A DNA stretch of 64,000 nt from NCBI RefSeq assembly GCF_001426685.1, contig NZ_LMFB01000041.1, positions 35,537-99,536 of the forward strand, read 5' to 3'. The position numbers and the translations under genes were made by a program. The stretch is from Rhizobium sp. Root483D2. GTDB taxonomy: Bacteria > Pseudomonadota > Alphaproteobacteria > Rhizobiales > Rhizobiaceae. This document shows, in pieces, positions 1 to 64,000 of this stretch (positions within the stretch are counted from its first letter, which is position 1; each line of letters starts with the position of its first letter). The notes under the pieces are model-generated. The model was not told the DNA's origin. It worked only from the letters and a program-made list of their open reading frames with translations, and ran no database searches.

Positions 1-1
1 C

Positions 2-946
2 CTTTATGCCATTGCCGGTCTGGCGACGGTTGCGGATCGGGTTCCTTATTTTACAGGGACCGGCACTGCCGCTTTGGCGACCTTCACTGCATTTGGCAGA
101 TCTTTGATTGCTGCGGCCAGTGCAGCGGCGGCGCGTACCGTTCTGGGGCTCGCGCCGGTGGCCGCGTCCGGATCGGCGACCGATCTGACGACGGGCACCC
201 TCCCTGACGCCCGCCTTCGCGCCGGTCTGCAGTCGATCGCCGTGACCGTCACGGATCTTAATACATTGACGCAAACGGGTGTCTACAAAGCTGCAGCGAG
301 CGCGACGGGCTCGGCTGGTAACTCTGGCACGTACCTGCATCTCCAATTTGATGCGTCATACGCTGTGCAAGTGTTCTACCACGTATCATCGACGCTCTGC
401 TTGACACGCATCATCGCCGCCGGCGTTCCGGGTTCCTGGGAGGCTGTCTACAACACAGCTGCTTTTCTCAACCCCGTCTACGCTCAAGTAGCCGGGCCAA
501 CGGCAGACAAGGGGCAGGCGCTCGGAACGGCCGCGCGTCGCTACTCGGATGTGCGAGCGTCTGCTGTTACCGTTGGGGGGGATGCCGAAACCTCATCCGT
601 TGTTTTGATCAACGGTGCGGCTGCATCCAACAAGCTTTTCAGGTTCCGCTCCGCCAATGTGGACCGGTGGGCGCTTCTATCCGGCGCCACCACCGATAAC
701 TTCGTTTTAAATCGCTACAATGACAGCGGTGTTTTTGTCGATACGCCGATGACTGTGGACAGAACGAATGGCGTCCTCTCTCTTTTGGCCCCCCTGAAAA
801 ACCCCTCATTCACAGTTGCCACCCTCCCGGCGGCGTCGGCCTTTGCGCAGTGCCAAGCCTACGTCTCAAATGGCACCGGCAACAAGCGCCTTGCCGTCTC
901 TGACGGCACCAACTGGCGCTTTCCCGATGGCGCAATCGTTTCCTAA
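2..946 (+). CDS. Phage tail fibre C-terminal part (5' partial)
   Basis: The reading frame is open to the left edge, so only the C-terminal ~314 residues are present. An Ala/Thr/Gly-rich stretch of the kind found in tail-fibre shafts is followed by a region resembling pyocin-knob domains (VTDLNTLTQTGVYKA, then a GSWEAVYN segment), and the end carries a short motif common to phage fibre tips (KRLAVSDGTNWRFPDG). Probable role: host-receptor binding at the tail tip. It is followed 24 bp later by a small coiled-coil gene, the usual fibre-then-accessory order. Identification rests on composition and tail motifs, not on a full-length match. Confidence 0.7.
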   Translation, partial: LYAIAGLATVADRVPYFTGTGTAALATFTAFGRSLIAAASAAAARTVLGLAPVAASGSATDLTTGTLPDARLRAGLQSIAVTVTDLNTLTQTGVYKAAASATGSAGNSGTYLHLQFDASYAVQVFYHVSSTLCLTRIIAAGVPGSWEAVYNTAAFLNPVYAQVAGPTADKGQALGTAARRYSDVRASAVTVGGDAETSSVVLINGAAASNKLFRFRSANVDRWALLSGATTDNFVLNRYNDSGVFVDTPMTVDRTNGVLSLLAPLKNPSFTVATLPAASAFAQCQAYVSNGTGNKRLAVSDGTNWRFPDGAIVS

Positions 947-970
947 ACTCCATTCACTGAAGGAACTCCA

Positions 971-1474
971 ATGCCCCTTACCGACCAGACGATCCCCTAT
1001 GAAATCCTCGTCCGTTTCGACGAGGAGGGCGCCCCGAAAGGTGCGCACGTGCAGAGCCGCCGGCGCGTCATTCTTGATGGCGAGGTGCTGAAGGATGAAA
1101 TACTGCCGGCGGCCCCGCTCCAGATGGAAGGCTTTCCGACCAGCGCGATCATGACGACGGCGACGCAGGCGGCGCTTTCGCAGGTGACTGCACTGAATGC
1201 GCAGGTCGAAACTTTGCAGGGTGATCTGGAGGCCGCTCTCGCCGCAATCGAGGCAGCCCATCAAGGTCGCGACCAGGCGCTAGAGGCAAAGTCGGCAGCG
1301 GAAATGCAGGCTACGATCCTACAAACGAATCTGGACCAGAAAACTACCCAGCTGCAGGAAGCGCAGGCGACTGTCTCAGCCCTGCAGGAGGAGGCAACAT
1401 CGCGGCTCGCGCTGATCGCCGAGCTTACGGAGCAGCTTGCAACTGCTGCAAATCCCCTTTCAGCTGAAAATTAG
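971..1474 (+). CDS. Phage coiled-coil protein downstream of tail fibre
   Basis: A 167-residue protein with an AAGGA-type ribosome site just upstream. Residues ~1-60 look globular (MPLTDQTIPYEILVRFDEEG). From ~60 to ~155 it is an almost continuous Ala/Glu/Gln/Leu heptad pattern, indicating a long coiled coil, with no signal peptide or membrane segment. Position directly after the fibre gene suggests a fibre-associated protein or assembly chaperone, but no family is recognised with certainty. Its 3' end overlaps a small minus-strand frame by 15 bp. Confidence 0.65.
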   Translation: MPLTDQTIPYEILVRFDEEGAPKGAHVQSRRRVILDGEVLKDEILPAAPLQMEGFPTSAIMTTATQAALSQVTALNAQVETLQGDLEAALAAIEAAHQGRDQALEAKSAAEMQATILQTNLDQKTTQLQEAQATVSALQEEATSRLALIAELTEQLATAANPLSAEN

Positions 1475-1573
1475 CAGCGGCATTCCAAGCACAAACAGCG
1501 TTAGTGCCGCACCCGTCGTCAGCTTGACGGCTTTAACGAGCCGGTTTTTCCGGCCGTCCCAATCGTAAGTCAT
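1460..1573 (-). CDS. Possible 37-residue single-pass membrane peptide
   Basis: Short minus-strand frame. It starts MTYDWDGRKNRLVKAVKL, then has one hydrophobic helix (TTGAALTLFVLGMPLLIF) and ends at once with S-stop. A purine-rich GAGGGGCAGGA sits immediately upstream of the ATG. A charged N-terminal segment plus one C-terminal helix fits a small tail-anchored membrane protein. It overlaps the end of the coiled-coil gene by 15 bp on the other strand and reads away from the endolysin. Evidence is codon plausibility, topology and ribosome site only; function unknown. Confidence 0.45.
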   Translation of the reverse strand: MTYDWDGRKNRLVKAVKLTTGAALTLFVLGMPLLIFS

Positions 1574-1587
1574 TCCTGCCCCTCGCT

Positions 1588-1601
1588 AATTTGCACAAAT
1601 T
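1588..1601. promoter_or_regulatory. Inverted repeat in the endolysin upstream region
   Basis: Perfect 6-bp arms (AATTTG / CAAATT) separated by 2 bp, between the small minus-strand frame and the endolysin ATG. The symmetry and position fit an operator for a dimeric regulator of divergent transcription. No regulator is identified, and a chance palindrome in an AT-rich spacer is possible. Confidence 0.3.
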
Positions 1602-1649
1602 TGGTGCGAGCGGGCAAAACGTCAATCCCCACAATTTGAGGAAATCACC

Positions 1650-2342
1650 ATGAAAACGATCGCTGACATTCAGCGGCGGCTGCTTGCGCTTGGCTTCAAG
1701 GTCGGCAAGTCCGGTGCCGATGGCATCATGGGGCCGGACACTGAGAAGGCCATCACCGCTTTCAAAAAGTCGGTTGGCCTGCAGGCGCGGCCATACGTTG
1801 GCCCGCTCACGCTTGAAAAGCTGTTCGGTTACCCGGTCGCGGGGCAGAAGCCTTTGGGCTCCGGAGAGCCGCGATGGCTGACGTTTGCCCGCCGTTATTC
1901 CGGCCTACGGGAGATCAAGGGCAAGAACCACGCCCCGGAAATTCTGGAAATGTGGAAAACGCTCGGCCTACCTTTCAAGGACGATGAAACGCCCTGGTGC
2001 GCGGGCTTCATCGGGTTTGTTCTGGAAAGCTCCGGCATCACCTCGACACGCTCCGGCATGGCTCGATCCTATGAAAAGTGGGGCTTGAAGCTCGCTGGCC
2101 CGGCCGTGGGTTGCGTCGTCACGTTCAAGCGCACTGGTGGCGGTCATGTCGGGTTTGTCGTCGGCCGGGATAGCGCTGGCAATCTGATGGTTCTCGGCGG
2201 AAACCAGGCCGACGCCGTCAATATTAAACCTTTCGCAGTCTCCCGCGTCACCGGTTACTGGTGGCCGAAGGGCGAACCGTTGCCGGAAGGCGCGGTCCCG
2301 ACCGTCCAAAGCGACGGCAAACTCTCTACCAACGAAGCCTAA
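1650..2342 (+). CDS. Phage endolysin: peptidoglycan-binding domain plus CHAP/NlpC-like peptidase
   Basis: A 230-residue protein that should cleave host peptidoglycan at lysis. Residues ~3-60 match a peptidoglycan-binding type 1 fold (IADIQRRLLALGFKVG, DGIMGPDTEKAITAFKK). The rest fits a TIGR02594/CHAP-like cysteine peptidase: probable nucleophile in TPWCAGFIGFVL, histidine in GGGHVGFVVG and polar residue in GGNQ. There is no signal peptide, so export depends on a holin. It starts the plus-strand lysis cassette with the lipoprotein and small membrane proteins downstream at short spacing. Confidence 0.85.
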   Translation: MKTIADIQRRLLALGFKVGKSGADGIMGPDTEKAITAFKKSVGLQARPYVGPLTLEKLFGYPVAGQKPLGSGEPRWLTFARRYSGLREIKGKNHAPEILEMWKTLGLPFKDDETPWCAGFIGFVLESSGITSTRSGMARSYEKWGLKLAGPAVGCVVTFKRTGGGHVGFVVGRDSAGNLMVLGGNQADAVNIKPFAVSRVTGYWWPKGEPLPEGAVPTVQSDGKLSTNEA

Positions 2343-2368
2343 CCCGCCCTTAACATCAAGGAACTATC

Positions 2369-2686
2369 ATGCGCTCTCTGCTCATCGTAGCAGCGGCATG
2401 CATTACGCTGTCCGCTTGCACCACCACATCGATCGACACTGCGATCCAGACCAATCTGCCAAAAGCCTGCCAGATCGTCGAGACGGCCCGCGTGGCGTTC
2501 TTGGCCGCTGCGGCAACCGGCAACGTCAAACCCCGCACCGTTGCGAAGGTGGAAGCGGCTTATGGCGGCGTTGTCATCATCTGCGCCAACCCTGCCGGCG
2601 TCACGGCCGCTGATGCGCTTGTCCGTGTCGTCTCCGCTTCCGTCATCATCTCGGCCGCGCTTAAGGAAGCGCAGACCGCCGAATAA
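2369..2686 (+). CDS. Small phage lipoprotein, possible outer spanin
   Basis: A 105-residue protein with a short signal peptide and a clear lipobox (ITLSAC, Cys-16), so it is predicted to be lipidated and periplasmic. The mature part is Ala/Val-rich with two cysteines (KACQIVETA, VIICANPAG) that could form a disulfide. It lies 26 bp after the endolysin and 14 bp before a two-helix membrane protein. Lysis-cassette lipoproteins often act as outer spanins, but the proline-rich composition of classical Rz1 is absent, so the role is inferred from position. Confidence 0.65.
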   Translation: MRSLLIVAAACITLSACTTTSIDTAIQTNLPKACQIVETARVAFLAAAATGNVKPRTVAKVEAAYGGVVIICANPAGVTAADALVRVVSASVIISAALKEAQTAE

Positions 2687-2700
2687 TTGGAGAAACTGCT

Positions 2701-3006
2701 ATGAACCTCACCAGCTACGTCCCGGTTGTCGTCCGGTATGCCATCGTCTCGCTGATGGCCGCCATGTTCACGCATGGATGGCTTTCGCCCGAGCACAACG
2801 CCATCCTGGGTGAAAATCTCGATATCATCGTCTCCGCGCTCGTCGGTCTGCTGACCGTCGTCTGGGCTCTGGTGAAGCGCCCCTCCGCGAAGGCGATGGA
2901 GGCTGCCAAGGAAATTGATTCGCAGATCCCGGCGAACCAAGACGTGGTGATCAAAACACCTGGCAACGCGCCCGACATCACGGTGTCGGCGCCGGGGCAG
3001 AAATAA
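2701..3006 (+). CDS. Holin-like phage membrane protein
   Basis: A 101-residue protein with two predicted membrane helices (~8-26 and ~41-60) and a charged, soluble C-terminal tail ending in APGQK. Size, two-helix topology and position right after endolysin and lipoprotein fit a holin that releases the endolysin at lysis. I am fairly confident of the topology and less so of the name; a general phage membrane protein is the alternative. The next gene starts 4 bp after its stop. Confidence 0.65.
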   Translation: MNLTSYVPVVVRYAIVSLMAAMFTHGWLSPEHNAILGENLDIIVSALVGLLTVVWALVKRPSAKAMEAAKEIDSQIPANQDVVIKTPGNAPDITVSAPGQK

Positions 3007-3010
3007 CCGG

Positions 3011-3469
3011 ATGCTTATCACCCACATCCGCCAAAACTTCGCAGCGTCTTTCTATCCAAGGCGCTCGGAGTGGATTGCCGCATTCACTCTGTTTGGAACG
3101 GGGTGGATGCTCTCGGCAAATCCCGACCTTATGGCGACCGCAAAGACACAGGCCTACAATCTGCTGCAGATGATAGCTCCGCAGCCGGTTTGGTCCGTTG
3201 TGCTGATGGTGTTTGCGTTCGCCCGCCTTCTTGTCCTCCTGGTCAACGGGGCTTGGCGACGAAGCCCCTACATGCGGGCGGCGATGGCGTTCTTGTCCTG
3301 CTTCTTGTGGACGCAGATTGTTCTTTCTTTTGCCCAGACGTTTGGTTTCGCCTTCATCCTGGCCGTGGGCTTCCTCGGCATGGATATGCTCAACATCATG
3401 TGCGCCATGGGCGATGCCCGCTCGATAGATCATGCTCATGCGCGGAGAAATGCCGGTGACGATCAATGA
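3011..3469 (+). CDS. Phage integral membrane protein
   Basis: A 152-residue protein with about four hydrophobic segments (~20-37, 62-80, 88-105, 108-128), aromatic residues at helix ends and a hydrophilic His/Arg-rich tail (SIDHAHARRNAGDDQ). It is not recognised as a named family. Tight packing with the holin-like gene upstream (4-bp gap) and overlap with the next small gene suggest co-expression in the lysis module, possibly as an antiholin or accessory membrane factor. Confidence 0.6.
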   Translation: MLITHIRQNFAASFYPRRSEWIAAFTLFGTGWMLSANPDLMATAKTQAYNLLQMIAPQPVWSVVLMVFAFARLLVLLVNGAWRRSPYMRAAMAFLSCFLWTQIVLSFAQTFGFAFILAVGFLGMDMLNIMCAMGDARSIDHAHARRNAGDDQ

Positions 3470-3749
3470 ATTTTTGACCTACGCCGGCGTGTTCTTCGGC
3501 GGGCTACTCATGGCGCTCGCCGGATACCGCAAGAAGCCAACACAGAATGCAGTTGATCCGGTGGTTGCCAGCGTCGGACTGGAATTTGGCAATCGAATGC
3601 AGATGGATGAACTGATAGTGGAGACGAAACGAGTTGCCGACGGCGTTGCCGGCGTGGCGGCTAGCCTTGCGATTTTGGCTGATCGGGAGAGAGCAGACAT
3701 CAAGGACGCGCTGGAAGATTTGCTCGAGCGTATTCCGGACCGGAGGTAA
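3432..3749 (+). CDS. Small phage membrane-anchored protein
   Basis: Up to 105 residues with one N-terminal helix (FLTYAGVFFGGLLMALAGY) followed by a basic, then acidic helical soluble part (ETKRVADGVAGVAASL, DIKDALEDLLERI). It overlaps the preceding gene by 38 bp if it starts at 3432, or by 20 bp if it starts at the ATG at 3450, which has GGAG two bases upstream; the start is unsettled. Topology resembles inner-spanin-like or small holin-associated proteins, but no family is recognised. It is the last plus-strand gene of the lysis cassette. Confidence 0.55.
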   Translation: MLMRGEMPVTINEFLTYAGVFFGGLLMALAGYRKKPTQNAVDPVVASVGLEFGNRMQMDELIVETKRVADGVAGVAASLAILADRERADIKDALEDLLERIPDRR

Positions 3750-3839
3750 GTATGGTGCGATGGTCACTCCTACTCTTTCGACCTTCCCAATAATCAGCCG
3801 TAAGTGCTCTGTGCAGCGCCACTCGGTTTCACCTCGAAC

Positions 3840-4586
3840 TCACTCGTCTGGGTCCGCTCGGTTCGGTAGGTTATAGCCAGATGTATGGATGCTTCCTGAC
3901 GTATTTTCCCAATATGAGCGCACAGCTTCAGCGGAGTGGTAGAATTTCTCTGGTTGAAACGGTGAGCTTTCAATAGCATTTTTTAATCTTAAGTCGGAGA
4001 TACGTTCTTCTATTTGAACGCAAAGCGCGGCGTCTTTTTCTTCGATGATTTTGGTGATTGTTTCTAAGCTTCTGGAAATCACCTCAGTCAGATCGGCGAC
4101 AATATCTAAGTTGTAAATGGACCGTATCGAGCAGAAAGCGAGGCCTTCATGATCATCGGTAACAATATACGTCGGTCTTTCTTTGACCCAATCACGACCC
4201 GAAAAGAAGATCGGATCTCCAAAGTGAGCGATCACTTTGTCCCGAAGGTCAACGACCCGTGCATGGCAGGCTTTGTGACGCGACGTAAAATCTTTTGTAG
4301 CGCCGACGTTAGATCTGCGGCTTTGTTTTGAATGGCATGAACGAGTGTACATAAGTACGGCATGTGTGACCAAGGCCTCTCCATAGGCTTTTCTCATTTC
4401 CGCAAATTCATGTATGTTCTTCAATGTAGTTATTGAGTTACTTGCAGACCTTAAATCATTTCTTGTCGAGCAGCAGCTATCATACTGCCGTATTAGCCGA
4501 CAAAAATCCGCGAAATCAGTTACTTTTTCCAGTTTTTCTCTAACTAGTCTAAAATCTATAGCGTATTTTTTCACGGATGCGTCCAT
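3840..4586 (-). CDS. Unknown prophage cargo protein with HEPN-like RxxxxxH motif
   Basis: A 248-residue, mostly helical, Cys-containing soluble protein without signal peptide. The DNA is visibly AT-richer than both the lysis genes and the host genes, which suggests recent acquisition. A central segment (RHKACHARVVDLRDKVIAHF) carries LRDKVIAH, matching the Rx4-6H pattern of HEPN ribonuclease-type domains in toxins and anti-phage systems. That is motif-level similarity only. It is minus strand, opposite the lysis genes, in the usual place for cargo genes expressed from the lysogen. The ATG has no convincing ribosome site: a terminator-like hairpin and T-run end two bases upstream. Confidence 0.6.
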   Translation of the reverse strand: MDASVKKYAIDFRLVREKLEKVTDFADFCRLIRQYDSCCSTRNDLRSASNSITTLKNIHEFAEMRKAYGEALVTHAVLMYTRSCHSKQSRRSNVGATKDFTSRHKACHARVVDLRDKVIAHFGDPIFFSGRDWVKERPTYIVTDDHEGLAFCSIRSIYNLDIVADLTEVISRSLETITKIIEEKDAALCVQIEERISDLRLKNAIESSPFQPEKFYHSAEAVRSYWENTSGSIHTSGYNLPNRADPDE

Positions 4587-4588
4587 TC

Positions 4589-4610
4589 AAAAAAAGAGGC
4601 GACACGCGCC
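4589..4610 (-). terminator. Terminator-like hairpin ending against the cargo gene start
   Basis: On the minus strand a 4-bp GC stem (GGCG / CGCC, 5-base loop) is followed by TC and seven T, ending two bases before the ATG of the HEPN-like gene. It lies just downstream of the 97-residue gene and would end that transcript. The stem is short, so efficiency is uncertain. Confidence 0.35.
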
Positions 4611-4640
4611 GCTACGTTCAGGATTGAGTTGTTCGAGGGT

Positions 4641-4934
4641 TCAATTGCGCGATTTCATTTTACGCAAGCTCAGCTCCCAGTATCCCTCGACCTTTTGCGT
4701 GGCAAGCCGAGCTGTCGCCTCATAGCCAGCGTTCGGAGTTGGCGGGCTGCCCATGTGTGTTTTAGGGTACCAGCCTGCCCAGTGCCATTTCCCCTTCGTC
4801 GGCCCAGCCGTTTCCTTCCTGATCCGACCGATCGGCAGCACGCCATCCATTCCGATCCAATCCAAGTCCGTGGGCGGGTCGTTTTCATCTAGCTGGGTGC
4901 GGCGCCATTTGTATTTGGGCTGGTAGTCCGTCAT
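4641..4934 (-). CDS. Small conserved prophage protein, unknown function
   Basis: A 97-residue basic protein, rich in Trp, Tyr and Pro (DLDWIGMDGVLPIGRI, KGKWHWAGWYPKTH). No membrane segment or recognised enzyme motif. The hydrophilic, aromatic-rich profile fits small conserved proteins near integrases in rhizobial prophages, but I cannot name a family. Its ATG overlaps the stop of the upstream 77-residue gene by 4 bp, indicating translational coupling. Confidence 0.6.
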   Translation of the reverse strand: MTDYQPKYKWRRTQLDENDPPTDLDWIGMDGVLPIGRIRKETAGPTKGKWHWAGWYPKTHMGSPPTPNAGYEATARLATQKVEGYWELSLRKMKSRN

Positions 4935-5164
4935 CGGCTTTTTATCGTTCGCGCAATCTCGTCGTCTGTCTCAGCGTTCGCCATGATCATGAGGACCTGG
5001 TTATCGGCCAGCTCGACCATGGCCGTTGCCGCTTCGTCGAGTGCCCATCCTGCTGCGACGGCATCATCGAGCACTGCCCTGAAGCGCTCCTCCATTAACA
5101 TCTGGCAGTGAAGGTGACGGTCGGGGTAGGGGCCGGACTGAGCAGGGGGCATGATGGCGCGCAT
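4931..5164 (-). CDS. Small prophage protein, unknown function
   Basis: A 77-residue protein with a helical middle (MEERFRAVLDDAVAAGWALD, EAATAMVELADNQ). No membrane segment. The ATG has a very strong ribosome site (AGGAGGA, about 8 bases upstream), and that site is half of an inverted repeat. It is first in a two-gene minus-strand unit with the 97-residue gene. Regulatory or accessory phage function is possible; nothing more can be said. Confidence 0.6.
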   Translation of the reverse strand: MRAIMPPAQSGPYPDRHLHCQMLMEERFRAVLDDAVAAGWALDEAATAMVELADNQVLMIMANAETDDEIARTIKSR

Positions 5165-5170
5165 GGCAAT

Positions 5171-5187
5171 TCCTCCTGAATGGAGGA
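5171..5187 (-). promoter_or_regulatory. Ribosome-site-sequestering hairpin
   Basis: Perfect 6-bp arms TCCTCC / GGAGGA with a 5-base loop, directly upstream of the 77-residue gene. On the minus-strand transcript the GGAGGA arm is the ribosome site itself, so pairing would hide it. This could limit translation of the coupled pair. The structure is read by eye. Confidence 0.4.
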
Positions 5188-5426
5188 TAGAGAGCGATGG
5201 TCAAAAGGCGAGGCCTACCGATACCGTCTGGACACAATTTCGAAAAGCATAATGAATGCTGACGAACAATCAGTGTCGAGAAAATCGCCGAGCCGTTGGA
5301 TAGGTTCACTTTCCGTAGCTCGGCACGGAGGACTATTTTTCACTCTGATCAGCAACCCATGAATAGCACGAACTGCACTGAACCTATGCAATCGGACGGC
5401 ACGGCCTATAATCCCCGTTCGCAGGG

Positions 5427-6314
5427 TTAACTCCATCCTTTGATCGCCGCTTTTGCTGCGTTGTCGTAGCTCGGCGTCAACTGGGCGCGGCTTATGCCTT
5501 CTCTATCCAAAAGACCAATCAAGGATTTTGCTTCCGCACTGGGAAGCGTCAGTTTTGTTAAAATTGGCTCGTCCAAAAACGCGTGCACTGTTTCCAAGTC
5601 TGGCCATTTTCCTCTTCCAAGGAAATATTGAGTCGAGTTTTGGATATCGGAAAATAGGCCTTTTTGAGCAAATAAATAGTGGTTGTCCCTCTCATGGAAC
5701 TTGATGAGATGGATGCCAATATTGTCAAAGCCTATCTCTTTTGACGCCCTAGGGAACAGTATCGATTCCTTGATTGCCCAAACGCAAATCTTTTCGCCTC
5801 TGGGCTCTTCCGCGGCAAAAAAAGCAGCGACCAAAGGGTTTTCAGTCCAGTCGAGTAGTCCGGTCGGAATGCCGTGGTGTTGGGCTATCGCAGAGAGAGT
5901 CTGAGGTGGTGGCGATGGGGGCCATATTAGGCTGGACCGATCGGTCGGTTGCCGATGCAAGTAAGGCACCGGTAGCCCTATCTTGCGGCATGTTTCCGAA
6001 AAAATTGCTAGAGCGTCGGCAAGCGCGTTGTTCCAAGCTATTAGTTTTTTATCATCATCGCTTTCATCATTTGCATATTTCAGGCTTCCGTTTCTAATTC
6101 GTTCTTCAATCCTGTTGATGAGTGGCGTGAGAAGATTATGATCGCCCAGTTCGCGATGCCCTGACGGGAGAAGTAACCAGTCTGCATTGGCATGCCCTCG
6201 AAAGTAACTTCTTGTCGAAATTTGACCGCCATCCCACCATAAGTCATTTGATAGCCTCAATGCGGAAAGCAGTTCTTTCGCAGTCTTAAATTCGATAATG
6301 TTTATTTCTGCCAT
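5427..6314 (-). CDS. FRG-domain protein (prophage cargo)
   Basis: A 295-residue protein with the hallmarks of the FRG family: an N-terminal FRG core (TRSYFRGHANADWLLLPS, ~35-52) and the conserved block AQHHGIPTGLLDWTENPLVA about 100 residues later, followed by AAFFAAEE. FRG proteins are uncharacterised enzymatically but recur in prophages and defence islands. No signal peptide. The DNA is AT-richer than the host flanks. It sits alone between two intergenic stretches of 130-260 bp, upstream of the integrase, so it probably has its own promoter and is expressed in the lysogen. Function is unknown; a role against competing phages is inference from context. Confidence 0.8.
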   Translation of the reverse strand: MAEINIIEFKTAKELLSALRLSNDLWWDGGQISTRSYFRGHANADWLLLPSGHRELGDHNLLTPLINRIEERIRNGSLKYANDESDDDKKLIAWNNALADALAIFSETCRKIGLPVPYLHRQPTDRSSLIWPPSPPPQTLSAIAQHHGIPTGLLDWTENPLVAAFFAAEEPRGEKICVWAIKESILFPRASKEIGFDNIGIHLIKFHERDNHYLFAQKGLFSDIQNSTQYFLGRGKWPDLETVHAFLDEPILTKLTLPSAEAKSLIGLLDREGISRAQLTPSYDNAAKAAIKGWS

Positions 6315-6447
6315 TTTCGGTACCGATTTAAATTATACTCAATCTGAGACGGCGCGGGTTACCCCGTCGTAAGATACCGTTATATCGCACGAATAGTACT
6401 GTACCAGCGTTGCGCGCTCATTGCATGAGTCATGTGATACATGGCGA

Positions 6448-7527
6448 CTACTCCTTACAGGGCGGTCTCCGTGCCCAATTCACGTATTTGTCTATGTCAC
6501 GGGATTTCAGGTGAGCGTAACGTTTCAAGGAATTCCATGAGCGGTGTCCTGACACGGTCGCAACATGCGGTATGGACCATCCCAACTCGAAGAGGCGTGA
6601 TATCCCTTCATGGCGCAGGTCATGAAAATGAAGATCGTCGATATCCAGAAGGCTGCAGGCCCTGGTGAACGAGGTGCTGACTGATTTAGCTTCGTAGGGA
6701 AAGATGCGATCATCGTTCTGATGAGGAACAGCCTTTAGAACTGCCAAGGCCTCGGGTACTAGGTCGCACCAGACATGGTTACCGATCTTCTCACCCGGAT
6801 TTTTCATGTCGCGCACCAGGACCCGTCCATGTTCGACATCGAGATCAGACCAAGTTATCCGGCAAACCTCGTCCTGGCGCCGCGTCGAAAACAGAGCAAA
6901 CAATATGATTGATGACATCGGCGCCATGGTTGGTACGCGGATCTGTCGATCTTCATAGTGAGCAAGTATCTTGTCCAGCTCCTCAATCGTTGGCCGCCGG
7001 TCACGCTCTTTTGACCTGCCTGCTGTTCCTAAGCGCTTCAGCACTTTTTGCGCGTCGAGCATGGCGGTATAGTTTAGTTCAATACCCCAGGCGGGCTTGG
7101 CAATAGCGAAGATGGTTGAGAGGTGTGACAGATAATTTCCAACCGTTTGCGGCTGCCGCCCGTCGCCTAATTCCTGCGCGAACTCAACGATATCGGCACT
7201 TCCGATATCTCGGCATTTCATAGAGGCGATTTGAAAATCTTTAATGGATTTGAGCACCTGTGCCTTCGTCTTGCCGTATGACTTCTGGCTCTCGCTAACG
7301 TAACGATCGATGGCATCCGCCAAGGTAATATTAGGGTTCTTGCCGGTCGAAAGCGCGCCAGGCGCACTCAGTTCGTTTTCGCGCTTTTTCAGCCAGGCGT
7401 TGGCCGCCGGACGGCGCTCGAAGGTTTGCGCCTCCGAGTGAGCGATTTTGCCGTCTCGCTTTATCCTGATTTGCGCAGTATAAGATTTCGACCCATTCGC
7501 TCGTTTTCTCTCGGTTATCGTACCCAT
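6448..7527 (-). CDS. int: Tyrosine integrase, dusA-associated type
   Basis: Catalyses excision and integration of the prophage. A 359-residue protein starting MGTITERKR; a longer frame exists upstream, but this start gives the usual length. The N-terminal part is an arm-type binding region plus SAM-like helices. The catalytic domain shows the expected set: Arg in STRRQDEVCRITW, Lys in DMKNPGEK, His/Arg in HFHDLRHEG, GH in TVSGHRSWN and nucleophile Tyr in LKRYAHL. All six are present, so it looks active. It is the last prophage gene and points away from dusA, the usual arrangement for integrases targeting dusA. Confidence 0.92.
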   Translation of the reverse strand: MGTITERKRANGSKSYTAQIRIKRDGKIAHSEAQTFERRPAANAWLKKRENELSAPGALSTGKNPNITLADAIDRYVSESQKSYGKTKAQVLKSIKDFQIASMKCRDIGSADIVEFAQELGDGRQPQTVGNYLSHLSTIFAIAKPAWGIELNYTAMLDAQKVLKRLGTAGRSKERDRRPTIEELDKILAHYEDRQIRVPTMAPMSSIILFALFSTRRQDEVCRITWSDLDVEHGRVLVRDMKNPGEKIGNHVWCDLVPEALAVLKAVPHQNDDRIFPYEAKSVSTSFTRACSLLDIDDLHFHDLRHEGISRLFELGWSIPHVATVSGHRSWNSLKRYAHLKSRDIDKYVNWARRPPCKE

Positions 7528-7700
7528 TGCCGGTGCTACACGCCTTCTCTCAGTGCTACGGCGTAGCATTAGCATGGAGGAAACGGCCGGAAAAGAGCGA
7601 TAACGATATAAAACGAGACGTGAACGAATTGAAAACGTATAGTGAAAATCAAGGCCAGACAGGGTACTTCAAGCACCCCGTCTTTGCCGTCGCTCCGATG
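7528..7700. other. Probable prophage attachment junction in the 5' end of dusA
   Basis: Between the integrase start and the first codons that clearly match DusA (FAVAPMIDWTDRH, from about 7680). The dusA-like frame upstream of that has no typical DusA N-terminus, as expected if phage DNA replaced it. Att cores in this class lie in the first dusA codons, so the crossover is probably near 7670-7715. The matching repeat would be at the other prophage end, outside the window. Confidence 0.5.
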
Positions 7701-8732
7701 ATCGACTGGACCGACCGGCACTACCGGTTTCTTGCCCGCCAGCTGTCCAAACATGCCTTGCTCTATACCGAGATGATCGTTTCCGAGGCCATCCTGCGGG
7801 GGGACCGGGAGAGGCTGTTGGGTTTCGATGCGGTGGAGCATCCGGTGGCCTTGCAACTGGGCGGCAATGATCCCGGCAAGATGGCGCGCGCCGCGCGGAT
7901 CGGCGAAGAGTTCGGCTATGCCGAGATCAATATCAATGTCGGCTGTCCCTCCGACCGGGTGCAGTCGGGCACGTTTGGTGCCTGCCTGATGCGCGAGCCT
8001 GCGGTTGTGGCGGAATGCGTGGCGGCCATGAAGGCTGCTGTGTCTATTCCCGTCACGGTCAAGTGCCGGATCGGGGTGGACGATCAGGATCCGGAGCTTG
8101 CGCTGCGCGATCTCGTATCGCGGGTGACGCAGGCTGGCGCCGATGCGGTCTGGGTGCATGCCCGCAAAGCCTGGCTACAGGGACTGTCGCCCAAGGAAAA
8201 CCGCGATATCCCGCCGCTGGATTACGATCTCGTTCACCGGCTGAAGGCGGAAAATCCCAGTCTTTTCATTGGTATCAATGGCGGTCTTGGCAGTTTGAAT
8301 CAAGCGTTCGAAGAGTTGAACAAGGGGGCTGCTCTCGACGGCGTCATGCTGGGGCGGGCGCCCTATCATGACAGTGCCATGCTGACGGCGGTGGATGGTG
8401 TGTTTCCGCATCCGGTCTCGGGGGCTGCGCCCTTGGATGTCAGCAGTGAGACTTTTACCGCCAACGGACACCGGCAGTCGCTGGCATTCTGGGGCGGGGT
8501 GCGGGATGCGATGATGGGCTATGCGGCCCGGCATATCGCCTCCGGCGGGCGGCTGATCCATGTGACCCGTCATATGGTCGGCCTCTTCCAGGGCTGGCCG
8601 GGCGCCCGGCGCTTCCGTCAGATCCTGTCGGCGGATGCGACGCGGGCAGGCGCCGGGCCGGAGGTGATTGCCGCAGCGTTTGAGGCGGTGTTTGTTGCGG
8701 CAGAGGCGAAGGAATTGGTGAGTAGTGAGTAG
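7620..8732 (+). CDS. dusA: tRNA-dihydrouridine synthase A
   Basis: Flavoenzyme that reduces uridines in the D-loop of tRNA. TIM-barrel signatures are clear: APMIDWTDRHYRFLARQL, HPVALQLGGNDP, and the catalytic loop NINVGCPSDRVQSGTFGACL with the active-site cysteine; FMN/tRNA residues lie in VKCRIGVDD and VHARKAWLQGLSPKENR. There is no ATG before the conserved core: options are TTG 7527, GTG 7620 and TTG 7629. I chose GTG 7620 because it gives a short leader; the native start was probably lost on prophage insertion. The last residues (VSSE) are encoded by the first units of a 7-bp repeat array, so the C-terminus has been rewritten by the repeat. Confidence 0.9.
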   Translation: MNELKTYSENQGQTGYFKHPVFAVAPMIDWTDRHYRFLARQLSKHALLYTEMIVSEAILRGDRERLLGFDAVEHPVALQLGGNDPGKMARAARIGEEFGYAEININVGCPSDRVQSGTFGACLMREPAVVAECVAAMKAAVSIPVTVKCRIGVDDQDPELALRDLVSRVTQAGADAVWVHARKAWLQGLSPKENRDIPPLDYDLVHRLKAENPSLFIGINGGLGSLNQAFEELNKGAALDGVMLGRAPYHDSAMLTAVDGVFPHPVSGAAPLDVSSETFTANGHRQSLAFWGGVRDAMMGYAARHIASGGRLIHVTRHMVGLFQGWPGARRFRQILSADATRAGAGPEVIAAAFEAVFVAAEAKELVSSE

Positions 8733-8896
8733 TTTTTAGCGAATAGTGAGTAGCGAATAGCGAATAGAAGAGATTGCACTATTCACTATTCACTATTCAC
8801 TATTCGCTATTCGCTATTCGCTATTCGCTATTCGCTATTCACTACCCACTACCCACTACCCACTACCCACTAAAACCTACCCACTAAAACCTACCC
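8718..8896. repeat. 7-bp tandem array, inverted arms, at the dusA/cspA convergent junction
   Basis: The left arm (~8718-8767) carries units such as GAATAGT, GAGTAGC and GAATAGC. The right arm from 8778 is in perfect register: ACTATTC x4, GCTATTC x5, ACTACCC x4, then a 14-bp unit (ACTAAAACCTACCC) x2. The left units are reverse complements of the first right units, so the array can fold into a long hairpin. The array starts inside the dusA stop region and ends 6 bp before the cspA terminator. A second array of the same kind lies at 34003-34121. Confidence 0.9.
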
Positions 8897-8902
8897 ACCA
8901 AC

Positions 8903-8933
8903 AAAAAAACGGCGCCCCAGAAGGACGCCGTTT
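8903..8933 (-). terminator. Rho-independent terminator of cspA
   Basis: On the minus strand, AAACGGCGTCC pairs with GGGCGCCGTTT (one mismatch, 5-base loop), followed by an unbroken T-run. It lies about 30 bp after the cspA stop. Confidence 0.85.
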
Positions 8934-8965
8934 AATTCAGTGTTCGCAGGCAGTCGGATCTAGGC

Positions 8966-9178
8966 TTAGTCGGCCTGGATGTTGACGGCCTTCGGGCCTT
9001 TGCCCATGCGATCCGGCTCGGTGTCGAAGGTGACCTGCTGGCCGTCCTTCAGGGTCTGGAGGCCAGCGGCCTGCAGCGCGGAGATGTGAACGAACACGTC
9101 CTTAGCGCCGCCTTCCGGCGTGATGAAACCAAAACCCTTGTCCTGGTTGAAGAATTTTACGGTGCCCTTGGTGGCCAT
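8966..9178 (-). CDS. cspA: Cold-shock protein, CspA family
   Basis: A 70-residue single-stranded nucleic acid-binding protein acting as an RNA chaperone. It is a complete cold-shock domain: [19 protein letters not shown] contains the start and RNP1 (KGFGFI), followed by RNP2 (DVFVHI) and the conserved end GPKAVNI. Length is typical. It has an AAGGA ribosome site, a long structured leader and a strong terminator, so it is monocistronic. Rhizobia carry several paralogs, so which csp this is cannot be told. Confidence 0.95.
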
Positions 9179-9208
9179 GGGAGAAGTCCTTTTTTCCCTT
9201 AATGATGT

Positions 9209-9234
9209 GTCTTCACCCCTGCCAGGGTGGAGAC
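9209..9234 (-). promoter_or_regulatory. Hairpin in the cspA 5' leader
   Basis: On the cspA transcript a stem of about ten pairs with one mismatch (GTCTCCACCC ... GGGGTGAAGAC) lies 31 bases upstream of the ATG, before the AAGGA ribosome site. Cold-shock mRNAs often have leaders that refold with temperature; whether this one does is not shown by sequence alone. Confidence 0.35.
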
Positions 9235-9702
9235 GTTTTTCTTTCCGGTGTTGTCTTTATTTCGGAAAGCCAGTCGGTGAAGTCACGATAACGGGGAAAG
9301 AACGTCTACAGTGCCGTTTTTATCGACACGCCCGGATTACCTCCGGGACCATACAGCCAGTCCAGTCTCCGGGATAGAAAACGCCCGAACGCGGAAATAT
9401 TTGCAGCAAAAAAAGAAAATAGCAAGCGTTTAATCCTTTGCACTCAACCGCCTGGCGGTGCTGCGTCCGGGATGCACCAGGGCGGGACATTGACAGGGTT
9501 TTGCGCGGCGCTGACGCCATGGCCGGGGAAAACCGGACGGTGTCGCGATCTCACCACAATTTGGTCCCGGCAATGTCCGATTAAGGGGCCGTGTCAGGGT
9601 AACGGTTGGCCGCGCCGCATCCGCTTTTGGGTTGATGCCGGGTGGGCTAAAGGGTAGGTCAGGAGCGGACTGGACGAATGCTTGGACTGAAGAGGTGGCG
9701 TC
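9235..9702. other. Intergenic region between divergent cspA and J-domain gene
   Basis: About 470 bp holding the distal cspA leader and promoters in both directions. An AT-rich stretch near 9395-9435 could contain the cspA promoter. No credible coding frame: the long minus-strand frame through it is a shadow of the J-domain gene. Confidence 0.5.
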
Positions 9703-10281
9703 GTGATCGACCCCTATGAAACGCTGGGACTGGAGCGCGGCGCCGACGATCAGGCGGTCAAGGCGGCCTATCGCAAGCTGGTGAAGACGGTTCATCCCGA
9801 CAGCGGCGGCGAACCGGAGGCCTTCGGCCGGCTGCAGGCAAGCTATGACCTGTTGAAGGACCCCGTGCGCCGCAAGGTCTATGACAATACCGGTTATGAT
9901 CCGCAGCTGGCCGACCCGCGCGATCTGCAGGGCATCCTCAAGCTGGAAACGCTGGTCAACGACTTCATCCTCGACGAGCGCGAGCCCGGCAGTTTCGACC
10001 CCGTCGCCGCCATGCGCCGCAAACTGTCTGATGATATCGTCAAGAGCCGGTTTCACATTCTCGAACTGGAGCGTCATCGCGCCCGCGTCCGTCAGCATCT
10101 CGACCGGCTGGGCCGCCGCCCGGCCGCCGATATTCTTGGCTCGATGCTGCGCACCCGCTCGCAATCGATCGCCGACGCCATCCGCAGCGCCGAGGCGCAG
10201 ATCGAGGCGACCGAACAGGCCTATACGATCCTGGAGGGCTATTCCTACGAGCTGGAACGGCTGGAGGCGGCGGCGGAGTAG
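9703..10281 (+). CDS. J-domain protein (DnaJ-like co-chaperone)
   Basis: A 192-residue protein starting at GTG with AAGAGG seven bases upstream. Residues ~1-65 are a J domain: DPYETLGLERGADDQAVKAA, the HPD motif in VKTVHPDSGG and DPVRRKVYD. The remainder has no zinc-finger or classical DnaJ C-terminal domain; it is charged and helical (ILELERHRARVRQHLDRLGR, then a Glu/Ala-rich tail). J proteins stimulate DnaK ATPase and bring it to particular clients; the client is unknown. It is monocistronic, followed by palindromic repeats. Confidence 0.85.
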   Translation: MIDPYETLGLERGADDQAVKAAYRKLVKTVHPDSGGEPEAFGRLQASYDLLKDPVRRKVYDNTGYDPQLADPRDLQGILKLETLVNDFILDEREPGSFDPVAAMRRKLSDDIVKSRFHILELERHRARVRQHLDRLGRRPAADILGSMLRTRSQSIADAIRSAEAQIEATEQAYTILEGYSYELERLEAAAE

Positions 10282-10453
10282 AGCGCGCGTTGTGTTGCGG
10301 GGTCTCTTTCTGGGAGCGGCTTCGCATTTACGCCGTTTGCTGCGGTTGGCGTGGCGGCGACAGGATTTTTTCCCTCGTGCGGCGGAAGGCGTTGAAGCGG
10401 CGCTTATCGCGAGGCGGGTTTTTGGGGGTGAGCTTTGGGAGAGCCTGGGGGTG

Positions 10454-10537
10454 CCCCTCACCAACAAAATCTAACACTTAGCCTTCGGCTAAGGTGTTGA
10501 TTTTGTGTCCTCTCCCGCAAGGGGAGAGGTAAGGTTG
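10454..10537. repeat. Palindromic intergenic repeat, single copy
   Basis: Two adjacent palindromes: one centred in AACACTTAGCC...GGCTAAGGTGTT flanked by CAAAATC/GATTTTG, then CCTCTCCCGCAAGGGGAGAGG-type arms. The sequence closely matches the units repeated in tandem at 35391-35843. It lies between the convergent J-domain gene and the DUF3828-like gene; the rest of that ~356-bp gap holds nothing recognisable. Confidence 0.8.
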
Positions 10538-10637
10538 CGGCGCTTTTTGGGGTAAATTCACCCCCGCAGAGGGTGTTGAAAGGGCAGAGTTTCGTGGGCG
10601 GTATCGCTCGTGCTTTTGCCACTGTTGCCCCACGGTG

Positions 10638-11108
10638 CTACTGCGCTCCATCAAACAAAGCACTCAAGCTCCACGGGTATTCCCCCTGCTGGTTAGCGAT
10701 ATCATCAACTTTCCAGCCGCCATGTTCCTGGACGAGGGTGTAGTAGAGCGTCACCGGTTCGGAATTCTCGAAGGAGACTTCGACTTCGGCGGTGCCGTCG
10801 AGGACGATCGGTTCGCCGATCTCGACATGAGTGGCCTGGCCGTCCTGGCCGGAGATGATCGGGTCGAAGTCGATCGTGCCGCTGTCGCCAGGTTCCGTGG
10901 TGTCGGCGTCGTCCTGGAAGCGGGCGTTCAACTGGTCGGAGAAGAACGGGGAATAGAGCGACGGGGCACCGTCGCTGGTCTGGGCCGTGTCGTAGCGGTA
11001 AAGCGCCTGCAGCAGTGCCTGCGGCGTCTTGTAGGTCTGGGCGGCAGCAGGAGAGGCTGAGAGGGCTGACAGTGTGGTCAGGAAGAGAGCGAGGGCGGGC
11101 AGGCGCAT
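10638..11108 (-). CDS. Exported DUF3828-like protein
   Basis: A 156-residue protein with a clear signal peptide (MRLPALALFLTTLSALSA, cleavage after PAAAQ). The mature part begins YKTPQALLQALYRYDTAQ, has SLYSPFFSDQLNARF in the middle and ends in a Trp/Lys-rich strand (GGWKVDDIAN). This pattern matches the DUF3828 family of periplasmic proteins as I know it; biochemical function is not established. A longer upstream frame exists but would bury the signal peptide, so the start at 11108 was chosen. It stands alone between repeat clusters. Confidence 0.7.
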   Translation of the reverse strand: MRLPALALFLTTLSALSASPAAAQTYKTPQALLQALYRYDTAQTSDGAPSLYSPFFSDQLNARFQDDADTTEPGDSGTIDFDPIISGQDGQATHVEIGEPIVLDGTAEVEVSFENSEPVTLYYTLVQEHGGWKVDDIANQQGEYPWSLSALFDGAQ

Positions 11109-11224
11109 GGGGCTTGGTCCTGGGCTTGGGGTGTTTCTGGAGGAGTAGCCGATGGGGGCTGGTCTGGCCATGCTGCATTTTTGGGGGCTTGGGGTGGCGG
11201 TGGAGATGGAGGCGGTGGCCTCCG

Positions 11225-11640
11225 GCCCCCTCATCCGCCCTTCGGGCACCTTCTCCCCGCTGGGGAGAAGAGGGAGCGTGGGGCCAGCGGCGGGGCTTCC
11301 ACGCTGGGGAGAAGAGGGAGCGTAGGGATAGCGACGGCCTTCCCCGCTGGAGAGAAGGTAAGGCAGGGGGCTCGCGGCGGGCTCCCCCTTCTCCCCAGCG
11401 GGGAGAAGGGCCGAGCGAAGCGAGGCGATGAGGGGGCGGTTCGGCGTAGAGGGAGTTTGAGGCGGTGGCCTTCGGCCCCGTCATCCGGCACTTTGCATCA
11501 TTTCTCCCCGCTGGGGGAAAGCGAGATTCGCTTGAGCTTGGGCGGGATCATACCCCTCACCAAGTTCGCCTTGCCAATCGGCTTTGCCTCTTGGGGCGAA
11601 CTATCCTCTCCCGCAAGGGGAGAGGAAAGGCCCCGGACTC
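11225..11640. repeat. Cluster of rhizobial-type palindromic repeats
   Basis: At least four related blocks in the 572-bp gap upstream of the DUF3828-like gene. Near 11225 and 11478 are blocks of CTCATCCG...CTTCTCCCCGCTGGGGAGAAG type. Around 11380-11410 is an inverted CTTCTCCCC/GGGGAGAAG copy. At 11553-11636 is a CCCCTCACC...CTCTCCCGCAAGGGGAGAG element. The first type resembles the intergenic mosaic elements (RIME) of Rhizobium; the last is the same family as the copy inside uvrB. No gene is seen here. Confidence 0.75.
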
Positions 11641-11680
11641 TCCGCCGGGGGAGAAAAAAGGTTCCGGACTCGGGGGGCGA

Positions 11681-14600
11681 TTACTGACCCGGCCGGCCCG
11701 TCTTTCCCTTGGTTTTCTTCTGGCGCTTCATATCGCCGGCGTCCTCGTAGGAGCCGGCGCCCGGCTTGGCGCGGATGAAGGGTTTGGCGCCGGCGGCGGG
11801 GTCGTGCTTTTGCGGTTGGCCTTCCAGGAGCGGTGCGATGCGGTTTCCGGGCTCGGTCTTCGGCTTTTCCGGCAGCTTGCCCGTGGTGTTCAGCGGCTTT
11901 TCGGTGCGGCCGACGGTCATTTCGTCGAGGCTGTTCTTGCGGAACAGGCTGCTCTGCGGGCGGGCAGGCGTGGCGATGTCGCGGCCCATCTCGTCGAGAC
12001 CGGGCTTGCGGAATGTGCTGGGGACGGTGGTGTCTCCGGGCGCGCCACGCTCACCGGAATCGCCACGATCACGATTCTCACCGGGCTCGCCACGCTCACC
12101 GGGCTCGTTCAGGGGTGACGGTTTGCGGGCCGGGCGGGTCATGTCGGTGCCCGGGCCCATGTCGTCGAGGCTGGGTTTGGCGAAGAGCGAGGGACCCCTC
12201 ACCACGCTTGCCTCGCCAATCGGCTGCGCCTGTTGGGGTAAGCTATCATCTCCCGCAAGGGGAGAGGCAGGGCCCCCGTTTGCCGCACCCTTCTTTTTCG
12301 AACCGGTGGGCTTGCCGCTGCCTTCCATCGCTCTTGCCTCTTGCCGAGCCATCGGATCGTCCATGACGGCGAGTTCGGCGGCCTTGAGGCGTTTGATTTC
12401 GTCGCGCAGGCGGGCGGCGGTTTCGAAGTCGAGGTCGGCGGCGGCGTTGCGCATCTGTTTTTCCAGCGCTTCCAGATGGGCGGCGAGGTTGTTGCCGACC
12501 ATGTCAGTGATGCCGCCCTTGACGCCGCGAATGCCGATATCGGCGCGGACATGGTCCTTTTCGTAAACGGAATCGAGGATGTCGGAAATGCGGGCCTTGA
12601 CCGATTCCGGTGTGATGCCGTGGGCCTCGTTATAGGCCACCTGTTTTTCGCGGCGGCGCGAGGTTTCCTCCATGGCGCGCTTCATCGAGCCGGTGATCTG
12701 GTCGGCATAGAGGATGACCTTGCCATCGACGTTACGCGCGGCGCGGCCGATCGTCTGGACCAGCGAGGTTTCCGAGCGCAAAAAGCCTTCCTTATCGGCA
12801 TCGAGAATGGCGACGAAGCCGCATTCGGGGATGTCAAGGCCTTCGCGCAACAGGTTGATGCCGACCAGCACATCGAACGCACCCAGACGCAAGTCGCGGA
12901 TGATCTCGATGCGCTCCAGAGTGTCGATATCCGAGTGCATGTAGCGGACGCGAATACCCTGTTCGTGCAGATATTCGGTGAGGTCCTCGGCCATGCGCTT
13001 GGTGAGCACGGTGACCAGCGTGCGGTAGCCGGCCTGCGCGGTCTCGCGGATTTCGCCGAGCACGTCGTCCACCTGGGTTTTGGCCGAGCGGACCTCGACG
13101 GGCGGGTCGATCAGGCCCGTGGGGCGGATGACCTGTTCGGCAAAGACGCCGCCGGACTGTTCCAGCTCCCAGGCGGCCGGGGTCGCCGACACAGCGATCG
13201 TATCGGGGCGCATGGCATCCCATTCCTCGAAGCGCAGCGGCCGGTTGTCCATGCACGATGGCAGGCGGAAGCCGTATTCCGCCAGCGTCGCCTTGCGCCT
13301 GAAGTCGCCCCGGTACATGCCGCCGATCTGGCTGACCGAGACATGGCTTTCGTCGATGAACAGGAGGGCGTTGTCCGGGATATATTCGAACAGGGTCGGC
13401 GGTGGCTCGCCGGGGCTGCGGCCCGTCAGATAGCGCGAATAGTTTTCGATGCCGGCGCAGGAACCGGTGGCTTCCAGCATCTCGATATCGTAGCGGGTGC
13501 GCTGTTCCAGCCGCTGGGCTTCAAGCAGGCGGCCGCCCTTTTCCAGTTCGGCCAAGCGCAGCTTCAGCTCTTCCTTGATCGACTTGATCGCCTGGTTGAG
13601 CGTCGGGCGCGGCGTCACATAGTGGGAATTGGCGTAGATCTTGACGCTCTTCAGGTCGTCGGTCTTCTGGCCGGTGAGCGGATCGAACTCGGTAATCCCG
13701 TCAATCTCGTCGCCGAACATCGAGATGCGCCAGGCTGCGTCTTCCAAATGCGCCGGGAAGATTTCGATCGTATCACCACGCACGCGAAAACTGCCGCGCT
13801 GAAAATCCATGTCGCGGCGCTTGTATTGCTGGGCGACGAGATCGGCGAGCAACTGGCGCTGGTCGAGCCGGTCGCCGACCGTCATCTGGAAGGTCATCGC
13901 GGTATAGGTCTCGACCGAGCCGATACCATAGATGCAGGAGACCGAGGCGACGATGATGACGTCGTCGCGTTCGATCAGCGAGCGGGTGGCGGAGTGGCGC
14001 ATCCGGTCGATCTGCTCGTTGATCGAGGATTCCTTCTCGATGAACGTGTCCGAGCGCGGCACATAGGCTTCCGGCTGGTAGTAATCGTAGTAGGAGACGA
14101 AATATTCGACCGCGTTGTCGGGGAAGAAGTTCTTGAACTCGGAATAAAGCTGGGCGGCCAGCGTCTTGTTCGGGGCCAGGATGACGGCGGGGCGTTGTGT
14201 AGCCTCGATCACCTTCGCCATGGTGAAGGTCTTGCCGGAACCGGTGACGCCGAGCAGGACCTGGGAGCGGTCGCCGTTCGACAGGCCCTCGACGAGATCC
14301 TTGATGGCTGTCGGCTGGTCGCCGGCCGGTTCGAAATCCGACTGCATGCGGATGGCGATGCCGCCTTCGGACTTTTCCGGCCGGGCCGGCCGGTGCGGCG
14401 TCCACAGCTTGCCGTCCTTGAACAACGGATTGCCGGATTCGATCAGCGCCGAGAGGGCCTCGACGGTGGCGGTGACGGAGCCGGATGCCAGCGCCTCTGC
14501 GTCCTCCAAAGAGGTGTTCATGCCGGACACGGGGTTCAGGCCGGCGGCGGCCCGCGCTTTCGGGTCCGACGTTCCGCCCATGGAGGTGCCACGGGCCGAG

Positions 14601-14860
14601 CGGCTGGCGCCGACCGTGTCCTTGCCGGCCTTGTCCTGCTTCGCCTTCTGGGCGGCGATCTCGACTTTCTTGCGGTGCTTGCCCGCCTTGGAGGCGACGT
14701 CGTGGCGGGTCTCGATCGTCTCGGCCTCGGCCATGCGCTGCAGTTCGTTGGCCCAATCGGACACATTCGACGACAGGGGGGCGCCTTCGAACGACGCCTG
14801 GGGGGCCTCCTCGAAGCCGCTAAGGTCGGGACGGGGGGATTTTTTTGGTGCTTTCGACAT
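11681..14860 (-). CDS. uvrB: Excinuclease ABC subunit B, with long C-terminal tail
   Basis: DNA-damage verification helicase of nucleotide excision repair, working with UvrA and UvrC. A 1059-residue protein, against about 670 for E. coli UvrB. Residues 1-170 are an extension; the core starts at ~171 with [13 protein letters not shown], Walker A GVTGSGKT at ~204-211, the beta-hairpin region [18 protein letters not shown], and helicase motifs QTIGRAARN and DGKVILYAD. The UVR domain follows ([20 protein letters not shown]). The last ~200 residues are disordered: a repeat-derived in-frame segment (~861-888), a Gly-Glu-Arg-rich stretch, three FxKxSLDxM-type motifs and a Lys-rich end. The core looks intact, so repair activity is expected. 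Confidence 0.95.
12195..12277 (-). repeat. Palindromic repeat inserted in frame in uvrB
   Basis: This 83-bp stretch aligns without gaps to the intergenic repeat at 11553-11634: by hand count 13 mismatches in 82 positions (about 84% identity). It includes the perfect palindromic core CTCCCGCAAGGGGAG. It is translated as part of UvrB, giving [16 protein letters not shown] and onward to about VVRG, between the UVR domain and the tail motifs, without breaking the frame. Confidence 0.88.
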
Positions 14861-14970
14861 GCGGGGAATATGGAGAGAGTCCGGTGAAATGTGAAGGGGG
14901 CGATGAGGTCGAAAAGGAAAGGGTATGGCGGGCTACTGCCAGTTTCTGACATGAGCTGTTTGCGCCGGCA

Positions 14971-16200
14971 TCAGGCGGTCCGGCCTTCGGGCGCGTGTGG
15001 TGCGACGCTGTTGCGCCAGATCAGAAACGGCACCAGCGCCAGGACGGCAATCGCGCCATGCACCCAATAGGCCAGCGCAAAGCCATAGGTCTGTACCAGC
15101 CAGCCGGCGACGATATTGCTGGTGGAGGCGCCAATGCCCTGCACCGTCATGACGGCGGCCAGGCCGACATTGAAGCGGCCGGAGCCGGACAGGATGCGCT
15201 CGGCGGCAATCGGCGTGGCGATGCCGATCAGCCCGGCGCCGAGGCCATCGAGGATCTGCACGGGATAGACCATCCAGAAATCGCCGATGCTGCCGGCGAT
15301 CGCGCCCCGGATGGGCAGGGCGCAGAGCGCGATGATGAAGACGGCGGCCAGGCCGAAACGGCGGATCAGAAAGGGGGCGGCGATGGCCGCGCCGATCATC
15401 GTCAGCTGCGCGACGCCGGTGATCAGCGCCGTGGTGCGGAACGGTGTTCCCAGTTCGACGGAGAATTGCTGGGCTACCAGCCGGCTGATCGGCGCATTGC
15501 CGAAATGAAAGACCAGCATGACCACGGCCAGAACGACGAGACCGGGCGTGCCGATCAGCACCGAATAGCCTGACGGGCCGGGCGCGCCGTCGTCATGGCC
15601 GAGGCCACGGGCGACCTTATGGTCGATCTTCGCGGGATCGATCATCAGGGCTGCGCCGACGGCGCCGATGGCGGTGATGATCATCAAGGCGATGATGCCG
15701 CCCATGCCGAAGAACACGGTGGCTGCATAGACGCCGGCCAGCGACACGACATTGCCGGCATGGTTCCAGAACTCGTTGCGCGAGACCTGTGCCGGAAAGG
15801 CCGCCTCGCCGACAATGCCCAGCGTCAGGCCCATCAGCGCCGGACCGATGACGGCACCGACGATCGCCGTGACCGTCTGGCCGCCGACGACGACGGAGAC
15901 ATTGGGAATGGCCAGCGTCAAAAGTGCCGCCACGGTGACCAGGATCACCGGCACGATGACCAGCAGCCGCTTGTACACCGTGCCATCAACGAGTGCCCCG
16001 AACAGCGGCGTCGAGACCATGCCGAGAATGCCGCCGAACGTGGCGATCATGCCGAGCGAGAACGGCGACCAGCCGTTTGTCGCCAGATAGGCATCGAGGA
16101 AGGGGCCAAGCCCATCGCGGGCATCTGCCAAAAAGAAGTTCAGCGCAGCAAGCGCGATCAGCGGCGTTCCCGCCCTGACAGAGGTGGAGGATGGCGACAC
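14971..16200 (-). CDS. Major facilitator superfamily transporter
   Basis: A 409-residue protein with about twelve hydrophobic segments, typical of MFS exporters. The N-terminal half has the short motif FGALVDGTVYKRLL in the helix 2-3 loop, close to motif A (GxLxDrxGrr). A hydrophilic loop (~200-215, GHDDGAPGPSG) separates the halves. Substrate cannot be predicted. It lies 110 bp upstream of uvrB on the same strand, so co-transcription with uvrB is possible but not shown. Confidence 0.8.
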   Translation of the reverse strand: MSPSSTSVRAGTPLIALAALNFFLADARDGLGPFLDAYLATNGWSPFSLGMIATFGGILGMVSTPLFGALVDGTVYKRLLVIVPVILVTVAALLTLAIPNVSVVVGGQTVTAIVGAVIGPALMGLTLGIVGEAAFPAQVSRNEFWNHAGNVVSLAGVYAATVFFGMGGIIALMIITAIGAVGAALMIDPAKIDHKVARGLGHDDGAPGPSGYSVLIGTPGLVVLAVVMLVFHFGNAPISRLVAQQFSVELGTPFRTTALITGVAQLTMIGAAIAAPFLIRRFGLAAVFIIALCALPIRGAIAGSIGDFWMVYPVQILDGLGAGLIGIATPIAAERILSGSGRFNVGLAAVMTVQGIGASTSNIVAGWLVQTYGFALAYWVHGAIAVLALVPFLIWRNSVAPHAPEGRTA

Positions 16201-16458
16201 GCGAAGTCTCCCGGTGGCGATGAGCGAAGGGTTGTCAGGGGCAATATCAGGCTGTCAGAGGGCCGTCTTTGAGCGTTGCATTCGCTCAGTTTCCGGCAGA
16301 GACGAAAATGCCGGAAAGCGGTAAAAGTTCCACCGCGCCCGGCGCCTTCCGGCCCGTCTGAAAAAGCCGCAATCCGCTCTGAAATTCGGCCTTGAAGTTG
16401 TTTGCGGGAACGGTACATGCTTGCCACCGTTTGCCATCGCACTCCCAAGGATTCGAAT

Positions 16459-16812
16459 ATGCCTTTTTCATTGAATACGGCGGCCGTCCTGCCGATCGTG
16501 CTGCTCGTCCTGTCCAACATTTTCATGACCTTCGCCTGGTACGGGCACCTCAAATTCACCTCGTCGCCACTCTACATGGCGATTATCGCCAGCTGGGGCA
16601 TCGCCTTCTTCGAGTATTGCCTGGCGGTTCCGGCCAACCGGATCGGCCATGAGGTCTATTCGGCTGCACAGCTGAAGACGATGCAGGAGGTGATCACACT
16701 GGTGGTGTTTGCGATCTTCTCGGTGTTCTGGCTGAAGGAATCGCTGACCTGGAACCATGCCATCGGATTCTGCATGATCGCGGGTGGTGCGGCTTTCGTG
16801 TTCAAGGGCTGA
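16459..16812 (+). CDS. DMT superfamily small membrane protein (DUF486 family)
   Basis: A 117-residue protein with four membrane segments: VLPIVLLVLSNIFMTFAWYG, MAIIASWGIAFFEYCLAV, EVITLVVFAIFSVFWL and a C-terminal helix ending FVFKG. Size and motifs (AFFEYCLAVPANRIG) fit the DUF486 group of small drug/metabolite-type membrane proteins. AAGGA ten bases upstream supports the start at 16459 over longer options. Function is unknown; multimeric transport is plausible. Confidence 0.8.
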   Translation: MPFSLNTAAVLPIVLLVLSNIFMTFAWYGHLKFTSSPLYMAIIASWGIAFFEYCLAVPANRIGHEVYSAAQLKTMQEVITLVVFAIFSVFWLKESLTWNHAIGFCMIAGGAAFVFKG

Positions 16813-16888
16813 GTTCCGCTCCGGCCGGATCGTACGAGGCTCTCACATCAGGGCTGGTCTATCGGCGAGGATGTGATACCGGACGGGC

Positions 16889-17659
16889 ATGCTGCTTCTG
16901 AAACTCACGCTCGTTCCGTTCTTTCTTCTCGTTGTCTCGATGGCCGCCGTGCGCTGGGGACCGGGTGTGGCCGGCTGGCTGGCCGGCCTGCCGATCGTGG
17001 CCGGGCCGATCCTCTATCTGCTGGTGCTGGAACATGGGCCGGTGTTCGGCGCCGGGGCTGCGGCGGCGGCCTTGTCGGCGATCTTCGCATCGGAGGCGTT
17101 CAACCTCGCCTATGCCTGGACATGCCGGAAATATCATTATGCCGTCGCGGCCGTGATGGGACTTGCCGCGTGGTTCATCGCGGCCTTCACTCTCACCAGC
17201 CTGCCGGGATCGCCGTCCATTGCGCTGGGCGCGGCGCTGCTTGGCGTCGCCTGTGCGCAGACTTTCCTGCCGCGAACCCAGGCCGCCGCCAAGGTCATAT
17301 CGATCACCCGCACCGATCTCGTGATGCGCATGATCTCCGGCGCGGTGCTGACGCTGGCGGTGACGATGCTGTCGGTGTCGCTGGGGGCACAGTGGAGCGG
17401 CGTACTCAGCGTGTTTCCGCTGCTCGGGCTGATCCTGTCGGTATCGTCGCAGCGCGCCTATGGCCCGGATTTTGTCGTCCGGCTGCTGCGCGGCATGGTG
17501 CTCGGACGGTTTTCGTTTGCGGCCTTCTGCCTGTGCCTGATCTGGACGCTGCCCGGACAGAATGCCGAGATCGCGTTTCTGATCTCGTCGCTGGCATCCG
17601 TCACAGTGCAATGGGCGAGCCGGCAGATCGCCGCAGCCTTTCGCCGGGCCGCGGCGTAG
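16889..17659 (+). CDS. Integral membrane protein, unknown function
   Basis: A 256-residue, very hydrophobic protein with about eight predicted membrane helices and small loops. It has glycines and prolines in the first helices (WLAGLPIVAGPILYLLVLEH) and a basic end (QIAAAFRRAAA). No solute-carrier signature is recognised. It ends 3 bp before the stop of ssuB on the other strand, so the two transcripts must overlap or end within each other. Confidence 0.7.
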   Translation: MLLLKLTLVPFFLLVVSMAAVRWGPGVAGWLAGLPIVAGPILYLLVLEHGPVFGAGAAAAALSAIFASEAFNLAYAWTCRKYHYAVAAVMGLAAWFIAAFTLTSLPGSPSIALGAALLGVACAQTFLPRTQAAAKVISITRTDLVMRMISGAVLTLAVTMLSVSLGAQWSGVLSVFPLLGLILSVSSQRAYGPDFVVRLLRGMVLGRFSFAAFCLCLIWTLPGQNAEIAFLISSLASVTVQWASRQIAAAFRRAAA

Positions 17660-17662
17660 GAA

Positions 17663-18559
17663 TCAGTTCGAACCGCCAAACAGCGTGTCGAGGATCTGGC
17701 CTTCCAGCCGGGCCAGTTCAGGCGCGCCGTGGCGGCGGGGGCGTTCTAGCGGGATATCCAGATCCAGCGCGATCCTGCCGTGATCGATGACGATGATGCG
17801 GTCGGCGAGCGCCACGGCCTCGGCGACATCATGGGTGACCAGAACGGCGGTAAACGCCTGCTGCTGCCAGATGCTTTCGAGCAGGTGCTGCATTTCGATG
17901 CGGGTCAGCGCATCGAGCGCGCCGAGCGGCTCGTCGAGCGCCAGGATATAGGGATGGGCGACCAGCGCGCGGGCAAGCGCAACACGTTGGCGCTGGCCGC
18001 CTGACAACACGGAAGGCCATTCTTCGGCGCGGTCGGCCAGCCCGACTTCGCTGAGGATGGAAAGCGATTGTTCGCGCGCCTGCGCGCCCTTGGCGATGCC
18101 GGTGAGGCCCACCTCGACATTCTTGGCGATCTTTGCCCAGGGCAGCAGGCGCGGTTCCTGGAACATGATGCGGGTGCGGTTTTCACCTTCCGCGCCCTTG
18201 TTGACGGTCAGCGTGCCCGATGTCGGCTTGTCGAGGCCGGTCAACAGCCGCAGCAGCGTGCTCTTGCCGCAGCCGCTCTTGCCGATGACGGCAATGAACT
18301 GGCCGGCGGGCACATCGAGATCGATATTATCCAGCACGGTCTTGTCGCCGAATTTTCGGCTGATGCCACGGAAGGAAAAGGCGATGTCGCGGTTTTCGCG
18401 TTCGCGCGGCTGGGGCGCGGCATAGGGAAACCATTGGCCCGGAGCCGTTTCGCGCAGCGCGCGCGCTTCCGCCGTTTCTTTTGCCGAGTGCGCTGAGGCT
18501 GGGTGTACTGTGGCCGGATGCGCTGGCTTGTTTTTTTGATCGAGGGCGATGACGGACAT
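17663..18559 (-). CDS. ssuB: Sulfonate/taurine-type ABC transporter ATPase
   Basis: ATP-binding subunit of an aliphatic sulfonate importer. A 298-residue protein with an N-terminal extension of ~60 residues rich in His/Ala/Pro, then Walker A (GKSGCGKST), Q-loop ([10 protein letters not shown]), signature ([15 protein letters not shown]), Walker B ([12 protein letters not shown]) and H-loop ([10 protein letters not shown]), all intact. The FQEPRLLPW motif is typical of the SsuB/TauB group. It is last in an ssuA-ssuC-ssuB order. No ssuD/tauD oxygenase lies nearby, so substrate breakdown must be encoded elsewhere. Confidence 0.88.
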
Positions 18560-18593
18560 GTTCGGTACTCCGTATTTTTCGTTTCGCGATGGG

Positions 18594-19376
18594 TCAGGCG
18601 GTCTGGAAGGCGGGATGCCATTGCAGCGTCAACCGTTCCAGCAGCCTGGCAAAGCTGTCGGCGAGCTTGCCGAGCAGCGCGTAGATCAAGATCGACAAGA
18701 CGACGACATCGATCAGCAGGAATTCGCGCGCCTGCATGGCCATGTAACCGAGGCCGGAAGACGCGGCGATGGTTTCGGCGACGATCAGCGTCAGCCACAT
18801 GATGCCCAGCGCATAGCGCAGGCCGACGAAGATGGCGGGCAGGGCGCCGGGGAGAATGACGCGGAAGAACAGCGTGGTGCGCGACATGCCATAGACGCGG
18901 CCCATCTCGACCAGCTGCGGATCGACGCTCTGGATGCCGAGCAGGGTGTTGACATAGATCGGGAAGAACACGCCGAGCGCCACGAGGAAGAGCTTTGCCT
19001 CCTCGTCAATGCCGAACCACAGGATGACCAGCGGGATCAGCGCCAGATGCGGAATGTTGCGGACCATCTGCAGGGTCGTATCGGTCAGGTTGCGCGACAG
19101 GCCCGAGAGACCATTGGCAAGACCGAAGATCAGGCCGATCGAGCCGCCGATCACAAAGCCGGACAGCGCGCGGGCGGTGCTGACGCCGATATTGCGGATG
19201 AGTTCGCCGGACAGCAGCAGACGCCAGAAGGCTTCGGCAACGGCGGAGGGGGCGGCCATGACATTGGGCGAGATCAGCCCGGTGCGGGCGGCAATTTCCC
19301 AGGCAAGCACGATCAGGGCCGGCAAAAGCCAGCCGGTGCCATTGCGCAGGATCGATTGACCGGTGGATTTCATCAT
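18594..19376 (-). CDS. ssuC: Sulfonate-type ABC transporter permease
   Basis: Membrane subunit of the importer. A 260-residue protein starting [13 protein letters not shown]; a longer frame upstream is not supported. About six membrane helices. The inner-membrane coupling loop is [20 protein letters not shown] followed by [15 protein letters not shown], the EAA motif of SsuC/TauC permeases. It is 34 bp upstream of ssuB and 153 bp downstream of the binding-protein gene. Confidence 0.87.
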
Positions 19377-19529
19377 CTGCCCTTTACTTCGCGCGTTTTC
19401 GTCATTCTGCAAACGCGAAAACACCCTGTCTGATTGTTCATCGCAAGACCGCAGCGGATGCGCGCTGGAACGTTCTCTTGCGTGCCGGCCCGGATCGGCC
19501 GGCACGCTGCCGCATTTCCTGGGAGGAAA

Positions 19530-20498
19530 TCAGTTCGACGGTGCCGTCCAGACGGCATCGGCGATGGTGATCTGCTTGGGGATCAGGCCGAGCTTGAAGA
19601 AGCGGTCGGCAGTCTGCTGCTGGCTGGCGACGATCTGCGGGGTGATCGGCTCGATGCCGAACTTGGTGCGGTTGGCGGCGATCGTCTGGGCTTCGAGCGG
19701 CACGCCGGTGACCTCGTGCAGGGCTTCGGCCACCTTGTCGCGGTTGGCATCCGCCCAGACTGCGGCTTCCTTCAGGGCGGCGATGGTGGTGGTGACCGTT
19801 TCGGGATGGTCCTTGGCGAAGTCGCGATTGGCCAGGAAATAGGTTTTGACATCCAGCGCCTGCGCCGACGTCGTCAGAACGCGCGGCTTGTAGCGGGTTT
19901 CGGCGATGGCGAAGAAGGGATCCCAGACGGCCCAGGCATCGATCTTGTCGCTGGCAAAGGCGGCCGCCGCATCGGCGGGGCTCAGATAGACCGGAGTGAC
20001 GTCCTTGAATTCGATGCCGGCCTTTTCGAGCGCTGCGACGACGAGATTATGGGCCGAAGTGCCCTTGCCGACGCCGATTTTCTTGCCCTTCAGATCGGCG
20101 AGAGACTGGATCGGCGAGTCCGGCTTGACGAAAATCGCTTCACCGGCGCCATTTGCAGGAAGGGCGGCGACATAGGTGATGGCGGAGCCTGCGGCCTGGC
20201 CGAAGATCGGCGGCGCATCGCCGGTCCAGCCGACATTGATCGAGCCGACATTTAAGGCCTCGACCAAAGGCGGACCGGCGGTGAATTCGACCCAGGAGAC
20301 GGTGATCCCCTTCGGTTCAAGTGCCTTTTCGATGATCTGCTGCTGGCGGGCGATGACCGGCAGGCCGGTCTTCTGATAGCCGATCTTGAATTCGGTCAGT
20401 TCGGCGGCGAACGCGGCTGTTGCAGACAGGCCGGTGGCGGAAAGCAGGCTGGCGGCAACAAGGCCGGCGCCGAACAGGCGTCTTGTCAGTGTGAGCAT
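19530..20498 (-). CDS. ssuA: Sulfonate-type ABC transporter substrate-binding protein
   Basis: Periplasmic receptor of the importer. A 322-residue protein with a signal peptide (RRLFGAGLVAASLLSATGLS, cleavage near AAFAAE). Family motifs: FKIGYQKTGLPVIARQQ, GWTGDAPPIFGQAAG, GKKIGVGKGTSAHNLVVAAL and LSPADAAAAFASDKIDAWAV. These fit SsuA/TauA-like binding proteins for aliphatic sulfonates. It is first in the operon. A distant paralog without transporter genes is found at 48222-49193. The AT-rich upstream region shares a motif with that paralog's upstream region. Confidence 0.88.
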   Translation of the reverse strand: MLTLTRRLFGAGLVAASLLSATGLSATAAFAAELTEFKIGYQKTGLPVIARQQQIIEKALEPKGITVSWVEFTAGPPLVEALNVGSINVGWTGDAPPIFGQAAGSAITYVAALPANGAGEAIFVKPDSPIQSLADLKGKKIGVGKGTSAHNLVVAALEKAGIEFKDVTPVYLSPADAAAAFASDKIDAWAVWDPFFAIAETRYKPRVLTTSAQALDVKTYFLANRDFAKDHPETVTTTIAALKEAAVWADANRDKVAEALHEVTGVPLEAQTIAANRTKFGIEPITPQIVASQQQTADRFFKLGLIPKQITIADAVWTAPSN

Positions 20499-20655
20499 CG
20501 ATCCCTCTTAGTCGTTGGCGGAGACGCTTCTCCGCGTGATGTGGGATCATGCTAGTGAAATCTAGCGTGCTTATAGAGTTTATTTATTTTGTAGATTGGA
20601 CGCGCAGCGAAACGCTTTTCCGTGAGCGCAGGACATTGGGGGATTTTTCCGCCGC

Positions 20656-21243
20656 TCAGTCCAGCAAATCGAAGGCGCGGAAAATCCAGACGACTTGATA
20701 GGTGAGCCCGGCAATCAGGAAGGCGGCGTGAAAACGGCGGTTGGCGGTCAGGGCCGCGATGATGCAGAGCAGGATATAGACGGCGTTTCGCAGCGGGTAT
20801 TCCACGCCGTAGGACAGGAAATACTGCTTGCCCTTGACGGCGGTGTCGATGAGATCGACGGCATAGGCGAGCGCCAAAAAGCCGAAGAACCAGGCGCGGC
20901 GCGACATGAAATAATGCTCATAGCCGCTGTAATCCTCCATCGAAGTGGGAAACAGGAGGACGCAGAGGAAAAAGAAGATGCAGCAATAGGAAATGACGAA
21001 GAGATAGACGCTGAAATCGATCACCGGCACCGAATGCAGCCGGTACTCCCACCACCAGAAATAGATTAGGAACAGGAACATGAAGAGCACCCAGCCAAGG
21101 TGCAGCCAGTAGATCCTGGTCTTGCCGGGATGCTGGACGAACAATGCAAGGCCGGTGAGCAGCCGGGCCATCGAGAGGCTGATGACCATGCCCATGACGA
21201 CGCGAATATGCGAGAAAATCTGCGGATCGACGGGCTGGTCCAT
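20656..21243 (-). CDS. Integral membrane protein, unknown function
   Basis: A 195-residue protein with about five or six membrane helices rich in Phe/Tyr/Trp (FMFLFLIYFWWWEYRL, ISYCCIFFFLCVLLFP). It begins MDQPVDPQIFSHIRVVMG. A longer frame is open upstream, but the start at 21243 fits the usual beginning of this type. It lies 34 bp downstream of the thioesterase gene on the same strand, so the two may be co-transcribed. No function can be assigned. Confidence 0.7.
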   Translation of the reverse strand: MDQPVDPQIFSHIRVVMGMVISLSMARLLTGLALFVQHPGKTRIYWLHLGWVLFMFLFLIYFWWWEYRLHSVPVIDFSVYLFVISYCCIFFFLCVLLFPTSMEDYSGYEHYFMSRRAWFFGFLALAYAVDLIDTAVKGKQYFLSYGVEYPLRNAVYILLCIIAALTANRRFHAAFLIAGLTYQVVWIFRAFDLLD

Positions 21244-21277
21244 GGCTTGGACCTTTATGAGTGCCGGGCTTTCAAGA

Positions 21278-21664
21278 TCAGGCCTCGGGCGGCACCGGTT
21301 TCGGATGGCCGGTCTCGTCGAGCGCCACCATGACGAACAGCGCATCGGTGACCTTGTCCATCCGGTCGGAAAGATAGCGCTGCGCCCAGACCTCGACCTT
21401 CAGCGTCATCGAGGTGCGCCCGACCTTGACGACATCGGTGTAGATGCACAGCGTATCGCCGATCTTGACCGGCATTTCGAAGGCCATTTCCTTGACGGCG
21501 GCGGTGACGACGCGGCCGCGGGCGCGCTCGGCGGCGCGGATGCCGCAGGACAGATCCATCTGCGCCATCACCCAGCCGCCGAAAATATCGCCGGCGGCAT
21601 TGGCATCGGCCGGCATGGCCAGCGTGCGCAGGGTGAGGTCGCCGTTCGGTTTGGCCATGGTCAT
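21278..21664 (-). CDS. Acyl-CoA thioesterase, YciA-like
   Basis: A 128-residue hotdog-fold enzyme that hydrolyses acyl-CoA to free acid and CoA in the cytosol. The family motif is ANAAGDIFGGWVMAQMDLSC, with Asn and Asp as expected catalytic residues. It is followed by the central helix and strands (VTAAVKEMAFEMPVKIGDTL, YTDVVKVGRTSM). Length is typical of YciA-type enzymes, which act as hexamers. A start three codons in (MAKPNG) is equally likely. Confidence 0.87.
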   Translation of the reverse strand: MTMAKPNGDLTLRTLAMPADANAAGDIFGGWVMAQMDLSCGIRAAERARGRVVTAAVKEMAFEMPVKIGDTLCIYTDVVKVGRTSMTLKVEVWAQRYLSDRMDKVTDALFVMVALDETGHPKPVPPEA

Positions 21665-21864
21665 CGCTCTCCGTTTGATGCGATGTAACCTGAGGAGCCG
21701 CGATCGGAAAAGACCCCCGTAGCAAATATCCCGGCCTTGTGCTTCAGAACTCCGGAATGAACAAAGGGTAAACCGGCTATCCTCAATTTTAGGGGTATCC
21801 TGTTAGGAAGTTCGAAAATTCCAGACGGTATCGTGCGGCCATAAATCTAAGGGGGATTGGCTGT

Positions 21865-23679
21865 ATGAAACATTTCCGTATTTCCGTGCGCCTGTATGCG
21901 CTGGTGGGGCTGGCGCTTTTGATGATGGCGGCCGTGATGACGCTGGGGCTGTTCCAGGAACAGGACAAGCTGGTGGCGCAGCGCAAGGCCATGCTGGAGG
22001 CGATGAACGAGAACGCGGTGACGGTGTTCAATGCCTATTACAAGCAGGAACAGGCCGGAACGCTCACCCAAAAGGACGCGCAGGCGCGCGCCATCGAGGC
22101 GATCCAGGCGATGCGCTATCAAGATAGCGGCTACTTCTTCATCACCGACATGAAGAGCATGATGATCATGCATCCGATCAAGCCGGCCCTTGATGGCACC
22201 GACCAGACGGAGAACAAGGATCCGACCGGCAAGCGCATCTTCGTCGAGTTTGCCAAAAAGGTTGCCGCCGAGGGCAAGGGGTTCGTCGATTATTATTGGC
22301 CGAAGCCCGGCGCCGAGGAGCCGGTGTTGAAATATTCGCATGTGGCAGGATTTGCGCCCTGGGGCTGGATCGTCGGCACCGGCGTCTATGCCGACGACCT
22401 GGCCGCCATGTTTACCGAAGGCCTGATCCAGGTCGCCGTCATCTGCGCATTCGCCGCGCTGGTCATTCTGCTTGCGGCTTTCTCCATCGTGCGTAGCGTC
22501 GTCGGTCCGATCGAGCGGCTGAAGGCTTCGATGCGGGCGATTGCCGATGAGGACGTGTCGTCTGCCGTTCCGGAAACCGGGCGTAAGGACGAGATCGGCC
22601 AGATGGCCGGTGTTCTCGTGGTGCTGCGCGATTCCGTCAAGGAGCGCATCGGGCTGCGGCAGCGCGAGGCCGAGCAGCAGAGCCAGCTCGATGCCGAGCG
22701 GCGCAGCAACGAACACCGCGCCCAATCGGACGCGCAGACGCAGGCCGATGCCATGGGGGCGATCGGCAGTGCGCTGGAGAAATTGGCCAGCGGCGACCTG
22801 ACGGCCGAGATCGCCACGATCGCACCGGAATATTCCAAGCTGCGCGATGATTTCAACACGGCCGTTGGCGCCCTGCGCGGCGTCATCCAATCGATCGCGC
22901 ATTCGACCGAGGTGGTCTATGGCAGCGCCGGTGACATTTCCGAAGCGGCCAACAACCTGTCGCGCCGCACCGAGCAGCAGGCGGCCGCACTCGAAGAGAC
23001 AGCGGCGGCACTCGACGAGATCACCTCAACCGTCAGAAGCGCATCCGACCGCGCGGCCGAAGCCCGCGAAATGGTCGATGAGACCAAGGGCAGCGCTGCC
23101 AAATCCGGCGATATCGTCCGCAACGCCATTGCCGCGATGACCAGGATCGAAGGTTCCTCCACGAAAATCAGCCAGATCATCGGCGTCATCGACGAGATCG
23201 CCTTCCAGACCAATCTTTTGGCGCTGAATGCCGGTGTCGAGGCGGCGCGTGCGGGCGAAGCAGGGCGCGGTTTTGCCGTCGTTGCGCAGGAAGTGCGTGA
23301 ACTGGCGCAGCGGTCAGCCGGTGCCGCCAAGGAGATCAAGGAGCTGATCCGCAACTCGGCCACCGAAGTCGAAACCGGGGTGACGCTGGTGCGCTCGACC
23401 GGCGAGGCGCTGACGGAAATCGAAAAGCTGGTCAACCGGGTGAACGAACACGTAGCCTCGATCGCCACGGCTGCCCGCGAACAAGCGACGGGGCTTGCCG
23501 AGGTCAACACCGCCGTCAACAGCATGGACCAGATGACGCAGCAGAATGCGGCCATGGTCGAGGAGACGACGGCGGCCAGCCAGACCCTGGCACAGGAGAG
23601 CCGCGAGCTGAAAAGCCTGCTGCAGACCTTCCGCCTGACCGCCGGCAACCGGCATGCGAACTACAGCCGCGCGGCCTGA
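21865..23679 (+). CDS. Methyl-accepting chemotaxis protein with Cache-type sensor
   Basis: Chemoreceptor that signals through CheA/CheW. A 604-residue protein: TM1 at ~10-28; periplasmic single-Cache-like domain at ~35-185 ([39 protein letters not shown]); TM2 at ~190-210; HAMP at ~212-265; then the cytoplasmic signalling coiled coil with the hairpin tip [20 protein letters not shown] and [20 protein letters not shown]. The signalling region matches the alphaproteobacterial class. No C-terminal CheR-docking pentapeptide is seen. The Cache type with DxGYFFI often binds small carboxylates; the ligand here is unknown. A terminator follows. Confidence 0.92.
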
Positions 23680-23707
23680 TCGCATCCAAAAGACGGAAAT
23701 GCCAATT

Positions 23708-23737
23708 GCCCGCGTTCGACAAGACGCGGGCTTTTTC
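23708..23737 (+). terminator. Rho-independent terminator after the Cache chemoreceptor
   Basis: GCCCGCGT and ACGCGGGC form a perfect 8-bp stem with an 8-base loop, followed by CTTTTTC, 29 bp after the stop codon. Confidence 0.85.
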
Positions 23738-24212
23738 TTGTGTGTGATGGGTTGGGTTTTCGAGGGAATGGTGAGTGCTGCAATATCCTGTCTTCCCAAC
23801 CTATTGCATTGCCTGAAGCAGCGCGTCTGCAACTGACCTTGCCAGCTTCGTGACTGTCTCTGGTGCGACCTTTCCCCTGAGCTGCACGTTGCCGTTCTGC
23901 AGAACACGCCATTGCTGCAGCCGAATATGCTGGCAGCGGACGTACGGGAAGGGTGCGCTGCAGCAACAAGAAATAGAATTTTTTTACAACTATTTGGTTG
24001 TATTATTCCGATAAGAGTTGTAGCGTTCTTGAGGCCATTTATGGTTGCAGCGCTGGGAGGCGATTTCAACAGAATTGATTTGGAGAGAAGCTTAGCCGTC
24101 GGCTGAGCTGAATGCGTTATGTATTGCCTTCGCAAATTTGGCGGACAAAGGCGCTGCGTCGCAATTCTATATTTATGCGCTGCGGATTTATATTAATGGA
24201 GGAGGAGTTAAA
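23738..24212. other. Long upstream region of the carboxylesterase pair
   Basis: About 475 bp without a convincing gene. The part from about 23960 on is clearly AT-richer than its surroundings. It contains a perfect palindrome TACAAC-N6-GTTGTA at 23986-24003, a possible operator, and AT-rich blocks that could hold the promoter of the first esterase. Short frames here have no ribosome site. Confidence 0.5.
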
Positions 24213-25796
24213 ATGAGGATATTTGCAAGCCTGACTGTTTTGGCAGGGTTTATTTTTCCCCTGGGATCAGCGATTGCGCAAGATACAACTGAAATCGTGC
24301 AGACCAGCCTGGGTGCCGTCCAGGGGGAGGTTGTTGACGGCGTCGAGAATTTCTATGGTATACCCTTTGCCGCGCCTCCCGTGGGAGAATTGCGATGGGC
24401 GCCACCGCAAGCGGCGAAACGCTGGGAGGGCGTCCGCCCGGCGACCGATTTCGCACCGAGCTGCTCGCAGCGGGACGGCCTTGATGCGCCGCGATCGGAA
24501 AATGAGGATTGCCTATACCTGAATGTGCAGCGTCCGGCAGGAACGGCTGCGAAAGCCAACCTTCCGGTGCTGGTTTACATTCATGGTGGCGGGTTTTTCA
24601 ACGGTAGTGCCAATGTCGAGAACCTCGAAAAGCTCGTTCGCGACAACAATATTGTCGGCATTGCGATCAATTACCGTCTTGGCAGCCTCGGCTTCCTGGC
24701 TCATCCGGCACTGACTGCGGCCGCCGGCGAGTCTGGAAACTATGCTTTCATGGATCAGCAGGCGGCCTTGCGCTGGGTGCAGGAGAATGCGGCCAGCTTT
24801 GGCGGCGATCCCAAAGCCGTCACGATTGCCGGCGAGTCGGCAGGGGGCAACAGCGTCTGTGTGCAAATGGTAACGCCCGGGTCGAAGGGGCTGTTTTCAA
24901 AAGTAATTTTGCAGAGCTCCAGATGTGGTGGTTCACCGCCGGTGGGCAAAGCCGAACAGACCGGCGAAAAGCTGGCCGCCGAACTGAATTGCACCGGGAG
25001 CAATGACGAGATCCTTGCTTGTCTGCGCGCCAAGCCGGTCGCTGAACTCCTCGCTGCAAAAACAGTGACCACGGAACGGGCAACCGGCACCGCTTTCCTG
25101 CCAACGGATCCTTTGGTGGCCCTTCAAAATGGCGACTTTACCAAAGTTCCGGTCCTGGTCGGCTCCCAGAGCGACGAAGGGCGCAGCATGATCATCGACT
25201 GGCGGAAGAAACATATCCCGGAATATGACCGGGAGGGTTATATCAAGTTTGTCCGCGACCGTTTCGGCGAGGACGCCGACGCCGTGCTGAACGTCTGGCC
25301 CTGGCCTTCGGACGCCACGCGCTACACCGGGACCTATCTCGTCGCCTCGCTGCGCTATGCCAACACGGCCACGGGCCTCGGACAATGTGCCACAAACGAC
25401 ATGACCAATGTGTTTGCCAAGCATGCCCCCACCTTCGCTTACCTGTTCAGCCACCAGAGTGGACCGGGCTGGTTCCCGGTTGAGGGCTATGTCTGGGGCG
25501 CGAGCCATGCAACGGACCTGGCCTATCTGATGCCGAAGCGTCCTTCCCCCGGCGTCAATTCCAACGAATTCGGCCCGGCCGAACGGCAAATCTCAGACGA
25601 GATGGTCCGCTATTGGGGCGCTTTCATCAAGAATGGCAATCCGGCCGTCGAAGGTCAGGTGGCATGGCCGGCCTATACGGCCGGAAGCGGACCGATCCTG
25701 TCGATCCGCGGTCCGGCCGATGCGGTGCCTATTCCCATGGCCGCGCTGCGCAGCTCCTACAATTGTGAGTTCAGCGCCTATCTCGCGACTAAATAA
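24213..25796 (+). CDS. Secreted type-B carboxylesterase (copy 1)
   Basis: Alpha/beta-hydrolase that cleaves carboxylic esters outside the cytoplasm. A 527-residue protein starting MRIFASLTVLAGFIFPLGSA, a signal peptide. The start has GGAGGAGG upstream; a longer frame is open but lacks one. Family landmarks: ENEDCLYLNVQRP, oxyanion hole YIHGGGF, nucleophile elbow GESAGGNSV, acid in VGSQSDEGRS and His in WGASHATDLAYLMP. All catalytic residues are present. Conserved cysteines (CSQRDG, NEDCLY, LNCTG, CLRAKP) suggest disulfides, as in fungal/animal type-B esterases. It has a tandem paralog 124 bp downstream. Natural substrate unknown. Confidence 0.9.
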   Translation: MRIFASLTVLAGFIFPLGSAIAQDTTEIVQTSLGAVQGEVVDGVENFYGIPFAAPPVGELRWAPPQAAKRWEGVRPATDFAPSCSQRDGLDAPRSENEDCLYLNVQRPAGTAAKANLPVLVYIHGGGFFNGSANVENLEKLVRDNNIVGIAINYRLGSLGFLAHPALTAAAGESGNYAFMDQQAALRWVQENAASFGGDPKAVTIAGESAGGNSVCVQMVTPGSKGLFSKVILQSSRCGGSPPVGKAEQTGEKLAAELNCTGSNDEILACLRAKPVAELLAAKTVTTERATGTAFLPTDPLVALQNGDFTKVPVLVGSQSDEGRSMIIDWRKKHIPEYDREGYIKFVRDRFGEDADAVLNVWPWPSDATRYTGTYLVASLRYANTATGLGQCATNDMTNVFAKHAPTFAYLFSHQSGPGWFPVEGYVWGASHATDLAYLMPKRPSPGVNSNEFGPAERQISDEMVRYWGAFIKNGNPAVEGQVAWPAYTAGSGPILSIRGPADAVPIPMAALRSSYNCEFSAYLATK

Positions 25797-25809
25797 TCCG
25801 GGTCACGGA

Positions 25810-25837
25810 CGTGCCCGCCGGTTTTGCGGCGGGCACG
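25810..25837 (+). terminator. Hairpin between the two esterase genes
   Basis: CGTGCCCGCCG pairs perfectly with CGGCGGGCACG (11 bp, 6-base loop), 13 bp after the first esterase stop. There is no T-run after it, so it may be a weak terminator or an mRNA-stabilising stem rather than a full stop. Confidence 0.6.
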
Positions 25838-25920
25838 TTCAGCGAATGCGTAATGGCGACAGCACCGGTGACCGGCGCGAGGCTTGAATTTCGGCAGGCG
25901 CAGATTGTCATGGAGGAGGA

Positions 25921-27558
25921 ATGAGGATGAGGAAATTTTTCGGCTTGGCTGTTTTGGCGGGAATCGTCTCGCCGCTCGGGTCGGCGGTTGCGCAGGGATT
26001 AACCGAGGTGGTGCAGACCCGTCTGGGTGCAGTTCAGGGAGAGGTCGTCGACGGTGTCGAGAATTTCTATGGCATACCCTATGCCGCGCCGCCCGTTGGA
26101 GACTTGAGATGGGCGGCGCCTGCACCGGCGAAAAGCTGGCAAGGTGTCCGGCCGGCGGTGGAATTCGGTTCGAACTGCGCGCAGCGAGACGGTCTCGAAT
26201 CCGTGCGAGTCGAAAATGAGGATTGCCTGTATTTGAACGTGCAGCGGCCCGCCGGAACAGCTGCCGATGCCAACCTTCCGGTATTGGTTTACATCCATGG
26301 TGGTGGATGGCGTGGAGGCAGCGGTAATGTCGAGAATCTTGAAAAGCTCGTGCGCGACAACAGGATCATCGGCATTGCGATCAACTACCGGCTCGGCAGC
26401 CTCGGTTTTATGGCCCATCCGGCGCTGAGCGCGTCCGCCGGGCAGTCTGGAAACTATGGCTTCATGGATCAGCAGGCGGCCCTGCGCTGGGTTCAGGACA
26501 ATGCAGCCAGTTTTGGCGGCAATCCCAAGGCCGTCACGATTGCCGGTGAGTCGGCGGGTGCAGGATCCGTCTGCGTGCAACTCGCAGTCCCCGGATCAAA
26601 GGGGTTGTTTGCCGGAGCCATCATGCAGAGCACGCTTTGCGAATCCATCCCGATCGCGACGGCCGAAGACGCCGGCGTCGCGCTGGCTACCGAACTCAAT
26701 TGTACGGGCACCGATGATGCGATCCTTGCCTGCCTGCGCCGGACGCCGGTCGCGCAGGTATTGGATGCGAAGACGGTCATGAGCGGGCGGGGTGATGCGC
26801 AATCGCGGCCCGCGGTCGCCGGCATACCGCCTTTTCTGCCATCTCACGGCACGCCCTTCCTGCCATCCGTTCCTTTCAGGGCCCTGCAAAGCGGCGACCA
26901 TGCGCAAGTTCCGGTTCTGATCGGCTCCCAGCGCGACGAGGCGCGCGGCTTCGTGGCCGACTGGCGCACAGCCTCCGTTCCGCAATATGACCAGGCCGCC
27001 TATGTCAAGTTTGTCCGCGAACGCTTCGGCACGGACGCCGATGCGGTGCTGAACGTCTATCCGTGGCCGACGGATGTCAGCCGGTATACCGGGACCTATC
27101 TCGTTGCAGACCTGAGCCTTGCCGGGACGGGGGGTGGCCTCGGATCGTGCCCCATCAACAATGTCACCAATGCGCTGGCGGAACGCGTGCCCACATTCGC
27201 CTATGAATTCACCTATGACAGGGGACCGGGCTGGTTCGCCGTCGATGGCTACGCCTGGGGTGCCGCCCATGCGGCAGACCTGCCCTATCTGATGCCCAAG
27301 CGTGCCTCGTCCGGGATCAATTCCAACGCGTTCGGCGATCAGGAATGGCAGCTTTCCAGCGAGATGGTCCGCTATTGGGGTGCTTTCATCCGCAATGGTG
27401 ATCCGGCGGTCGAAGGTCAGGCACCATGGACGTCCTACACGTCTGGAAACGGGCCGCTCCTGTCCATTCGCGGTGCCGGCGATGCGGTTCTCATTCCCGA
27501 GGCCGCCTTCCGCAGCGCTCATAATTGTTCGTTCTGGGAATATCTCGCGAAGAACTGA
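25921..27558 (+). CDS. Secreted type-B carboxylesterase (copy 2)
   Basis: Paralog of the upstream esterase, 545 residues: signal peptide (FFGLAVLAGIVSPLGSAVAQ), oxyanion hole YIHGGGWR, nucleophile elbow GESAGAGSV, acid segment GSQRDEARG and His in WGAAHAADLPYLMP. Most blocks are identical or nearly so between the two (NLEKLVRDN, INYRLGSLGF, FMDQQAALRWVQ). It has an extra ~20-residue Pro/Gly-rich insertion (PFLPSHGTPFLPSVPF) before the conserved AxQxGD block. GGAGG sits 4 bases before ATG 25921 and 10 before ATG 25927; either could be used. Divergence in the insertion and near the catalytic loop suggests different substrates. Confidence 0.9.
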   Translation: MRMRKFFGLAVLAGIVSPLGSAVAQGLTEVVQTRLGAVQGEVVDGVENFYGIPYAAPPVGDLRWAAPAPAKSWQGVRPAVEFGSNCAQRDGLESVRVENEDCLYLNVQRPAGTAADANLPVLVYIHGGGWRGGSGNVENLEKLVRDNRIIGIAINYRLGSLGFMAHPALSASAGQSGNYGFMDQQAALRWVQDNAASFGGNPKAVTIAGESAGAGSVCVQLAVPGSKGLFAGAIMQSTLCESIPIATAEDAGVALATELNCTGTDDAILACLRRTPVAQVLDAKTVMSGRGDAQSRPAVAGIPPFLPSHGTPFLPSVPFRALQSGDHAQVPVLIGSQRDEARGFVADWRTASVPQYDQAAYVKFVRERFGTDADAVLNVYPWPTDVSRYTGTYLVADLSLAGTGGGLGSCPINNVTNALAERVPTFAYEFTYDRGPGWFAVDGYAWGAAHAADLPYLMPKRASSGINSNAFGDQEWQLSSEMVRYWGAFIRNGDPAVEGQAPWTSYTSGNGPLLSIRGAGDAVLIPEAAFRSAHNCSFWEYLAKN

Positions 27559-27567
27559 TGGGCTTCG

Positions 27568-27591
27568 CGCCCGCCGGGGTTTTGGCGGGCG
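27568..27591 (+). terminator. Hairpin after the second esterase
   Basis: CGCCCGCC and GGCGGGCG form a perfect 8-bp stem 10 bp after the stop, with a GGGGTTTT loop. The trailing sequence is only moderately T-rich. Confidence 0.6.
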
Positions 27592-27774
27592 GTTATCGTT
27601 AAAATCGCTGGGATCGGCTTGAGGTTAAGCCGCTCCAAGCCTCCCCCGGTGCCGTCAAGATGCCTGCCGGGTTGACCCGTATGGATTTCCCATGAGAATG
27701 GCGGGGTGATTTAAAGTGCGACAGTGCCGCTCCGCGTTTATCGCTTGGGTGCTGTTGCCAGGGGAGGACTGCGA

Positions 27775-28191
27775 ATGACGCCGTTTCAACGTGTTATGAT
27801 CCGTATTGCCGCGCTGATGGCGCTTTCGCTCGGGGTTTTGAGTGCCTGCACCGTCGCTGTCGATGAGCCCGGCGGGCGGCCCTATCCGCGGCCGCAGCCT
27901 TCGTCCCCGCAGATGTGCACGATGCAATATGATCCGGTTTGCGGCGCGCGCGGCAATACCAGCCGGACTTTCGGCAATGAATGCCAGGCGCGGGCGGAAG
28001 GGTTCCGGGTTATCGGCCGGGGCGAGTGCCGGCCGCAAAGGCCCGATTTTGGCGGCGACCGGCCGCAGGTCTGCACGCGCGAATATGCGCCGGTCTGCGC
28101 CCGCCAGGGACGGCGCGAGCAGACCTTTGCGAATGGCTGTATGGCTGAGGCGCAAGGGTTTCGTGTGATCGGCAACGGGGATTGCCGCTGA
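27775..28191 (+). CDS. Lipoprotein with two Kazal-type inhibitor domains
   Basis: A 138-residue predicted lipoprotein: signal with lipobox LGVLSAC (GGGGAGG ribosome site upstream). The mature part has a Pro/Arg linker and two consecutive Kazal-like modules: CTMQYDPVCGARGNTSRTFG...NECQARAEGFRVIGRGEC, then CTREYAPVCARQGRREQTFA...NGCMAEAQGFRVIGNGDC. Each has the C-x6-PVC-x(n)-C-x(n)-C order of Kazal serine-protease inhibitors and ends in GxC. Role inferred: periplasmic or cell-surface protease inhibitor. The two modules look like an internal duplication. Confidence 0.82.
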   Translation: MTPFQRVMIRIAALMALSLGVLSACTVAVDEPGGRPYPRPQPSSPQMCTMQYDPVCGARGNTSRTFGNECQARAEGFRVIGRGECRPQRPDFGGDRPQVCTREYAPVCARQGRREQTFANGCMAEAQGFRVIGNGDCR

Positions 28192-28214
28192 TCTGAATTG
28201 GCGGACCGGACAAT

Positions 28215-28234
28215 GCGCCCGCGTGGGGCGTTTT
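28215..28234 (+). terminator. Terminator after the Kazal lipoprotein
   Basis: CGCCC and GGGCG pair with a 5-base loop, followed by TTTT. It lies 24 bp after the stop codon and 40 bp before the next gene. Confidence 0.6.
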
Positions 28235-28273
28235 GCCCGGTCCTCTTCCTGTTGCTGACGGCTGGAGCTGGGC

Positions 28274-29080
28274 ATGCTGCGCATCCTTTCGTTGAATGCC
28301 TGGGGCGGGCGGGTCCATGCGCCGCTAATGCTTTATCTCGCCGAGGTGGATGCGGATGTGATCTGCCTGCAGGAGGTGGCGCGCACGCCGGATGCCCCTT
28401 CCGACTGGCTGATCTATCGCGACCAGGGTGTCGAACTGCCGCAACGGGCCAATCTGTTCGAGGAAATCCGGGCGCTTCTGCCGGATCATGACGGGTTCTT
28501 CGCACCGACGGCGCGGGGTCCTCTGTTTGATGGCGAGCGGGCGGTGCCGTCGGAATTCGGGCTGGCGACCTTTGTGCGCAAGTCTTTGACGGTGATCGCG
28601 CAGGCGCAGGATTTCGTGCATGGCACGTTTTCGCCCGATGGCTGGGGGCCGCATCCGCGCGCCCGCAACGCTCATTGCCTGCGCCTTTTCAACCATGAGG
28701 ACGGGTTTGCGTTCACCGTCGCGCAGATGCATGGCTTAAGAGAGGTTGCGGGCAAGGGCGATACGCCGGCGCGCGATGCCCAGACGCAGGCGCTGATCGA
28801 ACTGATCGGGCGGGTATGGAGTGCAGATGAGCGGCTGGTGGTCTGTGGCGATTTCAACGTGCTGCCGGACAGCCGGATGTTTTCCGAACTTGCGGCGCTC
28901 GGCCTGACGGATCTGATCACGTCGCGCGGGCATGCCGATACCCGCACGTCCTACTATGAAAAGCCGGGGCGTTTTGCCGATTACCTGCTGGTCACGCCGG
29001 ATATTGAAGTGATCGCCTTTGATGCGGTGCCCAAGCCGGAGGTGTCCGATCATCGCGCTCTGCTTCTGGAGATGCGTTAG
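28274..29080 (+). CDS. Endonuclease/exonuclease/phosphatase family protein
   Basis: A 268-residue metal-dependent phosphoesterase fold: RILSLNAWGG (metal Asn), DVICLQEVAR (metal Glu), VCGDFNVLPDS (Asp-x-Asn catalytic motif) and VSDHRALLLEMR (His/Asp general base). All four signature blocks are present, so it should be catalytically competent. Substrate could be DNA, phospholipid or phosphoinositide-like; it cannot be decided from sequence. No signal peptide. TGGAG lies about 7 bases before the ATG. Confidence 0.85.
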   Translation: MLRILSLNAWGGRVHAPLMLYLAEVDADVICLQEVARTPDAPSDWLIYRDQGVELPQRANLFEEIRALLPDHDGFFAPTARGPLFDGERAVPSEFGLATFVRKSLTVIAQAQDFVHGTFSPDGWGPHPRARNAHCLRLFNHEDGFAFTVAQMHGLREVAGKGDTPARDAQTQALIELIGRVWSADERLVVCGDFNVLPDSRMFSELAALGLTDLITSRGHADTRTSYYEKPGRFADYLLVTPDIEVIAFDAVPKPEVSDHRALLLEMR

Positions 29081-29229
29081 GGAAAGCCGAACGCGGGGCA
29101 GCAATCATCGTGTGAGGGACCCGGTTGTCAAATTTTTTCCGTTGCCGTGTCGATCCGCAGCAGGGCCGTTCGTCGTGATGATACGGGCCGTAAGCCCGTA
29201 CAACACATGGACCCTCAAGGAGACAGGCA

Positions 29230-29631
29230 ATGCCCAAGATGATTTTTGTCAATCTGCCGGTGCGCGATCTGGCGGCTGCGATCCGCTTCTATCAGGCGAT
29301 CGGATGCCAGAAGAATGAGCAGTTCAGCGACAACAGTTCGGCCAGCATGGTGTGGTCGGAGACGATTACGTTCCAGCTGGCGACCCCCGACTATTTCGCA
29401 ACCTATACGCCGAAGGCGATTGCCGACGCGCATGCGACGACGGAGGTGCTGCTCGCCTTGTCGATCGACAGCCGGCAGGAGGTGGACAGATTGGCTGACG
29501 CGGCGGCGGCTGCGGGCGGCAAGGCCGACATTCGCGAGCGCCAGGACAGCGGCTTCATGTATAACCGTGCGGTCGCAGATCCCGACGGCCACATCCTCGA
29601 ATTGATGTGGATGGACATGGGCGCAGTCTGA
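29230..29631 (+). CDS. VOC/glyoxalase family protein
   Basis: A 133-residue vicinal-oxygen-chelate protein, made of two beta-alpha-beta-beta-beta units. It starts MPKMIFVNLPVRDLAAAIRF; later blocks are FMYNRAVADPDGHILELMWM (C-terminal metal Glu in HILELMW) and the middle strand SMVWSETITFQL. Strong AAGGAGA ribosome site. Family members include dioxygenases, lyases and antibiotic-binding proteins; this one resembles uncharacterised lactoylglutathione-lyase-like members. Confidence 0.85.
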   Translation: MPKMIFVNLPVRDLAAAIRFYQAIGCQKNEQFSDNSSASMVWSETITFQLATPDYFATYTPKAIADAHATTEVLLALSIDSRQEVDRLADAAAAAGGKADIRERQDSGFMYNRAVADPDGHILELMWMDMGAV

Positions 29632-29656
29632 GCACGGAGCCTCCAACCCGCCGTCT

Positions 29657-29687
29657 GCTGCCGTCACCCATTTCCGGTGACGGCAGC
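29657..29687. terminator. Perfect 12-bp hairpin after the VOC gene
   Basis: GCTGCCGTCACC / GGTGACGGCAGC with a 7-base loop, 25 bp after the VOC stop. It has no T-run, so it may act as an attenuator or 3' stabiliser rather than a classical terminator. Confidence 0.55.
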
Positions 29688-29855
29688 GAAAGCCTTCGTT
29701 TACCATGTTTGCTTAAAATCCGTTTCAGTGACGGCCATTCCCGCCCGGCGCCCGCCTTTCGACACAGGCGGACCGCAGGTTGTTCTTGTGGGCCAGGCGG
29801 GAATGGGGCGGCGCGATGGTGCATTCTGGTGCATCCTCATCGGTAGAGGCGGCAA

Positions 29856-31145
29856 GTGAGTATGGCGTATGTTTCCCTTTTCCGGCGGCCGGTGGCGGTG
29901 TTTTTGCTGTCGTTATCGCTGACCACTTGTTCGACGGACGATCTGACGCCGCCTGGGCGGGTCGATTCGTCGGCACGGGTGAGTGCCATCAAGCCGGTGA
30001 ACGGTCATGCGCGCGGTTCGCGCGAAAATCCCTATCCGGCAGCTCAGACACCGGTTGCGACGTTTTCTGAAAATTCCGACGATGCGGTCCCGGCCGATCC
30101 GGGGCTGCAGGGGGGCAACCGGCGCCTGCCGATGATCGACAGTGAACCCACGCAACAGCCGCTGGCCGGTGGACAGCCGATGACGGTGCCGTCTGAAGGC
30201 GTCAACATGGACGCGATGATGGGCGTTGAAACCGGATCGACGCAGGTTGTCGGCCTAGCCGAGGAACAGAACCGCGATTACGGCCGCGGCAATGAGATTG
30301 CCGAGGGCAATGCCAGCCAGCCGGTGGTTGGCGGGATTGGCGGCGACAGCGTCGAACAGCTTGGCGGGTCACAGGCCATGCAGGTGGCTTCCGCCGATCC
30401 GAGCTATGACCCCGACCTGCCGCCGCTCAGCGCTGAAAAGCAGGCGGCTGAGGAGGCGCGCAAGGCGCAGTTTCTGGACCAGCAGCAGCGCGTGATGCTG
30501 CGCAAGAACCAAGTTCAGCAGGAGCAGCAGGTGGCGTTCCTGCCGCGTGCGGGCAATCCGCTGGAATCCGAGCCTGATTTCACCGGGCGCATGCCGGCCT
30601 CCGAAGTGGCCTGCCGCCAACGGCTGAAGAAATTGCGGGTGGAATTCACCGATATTCCCCGCATTTCCAACGGAAAATCCTGTGGCATCGACTACCCGAT
30701 CCAGCTGACCGGCCTTTCCGGCGGCATCGACGTCAAGCCCGCCGTTAAGCTCAATTGCGAGGTGACGGAAGCCTTTGCCAAATGGGTGAAGAACGAACTC
30801 GCACCCTCGGCCCGCTACCGCTACCTGTCCGGCATCAAGACGATCAAGCCGCTTGGGGGCTATTCCTGCCGGACGATGAATTCCAAGCGCGGCAATCCGA
30901 TGTCGGAACATGCCCATGGCAACGCCATCGATGTCGGCAAGTTCGTGCTGAATTCCGGCAAGGAAATTGACGTGCGCAAGCCCGGCTTCTTCGCCTTCCG
31001 CGAAAAGGGGTTGTTGAAGGCGGTGCGCAGCGACAGCTGCAAATATTTCAACACGGTGCTCGGCCCCGGCAGCGATCCGCAGCACAAGGACCATTTCCAT
31101 TTCGACCTGAGAGAGCGCAAGTCCGGATACCGGCATTGCGACTGA
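29856..31145 (+). CDS. Extensin-like family lipoprotein
   Basis: Cell-envelope protein of 429 residues. The N-terminus has a hydrophobic signal with a lipobox-like SLTTC. Residues ~30-220 are a long low-complexity Gln/Gly/Glu-rich linker, then comes a conserved C-terminal extensin-like domain (PF06904 type) with ACRQRLKKL and a disulfide-rich fold (SCGIDYPI, KLNCEVTEAF, GYSCRTMNS). The zinc-like motif HAHGNAIDVGKF and HKDHFHFDLR match the HxD...HFH signature of M15-like peptidases, so a D,D-type wall hydrolase is possible. It starts at GTG 29856 or ATG 29862. Confidence 0.85.
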   Translation: MSMAYVSLFRRPVAVFLLSLSLTTCSTDDLTPPGRVDSSARVSAIKPVNGHARGSRENPYPAAQTPVATFSENSDDAVPADPGLQGGNRRLPMIDSEPTQQPLAGGQPMTVPSEGVNMDAMMGVETGSTQVVGLAEEQNRDYGRGNEIAEGNASQPVVGGIGGDSVEQLGGSQAMQVASADPSYDPDLPPLSAEKQAAEEARKAQFLDQQQRVMLRKNQVQQEQQVAFLPRAGNPLESEPDFTGRMPASEVACRQRLKKLRVEFTDIPRISNGKSCGIDYPIQLTGLSGGIDVKPAVKLNCEVTEAFAKWVKNELAPSARYRYLSGIKTIKPLGGYSCRTMNSKRGNPMSEHAHGNAIDVGKFVLNSGKEIDVRKPGFFAFREKGLLKAVRSDSCKYFNTVLGPGSDPQHKDHFHFDLRERKSGYRHCD

Positions 31146-31289
31146 GGTGAGGTGCCCGTAGGTCGCTGCGGCTGGGTGGCCTGCATGCCGTGCCGCGCGG
31201 TAAGATTTGGTGGCGCGTGGCCACGAATCGAAGATTTCCCGAGGGGAACGAATGCGGCGAGAGGCTGAAAGGCCGCCCAATTCCGGTTT

Positions 31290-31634
31290 TCAGACGGAGG
31301 ATTTGGTGTCTGCGGGCGCTCTTTCCTGATCCTCTTCCAATTCAATCTCCGGGGCGGGTGTCAGCATTCGTCCATGCCGGATGAGGATCACGTCAACGCG
31401 GAAACCATCATAGACATAATCGAGAAGATAATCGCCGACGACCAAGGTCAGGCTGCCGGCGATCCCAAGACCGTGCATTCTGTTTCCCGATTGAGGAAAG
31501 TTTTGAAGTGTTTCCCGAGCTTTTTTCATTGCGAGTGCGAAGTTTCTCGCGGCAGCAGTGTTTCGCCGGCGCAAGTAGTCCGCTTCCTGCCGGACGTAGT
31601 TCGCAGCGTCTTTTGAAAGCCTGACGGGTGTCAT
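31290..31634 (-). CDS. ParE/RelE-type toxin
   Basis: A 114-residue toxin of a type II toxin-antitoxin pair: typical N-terminal MTPVRLSKDAANYVRQEADY, central NFPQSGNR and RVDVILIRHGRM near the end. Members act on gyrase (ParE) or mRNA (RelE); the sequence fits the ParE branch. It overlaps the antitoxin stop by 4 bp (ATGA), the classical antitoxin-then-toxin order. The C-terminal ~20 residues are acidic and specific to this copy. Confidence 0.82.
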   Translation of the reverse strand: MTPVRLSKDAANYVRQEADYLRRRNTAAARNFALAMKKARETLQNFPQSGNRMHGLGIAGSLTLVVGDYLLDYVYDGFRVDVILIRHGRMLTPAPEIELEEDQERAPADTKSSV

Positions 31635-31891
31635 GCCACCTTGCCGGAAACGATCCGATCGATATCGGCAAGGACGTCATCCATGTCTTCGTGTTCGCCG
31701 TTGAGAATTTGGTCACGACCCTTGATGGCGGCCAAGATGCCGGAACCCTCGTTCATGAGATAGGTTCTGAGCGCCCGGACGATGATGTAGCTCCTAGAGC
31801 GCTCCGTCGCTTCGGCAATGGTTTCGATGTCCGACACGATATCCGAGGGTATTCGAAGGGTGACCGATTCTGAGGTACTCGCATGCGGCAT
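31631..31891 (-). CDS. Ribbon-helix-helix antitoxin
   Basis: An 86-residue ParD/RHH-type antitoxin. Residues ~8-45 form the DNA-binding ribbon-helix-helix (SVTLRIPSDIVSDIETIAEA, TERSRSYIIVRALRTYL); the C-terminal part is acidic (GEHEDMDDVLADIDRIV) and should wrap the toxin. Start 31891 is chosen because AAGGAG sits 6 bases upstream; the upstream ATG has no spacing. A tandem 10-bp repeat lies just upstream and likely carries autoregulation. Confidence 0.85.
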   Translation of the reverse strand: MPHASTSESVTLRIPSDIVSDIETIAEATERSRSYIIVRALRTYLMNEGSGILAAIKGRDQILNGEHEDMDDVLADIDRIVSGKVA

Positions 31892-31908
31892 GACCATCTC
31901 CTTGGCTG

Positions 31909-31928
31909 TGTAAGACAATGTAAGACAA
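31909..31928. promoter_or_regulatory. Tandem operator of the toxin-antitoxin operon
   Basis: Two perfect adjacent copies of TGTAAGACAA lie 18 bp upstream of the antitoxin ATG. Ribbon-helix-helix antitoxins bind tandem half-sites of this kind, so autoregulation is the natural reading. Confidence 0.65.
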
Positions 31929-32007
31929 ACCATTCTGCCGTGCAAATTATGATAAATAGGCAGGCAGTGAAGCGGGCCGGGCGGCCACATTTCGATCAGC
32001 CGCGCGC

Positions 32008-32090
32008 AAAAAAAATGGCCGGTGAAAACCGGCCTAAATGAACCTTTCCGAAAGGGGGACTGCCGGAGGTTCTTGCAAATCACGTGAGTC
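32008..32090 (-). ncRNA. Candidate trans-encoded small RNA
   Basis: A strong minus-strand Rho-independent terminator (7-bp GGCCGGT/ACCGGCC stem, 4-base loop, eight T) with no minus-strand gene upstream. Just 5' of it is a G/C-rich, Watson-Crick-rich segment (AACCT paired with AGGTT, CCCCCTTTCGG loop) that looks like a short structured RNA of about 80 nt. Size and architecture match the rhizobial suhB/MmgR (alpha-r8) class, but I could not confirm the family. The 428-bp gap holding it, between the TA pair and the ABC exporter, has no coding frame. Confidence 0.5.
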
Positions 32091-32319
32091 GTCTTAGTCT
32101 CATGGCGCGACCATGACGCCGGTGCGTCACCGTTTGATGACAGACGGGCTCAAGCGGAAAAAACGCGGTTTCTGAAACCAAAGGGAACAGGCGGTTGCGG
32201 CGTTGCGGATGGTCTTGGCGATGTGTTTTCGTCTTTTCTTGATTTAGCAGCTGAAATTTTCGAAAGAACGCCCCATATAGAGCATCTCTTTCCGCCTCCT
32301 TTTCCCCGGAACATATTTC

Positions 32320-33246
32320 ATGGCGCCCATCGTTTCCGTTTCCAATCTGGTGAAGACCTATGCGTCCGGCTTTCAGGCGCTGAAGGATGTCAGTCTCGAT
32401 ATCGAGGAGGGCGAAATTCTGGCGCTGCTGGGGCCGAACGGCGCCGGCAAAACGACGCTCATCTCGATCATCTGCGGTATCGTCAATCCGAGCGGCGGCA
32501 CGGTGCTGGTCGGCGGCCACGATGTCGTCAAGGATTTCCGCGCCACCCGCTCGATGATAGGCCTGGTGCCGCAGGAGCTGACCACAGACCAGTTCGAGAC
32601 GGTGTGGAACACGGTATCGTTTTCGCGCGGGCTGCACGGCAAGAAGCCGGACCCGGCCCATATCGAGAAGGTGCTGAAAGACCTGTCGCTGTACGACAAG
32701 AAGGACAGCATGCTGCGCGAGCTATCCGGCGGCATGAAGCGCCGGGTGCTGATTGCCAAGGCCCTGTCGCACGAGCCGCGCGTGCTCTTTCTGGATGAGC
32801 CGACCGCCGGGGTAGATGTCAACCTGCGCAAGGACATGTGGAAGGTGGTGGAGAAGCTGCGGGAAACCGGCGTCACCATCATCCTGACCACCCATTATAT
32901 CGAGGAGGCCGAGGAGATCGCCGATCGCGTCGGCGTCATCAATGGCGGCAAGATCCTTCTGATCGAACAGAAGAAGGAGCTGATGAAAAAGCTCGGCCGC
33001 AAGCAGCTGCGGATCGACCTGCAGGAGAAGCTTCTGGCTATTCCCGAAACGCTGTCATCCTACGACCTGACGATCGAGGACGACGGCCAGAGCCTGATCT
33101 ATGACTATGATACGTCCGGCGAGCGAACCGGCATCACCACGCTGTTGACGGCGCTGGCGGAGGCTGGCATCCGGCTGAAGGACATCTCGACACGGCAGAG
33201 TTCGCTCGAGGATATTTTCGTCGAACTGGTGGGAGCAAAAGCATGA
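32320..33246 (+). CDS. ABC exporter ATPase (YadG/NodI-like)
   Basis: ATP-binding subunit of an ABC-2-type exporter, 308 residues: Walker [11 protein letters not shown]-loop [12 protein letters not shown], signature [15 protein letters not shown], Walker [14 protein letters not shown]-loop [19 protein letters not shown]. The C-terminal ~90 residues are a variable tail as in DrrA/NodI-type ATPases, ending [12 protein letters not shown]. The next gene starts within its stop (ATGA). Related pairs in enterobacteria (YadG/YadH) are uncharacterised; substrate unknown. Confidence 0.9.
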
Positions 33247-34004
33247 ACCTCGAAGCGGTCAAGTCGATCTATTTCTTCGAGATGGCGCGTACGCGCCGCA
33301 CGCTGTTGCAAAGCGTCGTTTCGCCGGTCATCTCGACCTCGCTCTATTTCATCGTCTTTGGCGCGGCCGTCGGATCGCGCATCCAGGAAATCGACGGCGT
33401 CTCCTACGGCGCCTTCATCACACCCGGCCTGATCATGCTGACCTTGCTGACGCAGTGCATCGGCAACGGCTCCTTCGGCATCTATTTCCCGAAATTCACG
33501 GGCACGATCTATGAGCTGCTGTCGTCGCCGGTCTCGATGACGGAGATCGTGCTTGGCTATGTCGGGGCGGCGGCGACCAAGGGCATGATGATCGGCCTCA
33601 TCATCCTCGGAACGGCCTCGCTGTTCGTCGATCTGTCGATCGCCCATCCGCTCGTGATGCTGCTGTTCTTCGTGCTGACGGCCGTGACCTTCAGCCTGTT
33701 CGGCTTCATCATCGGCATCTGGGCCAAGGATTTCGAGCAGCTGAACCTCATCCCGATGCTGGTCATCCCGCCGCTGGTCTTCCTGGGCGGCAGTTTCTAT
33801 TCGGTCAACATGCTGCCGCCGTTCTGGCAGGCGGTCAGCCATTTCAATCCGGTGCTCTATCTCATCAGCGGCTTCCGCTGGAGCTTCTTCGAGATCGCCG
33901 ACGTCAACCCGGTGGTCAGCTTTGCGATCATCATCGTGTTTCTGGCGGTGCTGATGGGGCTGCTGACGTGGATCTTCAAGACAGGATACCGGCTGCGAAA
34001 CTGA
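33243..34004 (+). CDS. ABC-2 type exporter permease (YadH-like)
   Basis: Membrane partner of the upstream ATPase, 253 residues with about six membrane helices: [20 protein letters not shown] at the N-terminus, then a large second helix pair ([16 protein letters not shown]), [20 protein letters not shown] (coupling helix region) and the ABC-2 hallmark helix [19 protein letters not shown]. It overlaps the ATPase gene by 4 bp, so translation is coupled. A heptamer array starts at its stop codon. Confidence 0.9.
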
Positions 34005-34121
34005 GTAGAGAATAGTGAATAGGGAATAGTGAATAGTGAATAGTGAATAGTGAATAGTGAATAGGACTACCCACTACTCACTACTCACTACTCACTACTC
34101 ACTACTCACTATCCGCTCACT
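34003..34121. repeat. 7-bp tandem array, inverted arms, at an exporter/glycosyltransferase convergent junction
   Basis: Seventeen consecutive 7-bp units without a gap. Left arm: GAGTAGA, GAATAGT, GAATAGG, GAATAGT x5, GAATAGG. Right arm from 34066: ACTACCC, ACTACTC x5, ACTATCC, GCTCACT. Left units are nearly complementary to right units (one mismatch each), giving a long imperfect hairpin. The array begins in the permease stop codon and ends over the glycosyltransferase stop on the other strand, so it exactly fills the junction. Same unit family as 8718-8896. Confidence 0.92.
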
Positions 34122-35256
34122 GCACCACTTCTTCCAGTTCACAGGCCTTCGTGTCGATCGTCATGGCGTTACCGCGCCAGACGAAGGCGCCGCTGCCCCA
34201 GCTCCGGATCCAGACCAGCGGTAGCATGATGTCGCGAACGAGGATGGCGGGCAGGGAGAGGAGCGATACGCGCCAGCCCTTGGCCAGGCCAAGGGCCAGT
34301 TCCGGCAAGTAGATCGCAGCGGCGACGGCTAAGGCGACGGCAAAGATATTGACGCCTGCGAGATGAGCTGCGGCGATTGCAAGGAGGAGGGGCGGCAGCG
34401 CGCCGAGCAGAATTTCCGGTGCGAAGAACTGCGGAAAGGTGACGCGGCGCAGGCGTGCCCATCGTGCCTGGCGCGACCATATGTCATGGCGGGTGCGGCT
34501 GCCGAGCGGCTGGTCGAAGGGGGAGGATACAAGATGGACCTTCAACCCGAGACGATTGACCAGCTTGGTTGCGGCGGCATCCTCGGCAATCTCGGCGGCG
34601 AGCGCTTCAATGCCGTTATTTGAGTCAAGGAGAGGTTTGAACCACAACATGCTCTTTCCCTGTGCAAATCCGAGCCCGATCGCTTCGCCGGTATATTGCC
34701 AGCGGGCCTGATGCGTGTTCAGGAACATGCATTCGACCTCGGCCCAGAAACCGTCCGGCCGTGATCCGATCGGCGTCGAGCACACCACACCTGTGTTCTT
34801 GCGCCAACCCGCCATCAGGTGAGCCACGTAGTCCTTCGGCATAAGCACGTTGGAATCGGCAAGGATCACCCAGTCGTGCCGGGCGGCTTTCCAGCCTTTC
34901 ACGCAGTTGTTGAGTTTTGGATTGGCACTGATCCGGTCGTCGCCGGTCAGGATGCGCGTGGGAATACCGGGATTGGCGGCCATCGCCCGGCGTATCTCGC
35001 CGATGACAGGATCGCGCGGATTGGCGACGCAAAAGATCAGCTCGTAATCGGGCCAATCAAGCGAAAAGGCGCGCGCGAGCGTTTCGGGCGTGAATGCTTC
35101 TATGCCGCGGGCGGGCACGACGATCGAGACCGGCGGCCGCTTCTGGACTGGCGGAGCCGGCTCCCCGCTTGGCGCCATTCGCCAGCCGGCGATGATGATG
35201 CTGACGACATTGACCAGGATGAGGATTGCGGCCGCAGCGGCCAATGCGATGATCAT
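34117..35256 (-). CDS. Membrane glycosyltransferase, GT2/GT21 (ceramide-glucosyltransferase-like)
   Basis: Transfers sugar from a nucleotide donor to a membrane lipid, probably at the cytoplasmic face. A 379-residue protein: N-terminal TM (IIALAAAAAILILVNVVSII), catalytic domain with VSIVVPARG, the DxD-like SNV motif (ADSNVLMPK), conserved EIAEDAA (third Asp), and (R/Q)xxRW as RQARW; then C-terminal TMs (LLGALPPLLLAIAAAHLAG and the last helices). This set and topology fit the ceramide-glucosyltransferase family rather than chain-forming GT2 enzymes. AAGGGG seven bases upstream supports the start at 35256 over the longer frame. Acceptor could be ceramide or diacylglycerol; not decided. Confidence 0.8.
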   Translation of the reverse strand: MIIALAAAAAILILVNVVSIIIAGWRMAPSGEPAPPVQKRPPVSIVVPARGIEAFTPETLARAFSLDWPDYELIFCVANPRDPVIGEIRRAMAANPGIPTRILTGDDRISANPKLNNCVKGWKAARHDWVILADSNVLMPKDYVAHLMAGWRKNTGVVCSTPIGSRPDGFWAEVECMFLNTHQARWQYTGEAIGLGFAQGKSMLWFKPLLDSNNGIEALAAEIAEDAAATKLVNRLGLKVHLVSSPFDQPLGSRTRHDIWSRQARWARLRRVTFPQFFAPEILLGALPPLLLAIAAAHLAGVNIFAVALAVAAAIYLPELALGLAKGWRVSLLSLPAILVRDIMLPLVWIRSWGSGAFVWRGNAMTIDTKACELEEVVQ

Positions 35257-35390
35257 ACACAGTCCCCTTGCTCGCACAGCTGCTTCTTGACGAATCCGCA
35301 GCAGCTGAGCTGTCCAGCAACATCATTGTCATATGACGCGCGGATGACAGGCGGTGCTTTAAAGAGGCGCGCCGCTGGGAACGAAGCGAG

Positions 35391-35843
35391 CCCCTCACCA
35401 GCAAAATCTAACACTTAGCTAAGGCTAAGATGTTGATTTTGCGTCCTCTCCCACGAGGGGAGAGGGAGGGCGGACTTGTCTCCCCCTTTGCGGGGGAGAA
35501 AGCAATTTCAGCATCTTAGCTTTAGCTAAGTGCTAGAAATTGCAAGAGAGGGGGTAGGACTGGGAAATGAAGTGAGCCCTTCACCAGCAAAATCTAACAC
35601 TTAGCTGAAGCTAAGATGTTGATTTTACGTCCTCTCCCGCAAGGGGAGAGGGAGGGCGGACTTGTCTCCCCCTTTGCGGGGGAGAAAGCAATTTCAGCAG
35701 CTTAGCTTTAGCTAAGTGCTAGAAATTGCAAGAGAGGGGTAGGGCTGGGAAACGAAGCGAGCCCCTCACCAGCAAAATCTAACACTTAGCTGAAGCTAAG
35801 ATGTTGATTTTGCGTCCTCTCCCGCGAGGTGAGAGGGAGGGCC
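35391..35843. repeat. Tandem ~185-bp multi-palindrome array
   Basis: Unit starts at 35391, 35577 and 35762 give periods of 186 and 185 bp, with two full units and a partial third. Each full unit has: a palindrome around AACACTTAGCT...AAGCTAAGATGTT flanked by CAAAATC/GATTTTG; CCTCTCCC/GGGGAGAGG arms; an inverted TCTCCCCC/GGGGGAGA pair; and GCAATTTC...GAAATTGC arms. It lies upstream of the glycosyltransferase and downstream of the retropepsin gene, filling most of the ~590-bp gap. Single copies of related modules occur at 10454 and 11553. Confidence 0.9.
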
Positions 35844-35844
35844 G

Positions 35845-36549
35845 TTAATCCCGCAGGCGCAACTCATCCGTCTGCATTTGCAGGAAATCGAGTGTCGACA
35901 GAAAACTCATTCCGAGCAGGCTCTGGTCGAGTTTGCCTTCCTCGGTGACCATGGCCTGGATGTTGTTGCGCACGATCGGGCCGATGGCGACTTCGGCGAG
36001 GGTTATGGGGGCGGCGCGGGCTTCGCCGTTGGCGGTGGAGACCCGTTGGGTGAAAGCGAGGCCGGCGGGGTTGAGGCCCAGCGTCTGGGCATCCTCGTAG
36101 GAGAGCGCCACGCGGCTGGCGCCGGTATCGACCAGCATCTGGACGGTTTCGCCATTGACCGTGACCGGTGTTTCGAAATGGCCGTTCAGCACCTTGTGCA
36201 GCACGACCTCCTGGATGCCCTCATTATCGGTGAAGACGGCGGCGCGGCCGGGAATAAGGCCGGCGACCAGGCGGTTGCCGAAGGATTGCAGGTCGGTGCG
36301 GTAGAGATAGGCAGAGACGAGAACGAGGATGATCAGCACCCAGACGCCGAACTGGCGCAGCGTCTCGCCGATATTGTGGCGGCGGCTTTGCACGATGCCG
36401 GTGGCAAACATCGTGGCGATGGCGCCGAGCGTGACCAGGCGGCCGAAATCGTCGTTCATGATGCCGAATGTGCGGCCGCTGTCGTGGTTGAGAATGAGAA
36501 AGACGAGGCCGACGGCAAGGATGCCCAGAACAATGGTCAGTCTCGTCAT
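35845..36549 (-). CDS. Retropepsin-like aspartic protease
   Basis: A 234-residue membrane-anchored protein: N-terminal TM helices (~1-20, ~38-56, ~68-86), then a periplasmic-type single-domain aspartic protease with VNGETVQMLVDTGASRVALS (catalytic D-T-G) and a conserved GMSFLSTLDFLQMQ end. It fits the TIGR02281 family of clan AA proteases in alphaproteobacteria. One DTG domain means it must dimerise. Start overlaps the upstream DUF1289 gene by 4 bp, so the two are translationally coupled. Confidence 0.85.
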   Translation of the reverse strand: MTRLTIVLGILAVGLVFLILNHDSGRTFGIMNDDFGRLVTLGAIATMFATGIVQSRRHNIGETLRQFGVWVLIILVLVSAYLYRTDLQSFGNRLVAGLIPGRAAVFTDNEGIQEVVLHKVLNGHFETPVTVNGETVQMLVDTGASRVALSYEDAQTLGLNPAGLAFTQRVSTANGEARAAPITLAEVAIGPIVRNNIQAMVTEEGKLDQSLLGMSFLSTLDFLQMQTDELRLRD

Positions 36550-36770
36550 TCGCCGGTGACCCTTTCGCGTGCCATGCGGGTCCGGCGCGTTTCGCGGCGC
36601 GGCTTGCGCTCCAGCGTCTCCAGCCGGGCGCCGAGGCTCTCCATGATGTCGCGGCGCTCTTGCGGCGTATAGAGCGTCCAGCCGCCGATCTCATCGCGCG
36701 TGCGGCCGCAACCGAAGCAATATCCGGTTTTCATGTCGATCGAACAGACGAGAATGCAGGGTGTTTCCAT
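36546..36770 (-). CDS. DUF1289 small Cys-rich protein
   Basis: A 74-residue protein with the DUF1289 signature: METPCILVCSIDMKTGYCFG, then CGRTRDEIGGW. The C-x3-C-x8-C-x2-C spacing suggests bound metal or an Fe-S site. The C-terminal half is Arg-rich. Function is unknown; the family is small and conserved in proteobacteria. The longer frame upstream adds seven residues and is less likely. Confidence 0.85.
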   Translation of the reverse strand: METPCILVCSIDMKTGYCFGCGRTRDEIGGWTLYTPQERRDIMESLGARLETLERKPRRETRRTRMARERVTGE

Positions 36771-36818
36771 CAGGTGCGGTGATCCGGGCAAACAGTTGTT
36801 CTAACTTATATCGTCGTT

Positions 36819-37613
36819 TCAAATTGCCAGCGCAAGGGCCGCGAAAACGGCGATTTCGGTCAATTGTTGTGTGGCACCGATTGTGTCGCCGGTATGGCCG
36901 CCGATCTTGCCATCGACAATTTGGCTGAAGGCAGGGACCGTGACGGCAAAAGCGGCGATGGCAAGGACGGTGGCCGGCAGCGACGCGCCGGACAAAAGCA
37001 GCAGGATTGCGGACGACACGACGCCGGAGATCAGCGCGAATGTGACTGCCGATGCCTGCGGTTCGCCGGCTGACGCCGCAACGCCGTCGTGCCGGGCGGG
37101 CGGCAGTTTCGACCAGTGCCAGACCATGGCGGTGCGGCTCAGCGCGGCAGCGGCCAGCACCAGCAATCCGGCACCCGTCGGCGATACCAGCGGCAGCACT
37201 GCAGAGAGCGCCGATACTCGCAGCCCGAAGGAGAGGATGAGGGCGACGGCACCGTAGGAGCCGATGCGGCTGTCCTTCATGATGACAAGCGCCTTTTCCC
37301 GGGTTCTGCCGCCGCCAAGGCCATCGGCGGTATCGCTGAGGCCGTCCTCGTGCAGGGCGCCGGTGATCAGCGCATGGACGGCAACTGCGGCGAAGGCAGT
37401 GAACAGGGGCGAAACATTGAGCGCGCTGAAGACCGACACGATGGCGGCGGCAGGCAGAACGATCAGCAGGCCAGCCAGCGGAAAGGCGCGCACCGCGCGG
37501 CTGAGGCGGCCATCGAAATTGACGAAATGACGCTGCGGCATGTGGATCCGGCTGAGAAACGCCACCGAGCGGGCCAGGTCATCGATGAAATCGCGGATAT
37601 CGAACATGAACAT
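36819..37613 (-). CDS. cobS: Adenosylcobinamide-GDP ribazoletransferase
   Basis: Joins activated lower ligand (alpha-ribazole) to adenosylcobinamide-GDP, the final step in coenzyme B12 synthesis, in the cytoplasmic membrane. A 264-residue protein with several hydrophobic segments. Family motifs: SVAFLSRIHMPQ, HEDGLSDTADGLGGGRTREK (metal-binding HEDG...DxxDG), MKDSRIGSYGAVAL. Length is normal. It is divergent from cobT, 170 bp apart; no B12-riboswitch-like elements are recognised between them. Confidence 0.92.
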   Translation of the reverse strand: MFMFDIRDFIDDLARSVAFLSRIHMPQRHFVNFDGRLSRAVRAFPLAGLLIVLPAAAIVSVFSALNVSPLFTAFAAVAVHALITGALHEDGLSDTADGLGGGRTREKALVIMKDSRIGSYGAVALILSFGLRVSALSAVLPLVSPTGAGLLVLAAAALSRTAMVWHWSKLPPARHDGVAASAGEPQASAVTFALISGVVSSAILLLLSGASLPATVLAIAAFAVTVPAFSQIVDGKIGGHTGDTIGATQQLTEIAVFAALALAI

Positions 37614-37783
37614 CGTCCCCCAGACCGGGCCGCCCCCGGCGAATCGGTGTTTTCAAGCTGATCATGCGACGGCGGCACGAACCGGCGCAAACCCCGTTGC
37701 CGGATTCATCGCAGCCCTTTATGAGGAAGCACCTTTGCGAAGCCAAGCTTTGCCGATGACGAGACGATACAAGGATTTTCATT

Positions 37784-38800
37784 ATGAGTGCCAGCGGCCT
37801 GCCGTTCGACGATTTCCGTGAATTGCTGCGAAACCTGCCGGGTCCCGACAGTGCGGCGCTGGTGGCCGCGCGCGAGCGCGATGCGCAGCTCACCAAGCCG
37901 CCGGGTGCGCTGGGACGGCTTGAGGAAATCGCCTTCTGGCTGGCGGCCTGGACGGGCAGGGCGCCAGCCGTCAACCGGCCGCTAGTGGCGATCTTTGCCG
38001 GCAATCACGGCGTCACCCGCCAGGGCGTCACGCCGTTTCCATCTTCGGTGACGGCGCAGATGGTGGAGAATTTCGCAGCCGGCGGCGCTGCCATCAACCA
38101 GATCTGCGTCAGCCATGATCTGGGCCTCAAGGTGTTCGATCTGGCGCTGGAATATCCGACCGGCGATATTACCGAGGAAGCAGCGCTTTCTGAGCGCGAT
38201 TGTGCGGCGACCATGGCGTTTGGCATGGAGGCGGTTGCCGGTGGAACCGATCTTCTGTGCATCGGCGAAATGGGCATCGGCAATACGACGATCGCGGCCG
38301 CGATCAATCTGGCGCTTTACGGCGGTACCGCCGAGGAATGGGTAGGTCCTGGCACCGGATCGCAGGGCGAGGTTCTCGCCCGCAAGATCGCTGCCGTTGA
38401 AAAGGCGGTGACGTTGCATGGCGACCATCTTGCCGATCCGTTCGAGGTGCTTCGGCGCCTTGGCGGCCGCGAGATCGCCGCGATGGCCGGTGCCATCCTT
38501 GCCGCGCGCATGCAGAAAATCCCTGTCATCATCGACGGCTATGTCGCAACCACGGCGGCGGCGATCCTGAAGGCTGCCAATCCGGCAGCGCTCGATCATT
38601 GCCTGATCGGCCATGTCTCGGCAGAGCCCGGCCATATGAAGGCGATCGAAATGCTCGGCAAGACGCCGCTTCTGGCGCTTGGCATGCGGCTGGGCGAGGG
38701 CACGGGGGCGGCGCTGGCTGCCGGCATCGTCAAGGCGGCGGCTGCCTGCCATTCCGGCATGGCGACCTTCGCGCAGGCCGGCGTCAGCAACAAGAGCTGA
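37784..38800 (+). CDS. cobT: Nicotinate-nucleotide--dimethylbenzimidazole phosphoribosyltransferase
   Basis: Makes alpha-ribazole-5'-phosphate, the activated lower ligand used by CobS. A 338-residue protein; catalytic and binding blocks are in place: KPPGALGRLEEIA, FAGNHGVTRQGVTPFPSSVT, IGEMGIGNTTIA, WVGPGTGS, and catalytic Glu in LIGHVSAEPGH. Good AAGGA site upstream. Together with cobS it forms the nucleotide-loop branch of the cobalamin pathway. Confidence 0.95.
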   Translation: MSASGLPFDDFRELLRNLPGPDSAALVAARERDAQLTKPPGALGRLEEIAFWLAAWTGRAPAVNRPLVAIFAGNHGVTRQGVTPFPSSVTAQMVENFAAGGAAINQICVSHDLGLKVFDLALEYPTGDITEEAALSERDCAATMAFGMEAVAGGTDLLCIGEMGIGNTTIAAAINLALYGGTAEEWVGPGTGSQGEVLARKIAAVEKAVTLHGDHLADPFEVLRRLGGREIAAMAGAILAARMQKIPVIIDGYVATTAAAILKAANPAALDHCLIGHVSAEPGHMKAIEMLGKTPLLALGMRLGEGTGAALAAGIVKAAAACHSGMATFAQAGVSNKS

Positions 38801-39001
38801 TCTTTCAAAAGTTGCCTGCAATTGTGGGTCATGCCGGCTCCGGCCATCATGCCGGGGCTTGATAGGCCAGGGCTTCTCACCTATTCGGGAGCGGCGATCC
38901 ATTCGAATGATGGTGGCCCATTCTGCCCGTATTCACGGTGCATTCAGGCTGATGTCAGTATCGCGTGTTCCTTGCGGCGGTGTAGAGAGCAAGGAGCGAG
39001 C

Positions 39002-39418
39002 ATGTATCTGAACGAGGACTATCGTGGAATGGCCAGTGAGAAGCCGGTAAAAAAGCAGACGGGAATCCGGCATTTCTTTGCGGCTGCCACCTATTCCTTC
39101 GGCGGTGCCAAGCGTCTGCTCGGCGAAGCGGCGTTTCGTCATGAACTCGGCGCCTTTGCCATCGCGATGGTCGCATTTGCCGTGACGGGTGCAACCCTGT
39201 TCCAGTATGTCGCGGCCTTCGTGTTGTTCCTGCTGATGATCGCATTCGAGGCGCTGAATACGGCGATTGAGGAAATCGTCGATCGCGTTTCGCCGGAAAT
39301 TTCAGAAATGGGCAAGAATGCCAAGGATCTGGGCTCGCTCGCCTGCCTGTGCATGATCCTCGCCAATGCGGGCTATGTCGCCTATGTCGTGGTTCTCTCC
39401 CATCTCTTCGGTATTTGA
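39002..39418 (+). CDS. dgkA: Diacylglycerol kinase
   Basis: Membrane enzyme that phosphorylates diacylglycerol to phosphatidate, recycling lipid from membrane-derived glucan synthesis. A 138-residue, three-helix protein: amphipathic N-terminus ([20 protein letters not shown]) and the family motif [18 protein letters not shown] with the catalytic/metal Glu residues, then [24 protein letters not shown] is 6 bases upstream; longer frames upstream are spurious. It is not in an operon with cobT. Confidence 0.92.
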
Positions 39419-39500
39419 AAATGGCCGGTGCTGATTTTATTCCCTCTTCAACAGTCAAATTTAATTGAGCGATTTCTTTCTTTCCTGACGCTTATCAAAG

Positions 39501-39528
39501 TTGACGGCAAGTATCAGGATTATATACC
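39501..39528 (+). promoter_or_regulatory. Candidate promoter of the fbp operon
   Basis: TTGACG and TATACC are separated by 16 bp, giving a sigma-70-like promoter. Transcription would start near 39535, which fits translation from ATG 39575 better than from ATG 39545. Read by eye. Confidence 0.4.
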
Positions 39529-39574
39529 GGGGCCGCCGGACAAGATGGTCCGCAGAAAACTCGGAGTGGTTTCC

Positions 39575-40594
39575 ATGACAATTTCCTTTTCAGGTTCAGC
39601 AGGCGCGCTGGCGCTCGCGGCCCTTTTCGCCAGCACGGGAGCCACCGTTGCGCTCGCTCAGGACGATATCGGCATCGTCGTCTATAATGCGCAGCACGAA
39701 AGCCTCGGCGTCGCCTGGGCCGAAGCCTTTACCAAGGAAACCGGTATCAAGGTGACGCTGCGCAAGGGCAGCGATATGGAATTCGCCAATCAGATCGTCC
39801 AGGAAGGGGCCGCATCGCCGGCCGACGTGTTCCTGACGGAAAATTCGCCGGCCATGTCGCTGGTGGATGGCGCCGGGCTGTTCGAGCCGGTTGCCGCCGA
39901 TACGCTGGCGCAGGTGCCCGAGAATTTTCGCCCGTCGAACGGCCATTGGACCGGCGTTGCCGCCCGCTCGACCGTGTTTGCCTATGACAAGACCAAGCTG
40001 ACCGAAGACAAGCTGCCGAAGTCGATGCTGGATCTGGCCGATCCGAGCTGGAAGGGCCGCTGGGCCGCTTCGCCGTCCGGCGCCGACTTCCAGGCGATCG
40101 TCAGCGCGCTTCTGTCGCTGAAGGGTGAAGAGGCGACGGCCGCCTGGCTGAAGGCGATGAAGGAAAACTTTACCGCCTACAAGGGCAATTCAACGGCGAT
40201 GAAGGCCGTCAATGCCGGGGAAGTCGAAGGGGCGGTGATCTACCACTACTACTATTTCGGCGATCAGGCGAAGACCGGCGAAAACAGCAAGAATGTCGCG
40301 CTGCATTTCTTCAAGAACGAAGATCCCGGTGCCTTCGTCAGCATTTCCGGCGGCGGCGTGCTCGCGTCCAGCCAGCACAAGGAGAATGCCCAGAAATTCC
40401 TCGCCTGGATCACCGGCAAGGGCGGGCAGGGCATCCTGCGCGACGGCACCTCGTTCGAATATGCCGTCGGCAATGGCGAAGCCTCCAACAAGGCCCTGCC
40501 GGCTCTCTCCGAGCTGCAGTATCCGAAGGTCGATCCGGCCACACTCAACAGCGCAAAAGTCACAGACCTGATGACGGACGCCGGTCTGCTGTGA
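39575..40594 (+). CDS. fbpA: Iron(III)-type ABC transporter substrate-binding protein
   Basis: Periplasmic receptor for ferric iron. A 339-residue protein with a signal peptide (SGSAGALALAALFASTGATV, cleavage at ALAQD). Family landmarks: IVVYNAQHESLGVAWAEAFT, KETGIKVTLRKGSDMEFANQ, PADVFLTENSPAMSLVDGAG and the paired tyrosines in VIYHYYYFG, which fit iron coordination. First gene of fbpA-fbpB-fbpC. Start 39575 is preferred over 39545 because of promoter position and spacing; both give a signal peptide. Confidence 0.87.
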   Translation: MTISFSGSAGALALAALFASTGATVALAQDDIGIVVYNAQHESLGVAWAEAFTKETGIKVTLRKGSDMEFANQIVQEGAASPADVFLTENSPAMSLVDGAGLFEPVAADTLAQVPENFRPSNGHWTGVAARSTVFAYDKTKLTEDKLPKSMLDLADPSWKGRWAASPSGADFQAIVSALLSLKGEEATAAWLKAMKENFTAYKGNSTAMKAVNAGEVEGAVIYHYYYFGDQAKTGENSKNVALHFFKNEDPGAFVSISGGGVLASSQHKENAQKFLAWITGKGGQGILRDGTSFEYAVGNGEASNKALPALSELQYPKVDPATLNSAKVTDLMTDAGLL

Positions 40595-40703
40595 TAGGCA
40601 GAGGCTAAACCTGATCGGAACGCTCCGGTTAGGTATCGTCATTCCGGACTACCGGTGACATTCGCAGCCGCTCGATCCGGGCGGCTGCGAATGCCGTTTT
40701 GGT

Positions 40704-42311
40704 TTGAAAGCAGAAATTTTGAGCGCCACCGCGTTTCCTGCCGAGCCCGCCTCCGCCTTGCGCCGGCTGATCATCGCCGCCAGGGGACGGTCCAGGGTTC
40801 CCTATCTCGTCGTCACGATCGTTGCCGCCTTCGTGTCGCTGGTCAGCCTCGTGCCGCTGGGCTTCATTGCCTGGATTTCGGTGCAGACCGGCTGGGAAAC
40901 CGCCGCGAAATTGATTTTTCGCGGCCGTGTCGGTGAGTTGCTGGTCAATACGGCGCTGCTGGAACTGTGCACATTGCCGATCACCATCGCGCTGTCCGTC
41001 GCGCTTGCCTGGCTGACCGAGCGCACCGACCTGCCCGGTGCGCGGCTATGGTCGATGCTGGCCGTGGCGCCGCTTGCCGTGCCGGCCTTCGTACACAGCT
41101 ATGCCTGGATCAGCCTGGTGCCGGGCCTGCATGGCCTGACCGGCGGCGTGCTGGTATCGGTTCTCGCCTATTTCCCGTTTCTCTATCTGCCGGTGGCGGC
41201 ACAGTTGCGCCGTCTCGACCCGGCGATCGAGGATGCGGCGGCGTCGCTTGGCCTCAACCCGTGGCAGGTGTTTTTCCGCGCCGTGCTGCCGCAGCTGCGG
41301 CTGGCGATCTGTGGCGGCTCGCTTCTGGTGGGCCTGCATCTTCTGGCCGAATACGGGCTCTATGTGATGATCCGGTTCGACACGTTCTCCACCGCGATCG
41401 TCGATCAGTTCCAGTCGGCCTTCAACGGCCCGGCGGCGAACATGCTGGCCGGCGTGCTGGTGTCGTGCTGCCTGCTGCTTCTGGTCATCGAGGCGGTGGC
41501 GCGCGGCGGCGAGCGGTATGCGCGGGTAGGGTCCGGCGCGGCGCGGCCGGCCGACAAACGCCGGCTCGGGCGCATGCTCGTTCCCGCCCTCGCGCTCAAT
41601 GCGGCAACGGCCGCCCTTGCAATCGGCGTGCCGTTCGTCACGCTGACGCGCTGGCTCTATATCGGCGGCGGCGACATCTGGCGGATCGATCTTGTCGGCG
41701 GCGCTTTCGGGCAGACGGTGCTTTTGGCCATTGCCGGCGGCATGCTCGCAACGATCGCGGCGGCCCCCATGGCATGGCTGTCGGTGCGTGCGCCGGGGCG
41801 GCTGCAGCGGGTGCTGGAAGCCTGCCATTATTATGTCGGCTCGCTGCCCGGCGTCGTGGTGGCGCTGGCGCTGGTGACGATTACGGTGCGGCTGGTGCTG
41901 CCGCTCTACCAGACATTTGCGACACTGTTTCTTGCCTATATCATGCTGTTTCTGCCGCGTGCCATGGTCGGGTTGCGCACCAGCATCGCGCAGGCGCCGG
42001 TCGAGCTCGAGCGGGCCGCCATGGCGCTTGGCCGCACGCCGTTTCAGGCGGTGCGCCAGACGACGATGCGGCTGGCAGCGCCCGGCATTGCCGCCAGCAC
42101 CGCGCTGGTGGCGCTCGGCATCACCAACGAGCTGACGGCAACGCTGATGCTGTCGCCCACCGGCGTCGAGACGCTGGCGACGAAATTCTGGTCGCTGACC
42201 AGCGAGATCGACTATGTGGCGGCAGCACCCTATGCGGTGATGATGGTGCTTCTGTCCCTGCCGCTCACCTTTCTTCTTTACGTGCAATCCAGACGGGCAA
42301 CCGGACAATGA
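40704..42311 (+). CDS. fbpB: Iron-type ABC transporter permease
   Basis: Fused permease of 535 residues with about twelve membrane helices, made of two homologous halves, each with an EAA-type coupling loop: [20 protein letters not shown] in the first and [20 protein letters not shown] in the second. This is the FbpB/SfuB layout. TTG 40704 is the only reasonable start of full length; no ATG fits, and TTG 40716 is an alternative. It overlaps the next gene by 4 bp. Confidence 0.9.
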
Positions 42312-43366
42312 CGTTTCTGACACTCGATGCCATCAGCAAATCCTACGGCCCGACGGTGGCGCTCGACGCCATCGGAATGAACATTGCTGCGGGCGGGCGA
42401 ACGGCGATCGTCGGGCCGTCCGGATCCGGCAAGACGACGCTGTTGCGTATCATCGCCGGTTTCGAGACGCCCGATAGCGGCTCGCTGGTTCTGGACGGCA
42501 AGATGCTTGCCGGTCCCGGCACATTGCTTCCGGCGCACCGGCGCGGCATCGGCATCGTGTCCCAGGATGGCGCGCTGTTTCCGCATCTGACGGTGGCCGA
42601 CAATATCGGCTTCGGATTGCCAAAGAATGCGCCGGGCCGCAGCCAGCGGATCACCGAGCTGATGGAGATGGTGGAGCTTGACGGCATTATGGCCTCGCGG
42701 CGGCCGCATCAGCTCTCCGGCGGCCAGCAGCAGCGGGTGGCGCTCGCCCGGGCGCTGGCGCTGAAACCCCGGCTGATGCTGCTCGACGAGCCGTTTTCGG
42801 CGCTGGATACCGGACTTCGCGATACATTGCGGCGGGCGGTGGCGCGGGTGCTGCGGGCGGCGGGAACGACGGCGATCCTGGTGACGCATGACCAGGCCGA
42901 GGCTTTGTCTTTTGCCGATCAGGTGGCCGTGTTGCGGCAGGGCAGGCTCGTGCAGTTCGGCTCGCCACGCGCCCTCTACGGCAAGCCGAAAGACCGGGAA
43001 ACGGCGACCTTTCTCGGCGAGGCCATCCTGCTGGACGCGAGCATTGCCTCCGGGCGTGCGCAATGCGCTCTGGGATCTCTGGCGGTCGAAGCGGGGCTGA
43101 AATCAGGCAAGGCGACCGTGATGCTGCGGCCCGAGCAGATCCGGCTGAAGACCGCCGCCACTGGGACCAAGATCGAAGGCCCGTTCGGGCGCGTCGATGA
43201 CGTTGAGTTCGGCGGCGGCAACTGCATGGTTCTCGTGCGCATCGATCGCATCGATCGGGCCATGCCCGACTTCCTGTCGATCAAATGCGTCGGCGCCGAC
43301 ATTCCCGAGCCCGGCGATCTCGTCGGGATCAGCGTGCAGGGCATGGCACATGTTCTGCCGGACTGA
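42308..43366 (+). CDS. fbpC: Iron-type ABC transporter ATPase
   Basis: A 352-residue ATPase: Walker [11 protein letters not shown]-loop [15 protein letters not shown], signature [15 protein letters not shown], Walker [13 protein letters not shown]-loop [19 protein letters not shown]. The C-terminal ~110 residues form a TOBE-like regulatory domain ([24 protein letters not shown]), as in FbpC. The ATG overlaps the permease stop by 4 bp (ATGA), so translation is coupled. It converges on a histidine kinase with only 6 bp between the stops. Confidence 0.93.
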
Positions 43367-43372
43367 CATTTT

Positions 43373-44908
43373 CTAAGCGAAGCTTTTGCGGCGGCGCTCG
43401 ACGGCCGGGGCATCCTCGATGGCCGGGATGCTCTGAAGGACGCGCTTTGACGGCAGAATGGCGATCGCCTCGGTGCCTTCGCGCAGTTTTGAGCGCAGAA
43501 TGAAGTCGCCATTGTGCTTGGCAAGGATCGCCTGAACGATAGGCAGGCCAAGCCCCGTTCCCTGTTCGGCGCTCTTGATGGCAATCGAGCCCTGGCCGAA
43601 GGCCGACAGCACGACGGGGATTTCGTCCTCCGGAATGCCGGGGCCGTTGTCCTTGATGGACAGATACTGGCCACCGCCAGCCGTCCAGCCGACCTTCACC
43701 GAAATCTCGCCGCCCGACGGCGTGAACTTCACCGCATTCGACAATAGGTTCAATACGACCTGGCGCATCGCCTTTTCGTCAACCCAGACCGACGGCATGC
43801 CATATTCGAACTGTTCGGTGATGCTGATATTCTTGGTGCGGGCGCGCAGTTGCACCATGCCGATACAATCCTCGGTGATCTCGACCAGATGGATGGCCTC
43901 TTCGTTGAGATCATACTTGCCGGCCTCGATACGCGAGAGGTCGAGGATTTCATTGATGAGATCGAGCAGGTGCTGGCCTGAGCGATGGATATCGCCGGTA
44001 TATTCCTTGTAGATCGGATTGTTGAGCGGCCCGAGCACTTCCGTCGACATCACCTCGGAAAAGCCGAGAATGGCATTCAGCGGCGTGCGCAGTTCATGCG
44101 ACATGGAGGCGAGGAAGCGCGATTTTGCCATATTGGCTTCCTCGGCGCGGCGGCGGGCCTCATCCGACATCGACTTGGCAACTTCGAGTTCGGCGATCAG
44201 ATCGTCCTTTTCCGACTGGACAGAGAGGATATGCACATTGCCGCGATGCATGCGGTTGGTCATGAAGACGAGGAAGAGCAGCAATGTCAGGAGCACGACG
44301 GTCAGCGAGAAATAGCCGGAATTGCCGGTTTTGAAGGTCAGGCCGCTCAGCGCGGCAATGACCGGCACAAAGGTGAAGAGCAGGGCATTGCGCAGCAGAA
44401 ACGTGCCCATGGCCGTGGCCGCGAGCGCAATCAGCAGCACGGCGGCTTTGTAGATGCCGAAATTGGTTTCGCCGCAGCTATCGCAATCCTGAAAGACGAA
44501 TGCCGCCCAGCAGAAGCCGATGACAATCTGGGCAAACAGGAAACGGCTGCGCCAGTAGGACACCTTGTCTGCTGCGATTTCCACCGCCTTTGCCCGGCGC
44601 GCGATCAGAATGCCGATGGCATTCACGCATAAGGCCGCAATTCCCCAGGGGAGAATATCGAGCTGTTGCGACAGGTAGATGCCGATGCCGGTGACCACGA
44701 TGATGAAGAGCGGCATGGCGGCTGCGCCGTGCAGCATGGTATCGACGTGAAGACCGAGCATCTCCTTGTCGAAGCCGGAGGCATTGGAGGGGCCGGCCTG
44801 CAGGCGTTCACGGGTCGTGCGCACAGCTTTGGACACCGCAGTGTTGCGGTGGCTGCGCGATTTATCGACGATATTCTTGTCGGCCGATGTGCTGACGCCC
44901 TTACTCAT
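43373..44908 (-). CDS. Membrane sensor histidine kinase (PleC/PdhS-like core)
   Basis: A 511-residue sensor kinase. Residues ~1-60 are cytoplasmic and charged; ~60-240 contain about six membrane helices (PLFIIVVTGIGIYLSQQLDI); a linker coiled coil follows (SEKDDLIAELEVAKSMSDEA). The kinase core is intact: phospho-His in MSHELRTPLNAILGFSE, N box HLLDLINEILDLSRIEAGKY/VVLNLLSNAVKFTP, G1 IKDNGPGIPEDEI, G2 GTGLGLPIV. The HxELRTPLNAIxGFSE type is that of PleC/PdhS/DivL kinases. No receiver or response regulator gene is adjacent, so its partner is unknown. The chosen start (ATGAGTAAGGG) avoids an upstream frame with no membrane context. Confidence 0.88.
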   Translation of the reverse strand: MSKGVSTSADKNIVDKSRSHRNTAVSKAVRTTRERLQAGPSNASGFDKEMLGLHVDTMLHGAAAMPLFIIVVTGIGIYLSQQLDILPWGIAALCVNAIGILIARRAKAVEIAADKVSYWRSRFLFAQIVIGFCWAAFVFQDCDSCGETNFGIYKAAVLLIALAATAMGTFLLRNALLFTFVPVIAALSGLTFKTGNSGYFSLTVVLLTLLLFLVFMTNRMHRGNVHILSVQSEKDDLIAELEVAKSMSDEARRRAEEANMAKSRFLASMSHELRTPLNAILGFSEVMSTEVLGPLNNPIYKEYTGDIHRSGQHLLDLINEILDLSRIEAGKYDLNEEAIHLVEITEDCIGMVQLRARTKNISITEQFEYGMPSVWVDEKAMRQVVLNLLSNAVKFTPSGGEISVKVGWTAGGGQYLSIKDNGPGIPEDEIPVVLSAFGQGSIAIKSAEQGTGLGLPIVQAILAKHNGDFILRSKLREGTEAIAILPSKRVLQSIPAIEDAPAVERRRKSFA

Positions 44909-45059
44909 GATCTCATACGCGTTAACGGAATCCGTTGAACTGTAAGGGGGAATCCTTAAGAAGTTGCTGCGATGTCCTGGTTTTTCATCGGATATGTCCC
45001 GGTATGAATCGAATTGGCAATGTCGCAAGGGTAGGTCACAAGGGTAGCTCACAACTGTC

Positions 45060-45656
45060 ATGAAGCGCGTATTCCTGATCATCCGCGACCTGCTCCTGAC
45101 CGCGCTGATCCTTTTGTTCGTGGGGCTTGTGGCGGTGCGGCTCGAGGCGCCGCAGGAGGCCTTGTCCGGCCGCGTGCGGGTTGTCGATGGCGATACGCTG
45201 GTGCTTGACGGCCAGCGTATCCGGCTGGTGGGGATCGATGCGCCGGAATTGCGGCAGGTCTGCCGGCGAAACCAGCAGGAATGGCCCTGCGGCGGCGCGG
45301 CCAGAACCTATCTTGCAAACCTGATCGGCAATGCCCAGGCAACCTGCGATGCCGAGGGCAGCGATCGATATCAACGGCTTCTTGCCGTCTGCCGGGTCGA
45401 AAACCGCAGCCTCAACGCGGCGATGGTCGATGGCGGTTATGCCGTGGCATTCGGGGATTACGAGAGCGAGGAAACCGTTGCCCGGCAAAAGCGGCTCGGA
45501 ATTTGGGACGGCACGTTCGACGCACCGCGCACATGGCGCCAGACGCATGGTGGAATGGACGAGATGCCCCATATTCCGGAGGGATGGCTGGGCAAGCTTG
45601 TGTCACGGATCGGCGAGGGGATCGGGACTGTAATGTCAAAGGTATGGCATGAGTGA
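45060..45656 (+). CDS. Membrane-anchored thermonuclease (SNase) family protein
   Basis: A 198-residue nuclease of staphylococcal nuclease fold: N-terminal TM (LLLTALILLFVGLVAVRL) and then VVDGDTLVLDGQRIRLVGID (metal Asp, Arg), APELRQ (Glu) and DRYQRLLAVC (second Arg). Key residues of SNase catalysis are all visible, so it is probably active at the envelope side. Two cysteines in CRRNQQEWPCGG may be bridged. It is divergent from the histidine kinase, 151 bp away; the start lacks a good ribosome site. It overlaps the next gene by 8 bp. Confidence 0.85.
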   Translation: MKRVFLIIRDLLLTALILLFVGLVAVRLEAPQEALSGRVRVVDGDTLVLDGQRIRLVGIDAPELRQVCRRNQQEWPCGGAARTYLANLIGNAQATCDAEGSDRYQRLLAVCRVENRSLNAAMVDGGYAVAFGDYESEETVARQKRLGIWDGTFDAPRTWRQTHGGMDEMPHIPEGWLGKLVSRIGEGIGTVMSKVWHE

Positions 45657-46308
45657 CGGCCGGGAGGATGGACGTGACGGGCAGGCGGATGGGCTGGACG
45701 GCCTGCGGGCGGCGATTTCAGCCTGCCGGATCTGCCGCGATGCGCCGGTACGGGGGCCTGACGACCGCCTGCCGCACGAACCACGCCCGGTCGCCGTGAT
45801 CTCATCGGCAGCCCGCATCCTGATCTCCGGCCAGGCGCCCGGACTGCGCGTCCACGAAAGCGGTCTGCCGTTCAACGACGCGTCGGGCGACCGGCTGCGG
45901 CAGTGGCTCGGTGTTGACCGCGATACGTTCTATGATCGCAACCTCTTTGCCATCGTGCCGATGGGTTTCTGTTTTCCGGGGTATGACGCGCATGGCAGCG
46001 ACCTGCCGCCGCGCCGGGAATGCGCGCCGCGCTGGCGCCGCGAAGTGGTGGATGCCATGCCGCAGATCGAACTCGTGCTCGCCATCGGCCAATATGCGCA
46101 GGGCTGGCATCTGGGTGAGCGGCAGGCCCGCACCATGACCGAAACCGTGCGCAACTGGCGCGCGCATCTTGGGTCCAATACCGGGCCGCCGGTTTTGGCT
46201 CTGCCGCATCCAAGCTGGCGCAATACCGGCTGGCTGAAGAAAAATCCTTGGTTTGCCGAGGATGTCCTACCGGTACTGCGGGAGCGAGTGGAAAAATTGA
46301 TAATCTGA
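45649..46308 (+). CDS. Uracil-DNA glycosylase family protein
   Basis: A 219-residue protein of the uracil-DNA-glycosylase-like superfamily: N-terminal CRIC region (AISACRICRDAP), ILISGQAPGLRVHESGLPFN with the water-activating segment, SGDRLRQWLGV, and C-terminal motif ALPHPSWRNTGWLKKNPWF. Probable role: base excision, or a related nucleic-acid reaction; lesion specificity cannot be read. It overlaps the thermonuclease gene by 8 bp, so the two are likely co-transcribed. Confidence 0.82.
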   Translation: MSDGREDGRDGQADGLDGLRAAISACRICRDAPVRGPDDRLPHEPRPVAVISSAARILISGQAPGLRVHESGLPFNDASGDRLRQWLGVDRDTFYDRNLFAIVPMGFCFPGYDAHGSDLPPRRECAPRWRREVVDAMPQIELVLAIGQYAQGWHLGERQARTMTETVRNWRAHLGSNTGPPVLALPHPSWRNTGWLKKNPWFAEDVLPVLRERVEKLII

Positions 46309-46348
46309 AACAATTTTCTTTCATTTGCTGAATTTGACGCTATAGAGA

Positions 46349-46359
46349 GAATAATATTC
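46349..46359. promoter_or_regulatory. Palindrome upstream of the Lrp gene
   Basis: GAATA-A-TATTC, a perfect 11-bp palindrome 14 bp before the ATG. Lrp/AsnC proteins often bind AT-rich dyads near their own start, so autoregulation is possible. Confidence 0.4.
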
Positions 46360-46373
46360 GAAGGGGTGTCTTT

Positions 46374-46862
46374 ATGGATCGTCTTGACCGCAAAATCCTG
46401 CGCCTGTTGCAGGAGGATTCCACGCTCGCCGTTGCTGACCTGGCTAAAAAGGTCGGCTTGTCCACCACGCCCTGCTGGCGCCGCATCCAGAAGATGGAAG
46501 AGGATGGCGTGATCCGGGGCCGTGTGGCGCTTCTCGATCCGGCGAAGGTCAATACGAAAGTCACGGTCTTCGTGTCGATCCGCACCAACACCCATTCGAT
46601 CGAATGGCTGAAGCGCTTTTCCGAAGTGGTTGGCGAGTTTCCGGAAGTGGTCGAATTCTACCGCATGAGCGGCGATGTCGATTATCTCCTGCGCGTCGTC
46701 GTGCCCGACATTGCCGCCTATGACGCCTTTTACAAGCGGCTGATCACCAAGATCGAAATCCGCGACGTTTCATCGGTCTTTGCGATGGAGCAGATCAAAT
46801 ATACCACGCAGCTGCCGCTGGACTACATGGTGATCGACCAGGCGAAGTCCAGCGAGGACTGA
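46374..46862 (+). CDS. Lrp/AsnC family transcriptional regulator
   Basis: A 162-residue DNA-binding regulator. Residues ~1-60 are the winged helix-turn-helix (LDRKILRLLQEDSTLAVADL, KKVGLSTTPCWRRIQKME); the C-terminal half is the RAM ligand domain (VVEFYRMSGDVDYLLRVVVP, IRDVSSVFAMEQIKYTTQLP). Both are complete. In this family, an amino acid effector binds the RAM domain and oligomers wrap DNA. No divergent target gene lies next to it; it converges on a dehydrogenase. Confidence 0.92.
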   Translation: MDRLDRKILRLLQEDSTLAVADLAKKVGLSTTPCWRRIQKMEEDGVIRGRVALLDPAKVNTKVTVFVSIRTNTHSIEWLKRFSEVVGEFPEVVEFYRMSGDVDYLLRVVVPDIAAYDAFYKRLITKIEIRDVSSVFAMEQIKYTTQLPLDYMVIDQAKSSED

Positions 46863-46910
46863 GACCGGGCGTCATGCTCAAGTTTGAAAACGCTATTGCC
46901 AAATCCCGTC

Positions 46911-46933
46911 ATTCCTGTGCTTGTCACAGGAAT
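46911..46933. repeat. Palindromic intergenic repeat at the Lrp/dehydrogenase junction
   Basis: ATTCCTGTG and CACAGGAAT form a perfect 9-bp stem with a 5-base loop, preceded by CCCGTC and followed by CCAGTC. This CCCGTCATTCCTGTG...CAGGAATCC form is typical of dispersed rhizobial repeats. No copy elsewhere in the window was spotted. Confidence 0.6.
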
Positions 46934-47092
46934 CCAGTCAGCTCAAGTCCTTGAGTTGAAAGACTCTTTTGGCCTGACGGACGTCGGGTCATTATGTCCC
47001 CTGACACAAGGACGAGGATGAGGAGGAAGGGTTGGCTCTCAGCAGTCAACCTGCCGGGGCTTGTCGACATGCTGCGCTCCGCTGAACGGTCC

Positions 47093-47965
47093 CTATTTAC
47101 TTTCCAGCCGCGCCAGAAGCGACGACGTGTCCCAGCGCTTGCCGCCCATGTCCTGCACATCGGCGTAGAACTGATCGACGAGTGCCGTGACCGGCAGTTT
47201 TGCGCCGTTGCTGCGGGCTTCGGTCAGGACGATGCCGAGGTCCTTGCGCATCCAATCGACGGCGAAGCCGAAATCGTATTGGCCTGCGTTCATCGTCTTG
47301 TGCCGGTTTTCCATCTGCCAGGAGCCGGCGGCGCCCTTGGAAATCACCTCGATAACCTTCTCGATGTCCAGACCGGCCCGTTTGCCGAAATGGATGCCTT
47401 CGGCAAGACCCTGGACGAGGCCGGCGATGCAGATCTGGTTGACCATCTTGGTCAGCTGGCCGGAGCCTGCCGGGCCCATCAGGCCGACCATGCGGGCATA
47501 GGCGTCGATGATGGGTTTGGCGCGCTCGAACACGGCGGGATCGCCGCCGCACATCACCGTCAGCACACCGTTTTCAGCACCCGCCTGGCCGCCGGAGACG
47601 GGCGCGTCGATGAAATGGGCGCTGCGGGCGGTGGCGGCCGCATCAAGTTCGCGGGCGACCTCGGCGGAGGCCGTGGTATTGTCGATAAAAATGGCGCCGG
47701 CCTTCAGCGTTTCGAAGGCGCCGCCCTTGCCCGTCGTCACCGAGCGCAGGTCATCGTCATTGCCGACGCAGCAGAACACGAAATCGGCGCCTTCCGCCGC
47801 TTCGGCCGGTGTCGCAGCCGCGCGTCCGCCAAATTGCGCCGCCCATTTTTCGGATTTCGCGGCCGTGCGGTTATAGACTGTCAGCGCATGACCGCCCTTG
47901 ACCTTGAGGTGACCGGCCATCGGATATCCCATGACGCCAAGACCAATGAACGCGACATTTGCCAT
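47093..47965 (-). CDS. NAD(P)-dependent beta-hydroxyacid dehydrogenase
   Basis: A 290-residue protein of the 3-hydroxyisobutyrate/tartronate-semialdehyde reductase family: Rossmann motif GLGVMGYPMAGHL, NRTAAKSEKW after strand 2, substrate loop DAPVSGGQAGAENGVLTVMC and catalytic Lys in SGQLTKMVNQICIAG. It oxidises or reduces a beta-hydroxyacid/aldehyde pair; the exact substrate is not readable (glyoxylate, tartronate and methylmalonate semialdehydes are candidates). It stands alone and converges with the Lrp gene. Confidence 0.88.
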   Translation of the reverse strand: MANVAFIGLGVMGYPMAGHLKVKGGHALTVYNRTAAKSEKWAAQFGGRAAATPAEAAEGADFVFCCVGNDDDLRSVTTGKGGAFETLKAGAIFIDNTTASAEVARELDAAATARSAHFIDAPVSGGQAGAENGVLTVMCGGDPAVFERAKPIIDAYARMVGLMGPAGSGQLTKMVNQICIAGLVQGLAEGIHFGKRAGLDIEKVIEVISKGAAGSWQMENRHKTMNAGQYDFGFAVDWMRKDLGIVLTEARSNGAKLPVTALVDQFYADVQDMGGKRWDTSSLLARLESK

Positions 47966-48140
47966 TCGAAAACTCCTGAAATTCCATTTCTCCGAGACTT
48001 AGCCGATGCGGATCAGGCGGGGAAGGGCCGTTGTGATCGCGGCCAGTCAAAAGCGGTTTCGAAACGGTTTTGCGGCAAAAGCAAATCCGCCACGTCAAAT
48101 TTTGCCGTAATCCGCCCATTCTGAATATTTATAATGTCGA

Positions 48141-48156
48141 TAGAATTTATAGATTG
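48141..48156. promoter_or_regulatory. AT-rich motif shared by the two SsuA-type genes
   Basis: TAGAATTTATAGATTG here, 65 bp before the orphan binding-protein gene, and TAGAGTTTAT...TAGATTG at 20574-20598 upstream of ssuA. The halves match while the spacing differs by about nine bases. It could be a sulfur-regulator site or a coincidence of AT-rich promoters. Confidence 0.3.
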
Positions 48157-48221
48157 ATCCATCCTTGGTTTCGAAGGCCCTGCTGGACAGCCGGGCAGGC
48201 ACGACAGGAGAGGTCACGTTG

Positions 48222-49193
48222 ATGTTTACCCGCAGACAGACATTGTCACTTTTGAGCGCGGCCGCAGCGGTCGCAGTCCTGCCCTCGACCCGCAGCGCCT
48301 CGGCTGCCGAGCCGCTCAAGGAACTGCGCTTCGGCTGGCAGAAGAATGGCGTTCTGGCGCTCGCCAAGGGCACTGGTGCCCTGGAGAAGCGCTTTGCCGA
48401 TCGCGGCATTACGGTGACCTGGGCGGAATTCTCCTCCGGCCCGCCGCTGCTGGAGGCGCTTGGCGCTGGCGCGATCGATTTTGGCCCGACCGGCGACGTG
48501 CCGCCGCTCTTTGCCCAGGCGGCTGGCGGCAACCTGCTCTATGCCGGCACCTATAAGGGATCATCGGCAGGGTCAGCTATTCTGGTGCACAAGGATTCGC
48601 CATTTCAGACGGTCGCCGACCTCAAGGGCAAGCGCGTCGCCTTCAAGCGGGGCTCGAGCGCCCATAATTTTACCGTCAAGGCGCTGCGCAAATCTGGTCT
48701 TGGCATTACCGACATCGAGGCTGCCGACCTCTCGCCCTCGGATGCGGCCGCAGCCTTTGCCAGCCGGCAGATCGACGCATGGTCGATCTGGGATCCGTAT
48801 TTCGCTGTGGCGGAAAAGGACCCGAACACGCGGGTGCTGACCACGGCCGAGGGGATCGTTGAATCCTGGAGCTACTTCCTCAGCAATGGCGACTTTGCCG
48901 CCAACCATGGCGACGTGCTGGGCGACATTCTCGACGAACTGGCAAAGGTCGGGGCGGCTGCGCAGAACGATCTTGACGGCACGGTTGCGGCGCTTTCGAA
49001 GATCACAGGCGTACCGGAGGAGATCCAGCGCGTGGTGCTGACGCGCAAGGATTTCAGTCTTGCGGATGTGTCCACGCTCGGCCCGGATGCGGCCGCCTAC
49101 CAGCAGGCGCTGGCCGACGAGTTCTTCCAGCTGCAGATCATTCCGAAAAAGCTGACGGTCAGCGATATCATCTGGAAGGGCCGGGCAAGCTGA
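48222..49193 (+). CDS. Orphan sulfonate-type substrate-binding protein (SsuA-like)
   Basis: A 323-residue paralog of the SsuA at 19530-20498: FTRRQTLSLLSAAAAVAVLP signal (cleavage near ASAAE), FGWQKNGVLALAKG, TWAEFSSGPPLLEALG, GPTGDVPPLFAQAAGG, FKRGSSAHNFTVKALRKSGL and AFASRQIDAWSIWDPYFAVA. It shares all family blocks but differs in detail in the ligand region. AGGAGAGG is upstream. No permease or ATPase lies near it, so it probably uses the SsuBC at 17663-19376 or another transporter. Ligand likely an organosulfur compound. Confidence 0.85.
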   Translation: MFTRRQTLSLLSAAAAVAVLPSTRSASAAEPLKELRFGWQKNGVLALAKGTGALEKRFADRGITVTWAEFSSGPPLLEALGAGAIDFGPTGDVPPLFAQAAGGNLLYAGTYKGSSAGSAILVHKDSPFQTVADLKGKRVAFKRGSSAHNFTVKALRKSGLGITDIEAADLSPSDAAAAFASRQIDAWSIWDPYFAVAEKDPNTRVLTTAEGIVESWSYFLSNGDFAANHGDVLGDILDELAKVGAAAQNDLDGTVAALSKITGVPEEIQRVVLTRKDFSLADVSTLGPDAAAYQQALADEFFQLQIIPKKLTVSDIIWKGRAS

Positions 49194-49267
49194 GACGGCG
49201 CGCGGCCGTCAGCCACACTCCGGCATCCCTGCCTCGGGTTTAATGCCGGGATTGATGCTGATGCAGC

Positions 49268-49287
49268 GACCCGGCCTGCGCCGGGTC
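49268..49287. repeat. Hairpin after the orphan binding-protein gene
   Basis: GACCCGG and CCGGGTC form a perfect 7-bp stem with a 6-base loop in the 277-bp gap before the GFA gene. It is followed by an A-rich rather than T-rich run. It could end transcripts weakly; otherwise the gap has no recognised content. Confidence 0.5.
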
Positions 49288-49470
49288 GAAAAAATCTTTT
49301 GATACAACGGCTTGGATTGACTTGGTCATAGCAGATGCGTCGAAAATGACGACGATCCCTGGAGATTGCTTCTAACCGGTGCTTGAAGACGGGCGTTTGC
49401 GCCGTATGTCCCCCCGGGGCAGACGTATCGCGGCTGCCGTATTCCTGTTGATCTTCGGAAGGACAATTCC

Positions 49471-49851
49471 ATGGCCGATCGTCTGAACGCTTCGTGCCGC
49501 TGCGGCGGTGTCAAATTTTCAATTCCGGTGGAATCCGCCGGAGTGTTCTGCTGTCATTGCGGCGATTGCCGCAAGGCGCATGGCAATTACATGGCGGTAA
49601 TTGGTGCGCCGCGCGACGATGTCCAGTTCGAGGCCGACGGCACCCTGCAATGGTACGGCTATTCCGACAAGGCCAGGCGCGGGTTCTGCTCGACCTGCGG
49701 CAGCCGGCTTTTGAAGGACAATATCGGAACCGACCTCCTGATGGTCTCGGCCGGCGTCATCGATGGCGATACCGGCAAGCAGATCGTCAAGAACATCCTG
49801 ACGGAGTTCAAGGGCGACTGGTACGAGCTGCCGGAGGTTCACGGCGCCTGA
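49471..49851 (+). CDS. GFA (CENP-V/Gfa) family zinc protein
   Basis: A 126-residue protein with the two zinc-binding Cys clusters of the family: CRCGGVKFSI and FCCHCGDCRKAHG near the N-terminus and FCSTCGSRLL in the middle. Named for Gfa, a glutathione-formaldehyde-activating enzyme; most members have unknown chemistry. GAAGGA is seven bases upstream. It converges with the methyltransferase gene, 9 bp apart. Confidence 0.87.
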   Translation: MADRLNASCRCGGVKFSIPVESAGVFCCHCGDCRKAHGNYMAVIGAPRDDVQFEADGTLQWYGYSDKARRGFCSTCGSRLLKDNIGTDLLMVSAGVIDGDTGKQIVKNILTEFKGDWYELPEVHGA

Positions 49852-49860
49852 GCGCCGTCC

Positions 49861-50673
49861 TCAGCGCAGTCTTGCGATCACCAGATGACCTGCGATCGGC
49901 TCGCCTTCTTCCTTGCGCACGGTGATATCCGTGAGCTCGACGATATCGAAGCCGATCGCATCGAGCCTTTCGCGTACATAGGTTTCGGCATGGGCGAAAC
50001 GCTGGTTCGGACCGACCATGAAGCTGCGGCCGGCAAAGGTGTCCGCAGGCAAGGTCTCGCTTGAAAAGATGAACAGGCCACCCGCATTCATATTCTCGGC
50101 GGCGCCGAAAAACAGGGCTTCGAGCGCGCCGAGATAGGGCAGCACGTCGGTCGCGGTAACGAGATCGAAGGGCTCATCGTCATTGTCTTCGAGAAAATCG
50201 ACGACCTCGGCCACATAGAGCGTCTCGTAGACGTCCTTTTCATGGGCGATCTCGACCATGTTTTCCGACAGGTCGATGCCGGTAATATCCTCGGCCATGT
50301 CGCGCAGGGCGCTGCCGGTGAGGCCCGTGCCGCAGCCGAGATCGAGCACACGCGCAAACGGGCCGAGGTTGAGCGCCTGCAACCTTTGCCGCACCAGCAT
50401 CGGCACGTGGTAGTCGAGCTGTTCGACCAGAACATCCTCGAACACATCGGCATGCTGATCAAAGAGCGTGGCGACATAGGCATCGGGCGCCTTGTCGGGC
50501 GTTTCCCCGCGCCCCATCGAGGCAATCCGGACGGCAGCGCCGCCGTGATCGTCGGGGTCGATCGCGAGAACTTCTTCATAGGCTTTGACAGCCGCCTCGA
50601 CGTCGCCGGACTTTTCCAGGGCGAGCGCGCGGTTATAGGCTTCGGCGAGGGCTTCTTCATCGATCTTCTGCAT
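49861..50673 (-). CDS. TPR-containing class I SAM-dependent methyltransferase
   Basis: A 270-residue protein. Residues ~1-45 form a TPR-like helical hairpin (LAEAYNRALALEKSGDVEAA, AYEEVLAIDPDDHGGAA); then comes a methyltransferase domain with motif I VLDLGCGTGLTGSALR, acidic loop GIDLSENMVEIAHEK, and motif FDLVTATDVLPYLG. The last third has the C-terminal strands (GGLFIFSSETLP). Substrate unknown. The start at 50673 (MQKIDEE) is preferred over upstream ATGs, as the longer N-terminus is Arg/Lys-poor and non-homologous; no clear ribosome site was seen. Confidence 0.82.
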   Translation of the reverse strand: MQKIDEEALAEAYNRALALEKSGDVEAAVKAYEEVLAIDPDDHGGAAVRIASMGRGETPDKAPDAYVATLFDQHADVFEDVLVEQLDYHVPMLVRQRLQALNLGPFARVLDLGCGTGLTGSALRDMAEDITGIDLSENMVEIAHEKDVYETLYVAEVVDFLEDNDDEPFDLVTATDVLPYLGALEALFFGAAENMNAGGLFIFSSETLPADTFAGRSFMVGPNQRFAHAETYVRERLDAIGFDIVELTDITVRKEEGEPIAGHLVIARLR

Positions 50674-50839
50674 GGCGGCGTGTTTACGGCGCAGATCGGC
50701 GTTTGGCAATGAAAAACCCGCAAAGTAGGGCATTCTGGCGCTCAAAACAGGTGCGCTGATGGCATGTGCAGGATTTCTTGATTGTGATCTTTGCTGGCTG
50801 CTGGTCTTATCGCGCCTCCATGGACATGAGGAGACGACA

Positions 50840-51544
50840 ATGACGGATCAAAAGGTTGCAATCATCACGGCAGGCGGATCGGGCATGGGCGCCGTTTCGG
50901 CGCGCCGGCTGGCGGCGGAAGGGTATCATGTCGCCATCCTCTCCTCGTCCGGAAAGGGTGAAGCCCTGGCGCAGGAACTCGGTGGCATCGGTGTGACCGG
51001 CTCGAACCAGTCGAATGACGATCTGAAGCGCCTGGTGGATGCGGCCCATGACAAATGGGGCAGGGTGGATGCGCTGGTTAATTCCGCCGGCCACGGCCCG
51101 CGTGCTCCTGTGCTCGATCTGAGCGACGACGACTGGCACAAGGGCATGGAGGTCTATTTCCTCAACGTCGTGCGGCCCACCCGGCTGGTGACGCCGATCA
51201 TGCTGGAGCAGAAATCCGGCAGCATCGTCAATATCTCCACCTATGCCACCTTCGAGCCCGACCCGCTGTTTCCGACATCCGGCGTTTTTCGCGCCGGGTT
51301 GACGGCGTTCACCAAGCTTTTTTCCGACAAATATGCCGGCGACAATATCCGCATGAACAATGTCCTGCCGGGCTTCATCGACAGCCTGCCTGCGACTGAA
51401 GAGCGGCGCCTGCGCATTCCCATGGGCCGTTACGGCACATCGGAAGAGGTGGCCGAGCTGGTGGCGCTTCTGGCGACCGACCGCGGCGGCTACATTACCG
51501 GCCAGAACATCCGCATCGACGGCGGCATTACACGGTCGGTCTGA
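50840..51544 (+). CDS. Short-chain dehydrogenase/reductase without the usual YxxxK
   Basis: A 234-residue SDR: cofactor motif AGGSGMGAVSARRLAAEG (TGxxxGxG-like), NSAGHG (N-A-G motif), the substrate-side Ser in VNISTYATFE, C-terminal GYITGQNIRIDGGITRS. Where the catalytic Tyr-x-x-x-Lys is expected, the sequence reads PTSGVFRAGLTAFTK, so Tyr is replaced by Ser and Lys by Arg. Either another residue does the job or this member is not a normal oxidoreductase. AGGAGACG lies upstream. Conserved relatives with the same VFRAGL segment appear to exist, which argues against a sequencing error. Confidence 0.82.
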   Translation: MTDQKVAIITAGGSGMGAVSARRLAAEGYHVAILSSSGKGEALAQELGGIGVTGSNQSNDDLKRLVDAAHDKWGRVDALVNSAGHGPRAPVLDLSDDDWHKGMEVYFLNVVRPTRLVTPIMLEQKSGSIVNISTYATFEPDPLFPTSGVFRAGLTAFTKLFSDKYAGDNIRMNNVLPGFIDSLPATEERRLRIPMGRYGTSEEVAELVALLATDRGGYITGQNIRIDGGITRSV

Positions 51545-51589
51545 TTGTACTCAGAGCGCGGGTTGTACTCAGGGCGCGGGGCGGGGGCA

Positions 51590-51856
51590 TCAATTGATGA
51601 TGAACTCGCCCTTGAGCGCACGCCAGTCGGTGGCCGAAATCAGTCTGCGGTGGACATAGCGCACCGAGTGCAGCGGCCCTTCCAGCTTTTCCTGCCAGAA
51701 TTTGAGAAAGCTTTTCATTTCCGGAAATTCTGGCGCCAGGTCGTAGTGCTGCCAGATATAGGTTTGCAGGAAAGCCGGATGATCGGGCATCCGGTACAGA
51801 ATCTGGGCCGTCGTCAGGCCATAACCCTTGAGCTGCAGTTCCATTTCGTTCGTCAT
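51590..51856 (-). CDS. usg: Usg-like family protein
   Basis: An 88-residue protein of the Usg family: MTNEMELQLKGYGLTTAQIL, PDHPAFLQTYIWQHYDLAPE, then VRYVHRRLISATDWRALKGE. Strongly conserved in Rhizobiales, with no biochemical function established. GAGG seven bases upstream supports the start at 51856 over one seven codons earlier. It is monocistronic, converging with the SDR gene. Confidence 0.87.
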   Translation of the reverse strand: MTNEMELQLKGYGLTTAQILYRMPDHPAFLQTYIWQHYDLAPEFPEMKSFLKFWQEKLEGPLHSVRYVHRRLISATDWRALKGEFIIN

Positions 51857-52011
51857 GCCGGACCTCATTTTGTTCAATGATGGTCCCTACGATTGAAGCA
51901 TGGAAATGGTTAGCTGGATATTAACAATGCGTCACGGGAAAACAAAATAACGTTCAAAAACAAGTGTTTGGCAGCATGAGTTGGAGAGTGCTGCCAAACG
52001 GTTCGCTGCTC

Positions 52012-52842
52012 TCACCGCTTTAAATGCCGCGTCAGGCGGGTTTCGATCCAGGCCCAGAGATTGCGCAGCAATTCCACCATGATCAGGTAGAGCACGGCGG
52101 CCCAAAGGTACATCTGGAAATCATAGGTGCGGGAAAAGGCGCGGCGGGTTTCGCCCATCAGGTCGAAGACGGTGACGATCGCGACGATGGCCGAGCCCTT
52201 GATCATCAGGATGATCTCGTTGCCATAGGGCCGAAGGGCGACGATCATCGCCTGCGGCAGGATGATCTTGAAGAAGGCAACGCCTTTGGGCAGGCCAAGG
52301 GCTGCGGCGCCTTCATGCTGGCCGCGCGGCACGCTTTCGATGGCGCCACGCAGGATCTCGGCCTGGTAGGCAGCGGTGTTCAGCGTGAAGGTGAAGAGCG
52401 CGCAGAACCAGGCATCCTTGAACAGCGACCAGAGCCCGACGGCCTCCAGATAGGGCCGGAAACTGCCCAGGCCGTAATAGACGAGGAAGAGCTGGGTGAT
52501 CAGCGGCGTGCCACGGAAGAAATAGACATAGCCATAGGCGATCCAGGACAGAACCTTGTTCTTGGTCATCCGGCCATAGGCGATCGGCAGCGAGAGGATT
52601 GCGCCCAGCACGATCGAAATGCTGACGAGCGTCAGCGTGACGCGCAAGCCGGACAGGAAGCTCGGGCCGTATTTGGCGAATTTTTCAGGGCTCCAGGAAT
52701 CGACGACGAACAGGAAGATGCCGACGGAGACAGCCAGCCACACACCGAGCAGGGCGCGGCCAAGCAGGCGGCTGAACGTGTAGCGCCTCACCGCTTCCGG
52801 CGGTGGCGGCAGGGCAGGCAGCATGGTTTCGGCATGGCTCAT
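52012..52842 (-). CDS. Polar amino acid ABC transporter permease (HisM-type)
   Basis: Membrane subunit of a His/Glu/Gln/Arg/Opine-family importer. A 276-residue protein with about five helices; EAA-type loop EGAAALGLPKGVAFFKIILP, and FFRGTPLITQLFLVYYGLGS, the typical HisM motif. Start 52842 overlaps the stop of the upstream permease gene (ATGA). An N-terminal cytoplasmic Pro-rich stretch precedes the first helix. The ATPase subunit is not in this cluster, so it must be encoded elsewhere. Confidence 0.87.
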   Translation of the reverse strand: MSHAETMLPALPPPPEAVRRYTFSRLLGRALLGVWLAVSVGIFLFVVDSWSPEKFAKYGPSFLSGLRVTLTLVSISIVLGAILSLPIAYGRMTKNKVLSWIAYGYVYFFRGTPLITQLFLVYYGLGSFRPYLEAVGLWSLFKDAWFCALFTFTLNTAAYQAEILRGAIESVPRGQHEGAAALGLPKGVAFFKIILPQAMIVALRPYGNEIILMIKGSAIVAIVTVFDLMGETRRAFSRTYDFQMYLWAAVLYLIMVELLRNLWAWIETRLTRHLKR

Positions 52843-53642
52843 CGGGCAACCTCCGCACGTTTGGTCCAGCGTTCGAGCGCCGAGAAGACGAACGATGATA
52901 CCATCGCCAGGATGAGGAACAGGAGGCAGGCGATCGAGAAGAATTCGAAGGCATTCTTGGTCACGCGGGCAGCGACACCGGTCTGGCGCAGGATATCCGG
53001 CAGGCCGATGACGGAGACGAGGGCCGTGTCCTTCAAGAGCGCCATCCAGAGATTGCCAAGTCCCGGCAGCGCGATACGCACCAGTTGCGGCAGAACGATG
53101 AGCCGCATGGTCTTGCCGCGATGCAGGCCGAGCGCATCGCCGGCCTCGTACTGGCCGCGCGGAATGGCCTTGAAGGCGGAGAGGAGCACTTCCGAGCAAT
53201 AGGCGGAGAAGACAACGCCGAGCGCAATCATGCCGGCGATGAAGGCATTGATCTCGACCGGCCCTTCATAGCCCATGGCCGCCATCGCCTGCTGGGCGAC
53301 GATCTGCAGCCCATAGTAGACGATGAACAGCGTCAGAAGCTCCGGCAGGCCGCGAAAGATCGTCGTGTAGATATTGGTCGCCAGCCGTAGAGATTTTTCT
53401 TCCGATTGTTTTGCCAGCGCGATGAAGAAGCCGAGGAAAAGCCCGATCGGCAAGGTGCAGATCGCCAGGCTCGCGGTGATCATGAAGCCATAGGCGATCT
53501 CGTCGCCCCAGCCGGTATCGCCGCAGGCCAACAGCGTCTCTTGCGCGAATAGCCGGAAGATGCCGATCGGGCCGCACATCGGATCGATGATGCTGGCGAA
53601 CCACGAGACAATGGAAGAGAGGGCAGCAAAAGCAGCCTGCAT
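52839..53642 (-). CDS. Polar amino acid ABC transporter permease (HisQ-type)
   Basis: Partner permease of 267 residues: IFRGLPELLTLFIVYYGLQI, EAGDALGLHRGKTMRLIVLP (coupling loop) and WMALLKDTALVSVIGLPDIL. These three blocks mark the HisQ/ArtQ type. It is between the binding protein and the HisM-type permease on the minus strand. A hairpin in the gap upstream separates it from the binding protein gene. Confidence 0.87.
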   Translation of the reverse strand: MQAAFAALSSIVSWFASIIDPMCGPIGIFRLFAQETLLACGDTGWGDEIAYGFMITASLAICTLPIGLFLGFFIALAKQSEEKSLRLATNIYTTIFRGLPELLTLFIVYYGLQIVAQQAMAAMGYEGPVEINAFIAGMIALGVVFSAYCSEVLLSAFKAIPRGQYEAGDALGLHRGKTMRLIVLPQLVRIALPGLGNLWMALLKDTALVSVIGLPDILRQTGVAARVTKNAFEFFSIACLLFLILAMVSSFVFSALERWTKRAEVAR

Positions 53643-53766
53643 CAGTCTGATTTCCCCTGTATCGCGTCTTTTGCGCGCTTATTGTTATTCTGCTTTGTCA
53701 AACCGGACACTCGTCAGATCAATGCGGCACCAGAATGCGCCGCATTAAACTCACGAGAATCTAGAA

Positions 53767-53791
53767 TGGCGGAAGGGCAGGCCTTCCGCCA
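53767..53791. promoter_or_regulatory. Intercistronic hairpin in the amino acid importer operon
   Basis: TGGCGGAAGG and CCTTCCGCCA form a perfect 10-bp stem with a 5-base loop in the 173-bp gap between binding protein and permeases. It has no T-run. Such stems commonly stabilise the upstream binding-protein mRNA or reduce permease expression. Confidence 0.6.
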
Positions 53792-53815
53792 TCATATTTC
53801 AGCAACAACTCAAGA

Positions 53816-54598
53816 TTAATCGCCGTAAACGTCGAAGTCGAAATATTTATCGGCGACTTCCTTGTACTTGCCATTGGCGCGGATGGCTGCAATCGCCGTG
53901 TTGAACTTGTCCTTCAACGCGGTATCGCCCTTGCGCACGGCAATGCCGGCACCGATGCCGTTGATTTCCGGATCGGGCTTCAGGGCCTTCAGGAGCTTGC
54001 AGCAAGCGCCATCGGCCGTCTTCAGCCAGGATGTCAGGACAACGACGTCATCGATGACCGCATCGACGCGGCCATTGGCGACGTCAAGCTTGTACTCGTC
54101 CGGGGTCGGATAGAGCTTCAACTCCGATTCCTTGAAGAAGGCTTCGGCATAGTTGGAGTGCGTCGTCGAGGACTGTGCGCCCAGCGACTTGCCGGCGAGG
54201 CCAGCTTCGGTCGCTTCGGTGATCGGCGAATCCTTCGGAACGACGATGGCCGGGCCGGTATTGTAGTATTTGTTGGTGAAATCGACCTTTTCCATCCGCT
54301 CCGGCGTGATCGACATCGAAGCGATGATGGCATCGAACTTCTTGGCGAGCAGAGCCGGAATGATGCCGTCCCAATCCTGGGTGACGAAGGTGCATTCGGC
54401 CTTCATCTCGACGCAGAGCGCCTTGGCGATATCGACGTCGAAGCCGGTCAGGGTGCCGTCGGCTTCCAGATTGTTGAAGGGCGGGTAGGCGCCTTCCGTA
54501 CCGATGACGATTTTTTCGCCATCGGCCATGGCGGAGCCTGCCATCAGCGCGAAAACGGCAGCGGAAGCGGCCATGGCGAGACGTCTGGAAATACGCAT
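53816..54598 (-). CDS. Lysine/arginine/ornithine-type substrate-binding protein
   Basis: Periplasmic receptor, 260 residues: signal peptide RLAMAASAAVFALMAGSAMA, then GEKIVIGTEGAYPPFNNLEA, GTLTGFDVDIAKALCVEMKA, DWDGIIPALLAKKFDAIIAS, MEKVDFTNKYYNT and a C-terminal helix VADKYFDFDVYGD. These are family hallmarks of HisJ/LAO/ArtJ proteins. Cys pairs (KALCVEMKAEC, DGACCKLL) suggest disulfides. Specificity within basic amino acids and opines is not resolved. First gene of the importer operon. Confidence 0.9.
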   Translation of the reverse strand: MRISRRLAMAASAAVFALMAGSAMADGEKIVIGTEGAYPPFNNLEADGTLTGFDVDIAKALCVEMKAECTFVTQDWDGIIPALLAKKFDAIIASMSITPERMEKVDFTNKYYNTGPAIVVPKDSPITEATEAGLAGKSLGAQSSTTHSNYAEAFFKESELKLYPTPDEYKLDVANGRVDAVIDDVVVLTSWLKTADGACCKLLKALKPDPEINGIGAGIAVRKGDTALKDKFNTAIAAIRANGKYKEVADKYFDFDVYGD

Positions 54599-54982
54599 TG
54601 TGATCCTCTCTGTTGGCGGACAGCCGGTTTCTTGTTCTTAACGGCCGCCGGTAAGCCAACCGTCTTTGCGGTCGGGCTGGCGCGATATTCCTACGCTTTA
54701 AATGGAAAAATCAACAGGAAAGCAGTGCTGCCTTGATGAAAAGTCTGCACATCTTCATGCCGTCGCACTGGTTGCGCCGGGATGCAGGCCTATGTCTGGC
54801 GAAGATGAACGCAACATTCATGCTGAGTTAATGCAGGTTTCGCTAATCAACCATGTCTGATTTGAGCCGGTTCGCCTTTTTTTCACCGCCTGGCCTGTCC
54901 AAAGAGCGGTGAGGGACGGACGGTGGGGATGCCCCTCCGGTTCAACGCAACGAAAACGGGACCTCTGAAGGAGGAGACATTT
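54599..54982. other. Intergenic region between the amino acid importer and the OmpA-family gene
   Basis: About 384 bp between divergent genes; must hold two promoters. AT-rich stretches occur near 54695-54720 and 54830-54850. No hairpin or coding frame was supported. Confidence 0.4.
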
Positions 54983-57208
54983 ATGAGCATCCGATCCAAA
55001 CTTTTCGCCACCGTGGCGTTTCCCATGCTGTCGATTTCGGTCGCCATCCAGCCGGCTTTGGCCGACAGTCTGATGAAGCCGTTCGAAGTCGCGCAGGAAG
55101 ATGGCGCAGCGCAAGCCGATGGCGGCGAACAGGCACCGGAAGACGTGATCAAGAAGCGCCGCCCGCGCGCCGAACAGTCCGGAGAACAGCCGGCGGAAAA
55201 CCAGGAGCAGGAGCCGAGCCGCGCCGAGCGCCGCAAGCAGCGCGCCGAACAGCAGCAGGAGCAGGCTCAGCCCGAACAGGAAGCCCAGCCGGCGCAGGAA
55301 GAACAGCCAAGCCGCGCTGAGCGCCGCAAGCAGCGGGCTGAACAGCAGCAGCAGGAGGAACAGGCCCAGCCGTCCGGCGACGATGGCGCCGCAGCGGCTG
55401 CCGAAGAAAAGGCCAAGGCGCGTGCCGAGCGCAAGAAGCAGCAGGCCGAACAGCAGCAGGAGCAGCCCTCCGGTGATGACGGCGCTGCAGCGGCTGCCGA
55501 GGAAAAGGCCAAGACCCGTGCCGAGCGCCGCAAGCAGAAGGCTGAGCAGCAACAGCAGGAGCAGCAATCCGAACAGGCGCAGCCCTCCGGTGACGATGGG
55601 GCGGCAACGGCTGCCGAAGAGAAGGCCAAGGCCCGTGCTGAACGCAAAAAACAGCAGGCCGAGCAGCAGCAGGAAGAACAGGCCCAGCCGTCTGATGATG
55701 ACAACAGCAAGGCTTCCCGGCAGGAAAAAGCCAGGGATCGTGCCGAGCGCAAGAAGAAGTTGGAGGAAGAGCAGCGGACTGCTCCCTCGCGCGACGACGC
55801 GGAACTACAGAAAGCCGCCGAGGAGAAAGCGCGTATCCGCGCTGAAAGAAAGGCGCGCGAACAGGCCGAGCAGCAGGAGGAAGGTCAGCAGGATGGCCAG
55901 GAGCCGGCAGCCGAGGGCGCTTTGCGTCCGGCCATCGACGGTGATGCGGAGCCCGCCAAGCGTCCCGATCGCCGCAAGCCGATCCCGGAGGTTGTCGATA
56001 CCCGCAGCCAGGAGGAAAAGCAGGAGATCGCCAGCGACCCATCCAAGAGCGACGAAACCGTCGTGCTTCCGGTCGATAATGGCGCAGCCGTTCTCGACAG
56101 CGACAAGGATGCCGACAATGCCGACGGCAATGCGCGCGAAAATCGCCGCAAGCAGCGTGAGCGTGCCCGTGCAGAGGACGATAATGTCGAAGTTCCGAAG
56201 AGCGATGCCGAAGCGCAGTCGCGGCGCAACGACCGCCGTCCGACCCGCGAGGAACTCGGCGCCAATCTGAAGGAGGAAGGCCGCCGTGTCGACCGGGAGC
56301 CGGAATTCGGCGTCAACGACCTGATCGATGCCTTTACCGGCAATGGCGGACGGCGTCCGCGCATCGATGAGAGCCGCGACAACCGCACAGTTATCGATTT
56401 CGGCGACCAGATCATCGTTCGCAGCGACGACCGCCCGCGTCTGCGCCGCAACGCGCAGGAAACCTACTATGAAGAATTGTCGCGCGGCCGGTCCCGCGAG
56501 ACGATCGAGCGGCCGAACGGCGTGCGCATCGTGACGATCTACAATCGCTACGGCGATATCATGCAGCGCTCGCGGATTGACCAGGACGGCCGCGAATATC
56601 TGATGATCTATGCGCCGGAAGCCGATGAGGGTCCGCGCCCGCCGGCCTATGACGTGGGTGAGGATCTGCCGCCGATGCGCCTGCGCGTGCCGGTTCGCGA
56701 TTACATCATCGATACGTCGAGCGAGCCAGACCGCGATTACTACGACTTCCTCGCCGAACCTCCGGTGGAGCAGGTCGAGCGTACCTATACGATCGACGAG
56801 GTGAAGAACTCTGCCCGTATCCGCGACAAGGTGCGCCGTATCGATCTTGATACCATCACCTTTGCGACCGGCAGCGCCGAAGTTCCGTTGTCGCAGGCGA
56901 AAACCCTGCGCAAGGTGGCCGATGCGATGCTGGAAGTGATCGAGAAGGATCCGGGCGAAACCTTCTTCATCGAAGGCCATACGGATGCCGTCGGTGGCGA
57001 CGAGCCGAACCTGGTGCTCTCGGACGAGCGCGCCGAATCGGTCGCTTCGCTGCTGAGCGAAGTCTATGACATTCCGGCCGAAAACCTGGTCACACAGGGC
57101 TATGGCGAGCGTTTCCTCAAGGTGCGCACGCAAGGGCCAGAGCAGGAGAACCGTCGCGTGACAATCCGCCGCGTGACGCCGCTGGTCCGTCCGGTGGCCC
57201 AGAAATAG
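54983..57208 (+). CDS. OmpA-family envelope protein with Lys/Arg/Gln-rich repeats
   Basis: A 741-residue protein: signal peptide LFATVAFPMLSISVAIQPAL, then a highly charged repeat region (~60-330) with six to seven imperfect copies built on RAERRKQRAEQQQ and PSGDDGAAAAAEEKAKARAE, likely helical and elongated. A second low-complexity part follows, then ~430-600 ordered segments (DFGDQIIVRSDDRPRLRRNA). The C-terminal OmpA domain starts at ~620: DTITFATGSAEVPLSQAKTL, FIEGHTDAVGGDEPNLVLSD, LVTQGYGERFLKVRTQ, which bind peptidoglycan. GAAGGAGG upstream. Role: outer-envelope/peptidoglycan linker; the repeats may span the periplasm. Confidence 0.87.
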   Translation: MSIRSKLFATVAFPMLSISVAIQPALADSLMKPFEVAQEDGAAQADGGEQAPEDVIKKRRPRAEQSGEQPAENQEQEPSRAERRKQRAEQQQEQAQPEQEAQPAQEEQPSRAERRKQRAEQQQQEEQAQPSGDDGAAAAAEEKAKARAERKKQQAEQQQEQPSGDDGAAAAAEEKAKTRAERRKQKAEQQQQEQQSEQAQPSGDDGAATAAEEKAKARAERKKQQAEQQQEEQAQPSDDDNSKASRQEKARDRAERKKKLEEEQRTAPSRDDAELQKAAEEKARIRAERKAREQAEQQEEGQQDGQEPAAEGALRPAIDGDAEPAKRPDRRKPIPEVVDTRSQEEKQEIASDPSKSDETVVLPVDNGAAVLDSDKDADNADGNARENRRKQRERARAEDDNVEVPKSDAEAQSRRNDRRPTREELGANLKEEGRRVDREPEFGVNDLIDAFTGNGGRRPRIDESRDNRTVIDFGDQIIVRSDDRPRLRRNAQETYYEELSRGRSRETIERPNGVRIVTIYNRYGDIMQRSRIDQDGREYLMIYAPEADEGPRPPAYDVGEDLPPMRLRVPVRDYIIDTSSEPDRDYYDFLAEPPVEQVERTYTIDEVKNSARIRDKVRRIDLDTITFATGSAEVPLSQAKTLRKVADAMLEVIEKDPGETFFIEGHTDAVGGDEPNLVLSDERAESVASLLSEVYDIPAENLVTQGYGERFLKVRTQGPEQENRRVTIRRVTPLVRPVAQK

Positions 57209-57245
57209 CCATAGTCCGGTCTCTCTGCTAGAGATGCCCTGAGCG

Positions 57246-57276
57246 ACGGCCCGATGCGCAAGCGCCGGGCCGTTTT
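57246..57276 (+). terminator. Terminator after the OmpA-family gene
   Basis: ACGGCCC and GGGCCGT pair perfectly (14-base loop), followed by TTTTG. It lies 37 bp after the stop. Confidence 0.75.
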
Positions 57277-57332
57277 GCGTCGTGTATTATTCCATCCCGG
57301 CACTCCTGCCGGATTGCATTCGCGAGTTTCCG

Positions 57333-58067
57333 ATGAAAACTGTTCTTGCCGCTCTCCTGATCAGCATGTCCGCCGGTCACGCCTGTCTTGCTGCAACCCG
57401 GCTGGTGGAGCCGAAGCTGCAGCTTGAAAGCCAGGCGAAGGGGGCCGCACCGCGCGTTGCCCTGACTTTCGATGCCTGCAGCGGCAAGACCGACGTGCGC
57501 ATCCTGTCGACCCTGATCGAGAACCGCATCCCCGCGACGATCTTCGTGACGGCGCGCTGGCTGAAACGCAACGCCGCAACCATGGCCATCTTCAAGGCGC
57601 ATCCTGATCTGTTCGAGATCGAGAATCACGGGGCGATGCATGTTCCGGCGGTCGATCATCCGGTCTCGATTTATGGCATTGCGGCGGCCGGCAGTGCGCA
57701 GGCGGTTGCGGCGGAAGTTGCCGGCGGGGCGGGCGCGATCGAAGCCGAAGGTCTGCAGCCGCACTGGTTCCGGGGCGCAACAGCGAAATATACCCTGTCG
57801 TCGATCGGGCAGATCCGGCAGATGGGATTTCGGGTTGCGGGCTATTCGGTGAATGGCGATGGCGGTTCGCTGCTTGCGGCAGGCGCTGCACAAAAGCGGT
57901 TTGCCTCTGCCAAGGACGGCGACGTGATCATTGCCCATATCAACCAGCCGGCGCATGCGGCCGGAGACGGCGTCGTCAAGGGCATCCTCGACCTGAAAAC
58001 CAAGGGCTACACGTTCGTGCGTCTCGAAGAGGCGACCGAGGACGGCAGCGACGACACGACGAACTGA
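57333..58067 (+). CDS. Polysaccharide deacetylase (NodB-homology) family protein
   Basis: A 244-residue secreted protein: signal peptide MKTVLAALLISMSAGHACLA, then NodB-type fold. Motif 1 is VALTFDACSGKTD (first Asp as usual; second Asp of TFDDG replaced by Ala), motif 2 is ENHGAMHVP (HxxxH), motif 3 contains LQPHWFRGATAKYT, and the end is GDVIIAHINQPAHA with a His at motif 5. The metal Asp replacement marks a divergent subgroup with TFDAC; activity is plausible but not certain. Likely acts on an envelope polysaccharide. It converges with mobB, 10 bp apart. Confidence 0.82.
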   Translation: MKTVLAALLISMSAGHACLAATRLVEPKLQLESQAKGAAPRVALTFDACSGKTDVRILSTLIENRIPATIFVTARWLKRNAATMAIFKAHPDLFEIENHGAMHVPAVDHPVSIYGIAAAGSAQAVAAEVAGGAGAIEAEGLQPHWFRGATAKYTLSSIGQIRQMGFRVAGYSVNGDGGSLLAAGAAQKRFASAKDGDVIIAHINQPAHAAGDGVVKGILDLKTKGYTFVRLEEATEDGSDDTTN

Positions 58068-58077
58068 TCGCCGAAAA

Positions 58078-58614
58078 TCATTCCGGCTGTTTTGCCAGTC
58101 CCGTGGTCTGCTCGATGAAATCGGCGATCGCCAGCGTGTCGGCGAGGTCGAAGACCGTGAGGCCGCTGTCTTCGACCGGGTGATCGGCGGCAATCGCGAC
58201 AATGTGCGGATCGGTGGGGGCGAGCGGCTCGCGGTTCCTGGAGTCCAGCCGCCGGGCCTCGATCTTCGGGATCGGCTCGCGCTTGTAGCCTTCGATCAGC
58301 ACGAGATCGCAGGGCGCCAGGCGTGCGAGGATTTCCGGGAATGTCGGCTCGGGCGCACCGCGCAGCTCGTGCATGATGGCATAGCGCGTGCCCGAGACGA
58401 TGGTCACCTCATGGGCACCTGCCTCACGGTGGCGAAAGCTGTCGGCGCCGACCTTGTCGATGTCGAAATCGTGGTGGGCGTGCTTGACCGTCGAGACGCG
58501 GTAGCCGCGGCGCGTCAGTTCGGTGACGAGGCGCACGGCAAGACCGGTTTTGCCGGAATTCTTCCAGCCGGCGATGCCGAAGACTTTTGGACCCTTGGTT
58601 TCAAGCTCTGTCAT
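58078..58614 (-). CDS. mobB: Molybdopterin-guanine dinucleotide biosynthesis protein B
   Basis: A 178-residue GTP-binding protein assisting conversion of molybdopterin to MGD, the cofactor of many molybdoenzymes. P-loop VFGIAGWKNSGKTGLAVRLV, STVKHAHHDFDIDK, and LVLIEGYKREPIPKIE (family marker). Start overlaps the stop of mobA by 4 bp; co-transcribed and coupled with mobA. Confidence 0.92.
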   Translation of the reverse strand: MTELETKGPKVFGIAGWKNSGKTGLAVRLVTELTRRGYRVSTVKHAHHDFDIDKVGADSFRHREAGAHEVTIVSGTRYAIMHELRGAPEPTFPEILARLAPCDLVLIEGYKREPIPKIEARRLDSRNREPLAPTDPHIVAIAADHPVEDSGLTVFDLADTLAIADFIEQTTGLAKQPE

Positions 58615-59267
58615 CGTTCAAGCCCCTCGATCAGCGGCAGCCAGCGCTGTGCCGTTTCAAGGTCTGCCTTTGTGTTGATATTGAAGAACGGGTCGATCGG
58701 GCCGTCCACGGTTTCGATCACCGGGAATTCGGCCTTTTCAAACGGGTGGCTTTCGATGAAACCACGCACCCGGCGCTTTGCGTCGGTCAGCAGCCAATGT
58801 TCGAGCGCATCGGCCAGGGCAACCGGCCAAAGCGCAAAGACCGGATGCATGATGCCGGCCGAAGAGGCAACGGCGATCTGGCCGGGGCGGGTGAGCGCCT
58901 GTTGAAGCCGGGCAACGAGATCACGCGGAAAGAATGGCGTGTCCGTCGGGACGGTGGCGATGTGGCTGGCAATCGGCGAATGCCGCGCCGCATGCCGCAT
59001 TCCCGACAGCACCCCTGCCATCGGCCCGACATGGCCGGGAACCGTATCGGCAAAGACGGCGATGCCGGGCGAAAGGTTCAAGCCACCTTTATTGCTATTG
59101 ACGCTGAGGCCGTCCGTCTGGGGCGCGAGACGTTCGATGACATGGTGCACAAGCGGCTTACCCCCCAGCATCACCGCCGCCTTGTCCTCACCCATGCGCG
59201 ACGACAGGCCGCCGGCGAGCACGACGCCGCGCGGGAGATGGGATGGCGGGCTTGCCGGTAGGCTCAT
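58611..59267 (-). CDS. mobA: Molybdenum cofactor guanylyltransferase
   Basis: Adds GMP to molybdopterin. A 218-residue protein: GVVLAGGLSSRMGEDKAAVM (nucleotide-binding), GPMAGVLSGMRHA, VPTDTPFFPRDLVARLQQ (catalytic acids), PFFNINTKADLETAQ near the end. Start 59267 (MSLPASP) is preferred; the longer frame has no family match. First gene of the mobA-mobB pair. Confidence 0.92.
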   Translation of the reverse strand: MSLPASPPSHLPRGVVLAGGLSSRMGEDKAAVMLGGKPLVHHVIERLAPQTDGLSVNSNKGGLNLSPGIAVFADTVPGHVGPMAGVLSGMRHAARHSPIASHIATVPTDTPFFPRDLVARLQQALTRPGQIAVASSAGIMHPVFALWPVALADALEHWLLTDAKRRVRGFIESHPFEKAEFPVIETVDGPIDPFFNINTKADLETAQRWLPLIEGLER

Positions 59268-59292
59268 GAGACAGTCTTGTTTTCTAAGAGGT

Positions 59293-60198
59293 TCATTTCG
59301 GCGATCCCGGTTGCGATTGCTGCGCAAGCGCGATCCGCCGCTTGTTTTCGCGGGCGAATGTATAAAGCCCCGAGCCGATAATGATCGCAACGCCGGTCAC
59401 CATCCATACATCCGGCTCTTCGGCAAAGAACAGGATGCCGATGCTGATCGACCAGATCAGGCTGGTATAGCGGAACGGCGCGACGATGGCGATTTCGCCG
59501 TTGCGCATGGCCAGAACAATACATTGATAGCCGACTAACAGCAGCAGGCTGGCCCCGGCCAAAATGCCGATCGAGGTCATCGACATCGGTTGCCAGCCGC
59601 CGAGCGGTACGATGAGAATAGCACCTGTTACGGTGATGACGGTGGCAGTGATCACGGAGATGAACAGGGAGGGAATCGCAGGATCGATCCGGCGGGTGCA
59701 CAGATCGCGGATCGCTGCGCAGACGACGGAGACGACGACGCTTAAAGCCGCGACTGTGAAGCCTTCCGGGCCAGGTCTGAGAATGATGAGCACGCCAACA
59801 AAGCCGATGAGGATCGCCAGCCAGCGCCGCCAGCCGACGGGTTCGCCGAGAAACAACGCCGCCCCCAAAGTGACCGCCAGCGGCAGCGCCTGAAGGATCG
59901 CCGAGGCATTGGCGAGCGGGATCTGTCCGAGCGCATAGATATAGGAGATGGAGGCGCCGACTTCGGCGGCGATCCGCAGCGCAATGACCGGCGAGCGGAT
60001 CAGCCGGAACGAACGCAACGCGCCGAAATGGCGCGCCAAGAGCAGAACCAGCACCGATGTGAAGAAGCCGCGCACCAGCATGATCTGGCCGGCATTCATC
60101 ACGCCGGTGACGGACTTGATCAGCGCGTCGTTGCAGGTGAAGCCTGCCATGGCCAGGCACATGAAGATGGCGCCGCGGAAATTTGCGGTGGGTTGCAT
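59293..60198 (-). CDS. EamA/DMT superfamily transporter
   Basis: A 301-residue protein with ten membrane helices as two EamA repeats: FMCLAMAGFTCNDALIKSVT at the start, ALGQIPLANASAILQALPLA in repeat one, LLLLVGYQCIVLAMRNGEIA and PFRYTSLIWSISIGILFF in repeat two. Family members move amino acids, nucleotide sugars or metabolites; substrate unknown. It is upstream of mobA on the same strand, 25 bp apart, so co-transcription is possible. Confidence 0.85.
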   Translation of the reverse strand: MQPTANFRGAIFMCLAMAGFTCNDALIKSVTGVMNAGQIMLVRGFFTSVLVLLLARHFGALRSFRLIRSPVIALRIAAEVGASISYIYALGQIPLANASAILQALPLAVTLGAALFLGEPVGWRRWLAILIGFVGVLIILRPGPEGFTVAALSVVVSVVCAAIRDLCTRRIDPAIPSLFISVITATVITVTGAILIVPLGGWQPMSMTSIGILAGASLLLLVGYQCIVLAMRNGEIAIVAPFRYTSLIWSISIGILFFAEEPDVWMVTGVAIIIGSGLYTFARENKRRIALAQQSQPGSPK

Positions 60199-60653
60199 TC
60201 TTTTTACAGGTCCGTTCTCATCGCTGCCCGGTTTCTTGAAACAGCGATGCGGCGGGCTTCAAGTCTGCGCTGCTGGTCTTTGCCTATCTCTAAAGCATCG
60301 GCATTTGTTTTATGCAACTGCTATCCCGGTTCTGTTTAAATTGATGGCAGCACTGCAAGAATAGCCAATTCCATTCTCTTTGTAGAACCGTGAAATATGG
60401 CCCTGCCGAAATTTTGAGCGCGCTTTTAAACCCTGGGATTTTTGGCGAAATATTAAGTTTCGCTGCCTATCGTGATCAAATTCCGCTGCCCTTCGCATGA
60501 TGCGAATAAGGTTGACGTAACGGACACCTATGTCCGCTCGCCTCAACCGGATGACATTCCGATCAGCGCCATGGCTGCGCCCCGGTTCGTTCGTTCTCAA
60601 CCAGAGAGCAATCTGGCGGAAATGTCCGATTTGCTCAACATCTGGAGTTCGGA
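60199..60653. other. Intergenic region upstream of the second chemoreceptor
   Basis: About 455 bp between divergent genes. It is AT-richer than the surrounding genes, especially near 60300-60480. No coding frame with a ribosome site, no strong hairpin; promoters for the transporter and the chemoreceptor must lie here. Confidence 0.4.
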
Positions 60654-63206
60654 ATGTCCCTGATCGATCGCTCTTTGCAGCGTCTGCGCATTGTCACCAA
60701 GGTTTTGCTGTTCGTGGTGCCGCTGGTGGCGCTGATTGCCGGTATCGGACTTGTCGGATATTTTACCGCAAGCACGCTCAACGGCCATATGACCGTGACG
60801 CGCGAGACGATCAACAATCTCTCCGACTTCCAGTCGCTGCGCAGCGGGCTGCAGAATTTCTCAGACAATCCGACCGACGAGACGCGCGCCGCGCTGGCAA
60901 GCCAGATCGACGAGCAGGAAAGCGGCATCCGCACGCTTGACGGCCTGCTGACGGCGGGCGAAGACAAGGCGAAGGTTCATCCGGTCGTGTCGCTGGGTGA
61001 GGCCATGCGGGGTCAACTAGACAAGCTCTGGTCGATCAAGACCGAGCGCGACGCGGTCACGGCATCGCTTGATGCGGCGCTGGCCGATATGACGGCGCAG
61101 GGCAACACTGCCTTCAAGCAGATCGATATTTTGCGCAAGGAATCCGGCGAAAAGGAATCCTTTGCCAAGGCGCTGCTGTTTGATGCCGCCGCTTACCAGG
61201 GCCTTGCCGAACGCATCAAGAAATTCCGCCTGCCGGTCACCATGGCGATCGCCCCGGATGCCAAGGTGCAGCAGGCGACGACGTTGACGCCGCATCTTTT
61301 GAAGCAGATTACCGAGGCCGAGAAGATCGCCTCCGACAAGGTCTTGACGAAGATCGCCGAGGTGAAGGCGGATACGAAGGTCATTCAGGATATTCTGGCC
61401 AGCAGCGACCCCAACGACGTTAAGAAGACCCAGCTGAGTTCGGCGCTGATCAAGTTTTCCAAATATGAATCCGACTTTGCCAAGGAAGCCGTGACCAATT
61501 CGGACACGGCCGCCAAGCGCTTCGTCGGCATGGACAGCGAAATCTCCACCTTGAAAACGCTGATCGGCCTGATGAACGAGACCTTCAAGGGCCTCGACGA
61601 CACGCGCCTGCATATCAGCGAACTGCACCGCAAGCTGGATACGGAAAGCCGCGCCAGTGTCATGACCGATATTGCGTCGGTGCGCGAAAGCGTGGCGAAA
61701 CTGTCGGACCTCGGCGCCAAGAATGCGGCTTTGCGCGATCTCGCCGGCAAGCTTGCGCCATCGCTGACGCAGATCGATACCGGGACAGCCCAGCTGATCG
61801 ATGTCGGCGCCCGCTGGCAGGCGGCAAAAGCTGACGCCGCAGCGCTGGTGGCCGATGCCAGCCAGACCCTTGAGAATTTCGTGAGCAGCGCCCAGGAGGC
61901 CGGCAAGAAGGACAGCCAGCGTTCCGCCGATGTCTCGATCATAGCCATGGTTGCCGGCACGCTGCTTGCCATCGTCGGCGGCCTGATGCTGATCGAAACG
62001 CTGCGCGGCCCGTTGAAGCGCGTGACCGAAACGATGACGCGGCTTGCCAATGGCGATCTTGAAGTTGCCATCGAAGGCCGCAACCGCGGCGACGAAATTG
62101 GCGACATGGTGCGCTCGGTTGCCGTGTTCCGCGACAATGCGGTTGAAAATGTCCGGCTGGGGCAGGAGGCGGAAGCGGCCCGCACGCTCTCGGCCGAAGA
62201 GGAAGGCCGCCGCCGCAAGGAGCGCGCCCGCATCGAGGCCGATCAGATGGAAGCGCTCACCGCGCTGTCGGACGTGCTGGCCAAGCTTGCCGACGGCAAT
62301 CTGGAAGAGGGCATGGCGGAAGATCTTTCCGAGGATTACATCGTCATGGCCCGCACCTATAACAATGCGGTGGACGCGCTGCGCGCGACGCTGATCGACG
62401 TCCGCACGGTGACCGACGAAATCACCAGCGGTACCGGCAACCTTGCGACCTCGGCTGACGACCTCGCGCGCCGCACCGAGCAGCAGGCCGCAGCGCTGGA
62501 GGAAAGCTCGCGCGCCCTTGGCCAGCTGACGGAGATCGTTCGCTCGACGGCGGAAAGCGCGCGCAAGACCACCGTCTCGGTCGATCAGACCCACAGCTAT
62601 GCCAAGCATTCCGGCGAAGTCGTCGCCAAGGCGATCGATGCGATGGCGGCGATCAACAAGTCGTCCGACAAGATCTCGACGATCATCGGCGTCATCGACG
62701 AAATTGCGTTCCAGACCAACCTTCTGGCGCTGAATGCCGGGGTCGAGGCGGCGCGGGCCGGCGAGGCGGGCCGCGGCTTTGCCGTCGTTGCCCAGGAAGT
62801 CCGCGAGCTGGCGCAGCGCTGCGCAGGCGCTGCCCGCGAGATCAAGGGGCTGATCTCGGAAAGCTCCGTGCAGGTGCGCGGCGGCGTGGAACTGGTGCAG
62901 GAAACCGGCAATGCGCTCACCGTCATCAACCAGCATATCTCGACCATCCACCAACTGGTCAGCAACATCGAATCGGCTGCCGCCGACCAGTATCGCGGCC
63001 TCAACGAGGTCAATCAGGCGGTGCGCGAAGTCGAGCTGATCACGCAGCAGAACGCGGCCATGGTCGAGGAAAACACCGCCGAAATCCACGGCCTTCGCCA
63101 TCAGGTCGATATTCTCAACGAGAAGATCGAACGCTTCAAGACAGGCACCAGCCGCTCGGTCTCGGGTGGCCGGGTTCAGGGATATGGCCGGAGTTACGCT
63201 GCGTAA
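60654..63206 (+). CDS. Methyl-accepting chemotaxis protein with large helical sensor
   Basis: An 850-residue chemoreceptor: TM1 at ~18-38 (VLLFVVPLVALIAGIGLVGY); a ~390-residue periplasmic part that looks almost all helical (Ala/Lys/Glu/Leu heptads, no Cache blocks) and is consistent with a long helical-bundle sensor; TM2 at ~430-450 (IIAMVAGTLLAIVGGLML); HAMP at ~452-505, probably a second HAMP-like stretch at ~540-590; and a cytoplasmic signalling domain with tip [20 protein letters not shown] and [20 protein letters not shown]. No C-terminal pentapeptide. It signals through CheA/CheW. Ligand unknown. A terminator follows. Confidence 0.9.
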   Translation: MSLIDRSLQRLRIVTKVLLFVVPLVALIAGIGLVGYFTASTLNGHMTVTRETINNLSDFQSLRSGLQNFSDNPTDETRAALASQIDEQESGIRTLDGLLTAGEDKAKVHPVVSLGEAMRGQLDKLWSIKTERDAVTASLDAALADMTAQGNTAFKQIDILRKESGEKESFAKALLFDAAAYQGLAERIKKFRLPVTMAIAPDAKVQQATTLTPHLLKQITEAEKIASDKVLTKIAEVKADTKVIQDILASSDPNDVKKTQLSSALIKFSKYESDFAKEAVTNSDTAAKRFVGMDSEISTLKTLIGLMNETFKGLDDTRLHISELHRKLDTESRASVMTDIASVRESVAKLSDLGAKNAALRDLAGKLAPSLTQIDTGTAQLIDVGARWQAAKADAAALVADASQTLENFVSSAQEAGKKDSQRSADVSIIAMVAGTLLAIVGGLMLIETLRGPLKRVTETMTRLANGDLEVAIEGRNRGDEIGDMVRSVAVFRDNAVENVRLGQEAEAARTLSAEEEGRRRKERARIEADQMEALTALSDVLAKLADGNLEEGMAEDLSEDYIVMARTYNNAVDALRATLIDVRTVTDEITSGTGNLATSADDLARRTEQQAAALEESSRALGQLTEIVRSTAESARKTTVSVDQTHSYAKHSGEVVAKAIDAMAAINKSSDKISTIIGVIDEIAFQTNLLALNAGVEAARAGEAGRGFAVVAQEVRELAQRCAGAAREIKGLISESSVQVRGGVELVQETGNALTVINQHISTIHQLVSNIESAAADQYRGLNEVNQAVREVELITQQNAAMVEENTAEIHGLRHQVDILNEKIERFKTGTSRSVSGGRVQGYGRSYAA

Positions 63207-63233
63207 GCGCTGACAATGCCGATGCGAATGAAG

Positions 63234-63257
63234 GCCGCCCAAACCGGGCGGCTTTTT
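63234..63257 (+). terminator. Rho-independent terminator after the second chemoreceptor
   Basis: GCCGCCC and GGGCGGC pair perfectly around a 5-base loop, followed by TTTTT, 28 bp after the stop. Confidence 0.9.
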
Positions 63258-63268
63258 GTTGAGCTGGG

Positions 63269-64000
63269 TCAGCCGTCCAATTCATCCCCATAATCGGAAA
63301 GGACCTGGCTGATGGCATGGCGGGATATGTTGACGAGGACCGGGTTGGTGTTCAAATAGTAAGGGAGCGCGACAACCGCGACGGAGAGGGCCCAGCCTCT
63401 GGCTCTGTTCCATGTTGCGTCGTCGGCGGACAAGTGTTGGCGGAATGTGGCGCGGGCTCCAGCATCCAGGAGGTTCCAGCCAACCATCAGATCGCATGCG
63501 GGATCACCAATGCCAAGGCCGCCGAAATCGATGGCGGCGGTGATGCGGCCTTGATCGACAAGCAGGTTTGCGGCGTGGATGTCGCCATGCAGCCAGACTG
63601 CGGGCCTGTCCCATGGCGTCGTCTTAAGGGCGGCATTCCAGGCGTGCGTCAGCGGAGCCGTTTCAATGATGCCGGTCAAGCTTTCAATGGCGGCGCGAGT
63701 CTGCACGTCCCGGCTTGTAAGAGATGCGCCTCGGAAGAAATTATGCGCGCCGGGTGGCGGGCCACCGGTGATATTGATTTTCCGCAGGGCGCTGATGAAC
63801 CGGGAAAGACTGATTGCGGCCTCGTGGAGATCATCGATCGGGCTGGACACAGCGTCTTTACCTGGCAGCCATTGGCATACCGACCAATGGAAGGGGTAAC
63901 CCGAGGCCGGCATGCCGAGTGCCAGCGGGACAGGGACTGCGAGCGGCAGGTGCGGGGCAAGGCGCGGCAGCCAGAGGCTTTCTTTCTTTATTTGCAGCGC
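63269..64000 (-). CDS. Aminoglycoside phosphotransferase family protein (5' partial)
   Basis: A kinase-fold protein whose N-terminus runs past the right edge; 243 residues are visible. It has the family catalytic loop VWLHGDIHAANLLVDQG (HxDxxxxN), the metal Asp in AAIDFGGLGIGDPACDL and C-terminal helices. The N-lobe begins outside; visible upstream residues are KKESLWLPRLAPHLPLAVPV. Such proteins phosphorylate aminoglycosides or small metabolites; which is not readable here. It converges with the chemoreceptor, separated by the terminator. Confidence 0.85.
   Translation of the reverse strand, partial: ALQIKKESLWLPRLAPHLPLAVPVPLALGMPASGYPFHWSVCQWLPGKDAVSSPIDDLHEAAISLSRFISALRKINITGGPPPGAHNFFRGASLTSRDVQTRAAIESLTGIIETAPLTHAWNAALKTTPWDRPAVWLHGDIHAANLLVDQGRITAAIDFGGLGIGDPACDLMVGWNLLDAGARATFRQHLSADDATWNRARGWALSVAVVALPYYLNTNPVLVNISRHAISQVLSDYGDELDG

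Follow-up and report, generated by a model that had tools for sequence, protein, structure and literature searches.

Inward-facing heptamer arm pairs behind genes of Rhizobium: sense, arm matching and turnover of the unit word

Two arrays of tandem heptamers, each laid out as a pair of inverted arms between convergent genes, lie in a 64,000-nucleotide stretch of the genome of Rhizobium sp. Root483D2 (contig NZ_LMFB01000041.1; the window hereafter). Across 26 genomes of the genus they belong to a class of elements that we define by the unit RTAGNNN, whose RTAG core is in part imposed by the search patterns used. The class is real and of a known kind; what is new are its rules on the sense of the arms, on the matching of the arms to each other and on the turnover of the unit word. 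We interpret each array as a heptamer microsatellite in two inverted arms (a 'heptamer palindrome'), driven by slippage and tolerated at the 3' ends of genes, and we put the probability of this interpretation at roughly one half.

Results

Two inverted heptamer arrays in the window

Array 2 spans positions 34005-34112 of the window, and consists of nine GAATAGT-type heptamers followed by seven GAGTAGT-type heptamers in reverse (Table 1), the tandem units being exactly 7 bases long. Its forward arm starts directly after the TGA stop of the permease gene (34002-34004), and its reverse arm begins 4 bases past the TGA stop of the glycosyltransferase gene (34117-34119). The earlier note on this DNA had described the array as filling its convergent junction from stop to stop, and this was borne out, since the two arms make up 106 of the 112 bases that separate the TGA codons. 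The window contains 13 copies of the word GAATAGT where 2.1 would be expected, a count reached in none of 100 shuffles. Exact runs of at least three units with periods of 4-12 numbered five of period 7, all inside arrays 1 and 2, and three of 4-mers in the window.

Table 1. Positions in the window of the two arrays and of features beside them
Feature	Position	Strand	Description
ABC-2 type transporter permease gene, PF01061	33243..34004	+	convergent neighbour of array 2
Forward arm, array 2	34005..34064	+	9 RTAG-core units at 7-base phase, mostly GAATAGT; TRF and sequence
Middle of the array 2 inverted repeat	34065..34066	.	2 bases under the strict RTAG definition
Reverse arm, array 2	34067..34112	-	7 heptamers, mostly GAGTAGT (minus strand); TRF and sequence
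Glycosyltransferase gene, PF13506	34117..35277	-	convergent neighbour of array 2
Array 1	8718..8898 (approximate)	.	same class as array 2; TRF and sequence
Intrinsic terminator of the cold-shock gene (csp) beside array 1	8903..8930	-	hairpin and seven T, canonical by eye

Array 1, 25 kb away, has the unit family and the inverted geometry of array 2, as had been claimed. The further claim that it too ends on both stops held on the left side, where the forward arm takes in the stop codon of the left-hand gene (TAG, 8730-8732); at L206, an orthologous junction, this gene encodes a dihydrouridine synthase. On the right side it did not hold, as about 67 bases, the terminator included, separate the array from the csp stop (8966-8968).

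A search of the whole genome confined the exact run GAATAGTGAATAGTGAATAG to these two arrays, and the pattern RRTAGYG gained a third locus. With RTAGNNN and four or more units, at least six loci were found, on contigs C11, C16, C31, C41 (twice) and C44; two of the six are convergent (arrays 1 and 2 only), three lie between same-direction genes and one lies in an rRNA operon. The same pattern read backward, used as a control for composition, gave no match in this genome.

The window also holds repeats of other sorts. Positions 35375-35842, lying between the start of the glycosyltransferase gene and the stop of an aspartyl protease gene, carry 2.5 copies of a 186-bp unit with 93% matches; palindromic blocks can be seen in it by eye, and its type is distinct from the heptamers. 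A 44-bp tandem unit (2.4 copies, with the palindrome CCCCGCTGGGG) lies at 11254-11357, and repeats of 96 and 117 bp, both multiples of 3, lie at 55359-55672, perhaps in the coding region of a repetitive protein.

Occurrence in the genus and beyond

Runs of at least four RTAGNNN units were present in 19 of the 26 genus genomes and absent from the other 7, and pattern matches summed to 334 over the 26 genomes, compared to 10 for the backward-read control. Among 121 genomes sampled from the order, 13 contained five-unit runs; the backward control gave 14 matches in four genomes of this sample, so that, beyond the family, part of the matches may come from repeats that have nothing to do with the class. 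In a collection of genomes from 84,980 species, at least 119 stretches carried five RRTAGYG units, distributed over 17 phyla (NCBI names). Among those listed is a stretch of Rhizobium sp. Root1212 whose array and near flanks match, by eye, those of genome G017 of our set, and this assigns the window to Rhizobium in a broad sense.

For the analysis of architecture we used 73 genus elements with an arm of at least four units, from 69 loci in 17 genomes, among the matches listed. The sample from other bacteria was picked by pattern and comprised 130 elements at 114 of the 119 listed loci, the five of <3000 bases being left out. Gene neighbours were called with our own codon-usage caller, and these calls are cruder in the other bacteria.

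The arms face inward

All 37 two-armed genus elements among the matches listed (arms of at least three units on both strands) had their arms pointing inward, as did all 60 when arms of two units were allowed. The other bacteria gave 38 two-armed elements among the 130, again with every one of the 38 inward among the matches listed. One-armed elements follow a related rule: the RTAG strand had its 5' end on the side near the gene in 31 of 36 elements of the genus and in 66 of 75 from other bacteria (listed matches), with a median distance to the gene of 9-10 bases on the RTAG 5' side and 69-83 on the other side. Reading out of the gene, the RTAG arm thus mostly comes first. Some one-armed arrays adjoin a gene start instead (9 of 36 in the genus and 28 of 75 elsewhere, among the listed matches).

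The stop codon is TAG at 30 of 68 arms, compared to 84 TAG stops among 555 gene stops overall, and at 16 of the 68 the array reaches into the end of the gene and itself provides the stop. Seeding of arms by stop codons is therefore not separable from overlap, and we rejected the idea that arms are seeded only in this way, both for this reason and because some one-armed arrays abut gene starts.

Gene context of the arrays

Orthologous loci were collapsed into 23 junction families, and the two rRNA families (J12 and J21) were left out of the junction test. Nine of the remaining 21 families were convergent, 10 were same-direction and two were called divergent, although one of these two, atpD-atpC, is really same-direction. 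Convergent junctions were enriched, at 9/21 families against 27/265 other gaps of 60-500 bp (odds ratio 6.6, Fisher p = 2.9e-4), and also when the baseline was restricted to one locus per family (7/84; odds ratio 8.3, p = 4.7e-4). A Pfam match on the called strand supports 17 of the 18 genes that flank the nine convergent families. Enrichment was weaker in the other bacteria (28/111 against 38/264, p = 0.017, for listed matches with cruder gene calls).

The preference for convergent junctions, on which the first reading had staked its case, thus survived the test. That reading had proposed a specific class of 3' element at such junctions, and the elements do recur, are tied to gene 3' ends and are enriched where genes converge; a restriction to convergent junctions was not supported, as 10 of the 21 families are same-direction and others lie in rRNA operons. 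We accordingly rejected a strictly convergent class. The rRNA-operon elements lie between 23S and 5S (L279, 4038-4139), and locus L280 has two, at 4011-4035 and 7056-7157, one just before 23S and one between 23S and 5S. An element at L282 (73-171) is alike in sequence, and the copies in rRNA operons are near-identical to one another. Among the same-direction sites are a gene pair for an acyltransferase and a short-chain reductase, fabD-fabG by its appearance, and the gap from atpD to atpC, where one species carries an element (L268, 3977-4061).

Divergent calls were made at 3 of 69 array junctions, compared to 63 of 265 junctions without arrays; counted by families the deficit was not significant (2/21 against 63/265, p = 0.18). 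Three genus elements and 13 from other bacteria were first called divergent, seven of them two-armed and nine one-armed. At L268, L091, L150 and L115, Pfam matches put the true neighbour on the other strand, making these same-direction pairs, while the opposite-strand reading frame at L139, L172 and L271 looks real by eye alone and the one-armed J23 (L294) retains its divergent call. No verified divergent two-armed element was found among the fetched loci of the genus and of other bacteria. As divergent calls often proved same-direction, the divergent counts set an upper bound, and the baseline may be affected by this error as well.

We also observed that at locus L208 and its orthologues (families J2 and J9) two recurrent heptamer elements (L208 3938-4100 and 8520-8638) lie in a cluster that includes a phage prohead protease gene (PF04586) and resembles a gene transfer agent or a prophage.

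Predicted RNA folds and terminator-like sites

The minus transcript of array 2 was predicted to form one long stem containing G-U pairs (-74.3 kcal/mol, z -12.4), with a 7-base loop at the middle of the array; the plus transcript, which has A-C mismatches, gave -50.2 kcal/mol (z -6.5) and a 9-base loop. A transcript leaving either gene runs past the stop into the RTAG arm and then into the complementary arm, so that in such models a long hairpin can form from both sides.

The earlier note had suggested that the arrays terminate transcription, and on this point the evidence went the other way. The stem of array 2 is not followed by the U-tract (T-run) of an intrinsic terminator, and a terminator scan of positions 33900-34250 returned a single terminator-like site, inside the permease gene and none at the array. 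At convergent junctions such sites were as common with arrays (6/34) as without (7/40), for which reason we also rejected arrays as substitutes for terminators. Rfam 15 gave no match above the gathering score in the window.

Turnover of copy number and unit word

The permease gene next to array 2 was found in all 26 genus genomes at 93-100% identity (one match partial), and its 3' junction could be compared throughout. An RTAG arm of at least two units was present in twelve genomes and, by eye, a degenerate form of the array in two more (G015 and G004). In G017 the element is missing (by eye), and the stop of the permease lies two bases from that of its convergent neighbour; the remaining eleven genomes have a different sequence downstream of the permease (by eye) and no element. 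The words at this junction vary by species, and include GAATAGT, GCGAATA, GGCAGTA and GCCAATA. At the permease junction of G004 (L249) we noted a six-base CCCACT repeat in place of heptamers.

Twelve of the 21 non-rRNA families were present in at least two genomes. Two genomes of the window's species, G000 and G041, are 93.0-97.7% identical in their aligned stretches and differ in copy number at array 1, at array 2 and at the C44 locus, and in the commonest word at the C31 and C16 loci; the copy at the rRNA locus hardly differs. To compare words more widely we paired elements, leaving aside pairs that joined the two genomes of one species. The commonest word was the same in 61 of 174 pairs (35%) from different junctions of one genome, in 31 of 153 pairs (20%) from one junction in different genomes, and in 296 of 2251 (13%) of all other pairs. 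Permutation of words inside junctions gave p = 0.001 for the agreement within genomes; for junctions with at least two members the agreement was 0.29 in the whole set, against a permutation mean of 0.15, and ranged from 0.20 to 0.34 when single genomes were left out, the minimum being reached without G023.

The two arms of an element also resemble each other. Differences between arms amounted to 1.18 per unit within elements, compared to 1.40 when right arms were shuffled within genomes (p = 6e-4) and to 1.86 between genomes at other junctions. The match is imperfect, with 87-89% of unit positions pairable on average.

A 25-base middle, together with neighbouring units, is common to L248 (G018) and L292 (G012) near position 3974, at different junctions of two species, and was absent from all other fetched loci. 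This points to copying from one locus to another, whether through conversion or through mobility.

Discussion

The most economical reading of these observations, and in our judgement the best, is slippage combined with hairpin-templated correction or conversion behind stop codons, with a selected RNA stem as the main rival. The copy-number differences between G000 and G041 would be most simply produced by slippage in 7-base steps, and the resemblance of complementary arms most simply kept up by correction on a hairpin template or by gene conversion. The sites are common to several species, whereas their unit word turns over fast and tends to be the same across a genome, a statistical pattern whose mechanism we infer. 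The position and sense of the arms probably reflect what selection will tolerate: behind a stop, an RTAG arm would put a stop codon in every reading frame, and the arm ahead of the next gene would bring neither a stop nor a start nor a ribosome site. By itself, slippage accounts neither for the strict sense rule over many phyla nor for the word shared within genomes, and an architecture that persists at a junction through changes of its word might just as well reflect selection for the hairpin.

Such selection is the substance of the main rival, in which the array is an RNA element whose stem, in 3' UTRs and between cistrons, would stop exonucleases or antisense reads or be a target of RNase III cleavage. 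Selection on the stem would retain the inverted architecture while the word drifts, and the inward rule, arms that match each other beyond the genome background, sites between 23S and 5S, just before 23S, in atpD-atpC and in the fabD-fabG-like pair, and retention behind the permease in 12 to 14 of the 26 genomes with differing words are all consistent with it. We nevertheless think this explanation less likely than slippage with tolerance: the convergent pair of G017, its stops two bases apart, shows no element by eye, seven of the 26 genomes lack a run of four units, and the arms pair imperfectly. If the arrays have a function at all, it is probably a mild one in RNA, as a 3' or intercistronic stem, rather than termination. 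A bidirectional terminator for convergent genes would account for the convergent enrichment and for the hairpin predicted on both strands; array 2 has no U-tract, terminator-like sites are no rarer beside arrays than elsewhere, and array 1 lies beyond the terminator of csp. With elements lying also in same-direction gaps and in the gap from 23S to 5S, this is unlikely as a general role, and of all the explanations considered it is the one we credit least.

Two further explanations look to something that acts across loci. A trans-acting, sequence-specific agent, be it a binding protein for the RTAG core or a repeat-writing or repeat-converting enzyme, might spread the word and homogenise it genome-wide. 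The word follows the genome more than the locus, the commonest word differs at two loci within one species, and a middle is common to two junctions, as such an agent would have it; the same pattern could, however, follow from gene conversion of the ordinary kind or from drift out of a small number of ancestors, the word agreement drops from 0.29 to 0.20 without G023, and no candidate gene was found, the IS200/RAYT-type domain Y1_Tnp occurring in 2 of the 26 genomes and not in this one. We regard such an agent as unlikely. Quite unlikely, too, is its boldest form, that fixed sites behind genes are rewritten genome-wide with the lineage's current word, in constant sense, by an undescribed trans-acting process such as templated repeat addition or specialised conversion. 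A palindromic mobile element of the REP/BIME or MITE sort with heptamer ends would show the fixed inward polarity that terminal inverted repeats give, and could have carried the 25-base middle and neighbouring units to the two junctions in G018 and G012; the RTAG core moreover recalls the GTAG tag of REPs, elements that also often supply a TAG stop (PMC3733652). The ends of the elements are inverted, and one interior is common to two junctions, while others mostly are not, among the matches listed. In the all-against-all comparison, though, most matches joined orthologous flanks (among the matches listed), 12 of the 21 sites are common to several species, and the search for Y1_Tnp revealed no link to a transposase. 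REP elements are linked with RAYT transposases; the RAYT domain (Y1_Tnp, PF01797) gave no match in this genome and was found in only 2 of the 26, while the same search was positive in 5 of 14 control genomes, and we therefore rejected a RAYT/REP origin. Mobility of this sort seems to us improbable.

The arrays have clear relatives. The cyanobacterial STRR repeats (Calothrix) are tandem heptamers with words different from those here. Three cyanobacterial heptanucleotides are mentioned in PMC4692102, which also describes GGGAATC arrays of Xanthomonas as having inverted pairs in convergent orientation and no known function. Their architecture is the same as that of the Rhizobium arrays, and such convergently oriented inverted pairs were found here as well. 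In Xanthomonas (GGGAATC) and Nostoc (GGGGA(C/T)T) the units are of the G-quadruplex kind and occupy 186 and 183 sites in a genome, whereas the unit here is RTAGNNN at few loci; in that paper 16% of repeats lie between convergent ORFs (PMC4692102, available part). The GAATAGT unit, unlike theirs, has no G-run: the GAATAGT and GAGTAGT units contain no run of three G, so that a G-quadruplex is not indicated for them, and a three-G run is present in the GGGTAGT part of array 1.

A survey of 7006 prokaryote genomes ranked tandem heptamers first in abundance among intergenic tandem repeats (PMC6344855). The (GATAGRA)n satellites of Chloroflexus share the period of 7 and, as GATAGRA contains ATAG, fit RTAGNNN (PMC6749651, as far as its accessible text goes). 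Inverted geometry, a sense rule and word turnover are not described for either set of heptamers in the accessible parts of these two papers (PMC6344855, PMC6749651). The TAACTGA repeats of Beggiatoaceae, Cyanobacteria and Bacteroidetes are likewise intergenic heptamer arrays over scattered phyla with no known function; they lack RTAG, and in a Beggiatoaceae genome are mostly direct repeats just upstream of starts, with one indirect (PMC4679880, in the portion available). GTAG-tagged REP/BIME elements resemble the arrays in lying mostly in same-direction or convergent gaps near gene ends and in being often oppositely paired (PMC3733652). The REP unit is a palindrome of 20-40 bp in that source, and the unit of array 2 is a non-palindromic tandem 7-mer, which sets it apart from REP/BIME. 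A literature search that included motif strings, with subscription journals mostly outside it, found no paper on the RTAGNNN word class in rhizobia; the motif strings led to two papers, unrelated to judge by their titles.

Inward sense, anchoring at stops, matching of arms, a word shared within genomes and differences of word within a species together turn these arrays into testable questions on slippage, conversion and RNA hairpins. If genome-wide rewriting were true, the same class, as judged by the sense rule, would span many phyla. In this genus the loci are few enough per genome for all of them to be deleted.
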